Source: Caldilineaceae bacterium
GTDB taxonomy: Bacteria > Chloroflexota > Anaerolineae > Caldilineales > Caldilineaceae
Length of the DNA stretch: 20,879 nucleotides
Direction: 5' to 3'
NCBI GenBank assembly: GCA_028819675.1
Contig: JAPPKT010000044.1
Location: 1-20,879, forward strand
Positions 1 through 20,879 of the stretch are shown here, in pieces. The translations under genes and the position numbers were made by a program. The notes below the pieces were generated by a model, which saw only the letters and a list, made by a program, of their open reading frames with translations, did not search any database and was not told where the DNA came from. Position 1 is the stretch's first letter; the number at the start of each line of letters is the position of its first letter.

Positions 1-189
1 ATTGAGGCCCGTCTGGACGATACCTTCTTTGCCTGGTACGGGCCCATCGATGGCTCCGGCGCAATCTACTACCGAATTCAAAGCCCGGCTCTGATAATCG
101 AATTTCTGACGCGCGGCCCGGTTGACGTCACCAATGGCCACTATCATTCGATCTACCGTGACCCAACCAATGAATATGGCCGGCAATGA
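1..189 (+). CDS. DUF3500 family protein, C-terminal fragment
   Basis: The reading frame is open from base 1 and stops with TGA at 187-189, so only the last 62 residues are in the window. The fragment has the C-terminal signature I associate with DUF3500: an FFAWYGP segment, then YYRIQSPALIIEF, then a GHYHSIYRDPTNEYG tail. The spaced aromatic/His/Arg-Asp pattern is the conserved end of that family. The function of DUF3500 is not established, so none is assigned. Its stop lies 130 bp before the ABC-2 permease genes on the same strand, so it could belong to the same transcript, but no shared role is evident. I see nothing in the 190-319 spacer beyond an AGGAG at 294-298, which is too far from the next ATG for a normal ribosome site. 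Confidence 0.72.
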   Translation: MEARLDDTFFAWYGPIDGSGAIYYRIQSPALIIEFLTRGPVDVTNGHYHSIYRDPTNEYGRQ

Positions 190-319
190 AAGCAATGGAT
201 GGCCCGCCTTGGCCTGTTGCCCGCAGTTTCGTCCGTCGCGTCCCTTGAAGCGTGCCCGCCGCGGCCGCCCGACAGTTTCTTTCCCTTTCTCCTAGGAGTG
301 CCTGAGCCCAAGATAACGA

Positions 320-1123
320 ATGTTCTCCTATTACCCCATCTACAGAGGTTACTTCCGCACCTCTATCATGATGATGATCCAGTATCGGATAGCGATGCTG
401 ATCTGGCTCCTGGGCGGCATCATCGAGCCGCTCATGTATCTGGTCGTATGGCGCACAGTCTCCCAGCAGCAGGGCGGCGCCGTCGGTAGCTACAGCACAA
501 ATGACTTTGTCGTCTATTTCATCGCCATGATGATGGTCAGTCACGGGACCTTCACCTGGATCATGTGGGAGTACGTCTATCGCATCCGCATGGGCCAGTT
601 CTCGGTAATGCTCCTCAAACCAATCCACCCCATCCACAGCGACATCGCCGACAACATTGGCTACAAATTCCTGACACTGATCGTGATGGGGCCGACCGTC
701 CTGCTGCTTGCCTGGTTCTTCGACGCCTCCTGGCAGCCCACCTACTGGTCACTGGCCGCCTTCGTTCCTGTGCTGATTCTGGCCTTCCTTATGCGCTTCT
801 ACTGGGAGTGGTCCCTCGCCATGGTCGCATTCTGGACACTGCGCATCGATGCCATGAACCAGGCCTACATCGTCATCATGCTCTTCTTCTCCGGCAAGCT
901 GGCCCCGCTCACCCTCTTCCCGGAGATCGTGCAGCGCGCCGCCGACCTGCTACCCTTCCGCTGGATGCTCGCCTTTCCCGTTGAGCTCCTTCTCGGACGC
1001 GTCACCCCCCGCGATCTGCTAATCGGCATCGGCGCACAGCTATTCTGGTTGCTCGCCGGTTTTCTCCTCATGCAGCTCATCTACCGGGCCGGAATCAAGC
1101 GCTACGCCGCCTTCGGAAACTGA
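320..1123 (+). CDS. ABC-2 family exporter permease (ABC2_membrane_6 / COG4587-like)
   Basis: This is a 267-aa integral membrane protein with about six hydrophobic spans (roughly residues 24-44, 62-82, 117-134, 143-158, 181-199, 233-255). The cytoplasmic loop around residues 88-104 (RIRMGQFSVMLLKPIHPI) matches the conserved G-x-x-S-x-x-LLKP segment of the COG4587/PF06182 permeases. These work as heterodimers with a COG3694 partner and a COG4586 ATPase. The partner is the next gene, 15 bp downstream. No ATPase gene is visible in the window and the upstream gene is unrelated, so the ATPase must be elsewhere or lost. The ATG at 320 has no good Shine-Dalgarno; the AGGAG at 294-298 is about 21 bases upstream. 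Cargo is unknown. Confidence 0.88.
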   Translation: MFSYYPIYRGYFRTSIMMMIQYRIAMLIWLLGGIIEPLMYLVVWRTVSQQQGGAVGSYSTNDFVVYFIAMMMVSHGTFTWIMWEYVYRIRMGQFSVMLLKPIHPIHSDIADNIGYKFLTLIVMGPTVLLLAWFFDASWQPTYWSLAAFVPVLILAFLMRFYWEWSLAMVAFWTLRIDAMNQAYIVIMLFFSGKLAPLTLFPEIVQRAADLLPFRWMLAFPVELLLGRVTPRDLLIGIGAQLFWLLAGFLLMQLIYRAGIKRYAAFGN

Positions 1124-1138
1124 CACGCATCTCCATCT

Positions 1139-1924
1139 ATGTTCTACATTCGCCTCTTTGCCACCTACCTTCGTATCGGAATCCTGGGTGAACTGGAATA
1201 CCGGGCCAATTTCTGGATTAGTCTCGTGCAATCCGCCCTGGATCTGTGCGTGGCCCTCGGCGGTCTGGCCGTCGTCTTCAGCCATACCGACACGCTGGGC
1301 GGCTGGCGTCCGGAAGAGCTCCTGGCGCTGGTTGGCGTCTACTTCCTAATCGGCGGTCTGATCCGCACCATCATCCGCCCCTCAATGACCAAATTCATGG
1401 ACGACGTGCGACGGGGTACGCTCGACTTCACCCTCACCAAACCGGCCGACTCACAGGTGCTGGTCAGCATCCAAAGCGTCGAAATCTGGCGCCTCGTCGA
1501 CGTGCTCATCGCTCTGCCAGTGCTCGCCATCGCGCTCATCCGGCTCGGCGCCCATCTGGGGCTCATCGATACCGCCGTCTTCGCCGTCACTCTGTTGAGC
1601 GGCGGCTTGATTATCTACAGCTTTTGGCTTATGCTCAGCACCTGCGCCTTCTGGTTCGTCAAGGTCGAGAACATCCAGGTCATCTTTATGAGCATGTGGC
1701 AAGCCGGCCGCTGGCCCGTCAGCATCTATCCCGCCTGGCTGCGCGCCGTGCTGACATTCCTGGTCCCGGTCGCCTTCGCCACCACCGTTCCCGCCTCCGC
1801 CGTCAGCGGCCGCATCACCGACGCCAACCTCGTCGGCACAGTCGCCCTGGCCGTCGCCATGCTTATCGTCTCCCGCTGGTTCTGGCGCGTGGGCATCCGC
1901 TTCTATTCCGGCGCCTCAGCCTGA
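1139..1924 (+). CDS. ABC-2 family exporter permease (DUF990 / COG3694-like)
   Basis: This 261-aa membrane protein is the second half-permease of the pair. About six hydrophobic spans are visible. The loop DVRRGTLDFTLTKPADSQ (residues 89-106) and the later GRWPVSIYPAWLR (190-202) followed by VPVAFATTVPA (209-219) are the recognisable DUF990/COG3694 signatures. It starts with ATG 15 bp after the stop of the first permease, again without a clear ribosome site, which fits co-translation in one operon. The family resembles the permeases of uncharacterised exporters found widely in Firmicutes, Actinobacteria and Chloroflexota. The exported molecule cannot be told from sequence. A strongly placed AGGAG for the following gene begins directly after this stop, so the SDR pair may be in the same transcript. 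Confidence 0.88.
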   Translation: MFYIRLFATYLRIGILGELEYRANFWISLVQSALDLCVALGGLAVVFSHTDTLGGWRPEELLALVGVYFLIGGLIRTIIRPSMTKFMDDVRRGTLDFTLTKPADSQVLVSIQSVEIWRLVDVLIALPVLAIALIRLGAHLGLIDTAVFAVTLLSGGLIIYSFWLMLSTCAFWFVKVENIQVIFMSMWQAGRWPVSIYPAWLRAVLTFLVPVAFATTVPASAVSGRITDANLVGTVALAVAMLIVSRWFWRVGIRFYSGASA

Positions 1925-1944
1925 CAATTTAAGGAGAAAAGTCA

Positions 1945-2556
1945 ATGCGGATACTCATCACATCGGCCGGCCACGATCGCAGCACGGCCCTGGCCGACCA
2001 CCTGGCCCAAAACCACGAGATCAGGCTCACCGAGCGGACGCATGTCGAAACCGAGCGCGAATTTGCCCTCTCCGCGCTTGGACACGACAGCTCTACAAAC
2101 CTGCTCACACGCGGCATCGACGCCATCATCCACGCCGTGGAGCCTCTGCCCGGGGAAGACGTGAGCTCGCAACTCGACGCCGCCACCCGCTGTACCTACA
2201 ACCTGCTCATGGCCGCGGCCGAAGAGGGCGTCCAGCAGGTCATCCTCCTCAGCACGCTCGAGCTCATGGCCGGCTATCCCCCCGGTTATCGCGTCGCAGA
2301 AACCTGGCGGCCTCTGCCCAGCACCGAGCCGCCAACCCTCACAAAACACATGGCCGAGCAGGTGAGCCGTGAATTCGCCCGCGAAGGCAGTCTGGGTGTC
2401 ACCGTCCTTCGCCTAGGGGAAGCGTCCTACAAGACCATTGCCGTCGCCGTCGACGAGGCCCTCGCCGAGCCCGCCTCGCTCGCCGCCAAACACAGGTCAC
2501 GTGAAGAAGGCGGCGCTGAAGCCTGGTCCATCACACACATAGGGGAAAGAGCATAA
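1945..2556 (+). CDS. Degenerate SDR / NAD-epimerase-like protein
   Basis: A 203-aa protein with the outline of an extended SDR (epimerase) fold: an N-terminal MRILIT beta strand, helix (residues 14-22), a VILLST strand (99-104) and a K-x-x-A-E helix (134-138). Key residues are missing. The dinucleotide-binding glycine motif reads ITSAGHDRSTAL instead of GxxGxxG. The residue four before the retained Lys134 is Pro130, where the catalytic Tyr of YxxxK should be. The C-terminal substrate domain is very short. It may be a non-catalytic partner of the next gene, which it overlaps by one base (TAATG), implying translational coupling. The start is well supported: AAGGAG lies at 1931-1936, eight bases before the ATG. 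Function is unknown; a binding or regulatory role is inference. Confidence 0.8.
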   Translation: MRILITSAGHDRSTALADHLAQNHEIRLTERTHVETEREFALSALGHDSSTNLLTRGIDAIIHAVEPLPGEDVSSQLDAATRCTYNLLMAAAEEGVQQVILLSTLELMAGYPPGYRVAETWRPLPSTEPPTLTKHMAEQVSREFAREGSLGVTVLRLGEASYKTIAVAVDEALAEPASLAAKHRSREEGGAEAWSITHIGERA

Positions 2557-3281
2557 TGAATGTACTCATTCTCGGCGGCGCAGGCATGCTTGGCCCCTAC
2601 GTGGCCCGCGAGCTGGCGCCCAACCACAACCTGCGCATCACCGACATCAACCCGCCGCAAGAAGATCTCCCAGGCGAATTCCTCCTGCTCGACGTCTCCA
2701 ACCTGGACGGCGTCGTCGCCGCCGCCACAGGCATGGACGCCATCGTCAACCTTTCCGTCCTCCGCCGCGACCGCCAAACTGCCTGGGACGTCAGCACCCG
2801 CGGCTGCTACAACATGATGCAGGCCGCCGTCACCCACGGCATTCGCCGCGTCATCAGCACCGGGCCGCACTTCACAGTCGCCGGACGCCATATCACCGAA
2901 GTCCATGACTTCGACATCGTTCCCGACATCCCTCCGCAACCGGGAACCAACCTCTACGCCCTGACCAAGGCCATGGGCCTGGAAATCTGCCGCGTCTTCA
3001 CCCAGCATCACGACATCAGCGTGCAGCACTACCTCTTCTACAACTTCAAAGACCCTGCCGCCATCCAACCCGGCGAACACTACGCTCCCTACGTCATCTC
3101 CTGGGAAAACTCGGCCGAAGTCTTCACCCTCGGGCTCGACATCGACCTCGACGCGCTGCCCTCCCGCAACGAAGTCTTCTACGTCTTCGCTGACATGCCC
3201 CACGGCAAGTTCAGCAACGAAAAGACGAAACGCATCCTCGGCTTCAAACCGCGCAAGGACGTGGAGATTCTTTGGAAGTAG
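2556..3281 (+). CDS. NAD(P)-dependent epimerase/dehydratase-family SDR
   Basis: A 241-aa short extended-SDR protein. It has an intact Rossmann motif GGAGMLG (residues 7-13), an acidic residue at the end of beta-2 (Asp30, suggesting NAD(H) preference), a VISTG strand (99-103) and the catalytic YALTK (Tyr134, Lys138). It is shorter than typical GalE-like epimerases (about 310-330 aa), so the substrate-binding lobe is reduced. The C-terminal segment KTKRILGFKPRKD (223-235) is the usual epimerase tail, so the protein looks complete. Its ATG overlaps the stop of the upstream degenerate SDR by one base, so both are probably made in equal amounts and may form a heterodimer. The substrate is not recognisable; a sugar or sugar-acid oxidoreductase is the likeliest class. 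Confidence 0.85.
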   Translation: MNVLILGGAGMLGPYVARELAPNHNLRITDINPPQEDLPGEFLLLDVSNLDGVVAAATGMDAIVNLSVLRRDRQTAWDVSTRGCYNMMQAAVTHGIRRVISTGPHFTVAGRHITEVHDFDIVPDIPPQPGTNLYALTKAMGLEICRVFTQHHDISVQHYLFYNFKDPAAIQPGEHYAPYVISWENSAEVFTLGLDIDLDALPSRNEVFYVFADMPHGKFSNEKTKRILGFKPRKDVEILWK

Positions 3282-3621
3282 AGAGACTTTTCTGCGAAGA
3301 AAGCTTCAGCCAAACGGGAGTTACACATCGCCTGTGTAAATCTCTGGGCAACTACACATCGCGTGTGTAAATTTGGGCCGTTTCTGAGGGAAATTTTGCG
3401 GAAAATTCGAATTACACGTCGCCGGTGTAAATTTTGGGACGTCCCTCGGCAAAAGCGCAGGCGGCAGAAATCGCACATCGACCATGTGATTTCCCGGCTG
3501 TTTCCTGCAAAAATCATTCGCCGAAGATCGTAATTTCGCGATGCTTGTTCAGAATGTCTGACGTCCCTTACAAAGCCGTTGCAACAGCACCAACCGCTAA
3601 CCACGTGTTACCGTATCGGAG
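3282..3621. other. Non-coding spacer with palindrome array
   Basis: This 340-bp gap lies between the SDR pair and rnhB. No convincing gene was found on either strand. It holds a series of interrupted palindromes, described separately, embedded in A/T-rich stretches (AAATTT, AAAATT) that contrast with the GC-rich surroundings. It also contains a perfect 10-bp palindrome GGGACGTCCC at 3436-3445 and a small AATTTT/AAAATT inverted repeat near 3392-3407. No T-tract terminator is evident after the SDR stop, and no clean promoter for rnhB was recognised. Confidence 0.7.
3321..3488. repeat. Array of four interrupted palindromes (degenerate ~60-bp tandem repeat)
   Basis: Four related dyads share a central TCG: TTACACA-TCGCC-TGTGTAA (3321-3339), TACACA-TCGCG-TGTGTA (3353-3369), TTACAC-GTCGCCG-GTGTAA (3412-3430) and CACAT-CGACC-ATGTG (3474-3488). 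Their centres are at 3330, 3361, 3421 and 3481, giving steps of 31, 60 and 60 bp. The arms keep their symmetry although the bases drift, and fourth-site substitutions are matched in both arms (CACAT with ATGTG). Each dyad is followed by AAAT or GATTT and then GG or CC runs, so the unit appears to be a decayed tandem repeat of about 60 bp. A possible fifth member (ATCG/CGAT at 3527-3542) is weak. Candidate roles are binding sites for a dimeric regulator, RNA hairpins, or a REP/MITE-like element. Confidence 0.75.
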
Positions 3622-4281
3622 TTGAGCAAAAAAAGTCGGGAACTGAAGAAGCTCTACCCTTCCCTCGCGGAAGAGCGAAAACTGTGGCGCGTTGGCTTTG
3701 CCCGCGTTGCCGGCCTCGACGAGGCCGGACGCGGCGCGCTCGCCGGTCCCGTCGTGGCTGGTGCCGTAATTCTACCCGAAAACACCAGGCGCGCCGGGCT
3801 CTGGGCCGAAGTCCAGGATAGCAAGCTGCTGTCGCCCCCGCGTCGCCAAGAGCTGGCCGATCGCATCCGGGAGCAAGCTGCGGCCTGGTCGCTGGGTGAA
3901 GCCTCAGCCGCCGAAATCGATGCCCGAGGCATCGCCCCCGCTACCCGCCTCGCCATGCGTCGTGCCGTACAGGCCCTCTCGCCATCCCCCGATCACCTGC
4001 TCCTCGACTGGGTCCAGCTCAAGTCGCTGAATCTTCCCCAGTTGAGCTTCACCAAAGGCGATCTGCGTATCGTCTCTATCGCCGCCGCCTCCATCCTGGC
4101 CAAGGTCCATCGCGACAGTTTGCTCCGCCAGCTGCATGAAAGATACCCGGCCTACGGCTTCCACAGCCACAAAGGCTACGCCGCCCGCACCCATCTCGCC
4201 GCTATCGAGAAACTAGGCCCGTGCTCAGCCCACCGCCGCTCCTTCTCGCCCCTGCGTAAAGACGAAACCCTGTTCGGCTGA
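3622..4281 (+). CDS. rnhB: Ribonuclease HII
   Basis: A 219-aa type 2 RNase H that cuts the RNA strand of RNA-DNA hybrids and nicks at single ribonucleotides in DNA. The four carboxylates of the active site are present: Asp33 and Glu34 in [14 protein letters not shown], Asp129 in LLLDW and Asp165 in AKVHRD. The DSKLL motif (66-70) and the C-terminal HKGYAARTH (173-181) are also typical, and the length is normal. The start is a TTG, the only usable start after the in-frame stop at 3598-3600. A GGAG sits directly against it at 3618-3621, with no spacer, which is unusual, so translation initiation may be weak or start slightly later. It is preceded by the palindrome-rich spacer and converges with the helicase gene 16 bp downstream. 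Confidence 0.95.
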
Positions 4282-4297
4282 GCTGGTCATTCGAAGC

Positions 4298-7171
4298 TCA
4301 ATCGCCTGCCAGCGCCGCCAGCAGCGCCAGCGCCAACTGCTTCGTTTCCAATAATGGCCGCGGTTCCACCTGCTCCCTGCTCTGGTCCTGCGTGTCATCC
4401 CAAAACTGGACCTCTTCGCCGGAATCACCGGGCATGGCAGCCGCTTTTGCGCGTTTGGCGTCCTGCCCGCCGGCAAGCTGCGCATTGTCCACCAGCAACA
4501 CCGGCCCCACACACGCAGGGCATCCGTAGCGGCATCCGCAACTGCGGATTAAGTCCGCCGCCCCCGCCATCAGCTCGTCGTGCCGCTCATACAACTGCTC
4601 GCTGAATCCGATTCCGGCGGGAATGCGTTCGTAAATGTAGATACGCGGAGCGTTTGGCTCCTCCTGAGACGGTGGCGAAGCAGCCGGAGGTCGGTCCGAT
4701 AGCAGCACACTCTTGAGCCGCGGTCGAATGATGGCAACGTCAATATCGCGCCGGTCACACATCAGATGCAGTGGCGCCAGATTGCCTAGCGCATACGCCA
4801 CCCCGTCCATCCCGGTTCGCGCCCTGACACCTGCCTCCAGCCGGTGATGACAACGTCGGCAGAGCAGCACCAGGTTGTCGAGCCTGTTTGCCTCCAGGTC
4901 ATTTCGATTGAGCCCCGGAATATAGTTGAAGACTCGAAACGGTACCCGGTGATGCACGTCATGCTGGCGGTTGCGGGTCTCCGCCGCGCCGCACTCGGCA
5001 CAGCGGTAGCCGTCTCGTTCACGCGTCTTGGCGCGTTGCCTCTGCCAGTCAGGACCGTAGTCGTTGGGGGAATCCCGCCAGTCCCCCGCCTCCATCAGCG
5101 CCTCCTGCGCCTCAGCCGTCACTTCCAGCCAGAAGCCGGCCGTATCCAGCGTCGTCGGCGGGTAGTCAAGCGGCAGAATCCCAAGATTTTCATGCGTAAA
5201 CCGTCGCACTCGTCGGTACTGCGTTACCTGCGAGGTCACGAAAATCTCCCCGTAACCCAGCTCCGCTCCGTCGCTCACGCGGCTCCCATGCACCGATATC
5301 ACCTCAATCTCAGTTTCGCCGCTGGCCTCCGTGTAGTATTCGACGTCCGACGGCCAAACCCACGCCTGTCTTTCCTCCAAGTCCAGCTTCTCGACCAGAA
5401 AGCTGCGCCCCTCGTGAATGTAGACCGCCCCCTCATGCACCTGTAACGTCGCGTTGGCCGCGTCCACCTCTCCTACAACCGTAAATCGCTCTTCATTCTG
5501 TCTGAATGTCACGCCTGCGTCAGCCGTGCGCCGACCGCCCGTCCTCTCCTCCCTGCCTCCGCTGCCGGAATCAGTCGCCCTGTCCGAACTCCCCGCCTGG
5601 ACTACTATAGGTTCGCCGCCAACGCTTCGCAGTCCGAACTGCCGCGAAGGATATCCCTCTCCCCGCCAAATGAAGCGGCTACCGAACTGTTGCACGCTAT
5701 TCTCTTCAGCCAGCAACTCCAGTACCTCACCAGTGAAAGGGGAGCCCCCAAACCGGTCCCCTACTGCAAACGGCAGTTCAAACGCCGCGCAGCGCATCTG
5801 GTCCACCAGCAGAACCAGGTTGTCCGCGTTCGCAAATGCCCTCTCCGGTGACCGCTGCAGGAGATAATGCGGATTGTTGACCACATACTGGTCCAACGCC
5901 CCGGCCGTTGCCACCAGCACCGCCACAGACTCTCCGGTCGTTCGGCCAACCCGGCCCCACTGCTGCCACGCCGCCGCGATCGTCCCCGGGTAGCCGCAGA
6001 TCACCGCCGCCTCCAACTGGCCGATGTCAATCCCCAACTCAAGCGCATTCGTAGCAACCACTCCTCGAACGTTTCCCTTCCGCAGACCCGCCTCGATCTG
6101 ACGGCGCTCCAACGGCAAATATCCTCCCCGGTAACCACGCACTGCCCCAGGAGAGATGTGAGCAGCGTATTCCTCCCCCTCGCTACCGCTTCCCTGCAGG
6201 CCCTCCCGAATGTAGCTGAGCAGCAGTTCGACTGTCAGGCGCGCCCGGCCGAAGACAATCGTCTGCAATCCGCCCTTCAAGAACCGGATCGCCAGTTCCT
6301 GGCTTTCCAATACGCTACTCCGGCGCAAACCCTGGACCGGGTCGAACAGGGGCGGCGCGTACAACACAATGTGCTTTCGCCCCTGCGGCGCGCCGTTATT
6401 GTCGATGACTCTTGTTGGATGTTCGCTGAGGCTTTCAGCCAGTTGCTGTGGGTTGGCGATCGTTGCACTGGTCAGCAGGAATTGGGGATGGCTGCCGTAG
6501 TGGCCCGCGACCCGCCGCAGTCTCCGCAGAACATTGGCCACGTGGCTGCCGAATACCCCGCGATAGCTGTGCATTTCATCGATGATGACGTAGCGCAGTC
6601 CCGCGAAAAAGCGCGCCCATTCGCCGTGATAGGGCAGTATCCCTGCGTGCAGCATGTCCGGATTGGAGAGAACGGCGCGGGCACTTTGCCGGATCGGCCG
6701 TCGCTCCGCAGACGGCGTGTCGCCGTCGTAAGCCGCGACAGAGCCCGCACCGGCCAGCCCGTCTTCGCCGGTGGCGTCTAATGCGGCTACCTCGCCAATC
6801 CAATCTCCAAGCTCTGCCAGCTGATCGTGGGCCAGCGCCTTCGTTGGGAAGAGGAAAAGAGCCGTTGCGTCGGGATCGCTGAGCAGGGCTTGCAGCACCG
6901 GCAGAACATAACAGAGCGTCTTTCCGCTTGCTGTGGGCGTAACGACTGTGACTGAGGGGTCGCCAGCCAGGGCAGAGGTTACGGCTTCGGCCTGATGGCT
7001 GTAGATCTGCTCAATCCCCCGGCGCCGCAGCGCCTCCCTCAGCGCCGGATGCAGCTCTGCCGGCAGTTCTTCCAATTGGCCGGCGCGGGCCGGCAGCGTC
7101 TCCCAAGCGGTGACGTTGGCCATAAAGCCTCCGTCCCGGCCCAGTTCGGCGATGACATCTCCGATGCTCAT
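4298..7171 (-). CDS. MrfA/YprA-like DEAD/DEAH helicase with embedded HNH nuclease domain
   Basis: A 957-aa superfamily 2 helicase. Seen in order: Q-like region IYSHQAEA (56-63), Walker A TPTASGKT (78-85), DEMH box (198-201), SAT (235-237), TNALELGIDIG (374-384) and QQWGRVGR (403-410). A low-complexity linker follows (about 527-551), then a DUF1998/MZB C-terminal region whose zinc cysteines are Cys805, Cys878, Cys880, Cys884 and Cys887. Between FWLEV (680-684) and GVAYALGNLAPLHLMC lies an HNH domain (about 705-780): CAEC, DVHH, a DNLVLLC stretch and CRRCHH. In Bacillus subtilis MrfA works with the exonuclease MrfB in mitomycin-lesion repair; no mrfB is visible here. A later start at 7123 (Met17) has a GGAGG before it; the longer form is kept because residues 1-16 look like the usual N-terminal helix. 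It is probably the last gene of a unit with npdG and the amidohydrolase. Confidence 0.93.
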   Translation of the reverse strand: MSIGDVIAELGRDGGFMANVTAWETLPARAGQLEELPAELHPALREALRRRGIEQIYSHQAEAVTSALAGDPSVTVVTPTASGKTLCYVLPVLQALLSDPDATALFLFPTKALAHDQLAELGDWIGEVAALDATGEDGLAGAGSVAAYDGDTPSAERRPIRQSARAVLSNPDMLHAGILPYHGEWARFFAGLRYVIIDEMHSYRGVFGSHVANVLRRLRRVAGHYGSHPQFLLTSATIANPQQLAESLSEHPTRVIDNNGAPQGRKHIVLYAPPLFDPVQGLRRSSVLESQELAIRFLKGGLQTIVFGRARLTVELLLSYIREGLQGSGSEGEEYAAHISPGAVRGYRGGYLPLERRQIEAGLRKGNVRGVVATNALELGIDIGQLEAAVICGYPGTIAAAWQQWGRVGRTTGESVAVLVATAGALDQYVVNNPHYLLQRSPERAFANADNLVLLVDQMRCAAFELPFAVGDRFGGSPFTGEVLELLAEENSVQQFGSRFIWRGEGYPSRQFGLRSVGGEPIVVQAGSSDRATDSGSGGREERTGGRRTADAGVTFRQNEERFTVVGEVDAANATLQVHEGAVYIHEGRSFLVEKLDLEERQAWVWPSDVEYYTEASGETEIEVISVHGSRVSDGAELGYGEIFVTSQVTQYRRVRRFTHENLGILPLDYPPTTLDTAGFWLEVTAEAQEALMEAGDWRDSPNDYGPDWQRQRAKTRERDGYRCAECGAAETRNRQHDVHHRVPFRVFNYIPGLNRNDLEANRLDNLVLLCRRCHHRLEAGVRARTGMDGVAYALGNLAPLHLMCDRRDIDVAIIRPRLKSVLLSDRPPAASPPSQEEPNAPRIYIYERIPAGIGFSEQLYERHDELMAGAADLIRSCGCRYGCPACVGPVLLVDNAQLAGGQDAKRAKAAAMPGDSGEEVQFWDDTQDQSREQVEPRPLLETKQLALALLAALAGD

Positions 7172-7224
7172 GATCGTTGCTGGTGGACTACTGCGGCTAG
7201 GCGGGCTTCTCGACTACCCCCTTG

Positions 7225-7890
7225 TTACACGCCAGTGATCCGGAAACCGCTGCCCTTCACCTTATTGCGGATGTTGATTCCGATGAGTACCGCTGTCAAC
7301 CCTTCGCTGACGCTGCTGTTTAACAGCGGGCCGGCGTCAATACCCCGCATTCCCGCCGCCCGCGCCAGCTCTATCGCCGTCTGCTTTGCCGCTTTGTCAT
7401 CACCAGTCACGAGGATATCGCAGTCGACAGTGTGTTCCAGCTCCTTCAAATGGGTAGCGCTGATGTTCTGAAACGCAGCCACGACGCGAGCCTCTTCTCC
7501 CAGGAATGCCTGCGCCTCTTCCGCCGCCGATCCACCCGGCGGCCGCCATACACGGCTCACTCTCGGCGGCTTCAAAGGGACCACCACACTCACCACCGTC
7601 TTTCCCTGACAACCCGCTCGGATCTGTTCCAGTATTCCGGTTTGCGAACTGTATGGGACGCTGAGGACGATCACATCCGCCGCCTCCGCCGCCCCTGCGT
7701 TGGAATCGCCGCTGATTCGCGCCGGGAGTTCAGGCGGCATCATCGACTTCAGTTCTGCCGCCGCGGCAACGGCTCGTTCACGGCTGCGACTTCCGATCAA
7801 GACCGAATATCCATCCGCCGCCCAGCGCAATGCCAGGCCCGATCCCTCCTCGCCCGTACCACCGATTACGGCGAGCGTTGGTTTGGTCAT
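7225..7890 (-). CDS. npdG: NADPH-dependent F420 reductase
   Basis: A 221-aa protein that moves hydride between NADPH and coenzyme F420. It has the N-terminal Rossmann motif GGTGEEG (residues 10-16, usually GGTGPEG), then LALRWAADGYSVLIGSRSRERA, where Ser34-Arg35-Ser36 is the expected grip on the NADP 2'-phosphate. Further matches to the family are VIVLSVPY (73-80), AFQNISATHL (139-148) and DAGPLLNSSVSEGLTAVLIGIN (185-206, at the C-terminal dimer/F420 region). The length fits the family. The ATG at 7890 is chosen because AGGAGG stands six bases before it. Its presence suggests that the organism makes or uses F420. It sits 37 bp after the amidohydrolase and 53 bp before the helicase on the same strand. 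Confidence 0.9.
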   Translation of the reverse strand: MTKPTLAVIGGTGEEGSGLALRWAADGYSVLIGSRSRERAVAAAAELKSMMPPELPARISGDSNAGAAEAADVIVLSVPYSSQTGILEQIRAGCQGKTVVSVVVPLKPPRVSRVWRPPGGSAAEEAQAFLGEEARVVAAFQNISATHLKELEHTVDCDILVTGDDKAAKQTAIELARAAGMRGIDAGPLLNSSVSEGLTAVLIGINIRNKVKGSGFRITGV

Positions 7891-7927
7891 TGTGACCTCC
7901 TCTTTCTCAAAATAGTGGCGCCGGCCG

Positions 7928-9256
7928 TCACGGCTGCCAGAACCTCTCCCACGTCTCTTGCGCACGCTGCCGGCTGCGCGCGCTGATCTCCGCCTCATCC
8001 AGCGTCAGCAGTTGCCGATCGCGCATCAGCACGCGGCCATGACAGATAGTGCTGTTCACATGTCCACCGCTGATGCCGAACAGGATATGCCACGGCAGGT
8101 TGTCGCTGTTCAGAGGCGTCGTAGGGTGGTAGTCGAGCAGAATGAGGTCTGCAAAAGCGTCGGGGGCTAGAATCCCAACCGGCTTGTCGAAAAAGACACT
8201 GGCCAGCCTGCGGTTGTTGTAAACCGCCATTTCCAGCACCTTATCCGCGCCCAGCGTTCGCGGGTCGCCGCTGGTTACTTTGTGCAGTTGGTCGGTCACC
8301 TTCATCTCGGCGAACATGTCATTGCTGAAACCGTCGTTGCCGAGTACGACCGGCATCTCTCCCCGCAGCATCGCCGGCACATCGGCCGCGCCCACCGCGT
8401 TGTTCATATTCGAACGGGGCTGGTGCGATACGAACGTCCCCGTCTCCCTCAGCAACTCCATCTCCCAACTGTCGATATGAACGCAATGGGCAAAGATACT
8501 TTCGTCCCCTGTGATGCCGAACGCGTGCAACCTCTCCACCGTACGTTTCCCGCTGCGGCTCAGGCTGTGCCAGGCGTCCGCAGGATGTTCCGCGACGTGA
8601 ACATGAAACCGGTCGCTCTCCGCGCGGCAGGCCTCCAGTGTCTCGTCCGAAAGTGTCATGCTGGCGTGTAGACCAAAAGTGGCGGCCACACGCTTCGCCA
8701 GCGGCGCACCGCGCACCGCCTCCGCAAAGCGCATGTTCTCGCGAATCCCCGCCCGCGCCGCCTCGGGACCGTCCCGGTCCGTCACCTCGTAACAGAGCAC
8801 CGACCGCAGCCCGCTGGCGTCGACGGCCGCAGCGATTGTGTCCAGGCTCCCGTCGATCGCATTCTGGCTGGCGTGGTGGTCGATCAGAGTCGTCGTGCCG
8901 TTGCGGATGGCATCTACCAGGCAGACCTCCGCTGAGCTCTGTACGCCCTCCATGTCCAGCGACCGGTCCAGCGGCCACCACAGTTTCTGCAGGATCTCCG
9001 GAAAATCTTTGGCCGGCTCCCCCGGGATATACATCCCCCTGGCAAATGCCCCGTAAAAGTGAGTGTGAGCGCAGATCATGCCGGGCATCAGCAGTTTACC
9101 TTGTGCATTCCATCGCTCGGCCTCAGGATAGCGGCCCAGCAAGATCCCGCTTTCCCCAACATCGACAATCTCGTCGCCGCGCACATAGACGGCGCCATCT
9201 GTCAGGATTCGGTTGGAACTGTCAAAAGTAATGACGGTCGCGTTGTGAATGAGCAT
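7928..9256 (-). CDS. ssnA: SsnA-like metal-dependent amidohydrolase
   Basis: A 442-aa amidohydrolase-superfamily enzyme of the TrzN/ATZ/SsnA branch, the same length as SsnA. The metal site is intact: His64-x-His66 in CAHTHFYGAFARGM, His218/His220 region in FHVHVAEH with Glu223, His257 in AHCVH and Asp308 in LGNDGF. The segments LWWPLDRSLD (92-101), IDHHAS (125-130) and SHQPRSNMNNAVG (277-289) are close to SsnA. SsnA was named from selenium-linked purine gene clusters in enteric bacteria and clostridia; its substrate is unsettled. No selenium, xanthine dehydrogenase or YgfK gene is visible here, so the role may differ, perhaps deamination or hydrolysis of a cyclic amide. It is the first gene of the (-) strand unit with npdG and the helicase. 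The ribosome site (AGGTAGGGA against the ATG) is mediocre. Confidence 0.87.
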   Translation of the reverse strand: MLIHNATVITFDSSNRILTDGAVYVRGDEIVDVGESGILLGRYPEAERWNAQGKLLMPGMICAHTHFYGAFARGMYIPGEPAKDFPEILQKLWWPLDRSLDMEGVQSSAEVCLVDAIRNGTTTLIDHHASQNAIDGSLDTIAAAVDASGLRSVLCYEVTDRDGPEAARAGIRENMRFAEAVRGAPLAKRVAATFGLHASMTLSDETLEACRAESDRFHVHVAEHPADAWHSLSRSGKRTVERLHAFGITGDESIFAHCVHIDSWEMELLRETGTFVSHQPRSNMNNAVGAADVPAMLRGEMPVVLGNDGFSNDMFAEMKVTDQLHKVTSGDPRTLGADKVLEMAVYNNRRLASVFFDKPVGILAPDAFADLILLDYHPTTPLNSDNLPWHILFGISGGHVNSTICHGRVLMRDRQLLTLDEAEISARSRQRAQETWERFWQP

Positions 9257-9288
9257 TCCCTACCTATCTCCCCCTGATCAGGATATCG

Positions 9289-9324
9289 AACGGTGACCTG
9301 AAATCAGTGAAACAATGCACCGTT
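9289..9324. promoter_or_regulatory. Inverted repeat, candidate operator or hairpin
   Basis: AACGGTG at 9289-9295 is repeated in perfect inverse as CACCGTT at 9318-9324, separated by 22 bases. A smaller dyad CTGA-AA-TCAG (9298-9307) lies inside. It is 33 bases upstream of the amidohydrolase start, so it could be an operator for that gene or a leader hairpin. Chance occurrence of 7-bp arms in GC-rich DNA cannot be excluded. Confidence 0.35.
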
Positions 9325-9489
9325 GGCCACCAAAGTTTAGAAGTATACGGTTGCCCTTTGGAAACGCAAATGCTGGGACGGGCCCGCCACCGATTCCAGT
9401 CCAGGTGCGTCTACTGCGGGAACCCTTTCCCTTAGGGCCAGATTCAATCTCACAACGGCTCGCGGGTAGTACCACGCAGCGAGCCCGAT

Positions 9490-9518
9490 TTTCGCAAACC
9501 GTGCGAACTCCTTATACT
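9490..9518 (+). promoter_or_regulatory. Possible sigma-70-type promoter for the epimerase
   Basis: A good -10 box TATACT at 9513-9518 is preceded, with a 17-bp spacer, by a poor -35 TTTCGC at 9490-9495. Transcription would begin near 9525, giving a leader of about 33 bases before the GTG at 9558. The weak -35 makes this tentative. Confidence 0.4.
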
Positions 9519-9557
9519 GAATTCTCTGAAACCGTACTAACCTCAGGGGAGCGCTTC

Positions 9558-10550
9558 GTGAGAATCTTGGTTACAGGCGGAGCAGGCTTTATCGGCAGCC
9601 ACATCGTGCACTGGCTTCGCAAGGCCGGTTGCGAGGTCGTTGTAGCCGACAATCTGCGAACCGGCCAACGGGCCAATCTCCCCGACGACGTGCCGTTCTA
9701 TGAAGTGGACATTCGCGATCAACTCGGCCTTGCTAATCTATTTGCGGCCGAACGTCCTCAGGCTGTGGTGCACCAGGCCGCCATGGCGAACGTACGTGAA
9801 AGTATGGAAGACCCCATCACCTATGCCGAGGTCAACACTATCGGTACCCTGCATCTCCTGGAATTGGTGAAAGACTACGACTGCTCCAAGTTCATTTTTG
9901 CAAGTACCGGCGGCGCAGTCTATGGAGAAGGCCGGCTGCCGAACGAGTCTGCTGTTAAAGGCGATGAGGAAGCCAGCCTGGACCCTAGTCACCCGACTCT
10001 GCCTTTCACCGAGGATAGCCCTCCACAGCCCATGGACAACTACGGCGCCAACAAGCTCAGTTGCGAGCACTACATCGAGCTGTACCATCAGAATTATGGC
10101 CTGCCCTACGTCATCCTGCGCTACGCCAACGTCTACGGTCCACGCCAAGATGTGAAGGGTGAGGCCGGAGTCGTTGCCATCTTCTCCGGTGCCATGCTGG
10201 CCGATCAAACCACCTACATTACCGGCGATGGCAGCCAGCAGCGTGACTTCGTATACGTAGACGATGTCGCCAGGGCCAACATTCTCGCTCTCAACGGTGA
10301 TCTGACCGGCACCTACAACGTGGGCACAGGCCTTCCAACCGATATCAACACGCTGTACCGGCTGCTCGCGGACCTGACCGGGTACGGCCGCAAACCCGCC
10401 AATCGGCCCCGTCCCGCAGGCGAGGTGCGCGCTACCTGGTTGGATTGTTCCAAAGCCGGGAAGGAGTTAGGTTGGGAAGCGGAAATTGACCTCCGGGAGG
10501 GCCTGCGCCGCACCGTGGAGTGGGCCAGAAAGGCAGCGGCTACGGCCTAG
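9558..10550 (+). CDS. GalE-like NAD-dependent nucleotide-sugar epimerase
   Basis: A 330-aa extended SDR of normal length for UDP-glucose/UDP-glucuronate epimerases. It has the NAD motif GGAGFIG (residues 7-13), Asp31 at the end of beta-2 (VVVADNL), FASTGGAVYGE with the catalytic Ser/Thr at 116-117 and YGANK (Tyr162, Lys166). The later NVYGPRQ (191-197) and RDFVYVDDVARA (229-240) are the usual sugar-side motifs. A 20-residue acidic stretch (about 131-151) before the catalytic loop is longer than in GalE, so the exact sugar is unclear. The GTG at 9558 is chosen because AGGGGA lies seven bases before it and the Rossmann strand begins at residue 2. It ends 55 bp before a glycosyltransferase on the same strand, so the two probably serve the same polysaccharide or glycolipid pathway. 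Confidence 0.93.
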   Translation: MRILVTGGAGFIGSHIVHWLRKAGCEVVVADNLRTGQRANLPDDVPFYEVDIRDQLGLANLFAAERPQAVVHQAAMANVRESMEDPITYAEVNTIGTLHLLELVKDYDCSKFIFASTGGAVYGEGRLPNESAVKGDEEASLDPSHPTLPFTEDSPPQPMDNYGANKLSCEHYIELYHQNYGLPYVILRYANVYGPRQDVKGEAGVVAIFSGAMLADQTTYITGDGSQQRDFVYVDDVARANILALNGDLTGTYNVGTGLPTDINTLYRLLADLTGYGRKPANRPRPAGEVRATWLDCSKAGKELGWEAEIDLREGLRRTVEWARKAAATA

Positions 10551-10605
10551 CCGCAGTCTTGCCGCGCGATCTCCTGCCTTCCGTTCGCCGTCTATTGGGG
10601 ATTCG

Positions 10606-11661
10606 ATGCACGTCGTCGTCAGTGGCTGGTTCTGGGGACAACCCAACACCGGCAGCGGACAATATCTTCACCGGCTGTTGCCCTATCTGGCGGCTCTGAA
10701 TGCGCCGTCAAGGGAAAGAAACGCCGCAGACAATCCGGGCCACCGTCAACCGCTCGACCAGGACCAAGAGGCAAACAACCGGGAACAAACCAGATTAACG
10801 CTGCTCCTTCCCGGCGAACCCGTGGACAGCAAATATTTCAGCGCGCTGGCCGCGTACCCTTCCCAGCCAACCGCCGTCGTTGCCCCGCCTCCGCCGCTCC
10901 CCCGCCAACTTGCAAAGCTCTACTGGGAACAGTTGACCGTGCCTCGCCGCGCCCGCAGTCTGGGCGCCGATCTCCTGCTCGTCCCCTATTGGGCGGCCCC
11001 CCTGTGGCAACCTACACCAACCGTCGTCACTGTCCACGACCTGATCCCCCTTCTTCTACCACCCTATCGCGGGGGATGGACGAACCGCCTCTATACCACT
11101 CTGGTCGCCAATTCGGCTCGGCGTTGTTCAGCCGTCTTGACCGTTAGCGAGGCCAGCAAACGGGACATTGTCCGTCATCTCGGCCTGCCAGATGAGCGCG
11201 TGGTAACGGTCTATCACGGCCCAAACAGGGACGACGACAGCGCGCAGCGTAGTGAAGTCGACGCCGCCCTCTCCCCCAGCCGGCAGATAGCGTGCAAGTA
11301 CGCATTGCCAGAACGCTACTTTCTCTACCTGGGGGGCTTTGACGTGCGCAAAAACCTCTTGGGGATCGTGCGTGCCTATCGCCGATATCTCGACCTCGGC
11401 GGGGATCCAGCCGTAAAGCTGGTCGTGGCGGGCAAACCGCCGCAGACGCATACTCCTTTCTTCCCGGATCCAAAGCGGCTCGTCCGCCAACTCGAACTGA
11501 CCGACTATGTGCGCTTCATCGGTTGGGTGGACGAGGAAGATAAGGAGCCGCTCTTCGCCGGCGCAACCGCCTTTCTCTTCCCAAGCTTGTATGAGGGATT
11601 CGGCATGATGCTGCTGGAGGCCATGGCCGCCGGCTCGCCGGTCATTACCAGTTCGGAGTGA
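10606..11661 (+). CDS. GT4-type glycosyltransferase, C-terminally truncated
   Basis: A 351-aa GT-B fold glycosyltransferase. The N-terminal half has the GSGQYLHRL acceptor loop and VVTVHDLIPLL. The middle has LTVSEASKRDIVRHLGLPDERV and YFLYLGGFDVRKN. The C-terminal half has VRFIGWVDEED and the donor-site EX7E motif (Glu330 and Glu338 in YEGFGMMLLEAMAAGSP). It stops 13 residues after that motif, at VITSSE, where GT4 enzymes normally continue for about 80-100 residues (the S-x-x-PE nucleotide contact and the helices closing the fold). Activity is therefore doubtful. The end overlaps the convergent LysM gene by 17 bp. The ATG at 10606 is chosen because the fold begins there (MHVVVSGW), although only a weak GGGG precedes it. 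It probably follows the epimerase in one transcript. Confidence 0.85.
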   Translation: MHVVVSGWFWGQPNTGSGQYLHRLLPYLAALNAPSRERNAADNPGHRQPLDQDQEANNREQTRLTLLLPGEPVDSKYFSALAAYPSQPTAVVAPPPPLPRQLAKLYWEQLTVPRRARSLGADLLLVPYWAAPLWQPTPTVVTVHDLIPLLLPPYRGGWTNRLYTTLVANSARRCSAVLTVSEASKRDIVRHLGLPDERVVTVYHGPNRDDDSAQRSEVDAALSPSRQIACKYALPERYFLYLGGFDVRKNLLGIVRAYRRYLDLGGDPAVKLVVAGKPPQTHTPFFPDPKRLVRQLELTDYVRFIGWVDEEDKEPLFAGATAFLFPSLYEGFGMMLLEAMAAGSPVITSSE

Positions 11662-14626
11662 GGCGGAACTCAAACTCCTCGCCGCTATTTGGTGTGTAGC
11701 AGACCTGGCGCATGTTCAGCGACGGGTGATCGCGCCCAAACTCCTCGGTGATCTGCCACAGTTCCGGGCTGTCCAGGAAAATTGACATCACTGCAGCGCA
11801 GGCCGCCACCGGGTTGGGCACCGATGTGTAGGCGGCCAGCCAGGCGCCCGCCGCTTCGGTGTATCGGCTCTCCGGATGTTCCTCTCCCAGCGTTTCCAGC
11901 AGCGACTCAGCCTCTGACCGCTGGTCGTTAAGCGTCAGAACCTGCACCAGCCGGAAGTTAGCCAGCCCCCTTAGCAGCGCCGTCTCCTCTTCGGGGTCCG
12001 TCCCCTGAACGCTGCATGGCTGCAGATTTGGCGTCTCCAGCGCATCCTTGTACAACTCAATAGCAGTCGCATAGCTCGCCCGGTTCCCCTCTGGCCCCGC
12101 CGATTGCAGCGCAATATTCGCCTCGATCAAACGCAGCCCCAGACAGTTGCTGGCTTCATTCGCACGGTCATAGGACCACGTGCGCCTACGCAGCGGCGAG
12201 CCGTCCATGCTGTACCAGATCTCCGTATGCGGTATAACCAGCCCCTTCTCCTCCCTGCCGCTGACACCGCCGCTGAACCAAAGACGACTGACACGAGGAA
12301 GATCAGATGACTCGTCTTCGACAATGTCAACCAAGACAGTGCCCTCGGCTACCGCGGCGCCCGGCCCAATCACGGACTGGTAGGCCGCCGTCTCGCTATT
12401 CCAGGTAATGGCTTCTACTGTCAGCAGACAAAACGTAGTGCAACGCTCCAACTGCCAGAATAACTCTGCCCGGCCGTCTCCGTTGGCATCACCAATCGCC
12501 AGAATGCCGGGTAGTCCCTCTATTTCCGGTGTGTAGACAGTCTCAAAGCTGCCGTCATCCTGCTGGTGCAAGATTAGAACAACACCGTCCGCCCCGCCCG
12601 GACCGTATCCATCATCGCTGACAACTGACGGCATCGCAATGACATCTTTCAGCCCATCCTGGTTCAGATCGTAGAATAGCAGTCCACCTCGGCCAGTGCC
12701 CAGCGCGTCACAGGCCTGTAGCCAAGCGTCAAGGAAAATCCTTAGCTTCAGAATTTCACCCTCCCGCCTCTCGCCGCCCGGATTTCCGTCCGAACTCTGC
12801 CCTGCGGTTAGTTCGTCGATGACCCCGGGAAGGGCCGTGAGATACTCTGCGACACTTTTTGGGCAGGGTGGCAGCCCTTCGGTCTCGGTCAGGCGTTGCT
12901 CAGGCTCTTCTTCCTGCTGTATTTCAAGGGACGGGCAGACGTCTTCGGCTGAAAATGTTGGATTGGCGTAACCGTATTCGGCCAGTATATTCACCACCTC
13001 AGGGTTCGCCTCAGCAAAATTTCTGACCGCCTCGCAGGCCGTCCTGGCATCCCCGCTCTGCCGGTACGCGGCTAACCACCGGACGCCCACCTCCGCATAG
13101 ACTTGCCTCTCGTAAGTGGACGCAAGTCTCTCCACTCGTTCCGCGGCCAGTTCAGGTTTCAATTCATAGCCTGCAATCATAGCAAGGCGGAAGAGGGCAA
13201 AGCTACGCAATTCGGCAAGTTCGTTGCTCCGTTCCCCGCATGCCTGCAAGTTCTGGTTCTCAGCAGCATCGGTATAGAGCCACTGTGCCTTTTCGAGGTA
13301 CAACTCGCTCGTCAAGGCGTGGTTGGCATCTATAACTGTATGGTAGAGGCAGAGACTAGGCATCATCCTTTCACTGCTCAAGGCGTAAGGTGCCCCGTCC
13401 GTGCTCGCCCATACAGCAAGCCGCGCTCGCTGCGGGCCGGCGCCGGCCCCGTCGTACTGGCCCCCTATCAGACGAATCTCATTGGGCCTGCCTGGCTTGT
13501 CGCTGGGGGTCAATGATACGCTGGCGCCAGCCATTGTAATCGTTCCCTTTGTCCAATCCCGCCATTCAATGCCATCCCAGCTGCGAACGTGCACCGTGAC
13601 GAAGCAGGAATTCGGTCCGCAAACCGTATCCGTCCACGCAACGTCGGTCAGACCATCGGCGTTAATGTCCTGAGTTGCCAGCAGATCGATCGATCCGGTA
13701 GCGGCGATCTTGTAGCTGAGAGAGTGGCCCTCTCCCCCGTCGAGAATCACCAGTTCCTGCTGCTCCGTGCCAATCCCGCTCCCTCGTCCCGTAACTGCGC
13801 CGGTTCGACTCTCTTCTCCATTCGTGAATACGAGAACTGCGTCATTCACGTTATCGGAAGTGAGATCGGCGTTGACCAGAGTGCGAAATTCGGCTCCGCA
13901 GTCCGCCAGAAATGAGGTCAGCTGTGCGTGGCGGTTGGATGTTGGAATCCTGAAGAGGTCGGCCAAAGTCTGGCTAAGGCCATCTTGCGCGTCCGGACAC
14001 GGGGGAAGGGTCACAACTCTGGGCAAAGGCAGGCTGATGCGTGGCATGAAAAAGGGTTCCGGCTCACCGTCCGTTGAGAGAATGGACAGGATATCCAGGA
14101 CCGGCGTTGGCGTAACCAAAGGAGAAGGTCTGTCTGCCGACGCTTCGACCTGCCCTTCTCCCTGTGTTTCGGTTGGCGCGACCGTCGGCACTGGGGTCGG
14201 CACGCCTGTCGGAGTTACAAGGCCCGAGGGGATCAGGAGCCTCTCGCCTACAAGCAGCGATTCGGTGGGACGTACTGACTTAGGATTCGCCGCCTGCAAT
14301 AGATTTACGGGCACGCCAAACTTCTCGGCCACTGAGATCCAGCCTTCTCCCCGCTGGACAATGTAAAACTCTTCGTCGCCATCCGGACTCCATGGAACAA
14401 AAAGGCTTTCGCCAACAATCAGCCATCCGTTCGGTCGCACGGAATCCGGGTTTGCCTCCTGCAGTTGGCTCACCGTCAAGCCGACGCGCTGCGCCACCAG
14501 AGGCCAGCTGTCGCCTGGCTGCACGATGTATGTATAGCCGCCCTCTTGAGCCGAAACAGAAACGAACTGCAACAGGCAAAGTAGCGCTATCAACAAGAAT
14601 ACAAACCGTATCCCCAACCTCATCAA
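11645..14626 (-). CDS. Exported LysM protein with duplicated FG-GAP-like/helical module
   Basis: A 993-aa secreted or surface protein. Residues 1-26 form a signal peptide (hydrophobic FVFLLIALLCLLQF, SVSA-QE cleavage site). Two LysM domains follow (about 31-79 and 87-133: YIVQPGDSW and YIVQRGEGW, each ending in VGExLxxP), which should bind peptidoglycan or related glycans. A Pro/Thr-rich linker spans 135-180. Then a module occurs twice, about 207-566 and 585-978. Each copy starts with LPPCP, has EF-hand-like calcium loops (DLTSDNVNDA and DINADGLTD in the first, DLNQDGLKD and DANGDGRAE in the second), a Cys pair (CGPNSC or CTTFC) and a TPR-like helical part ending in VCP or VCY. A GGGAGAG site precedes the ATG. 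Function is unknown; the layout suggests a wall-bound sensor or binding protein. Confidence 0.9.
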   Translation of the reverse strand: MMRLGIRFVFLLIALLCLLQFVSVSAQEGGYTYIVQPGDSWPLVAQRVGLTVSQLQEANPDSVRPNGWLIVGESLFVPWSPDGDEEFYIVQRGEGWISVAEKFGVPVNLLQAANPKSVRPTESLLVGERLLIPSGLVTPTGVPTPVPTVAPTETQGEGQVEASADRPSPLVTPTPVLDILSILSTDGEPEPFFMPRISLPLPRVVTLPPCPDAQDGLSQTLADLFRIPTSNRHAQLTSFLADCGAEFRTLVNADLTSDNVNDAVLVFTNGEESRTGAVTGRGSGIGTEQQELVILDGGEGHSLSYKIAATGSIDLLATQDINADGLTDVAWTDTVCGPNSCFVTVHVRSWDGIEWRDWTKGTITMAGASVSLTPSDKPGRPNEIRLIGGQYDGAGAGPQRARLAVWASTDGAPYALSSERMMPSLCLYHTVIDANHALTSELYLEKAQWLYTDAAENQNLQACGERSNELAELRSFALFRLAMIAGYELKPELAAERVERLASTYERQVYAEVGVRWLAAYRQSGDARTACEAVRNFAEANPEVVNILAEYGYANPTFSAEDVCPSLEIQQEEEPEQRLTETEGLPPCPKSVAEYLTALPGVIDELTAGQSSDGNPGGERREGEILKLRIFLDAWLQACDALGTGRGGLLFYDLNQDGLKDVIAMPSVVSDDGYGPGGADGVVLILHQQDDGSFETVYTPEIEGLPGILAIGDANGDGRAELFWQLERCTTFCLLTVEAITWNSETAAYQSVIGPGAAVAEGTVLVDIVEDESSDLPRVSRLWFSGGVSGREEKGLVIPHTEIWYSMDGSPLRRRTWSYDRANEASNCLGLRLIEANIALQSAGPEGNRASYATAIELYKDALETPNLQPCSVQGTDPEEETALLRGLANFRLVQVLTLNDQRSEAESLLETLGEEHPESRYTEAAGAWLAAYTSVPNPVAACAAVMSIFLDSPELWQITEEFGRDHPSLNMRQVCYTPNSGEEFEFRLTPNW

Positions 14627-14708
14627 ACTCTCCCGCGCCCTCTAACAGCAAATCCCTCTTGGTAGCAAATGCTGATTAGTCCCGAACCAAAATGCTCCAC
14701 ATCGGACG

Positions 14709-14749
14709 CCCCTTGAAATTGTGGCGCGGCGCCGGCCGCTTCAAAGGGG
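14709..14749. promoter_or_regulatory. Hairpin in the LysM leader region
   Basis: CCCCTTGAA (14709-14717) pairs with TTCAAAGGGG (14740-14749) with one bulged A. Inside lies a second GC-rich stem, GCGGC-GCCG-GCCGC (14726-14739). There is no T-run on either side, so it is not a typical intrinsic terminator. It is 83-123 bases upstream of the LysM start and would lie in that gene's leader RNA if the promoter at 14932-14960 is used. Confidence 0.4.
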
Positions 14750-14764
14750 AAAGTATCTTTGCCC
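14746..14764. promoter_or_regulatory. Palindromic site 1 of a pair, candidate operator
   Basis: GGGGAAAG-TAT-CTTTGCCC is a near-perfect 19-bp palindrome with one mismatched pair. It shares the core GGAAAGTAYCTTTS with a second palindrome at 15039-15060. It lies 119 bp upstream of the LysM gene start, and the right half of the hairpin at 14709-14749 overlaps its left edge. Confidence 0.4.
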
Positions 14765-14931
14765 GTCCGTGATCTCCATTAATCCGAGCAACAAATCGCG
14801 TACGAACGTCGCCTCTAACCCTGAACTATCTTCCACACTGCAGGTCGGCACGTTCCTCTTCTGTCCAGAGAAAAGCATATTTGATCCCGGCGACAGAAAA
14901 GCCCACGGCGACATTCGTGGATGCGCCAATC

Positions 14932-14960
14932 AGTATACTTCGTGTCAAATTCGTGTACAA
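14932..14960 (-). promoter_or_regulatory. Possible promoter for the LysM gene
   Basis: On the minus strand TTGTAC is followed, 17 bases on, by TATACT, reading from 14960 down to about 14932. The -10 is good and the -35 is poor (TTG matches only). It would give a leader of about 300 bases, which includes the hairpin and palindromic site 1. The AGTATACT at its -10 is itself palindromic and could serve either strand. Confidence 0.3.
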
Positions 14961-15038
14961 GCAAAAGGCCGCAATTTCCTGACAGATTCAGCCCACCGAG
15001 AAGTCACGGCCGACTGGGGATGCCGATCCGCCGTTCTC

Positions 15039-15060
15039 ACAGGAAAGTACCTTTCACTGT
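15039..15060. promoter_or_regulatory. Palindromic site 2 of a pair, candidate operator
   Basis: ACAG-GAAAG-TAC-CTTTC-A-CTGT is palindromic except for one extra A. Its core GGAAAGTACCTTTC matches site 1 at 14746-14764. It lies 113 bp upstream of the TrmA-like gene start, nearly the same distance as site 1 from its own gene, so the two may bind one regulator acting on both divergent genes. Confidence 0.4.
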
Positions 15061-15137
15061 ACCGCATCATGATAGTCGGTGCAAAGACAGAGTCTGCGGT
15101 GGCGTAACCTGTTTTCTCCTTTGTTTCGCAGCTCAGA

Positions 15138-15167
15138 TTGGCAGGACTCTCAATCAACGGGTAGAAT
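15138..15167 (+). promoter_or_regulatory. Promoter predicting a leaderless TrmA-like mRNA
   Basis: TTGGCA (15138-15143) and TAGAAT (15162-15167) are separated by 18 bp, a good sigma-70-type match. The expected transcription start, about seven bases after the -10 box, falls on or next to the A of the ATG at 15174. No Shine-Dalgarno precedes that ATG, which is consistent with a leaderless message. Confidence 0.5.
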
Positions 15168-15173
15168 TCAGCG

Positions 15174-16625
15174 ATGAAGTCGATTATGACGATCGAACTG
15201 ACACACATGGCCGCCAGCGGCGAAGCCTTTGGCCGCGACGAGGATGGCCGGGCAGTCTTCGTCCCCGACGCAGTCCCAGGAGAAACGGTCGAAGTCGAAA
15301 CCGCCGCAGAAGCAAAACGCTGGCGACGCGGTGTCCTTCGAAGAGTCGTGACAGCCAGCCCGGATCGCGTCGAGGCGCCTTGTCCCCACTTCGGTCCCGG
15401 GCATCCTGTGACGTCTGCTGAGGGCCAACCCCTCAATCCGTCTTGGCAGCGCGCCGGTTGCGCCGGATGTCAGTGGCAACATATAGACTACGAACGTCAG
15501 CTGTCTCTGAAAAGGGAGATAGTCGTCAACGTCCTGGCCCGCGAAGCACGCCCTGGAAATACTCGCCAGAAGAGCCGGCAGATCGCCGAACATCTGGTGG
15601 CGGACGTTATAGCCATTGGCGAACGCGCAGGCAATGAGTCCGATGACGCGCCCCCTGTGCTCGACTTCGGCTTCCGCACGCAAATGCAATTTGATTGGGC
15701 GGACTCCCAACATCTCTCCCTTGCCGGCCGCGACCAAAGACCGATGGCCGTCGACGCCTGTCTTCTCCACCACTCGCAGCTGGCCGAACTTTTCGCAGGA
15801 TTCCGTAGCGGAGGAGGAGGCAGTGAACGAGTACATGATGAGGACCTTTCTCCCCAACCCGGGATCCCCGCCCTCAACCGCGTGACGCTCGCGGTAGGCG
15901 GTACATCTGATTCTCTGAGTGATTCTGCCAAGGGCGTACTCATTCTGCACAGCGAAAGAGACAATCCACCCAACCTGGAGCTGGACCTTCCGGTGAACGT
16001 CTTCTTCCTCCACGAGGCTGACGACCCTTCGCTGGAGTTGCTCGTGGGTGACTGGAGCTACAGCCTGCAAGTAGGGGAATATCAACTCATCTCCTATCCG
16101 CCGATTAGCCGCAGCGCCTGCGACGGCCACCTGATGGCAGACGAAGTCCTGGCTGCCGTGGCGGCTGAACTGCTCGAATTGAAGACCTACGAGCACCTTC
16201 TCGAACTGTGGGCCGGCATCGGTGCTCGCGCCGCTGTCCTGTCCGAGCAGGTCGCCACGATCGTGGCCGTGGAAGAGGCAGAACTGCCCGCATCCGCTCT
16301 GCAAGCCAATCTGAAAGAGTTCGACAATGCCGACGCCTGGCATGGGGAGATGCTACCCACGATACGGAAGCTGCGTCGCGGTCGCTACCATTTTGACGCC
16401 GCCCTGCTCGCGCCGCCCGGCGGCCAAATCGAGCCAGAACTGTTTTCCCTGCTTACCCGCATGCGAATCCGTCGTTGTGCCCTCATCACTGACGAACCGG
16501 CGCGCTTGGCGCGGGCGCTCGCCGCCTTGGAAGAAGAGGGGTATCATCTGGCGGCCGTCCAGCCGGTCGATCTTCAGCCCCATCAGCCAGGTTCGACGCT
16601 TGTTGCTCGCTTTGACAGAAAGTAA
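15174..16625 (+). CDS. TrmA/RlmD-like RNA methyltransferase homologue lacking catalytic residues
   Basis: A 483-aa protein with the TrmA/RumA architecture: an N-terminal TRAM domain (about 5-60, with GEAFGR and VPGETVEVE), the four-cysteine Fe-S set (Cys70 in CPHFG, Cys96 and Cys99 in CAGCQWQHIDYE, Cys196 in VDACLL) and a C-terminal Rossmann methyltransferase fold with motif I LELWAGIGA (343-351). The active site is not conserved. The nucleophile motif SCNP reads TDEP (439-442), so Cys is Asp. DPPR reads APPG (413-416). The FxQ SAM contact reads YPP. The C-terminal T-x-H-x-E, which holds the general base, reads QPGST. It is therefore unlikely to make m5U by the known mechanism and may be an RNA-binding or Fe-S protein. 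The ATG at 15174 follows a promoter that suggests a leaderless message; ATG 15186 is an alternative. Confidence 0.85.
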   Translation: MKSIMTIELTHMAASGEAFGRDEDGRAVFVPDAVPGETVEVETAAEAKRWRRGVLRRVVTASPDRVEAPCPHFGPGHPVTSAEGQPLNPSWQRAGCAGCQWQHIDYERQLSLKREIVVNVLAREARPGNTRQKSRQIAEHLVADVIAIGERAGNESDDAPPVLDFGFRTQMQFDWADSQHLSLAGRDQRPMAVDACLLHHSQLAELFAGFRSGGGGSERVHDEDLSPQPGIPALNRVTLAVGGTSDSLSDSAKGVLILHSERDNPPNLELDLPVNVFFLHEADDPSLELLVGDWSYSLQVGEYQLISYPPISRSACDGHLMADEVLAAVAAELLELKTYEHLLELWAGIGARAAVLSEQVATIVAVEEAELPASALQANLKEFDNADAWHGEMLPTIRKLRRGRYHFDAALLAPPGGQIEPELFSLLTRMRIRRCALITDEPARLARALAALEEEGYHLAAVQPVDLQPHQPGSTLVARFDRK

Positions 16626-16694
16626 GTTGAAGTAGCCAGTTAGAGGAAGCGGGATGCCGCAATCCGCATCGACACAAGGTGGGATAAAGGACAG

Positions 16695-17555
16695 ATGAGC
16701 GATACAATCGAGATCCGCACCCTCACATCAGTTGAAGACTGTCGCCGCGTACAGGTGGTCCAGGATCTTGTCTGGGGAGGCGGGCATGGCGACACAATGT
16801 CGATTCATGTATTGGTCACGCAGTCCAAAAGCGGCGGTCTGCTGCAGGGCGCATTCGTCGACCGGGGAGCCGAGGACACGGAGGGGCTGATCGGCTTTTC
16901 TTTCGGCTGGCCGGCCTTTGGATATGACGCCGCTGGCGAGCGAATGCTCCAGTTTCGCAGCCATATCATGGGTGTCCTGCCCGCATGGCACGGCCGCGGC
17001 ATTGGGCTGCGTCTAAAGCTGTCCCAAAGGGAGGAGCTGCTGAGTCAGGGCTGGACCAACTGGGTTTCGTGGACTTTCGACCCGCTGCAGAGGGTGAACG
17101 GGCGCCTCAATATCAGCCGGCTCGGCGGCATCAGTTCCACCTACCTGCGCAACGTCTACGGCGAAATGACGGACAGCCTCAACGCCGGTATGCCAACTGA
17201 CCGGTTTCAGGTGGACTGGTATCTGGACAGCCCTCGCGTTCAAAGAGCTCTCAACGCCGACCGCCCGACACCGGAATGCCCCACTGGTTCTCTGCAGCGC
17301 GCACGTACCCGTTCGTCTGGCGACAGCCATCCGCGAGCCCCTCTCGGGCCTCCGCCCCCACCGGATGGCCGCCCCTACGCACTTCCCCTGCCCGAAAACG
17401 TCGACACATTGCGTCGCGCCGGGGGCACACTGCTTTTCGACTGGCGCTTCTTCGTGCGTCATGCCGCGGAGAGCTGTTTGGGCGCCGGTTATGCTCTGGT
17501 GGGCTGCACACTGATTGAAAATGAGTGGCACTACATCTTCGAGATACAGGACTGA
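16695..17555 (+). CDS. GNAT-superfamily acetyltransferase (COG3375-like)
   Basis: A 286-aa protein with an N-terminal GNAT fold. Beta-4 and the acetyl-CoA pyrophosphate loop are visible as SHIMGVLPAWHGRGIGLRLKL (89-109), with the R-G-x-G-L core at 101-105. The stretch WTFDPLQRVNGRLNISRLGG (126-145) and FQVDWYL (171-177) resemble COG3375, a group of predicted acetyltransferases of unknown substrate. A Pro/Arg-rich, low-complexity linker (about 203-225) joins this to a C-terminal piece (230-286) ending in YIFEIQD. The ATG at 16695 has AAAGGA about five bases upstream. It follows the TrmA-like gene by 69 bp on the same strand and may be co-transcribed, though no shared function is evident. Confidence 0.82.
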   Translation: MSDTIEIRTLTSVEDCRRVQVVQDLVWGGGHGDTMSIHVLVTQSKSGGLLQGAFVDRGAEDTEGLIGFSFGWPAFGYDAAGERMLQFRSHIMGVLPAWHGRGIGLRLKLSQREELLSQGWTNWVSWTFDPLQRVNGRLNISRLGGISSTYLRNVYGEMTDSLNAGMPTDRFQVDWYLDSPRVQRALNADRPTPECPTGSLQRARTRSSGDSHPRAPLGPPPPPDGRPYALPLPENVDTLRRAGGTLLFDWRFFVRHAAESCLGAGYALVGCTLIENEWHYIFEIQD

Positions 17556-17598
17556 GCTCCGTTCACACGCTCCGCGATAGGTAAGCCCTTTATGACAC

Positions 17599-17636
17599 TG
17601 GCAACCGCCGAAAGTTCACAGCTCGGCGGGCGGCCA
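17599..17636 (+). terminator. Hairpin after the GNAT gene, possible terminator
   Basis: CCGCCGA (17605-17611) and TCGGCGG (17623-17629) form a perfect 7-bp GC-rich stem with an 11-base loop, extended by TGGC (17599-17602) and GCCA (17633-17636) across small internal loops. It is 43 bases past the GNAT stop and 15 bases before the sodN -35 box. Only AACTTTCT follows, not a clean T-run, so termination is uncertain. Confidence 0.4.
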
Positions 17637-17651
17637 ACTTTCTGTAAAATA

Positions 17652-17680
17652 TTGACTCATTGCTCTGATTTCGGTATACT
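17652..17680 (+). promoter_or_regulatory. Strong sigma-70-type promoter for sodN
   Basis: TTGACT (17652-17657) and TATACT (17675-17680) are separated by the ideal 17 bp, each five of six to consensus, in locally A/T-rich DNA. Transcription would start near 17687 and give a leader of about 185 bases before sodN, long enough to hold post-transcriptional control. Confidence 0.65.
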
Positions 17681-17871
17681 CTCTCTGCCTGTAATGTTTG
17701 AGAACTGACTGACCCGTGATTTGAGTAGCTCTCATTGTCGACATTATCTACGATTGACACCGTGCCAAGGGCGCGGTGGTCAAACATGACTATCAAGAGG
17801 ATCAAGAGTTGCAGTAGGAACTCAAAGTGAGTCACATATTCTGATCTCCACGAACACAGAAAGGATTCCAC

Positions 17872-18324
17872 ATGTTTCAGGAAGCCATTGCCAAGCTCAT
17901 CGCCAGGACCGCGGTCGATACCGCCAGTGCTCACTGTGACGGCCCTTGCGGCGTCTATGACCCGGCCTCCGCACGCATCGCCGCCGAAGCGGCCCTTTCG
18001 ATGACCCAAAAGATCATCGACCTTGGCCCGGCAGAGTCCGCCGACCACAACACCTATGGCCGCTTCGTTACGATTAAGGAACAGCAGGCACACTTGGCTA
18101 AGGAGGAGTTGCTCATCCTCTGGACCGACTACTTCAAGCCGGAGCACTTGGAGCAATACCCGGATCTGCATGATAAGTTCTGGAATGCTGCCAAGCTTTG
18201 CTCGGCCGTAAAGCAGGGCGTGGATGTCGATGCAGCCAATGATCTGATGGCGGCCATCGAGGATATCCACAACGTCTACTGGGCCACCAAGGGCCGGGAC
18301 GTAGCCTACTACGTGGCTGCCTGA
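17872..18324 (+). CDS. sodN: Nickel superoxide dismutase
   Basis: A 150-aa Ni-SOD precursor that turns superoxide into oxygen and hydrogen peroxide. The nickel hook is clear at HCDGPCGVYDP (residues 21-31). After cleavage before His21, the new amino terminus, His21, Cys22 and Cys26 bind nickel, with Pro25 and Tyr29 in their usual places. Residues 1-20 are therefore a removable leader. The remainder is helical, as expected of the four-helix bundle that builds the hexamer, with conserved-looking DHNTYGRFVTIKE (58-70). The ATG has AAAGGA about seven bases upstream. The gene has a strong promoter and is followed by a hairpin and then the protease gene sodX, the usual partner. The alternative translation on the opposite strand has no family features. 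Confidence 0.97.
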   Translation: MFQEAIAKLIARTAVDTASAHCDGPCGVYDPASARIAAEAALSMTQKIIDLGPAESADHNTYGRFVTIKEQQAHLAKEELLILWTDYFKPEHLEQYPDLHDKFWNAAKLCSAVKQGVDVDAANDLMAAIEDIHNVYWATKGRDVAYYVAA

Positions 18325-18377
18325 TCCTGGCACACCAGAACCGGTCTGACCACGCAGACCGATCACAACGTATACCA

Positions 18378-18420
18378 AGAGACAGCGGCCGGATCCGTAA
18401 CTGGATCCGGTCTCTCTTTT
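18378..18420 (+). terminator. Intrinsic terminator or attenuator between sodN and sodX
   Basis: CCGGATCC (18389-18396) and GGATCCGG (18403-18410) form a perfect 8-bp stem with loop GTAACT. The stem can be extended by AGAGA (18378-18382) pairing with TCTCT (18411-18415). The run TCTCTCTTTT follows directly (18411-18420). It starts 54 bases after the sodN stop and its T-run ends ten bases before the sodX ATG. If read through, it would set a high SodN to SodX ratio. Confidence 0.7.
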
Positions 18421-18430
18421 GGAGAGGGAA

Positions 18431-18808
18431 ATGGAAGTGGAGGTACCCCGGAGCGGCTGGAGGGAGATGGCGCTGTGGCTGATCCGCAGGCGTCGGCTCA
18501 TTCGCGTGTCCGGCGACTCGATGACGCCGACTCTTATGTCCGGCGCCGTGGTGATGCTGGATCCCCAAGCTTTTCGCCGGCAGATGCCGCAAGAGCATGA
18601 GATTGTCGTCGCCCGCCACCCTCGCCAAACCGAGCTCCAAATTGTCAAACGGGTGGCAGCAGTAATCGAGAGCCCTATCGAAAGCGGGTCCCCAGAAATT
18701 CTGCTCATTCTTGCCAGCGAAAACGCTGCGGCCGGATCCGACAGCCGTACATTCGGGCCGGTAGGATTGGACCTGGTGCTGGGCAAGGTCGTCAGTCGCC
18801 TGCTCTGA
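18431..18808 (+). CDS. sodX: Nickel-type superoxide dismutase maturation protease
   Basis: A 125-aa S24/S26-type serine peptidase that removes the SodN leader to expose the nickel-binding His. The catalytic pair is visible: Ser30 in VSGDSMTPTL (27-36) and Lys73 in IVKRV (71-75). The C-terminal GSDSRTFGPV (102-111) is the usual signal-peptidase box E. There is no obvious membrane anchor, so it should act in the cytoplasm. ATG 18431 is chosen because GGAG/AGGGA lies four to six bases upstream; an in-frame TTG at 18419 overlaps the terminator T-run and is less likely. The gene directly follows sodN, as in most genomes with Ni-SOD. Confidence 0.94.
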   Translation: MEVEVPRSGWREMALWLIRRRRLIRVSGDSMTPTLMSGAVVMLDPQAFRRQMPQEHEIVVARHPRQTELQIVKRVAAVIESPIESGSPEILLILASENAAAGSDSRTFGPVGLDLVLGKVVSRLL

Positions 18809-18869
18809 TATCGGCAGAGCATAGCCAATCCAGGGCATGCCTCACCAGTTTAATTTTCAATCTTGAGTT

Positions 18870-19817
18870 TTACCGGCGCTGGCGGGGGTCGAGCGCGTCG
18901 CGCAGGCCGTCGCCTATGAAGTTGATGCTGAGAATCGTGAGGGAGATGAACATGCCCGGCCAGATGACCAGCCAGGGATTCTGGGTGATGAAATCCTTGT
19001 TTTCGAAGAGGAGGCGCCCCCACGTAGGCACGTTGGATGGAAAGCCAAGGCCGAGGAATGAAAGTGCAGACTCGGTCAGTATCGCAGCAGCCACCCCCAG
19101 CGTTGCCGATACGATAATCGGGCTCAGAACATTGGGCAGTATATGCTGCCACAGGATCACAGGCTCGCGCGTCCCCACACTGACAGCAGCCTCGACGAAT
19201 TCCTTCTCCTTGATCGACAACACCGACCCACGCACGACCCGGGCCGTCGGCATCCAGCCCAAAATGCCGATTACAAGCACCACGAGCAGGAAGATGCCTA
19301 GTTCGGGGCCCAACAGTGCCTTGAGCGAATCACGAAACAGCATGATGATGACCAGCAGCAAGGGCAGGCTCGGTAAAGCCAGCATCAGGTCGGTGAAGCG
19401 CATGAGCGGATTGTCCAGCCGGCGGAAAAAACCGGATAGAACGCCGACCAGCGTGCCAAAGGTGATGGAGACGAACATGGCGACAACACCGACCGCCAGC
19501 GAGATGCGCCCGCCGAATAGGTTGCGCGCCAAGGTGTCCCGCCCCAGATCGTCTGTGCCCATCGGGTACTTCACCGAAGGGGGTTGGTTGATTGAGTCGA
19601 TGTCATCGACGATGAAGCTGTATTCCGGGTCAACCGTATAGATGAGAGGACCGGCGAGGACGCCAATCACAAGCAATACGAGTACGACCACGCCGACATT
19701 TGCCAGATTGTGGCGGCGAAAGCGCAGCCATACATCCCCCCACAAGGTACGATGCTGGCGTTGCGGGAGTTCTGAGGCGAGGTTCTCAGCGGATGCCGTT
19801 TCCGTGCCTACGGCCAT
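18870..19817 (-). CDS. Dipeptide/oligopeptide-type ABC importer permease (DppC/OppC-like)
   Basis: A 315-aa inner-membrane permease, one half of a peptide or opine/nickel-type importer. It has the OppC_N-like first membrane span (about 41-61), the family motif YPMGTDDLGRD (84-94), and the EAA loop that docks to the ATPase, EFVEAAVSVGTREPVILWQH (206-225). The ending ISINFIGDGLRDALDPRQRR region (297-315) is the usual DppC tail, so the protein is complete. An AGGAG lies six bases before the ATG at 19817. It follows the DppB-like permease by 68 bp on the same strand. The ATPase and binding-protein genes are not in the window; nothing follows it on this strand before sodX. The substrate cannot be told. 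Confidence 0.94.
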   Translation of the reverse strand: MAVGTETASAENLASELPQRQHRTLWGDVWLRFRRHNLANVGVVVLVLLVIGVLAGPLIYTVDPEYSFIVDDIDSINQPPSVKYPMGTDDLGRDTLARNLFGGRISLAVGVVAMFVSITFGTLVGVLSGFFRRLDNPLMRFTDLMLALPSLPLLLVIIMLFRDSLKALLGPELGIFLLVVLVIGILGWMPTARVVRGSVLSIKEKEFVEAAVSVGTREPVILWQHILPNVLSPIIVSATLGVAAAILTESALSFLGLGFPSNVPTWGRLLFENKDFITQNPWLVIWPGMFISLTILSINFIGDGLRDALDPRQRR

Positions 19818-19885
19818 TTTCGCTCCTGCGGCCAGCAGTCAAAGAAGCCTGGCCTGGAAACTCAGTGAAATGTCGCCACTGCATT

Positions 19886-20879
19886 CTAGCTGTACCGGAT
19901 ACGCGGGTCGAGAATTCCGTAGATGACATCGGCAATAAGATTGAAGGCAACAATCAAGCAGGCAAAGATAAAGGTGACCGTCTGTACTAAGGGAATATCG
20001 TTCAACTGAATCGCGCCGATGAGGAGCGCCCCCAGACCGTTCACGCGGAAGATCTGTTCAGTGATGATCGCGCCGCTGAAAATCGCGGGAATGCCCAACG
20101 CGATGAGGGTGACGACAGGAATCAGACTGTTGCGCAGGATATGGCGAATAACGACATATCGTTCGCGAAACCCTTTGGCCGTCGCCGTTCGTACGTAGTC
20201 CATTGGAATGTTGTCGAGCATCGACGAGCGCGTAAAGCGGGCCAGGATCGCGGCCTGGAAGAAACCGAGAACCGCCACCGGCATTGCGCTTTGCCTCAAC
20301 TGCTCGACAAAACTGTTCCAATCTACAATTTGAAGATTCGTGTCGTAGATCATGGGAAACCACTTGAGCTTCACACTGAATAGCAGAATCATCAAGAGGC
20401 CGGTGAAGAATGTTGGGATGGAGTAGCCGATAAGCGAAATGAAAGTCCCTACCTGATCGAAGATCGAGTACTGTCGAATTGCAGAGACGACGCCGATCGG
20501 CACTGCGATGACAATCGCGACAAGATAGGCCAGCCCCACAACCCAAAGCGTCTGCGGTACACGTTCCAGGATCATATCCATTACGGGAACGCCGCGACTG
20601 CCCCAGGAGGTCACTCGTAACCGCTTCTCTCCATCCCCGATCTGAATGTCGAACGCGTTCTCGATCAGAGACAACGGCTCATTGATAAAGAACTGGCGCA
20701 TCCAAAGCCCATATTTGACCGGAAAAGGCTCATCCAGCCCCATCGCCTTGCGTATCTGCTGGCGGATCTCGGGACGAATGGTCTCCGGCAGGGCGCTTGT
20801 CGGGTCTCCAGGCGCGAGATCCAACACCGCAAAGATGACAAAGCTTATCGCGATGAGGGTTGGAATGATGGTCAGAAGG
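19886..20879 (-). CDS. Dipeptide/oligopeptide-type ABC importer permease (DppB/OppB-like), N-terminus outside window
   Basis: The frame runs off the right end of the window, so the start is not seen; about 330 residues are present. The visible beginning LLTIIPTLIAISFVIFAVLD is the first membrane span and is followed by LAPGDP, the DppB hallmark. Therefore the GTG at 20827 is internal and not the start. The EAA-type loop MDYVRTATAKGFRERYVVIR and the end IADVIYGILDPRIRYS are also typical. A periplasmic segment between the first two spans (the ENAFDIQIGDGEKRLRVTSW region) is present as in many DppB proteins. It forms the membrane channel with the DppC-like protein encoded next. Confidence 0.93.
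   Translation of the reverse strand, partial: LLTIIPTLIAISFVIFAVLDLAPGDPTSALPETIRPEIRQQIRKAMGLDEPFPVKYGLWMRQFFINEPLSLIENAFDIQIGDGEKRLRVTSWGSRGVPVMDMILERVPQTLWVVGLAYLVAIVIAVPIGVVSAIRQYSIFDQVGTFISLIGYSIPTFFTGLLMILLFSVKLKWFPMIYDTNLQIVDWNSFVEQLRQSAMPVAVLGFFQAAILARFTRSSMLDNIPMDYVRTATAKGFRERYVVIRHILRNSLIPVVTLIALGIPAIFSGAIITEQIFRVNGLGALLIGAIQLNDIPLVQTVTFIFACLIVAFNLIADVIYGILDPRIRYS

What the first reader, a model, noticed from the sequence alone, without database searches (positions are those of the whole stretch)
4832..5059. HNH nuclease domain embedded inside an MrfA/YprA-like helicase
Residues about 705-780 of the 957-aa helicase form what looks like a complete zinc-stabilised HNH (beta-beta-alpha-metal) domain: CAEC (724-727), DVHH (738-741), Asn766 in DNLVLLC and CRRCHH (771-776). 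It lies between FWLEV (680-684) and GVAYALGNLAPLHLMC, two parts of the DUF1998/MZB region that I expect to be near each other in ordinary MrfA/YprA proteins. The helicase motifs and the MZB cysteines are intact on both sides, so this looks like a functional insertion and not decay. In B. subtilis the nuclease MrfB is a separate protein. A nuclease in cis could make a one-protein lesion-excision or DNA-defence machine (DUF1998 helicases also occur in DISARM-type systems). I do not know of a described protein with this layout.
Basis: partly seen in the sequence, partly recalled or inferred. Interest (0 to 1): 0.75.

Follow-up and report, generated by a model that had tools for sequence, protein, structure and literature searches.

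The report
DNA-repair helicase with built-in HNH nuclease
A bacterial DNA-repair motor protein (MrfA) in this window, and in most sampled relatives of its class of Chloroflexota, carries a DNA-cutting type of domain (HNH) inside its own fold, usually in genomes that also encode the repair exonuclease MrfB, which suggests a repair machine that can make its own first cut.

Summary
The 957-aa gene at 4298-7171 (-) is an MrfA-type helicase. About 100 residues (688-789) are inserted between its CON region and its MZB domain, where B. subtilis MrfA and eight sampled paralogs of the class have none. The insert is an HNH endonuclease domain: PF01844 scores above its cut-off, the predicted fold matches HNH proteins best, and the zinc cysteines and HH/N/H residues are invariant in 121 of 121 near and 51 of 51 diverse homologues. 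It is no one-off: 103 of 140 sampled genomes of its class carry it; in a phylum-wide draw of 201 genomes, 25 of 26 carriers were in that class.

MrfB is not replaced: it was found in 91 of 103 HNH-MrfA genomes (9 of 37 without), at least ten times directly downstream. I saw no defence context. Best explanation: the HNH was added to an MrfAB repair pair and makes the incision giving MrfB its 3' end, perhaps ATP-coupled as in ZRANB3. Cutting itself is untested. Six searches of an open-licence library found no description. A new variant of a known kind.

The parts
4298..7171 (-). HNH-MrfA gene, 957 aa: DEAD-type motor, winged helix, OB/CON region, HNH insert, MZB
6386..7006 (-). RecA1 motor domain (residues 56-262; Walker A PTASGKT 79-85, DEMH 198-201)
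   Evidence: boundaries set by me
5837..6385 (-). RecA2 motor domain (residues 263-445; motif VI 403-410)
   Evidence: boundaries set by me
5582..5836 (-). winged-helix region (446-530); weak WHD_HRQ1 hit, 20.3 bits, below cut-off 27 in the window protein
   Evidence: above cut-off in relatives L049, L062, L164
5111..5491 (-). OB/CON region (561-687), aligned to MrfA from residue 511 to 635; domain names taken from the literature
4805..5110 (-). whole insert (residues 688-789), absent from B. subtilis MrfA and from eight non-HNH paralogs
4838..5002 (-). Pfam HNH domain PF01844 (724-778)
   Evidence: fold
4991..5002 (-). C724-x-x-C727, first half of the zinc site
4949..4960 (-). D738-V-H740-H741: H740 putative metal ligand, H741 putative general base
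   Evidence: roles inferred from HNH family knowledge
4874..4876 (-). N766 of the HNH motif
4847..4861 (-). C771-x-x-C774-H775: second half of the zinc site and third HNH histidine
4502..4804 (-). MZB / DUF1998 region (790-890) with C878, C880, C884, C887 conserved in 120 of 121

Best explanation
The gene encodes the MrfA helicase of an MrfAB-type excision-repair pair into which an HNH endonuclease has been built, at the CON-MZB junction of the canopy over the motor. Proposed working: (1) the MrfA motor loads on and unwinds damaged DNA 3' to 5' (reported for B. subtilis MrfA; inferred here); (2) the HNH domain, positioned by the moving canopy, nicks the exposed strand near the lesion, probably only while ATP is hydrolysed, as in ZRANB3 (inferred); (3) the new 3' end is passed to the separate exonuclease MrfB, which trims through the lesion, and polymerase and ligase fill in (inferred). 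Shown here: the architecture, the HNH fold prediction, near-absolute conservation of the active-site residues, purifying selection, concentration in one class, and genomic coupling to MrfB. Not shown: any nuclease activity, its substrate, or contact with MrfB.
Against: No biochemistry. MrfAB pairs without HNH exist, even in this class (G094, G116), so an HNH is not required for MrfAB everywhere. mrfB was not near HNH-mrfA in most of the 91 genomes, including the window's genus. 12 of 103 HNH-MrfA genomes gave no MrfB hit, though only 12 first-look candidates per genome were scored and many assemblies are fragmentary. Of the nine MrfB-only genomes, two have the non-HNH mrfA, four have only partial MrfA-like matches or a mixture (G050, G121, G124, G145; the G124 piece, 43% identical, may be of the distant kind) and three gave no MrfA hit (G070, G093, G118). 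Some MrfB frames hold a stop (G052, G098, G107, G153). In 2 of the 103 genomes (G084, G143) the insert matched only in two pieces, and active-site residues were not checked in all 103. In two of eight pairs the insert's dN/dS is clearly above the motor's. The HNH-like fold also occurs in DotN, which the fold list includes and for which I recall no nuclease role, so fold alone does not prove cutting. The model has no DNA or metal, and I could not measure the distance from H741 to the DNA path.
Confidence: 0.5

Rival explanations
1. Structure-specific, ATP-dependent endonuclease acting at stalled forks or crosslinks, like ZRANB3, largely independent of MrfB.
For: ZRANB3 joins an ATP motor and an HNH domain, and its cutting depends strictly on ATP hydrolysis (PMC5481773, passages); a weak profile match of the insert to ZRANB3 (5mkw, E 0.054). 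12 of 103 HNH-MrfA genomes show no MrfB hit.
Against: MrfB co-occurrence and linkage; the motor is MrfA, not SNF2.
Confidence: 0.2
2. Antiphage defence effector: the helicase opens foreign DNA and the HNH degrades it, akin to DISARM, Druantia or Zorya components.
For: [quoted passage not shown] the insert region matches ZorE weakly (residues 698-777; 21.4 bits against cut-off 600).
Against: Of ten neighbours scanned, the eight with a Pfam match are metabolic or housekeeping (RNase HII, F420 oxidoreductase, amidohydrolase, epimerases, glycosyltransferase, Ni-SOD). Among the 14 largest neighbour clusters over 88 loci plus the window, judged by eye, I recognised no methylase or defence gene; MrfB was there (7 loci). 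Broad presence in the class rather than patchiness. The 25 listed of 67 PADLOC hits lie in the generic motor.
Confidence: 0.1
3. The HNH fold is kept only as a zinc-stabilised DNA-binding or structural element without cutting.
For: A zinc scaffold would also conserve the four cysteines; defence YprA lineages carry inserted zinc motifs in the canopy (PMC12458937, passages); DotN, in the fold list, is an HNH-like protein for which I recall no nuclease activity.
Against: H740, H741, N766 and H775 are invariant in 51 of 51 diverse inserts besides the cysteines; a scaffold would not need them.
Confidence: 0.1
4. Annotation artefact: assembly chimera, intein or homing-type insertion, or decayed domain.
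For: HNH domains are common in mobile elements, and HNH stretches of viral contigs resemble the insert at 26-47% identity.
Against: The same place in many independent genomes, 80 of 80 named loci; long-term purifying selection; the window frame is unbroken; no intein domain in the Pfam scan.
Confidence: 0.01

Closest known systems
B. subtilis MrfA/YprA (PDB 6znp, 6znq, 6zns) with MrfB (8un9)
   Same: Motor, CON and MZB align over the full length; MrfB found in most of the genomes with HNH-MrfA.
   Different: B. subtilis MrfA has no insert between residues 635 and 650; no endonuclease is named in the passages on its pathway that I saw.
Chloroflexota MrfAB without HNH (G094, G116)
   Same: Adjacent mrfA and mrfB genes; 55-56% identity to an HNH-MrfA of the class over its residues 5-644.
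   Different: Clean absence of the insert.
ZRANB3 (human annealing helicase and endonuclease)
   Same: ATP motor plus HNH with a C-x-x-C zinc site in one chain; cutting depends on ATP hydrolysis (PMC5481773, passages).
   Different: SNF2-type motor (recalled), HNH at the C-terminus, PCNA motifs; eukaryotic.
Defence YprA helicases with fused nucleases (ARMADA Vsr, Druantia III PLD)
   Same: YprA-family motor plus nuclease in one chain (PMC12458937, passages).
   Different: Nuclease at the C-terminus, of Vsr or PLD type, in multi-gene defence operons; that paper describes canopy interruptions as a feature of defensive homologues compared with the YprA-only and MrfAB branches.
Phage-type standalone HNH endonucleases (GVE2 HNH, 5h0m)
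   Same: Best sequence and fold match of the insert in the PDB.
   Different: Standalone small protein; no helicase.
Type I CRISPR Cas5-HNH / I-E-HNH Cascade
   Different: Cascade component, unrelated to the MrfA motor.

Membership tests
MrfA (YprA/DUF1998 repair helicase) | DEAD-type SF2 motor with intact motifs | tested here: met
   PF00270 99.4 bits, PF00271 38.3 bits; motifs conserved
MrfA (YprA/DUF1998 repair helicase) | MZB domain with four cysteines | tested here: met
   PF09369 66.4 bits; C878, C880, C884, C887 in 120 of 121
MrfA (YprA/DUF1998 repair helicase) | Winged helix between RecA2 and the canopy | tested here: inconclusive
   WHD_HRQ1 20.3 bits, below cut-off 27, in the window; above cut-off in L049 and L062
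MrfA (YprA/DUF1998 repair helicase) | Full-length structural match to MrfA | tested here: met
   predicted model, pLDDT 83.8; 6znp E 1.1e-73 over 908 columns, the four best matches all MrfA
MrfA (YprA/DUF1998 repair helicase) | Uninterrupted CON-MZB junction, as in B. subtilis MrfA | tested here: not met
   about 100-residue HNH insert; hence a variant
MrfA (YprA/DUF1998 repair helicase) | 3'-5' helicase activity and DNA-damage role | not testable with these tools
   needs biochemistry and genetics
HNH (beta-beta-alpha-metal) endonuclease | Pfam HNH above gathering score | tested here: met
   26.7 against 21.4 bits; 30.5 and 35.2 bits in L049 and L062
HNH (beta-beta-alpha-metal) endonuclease | Conserved HH/N/H and zinc cysteines | tested here: met
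   51 of 51 and 121 of 121
HNH (beta-beta-alpha-metal) endonuclease | HNH fold | tested here: met
HNH (beta-beta-alpha-metal) endonuclease | Metal-dependent DNA cleavage | not testable with these tools
   no assay
TIGR03817 (DECH_helic) | Curated NCBIfam cut-off | tested here: not met
   594.5 against cut-off 874.1 bits
DISARM / Druantia / ARMADA defence helicase | Operon with methylase, PLD nuclease or second defence helicase | tested here: not met
   none among the window neighbours scanned (not every ORF was scanned); none recognised by eye in the 14 largest clusters
ZRANB3 | C-terminal HNH on a non-MrfA motor | tested here: not met
   motor matches MrfA and the HNH is internal

The most novel reading that the evidence does not exclude
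The HNH-MrfA plus MrfB pair is a complete UvrABC-independent excision-repair machine: one polypeptide opens damaged DNA and makes the incision, a second trims the lesion away. It would reveal by fusion an incision step that is unassigned, as far as I could see, in the B. subtilis MrfAB pathway.
Probability: 0.4. Interest if true: 0.82.

Novelty: new variant of a known kind. Interest (0 to 1): 0.6.

Why it matters
MrfB is a 3'-5' exonuclease that acted from a free 3' end and not from a 5' end, and the 2024 MrfB paper leaves the pathway's other partners open; a word search of its main text found neither 'incision' nor 'endonuclease' (PMC11194089). A lineage that has built an active-looking endonuclease into MrfA offers a concrete, testable candidate for that step, a possible ATP-gated HNH nuclease in bacteria, and a caution that YprA helicases with canopy inserts need not be defence proteins.

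Tried and rejected
MrfB replacement by the HNH: rejected, since MrfB co-occurs. Defence island: no support. Viral carriage of the whole gene: 75 viral loci held HNH frames (median stop-to-stop length 208 codons, longest 680), none with the helicase or MZB. Loss of UvrC as the reason for the HNH: rejected, UvrC domain in 20 of 20 HNH-MrfA genomes that I picked for the test, and in 24 of 25 genomes overall.

Phylogeny: with distant paralogs as root, HNH forms looked paraphyletic (3 changes), with long branches flagged and many open forks. With close relatives only, the free quick tree needed 2 changes, and its starred branches alone forced 2, which speaks against one origin; but a tree with one clean HNH/non-HNH split scored 27 log units higher than that free tree and was not rejected (p-AU 0.774). 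Single origin is therefore allowed, not proven, and gain against loss is not settled. Row handling: one search miscoded L102 and L154 through a too strict pattern, corrected; six rows fell out because my frame picker failed on them (L200-L202, L212-L214); one search left out the distant outgroups and 14 named near-duplicates. The trees used 38 of the 80 named loci.

Limits of the counts. The genome-contig scan confirmed 228 stretches but returned only 80; the taxonomy of the other 148 is unseen. Adjacent mrfA-mrfB pairs in the class sample were matched by eye from two lists, so ten is a lower bound; one of the ten (G153) has a stop inside mrfB. Some named loci and G genomes are the same genome (for example L107 and G131, L108 and G089, by coordinates), so those counts are not independent. 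Presence calls rest on first-look candidates (12 scored per genome for MrfB, 32 for the insert in the class draw), so absences are soft. One search covered 36 of the 37 class genomes without HNH-MrfA. G027's RNase_H_2 protein is not MrfB proper (48 bits against 500 and more). Of the ten genomes counted as having only the distant non-HNH helicase, four (G027, G030, G033, G037) were placed by tree and six by identity alone. One search used a simple ORF picker; only its 14 largest clusters were seen, and they were not run against Pfam. The profile search of the PDB with the insert also gave weak chance-like hits (ribosomal S14, a crystallin).

Papers: PMC12458937 (abstract, passages, figure legends), PMC11194089 (start of abstract, passages), PMC5481773 (start of abstract, passages), PMC13192584 (start of abstract, passages); the MrfA structure paper was not held. 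Searches for a description in print: in a library of open-licence PubMed Central papers only; supplements could not be read. Names recalled rather than tested: OB/CON boundaries, roles of individual HNH and DEDDh residues, the ZRANB3 motor type, and DotN's lack of nuclease activity.
Full report
What is there. The minus-strand gene at 4298-7171 encodes 957 residues. Pfam finds DEAD (58-242), Helicase_C (347-411), HNH PF01844 (724-778; 26.7 bits against a cut-off of 21.4) and MZB (792-888). The best solved relative is B. subtilis MrfA/YprA (6znp, E 7.5e-189) in three stretches: query 16-525, 563-687 and 790-890. The last two meet MrfA at residues 635 and 650, so residues 688-789 are extra. Within the same bacterial class, eight sampled MrfA paralogs of 758-940 aa have a plain gap at this place.

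It is maintained. Mean column entropy of the HNH (0.87) is like that of the two motor domains (0.88 and 0.86) and below OB/CON (1.24) and MZB (1.34). In eight pairs from the window's genus the insert's dN/dS is 0.06 to 0.30, with small counts; in two of them (window-L001, L002-L003) it is clearly above the motor's.

Where it occurs. The genome-contig scan confirmed 228 stretches and returned 80; all 80 carry the insert in an MrfA-like frame and hold the C..C-HH-N-C..CH signature. 79 titles name Chloroflexota groups; one is an unnamed 'bacterium' that nests among them in the tree. In an even draw of 140 genomes of the class (completeness 85 or more), 103 have it; in two of these, G084 and G143, the match comes in two pieces. 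In 201 genomes drawn across the phylum, 26 have it, 25 in the class and one outside in a genome with 8% contamination. Several named close relatives of the window protein are Caldilineaceae.

MrfB. PF13482 and an alignment of 19 MrfB-like proteins (D104, E106, D170, H256 and D260 of the first row, which I take for the DEDDh residues, invariant) were used. Two representatives match the solved exonuclease MrfB (8un9) at 2.2e-35 and 2.2e-21. MrfB is found in 100 of 140 class genomes: 91 of 103 with HNH-MrfA and 9 of 37 without (Fisher p 1.1e-12, not corrected for phylogeny). In at least ten genomes (G036, G053, G079, G088, G089, G112, G131, G153, G158, G160) mrfB begins within 1 kb after the insert on the same strand; the G153 copy holds a stop. 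Among the 80 named loci mrfB follows within 0.6 kb in L107, L108, L148 and L156 (L107 and L108 are two of the ten again). In the genomes of the window's genus that I compared, the two genes lie at separate places. Of 36 class genomes without a detected HNH-MrfA that were searched again, 17 have an MrfA-like match. In ten it is one long match to a more distant non-HNH helicase, and none of these ten has MrfB. G094 and G116 have adjacent mrfA-mrfB in which mrfA lacks the HNH. The other five (G050, G121, G124, G144, G145) show fragments or mixtures, and four of them have MrfB; three further genomes have MrfB and no MrfA-like match. On balance the HNH looks like an addition to an MrfAB pair, not a substitute for MrfB.

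Evolution. On close relatives, with the insert's columns left out, the free quick tree needs two changes and its starred branches force two, yet a tree with a single HNH/non-HNH split has a higher likelihood and is not rejected (p-AU 0.774). Rooted trees with distant paralogs put non-HNH forms inside the HNH forms, with long branches and many weak forks. One origin is allowed; gain against loss is open. Small phage-type HNH proteins are a likely source pool, an inference.

Context. Ten window neighbours were scanned: RNase HII (convergent), two short epimerases, an F420-type oxidoreductase, an amidohydrolase, a further epimerase, a glycosyltransferase and a Ni-SOD; two had no Pfam match. RNase HII, LysM/FG-GAP and epimerase genes recur at the locus in three other genomes of the genus (G004, G012, G016). 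Among the 14 largest neighbour clusters over 88 loci plus the window I recognised no defence gene by eye. UvrC is present in 20 of 20 HNH-MrfA genomes tested, so the protein does not stand in for UvrC.

Mechanism. MrfB acts from a free 3' end, degrades nicked DNA, works with MrfA independently of UvrABC in B. subtilis, and the authors expect unknown partners (PMC11194089, passages). ZRANB3 shows that an HNH in an ATP motor protein can be strictly ATP-dependent (PMC5481773, passages). From this I infer that the HNH of MrfA makes the incision that MrfB extends. That inference carries about 0.5; the architecture itself is close to certain.

Known or new. The broadest family survey I found (PMC12458937; abstract, passages and figure legends read) describes canopy interruptions as a feature of the defence branches compared with the YprA-only and MrfAB branches, names Vsr, PLD, PD-(D/E)xK, EEP, RNase H-fold and MrfB nucleases in the passages I saw, and holds the word HNH once, in a reference title. 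Searches found no description of an HNH-containing MrfA. Databases do hold such proteins under 'DEAD/DEAH box helicase', 114 of the 120 listed hits with PF01844 precomputed, so the sequence is catalogued but, as far as I could see, not discussed.

Noticed in passing
window 17872-18808 (+): Ni-containing superoxide dismutase followed by a small S26-type protease resembling the Ni-SOD maturation protease (TIGR02754, 62.9 bits, just under its cut-off 63.25): a sodN-sodX-like pair.
   Followed up: partly
window 11645-14626 (-): 993-aa protein with LysM and an FG-GAP repeat, recurring at the same locus in three other genomes of the genus.
   Followed up: partly
L074:7781-10453 (-), genome G018: MrfB lies in the C-terminal half of an 890-aa open frame; the first about 550 residues have no Pfam match. 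Fusion, or a frame merely open upstream.
   Followed up: partly
L163 (1471-3756 +) and L164 (1495-3762 +), genomes G116 and G094: mrfA-mrfB neighbours in the same class in which MrfA lacks the HNH: a natural comparison pair for testing the insert.
   Followed up: yes
G039 C206 and C212 (L055, L056): Two HNH-MrfA copies in one genome.
   Followed up: no
L208, L209 (genomes G198, G205, same phylum, outside the class): MrfA-like frames of 848 and 940 aa without HNH; they may carry other extensions or insertions.
   Followed up: no
G171 C541 (L203): The only HNH-MrfA seen outside the class in the phylum sample, in a genome with 8% contamination: transfer or mis-binning.
   Followed up: no
G084 C89 and G143 C237: The HNH insert matches in two pieces with a gap between them in one open frame, as if the HNH itself held a further insertion.
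   Followed up: no
window 15174-16625 (+): RlmD-like rRNA methyltransferase candidate: 124.5 bits to TIGR00479, below its cut-off 183.55, and no Pfam match.
   Followed up: no
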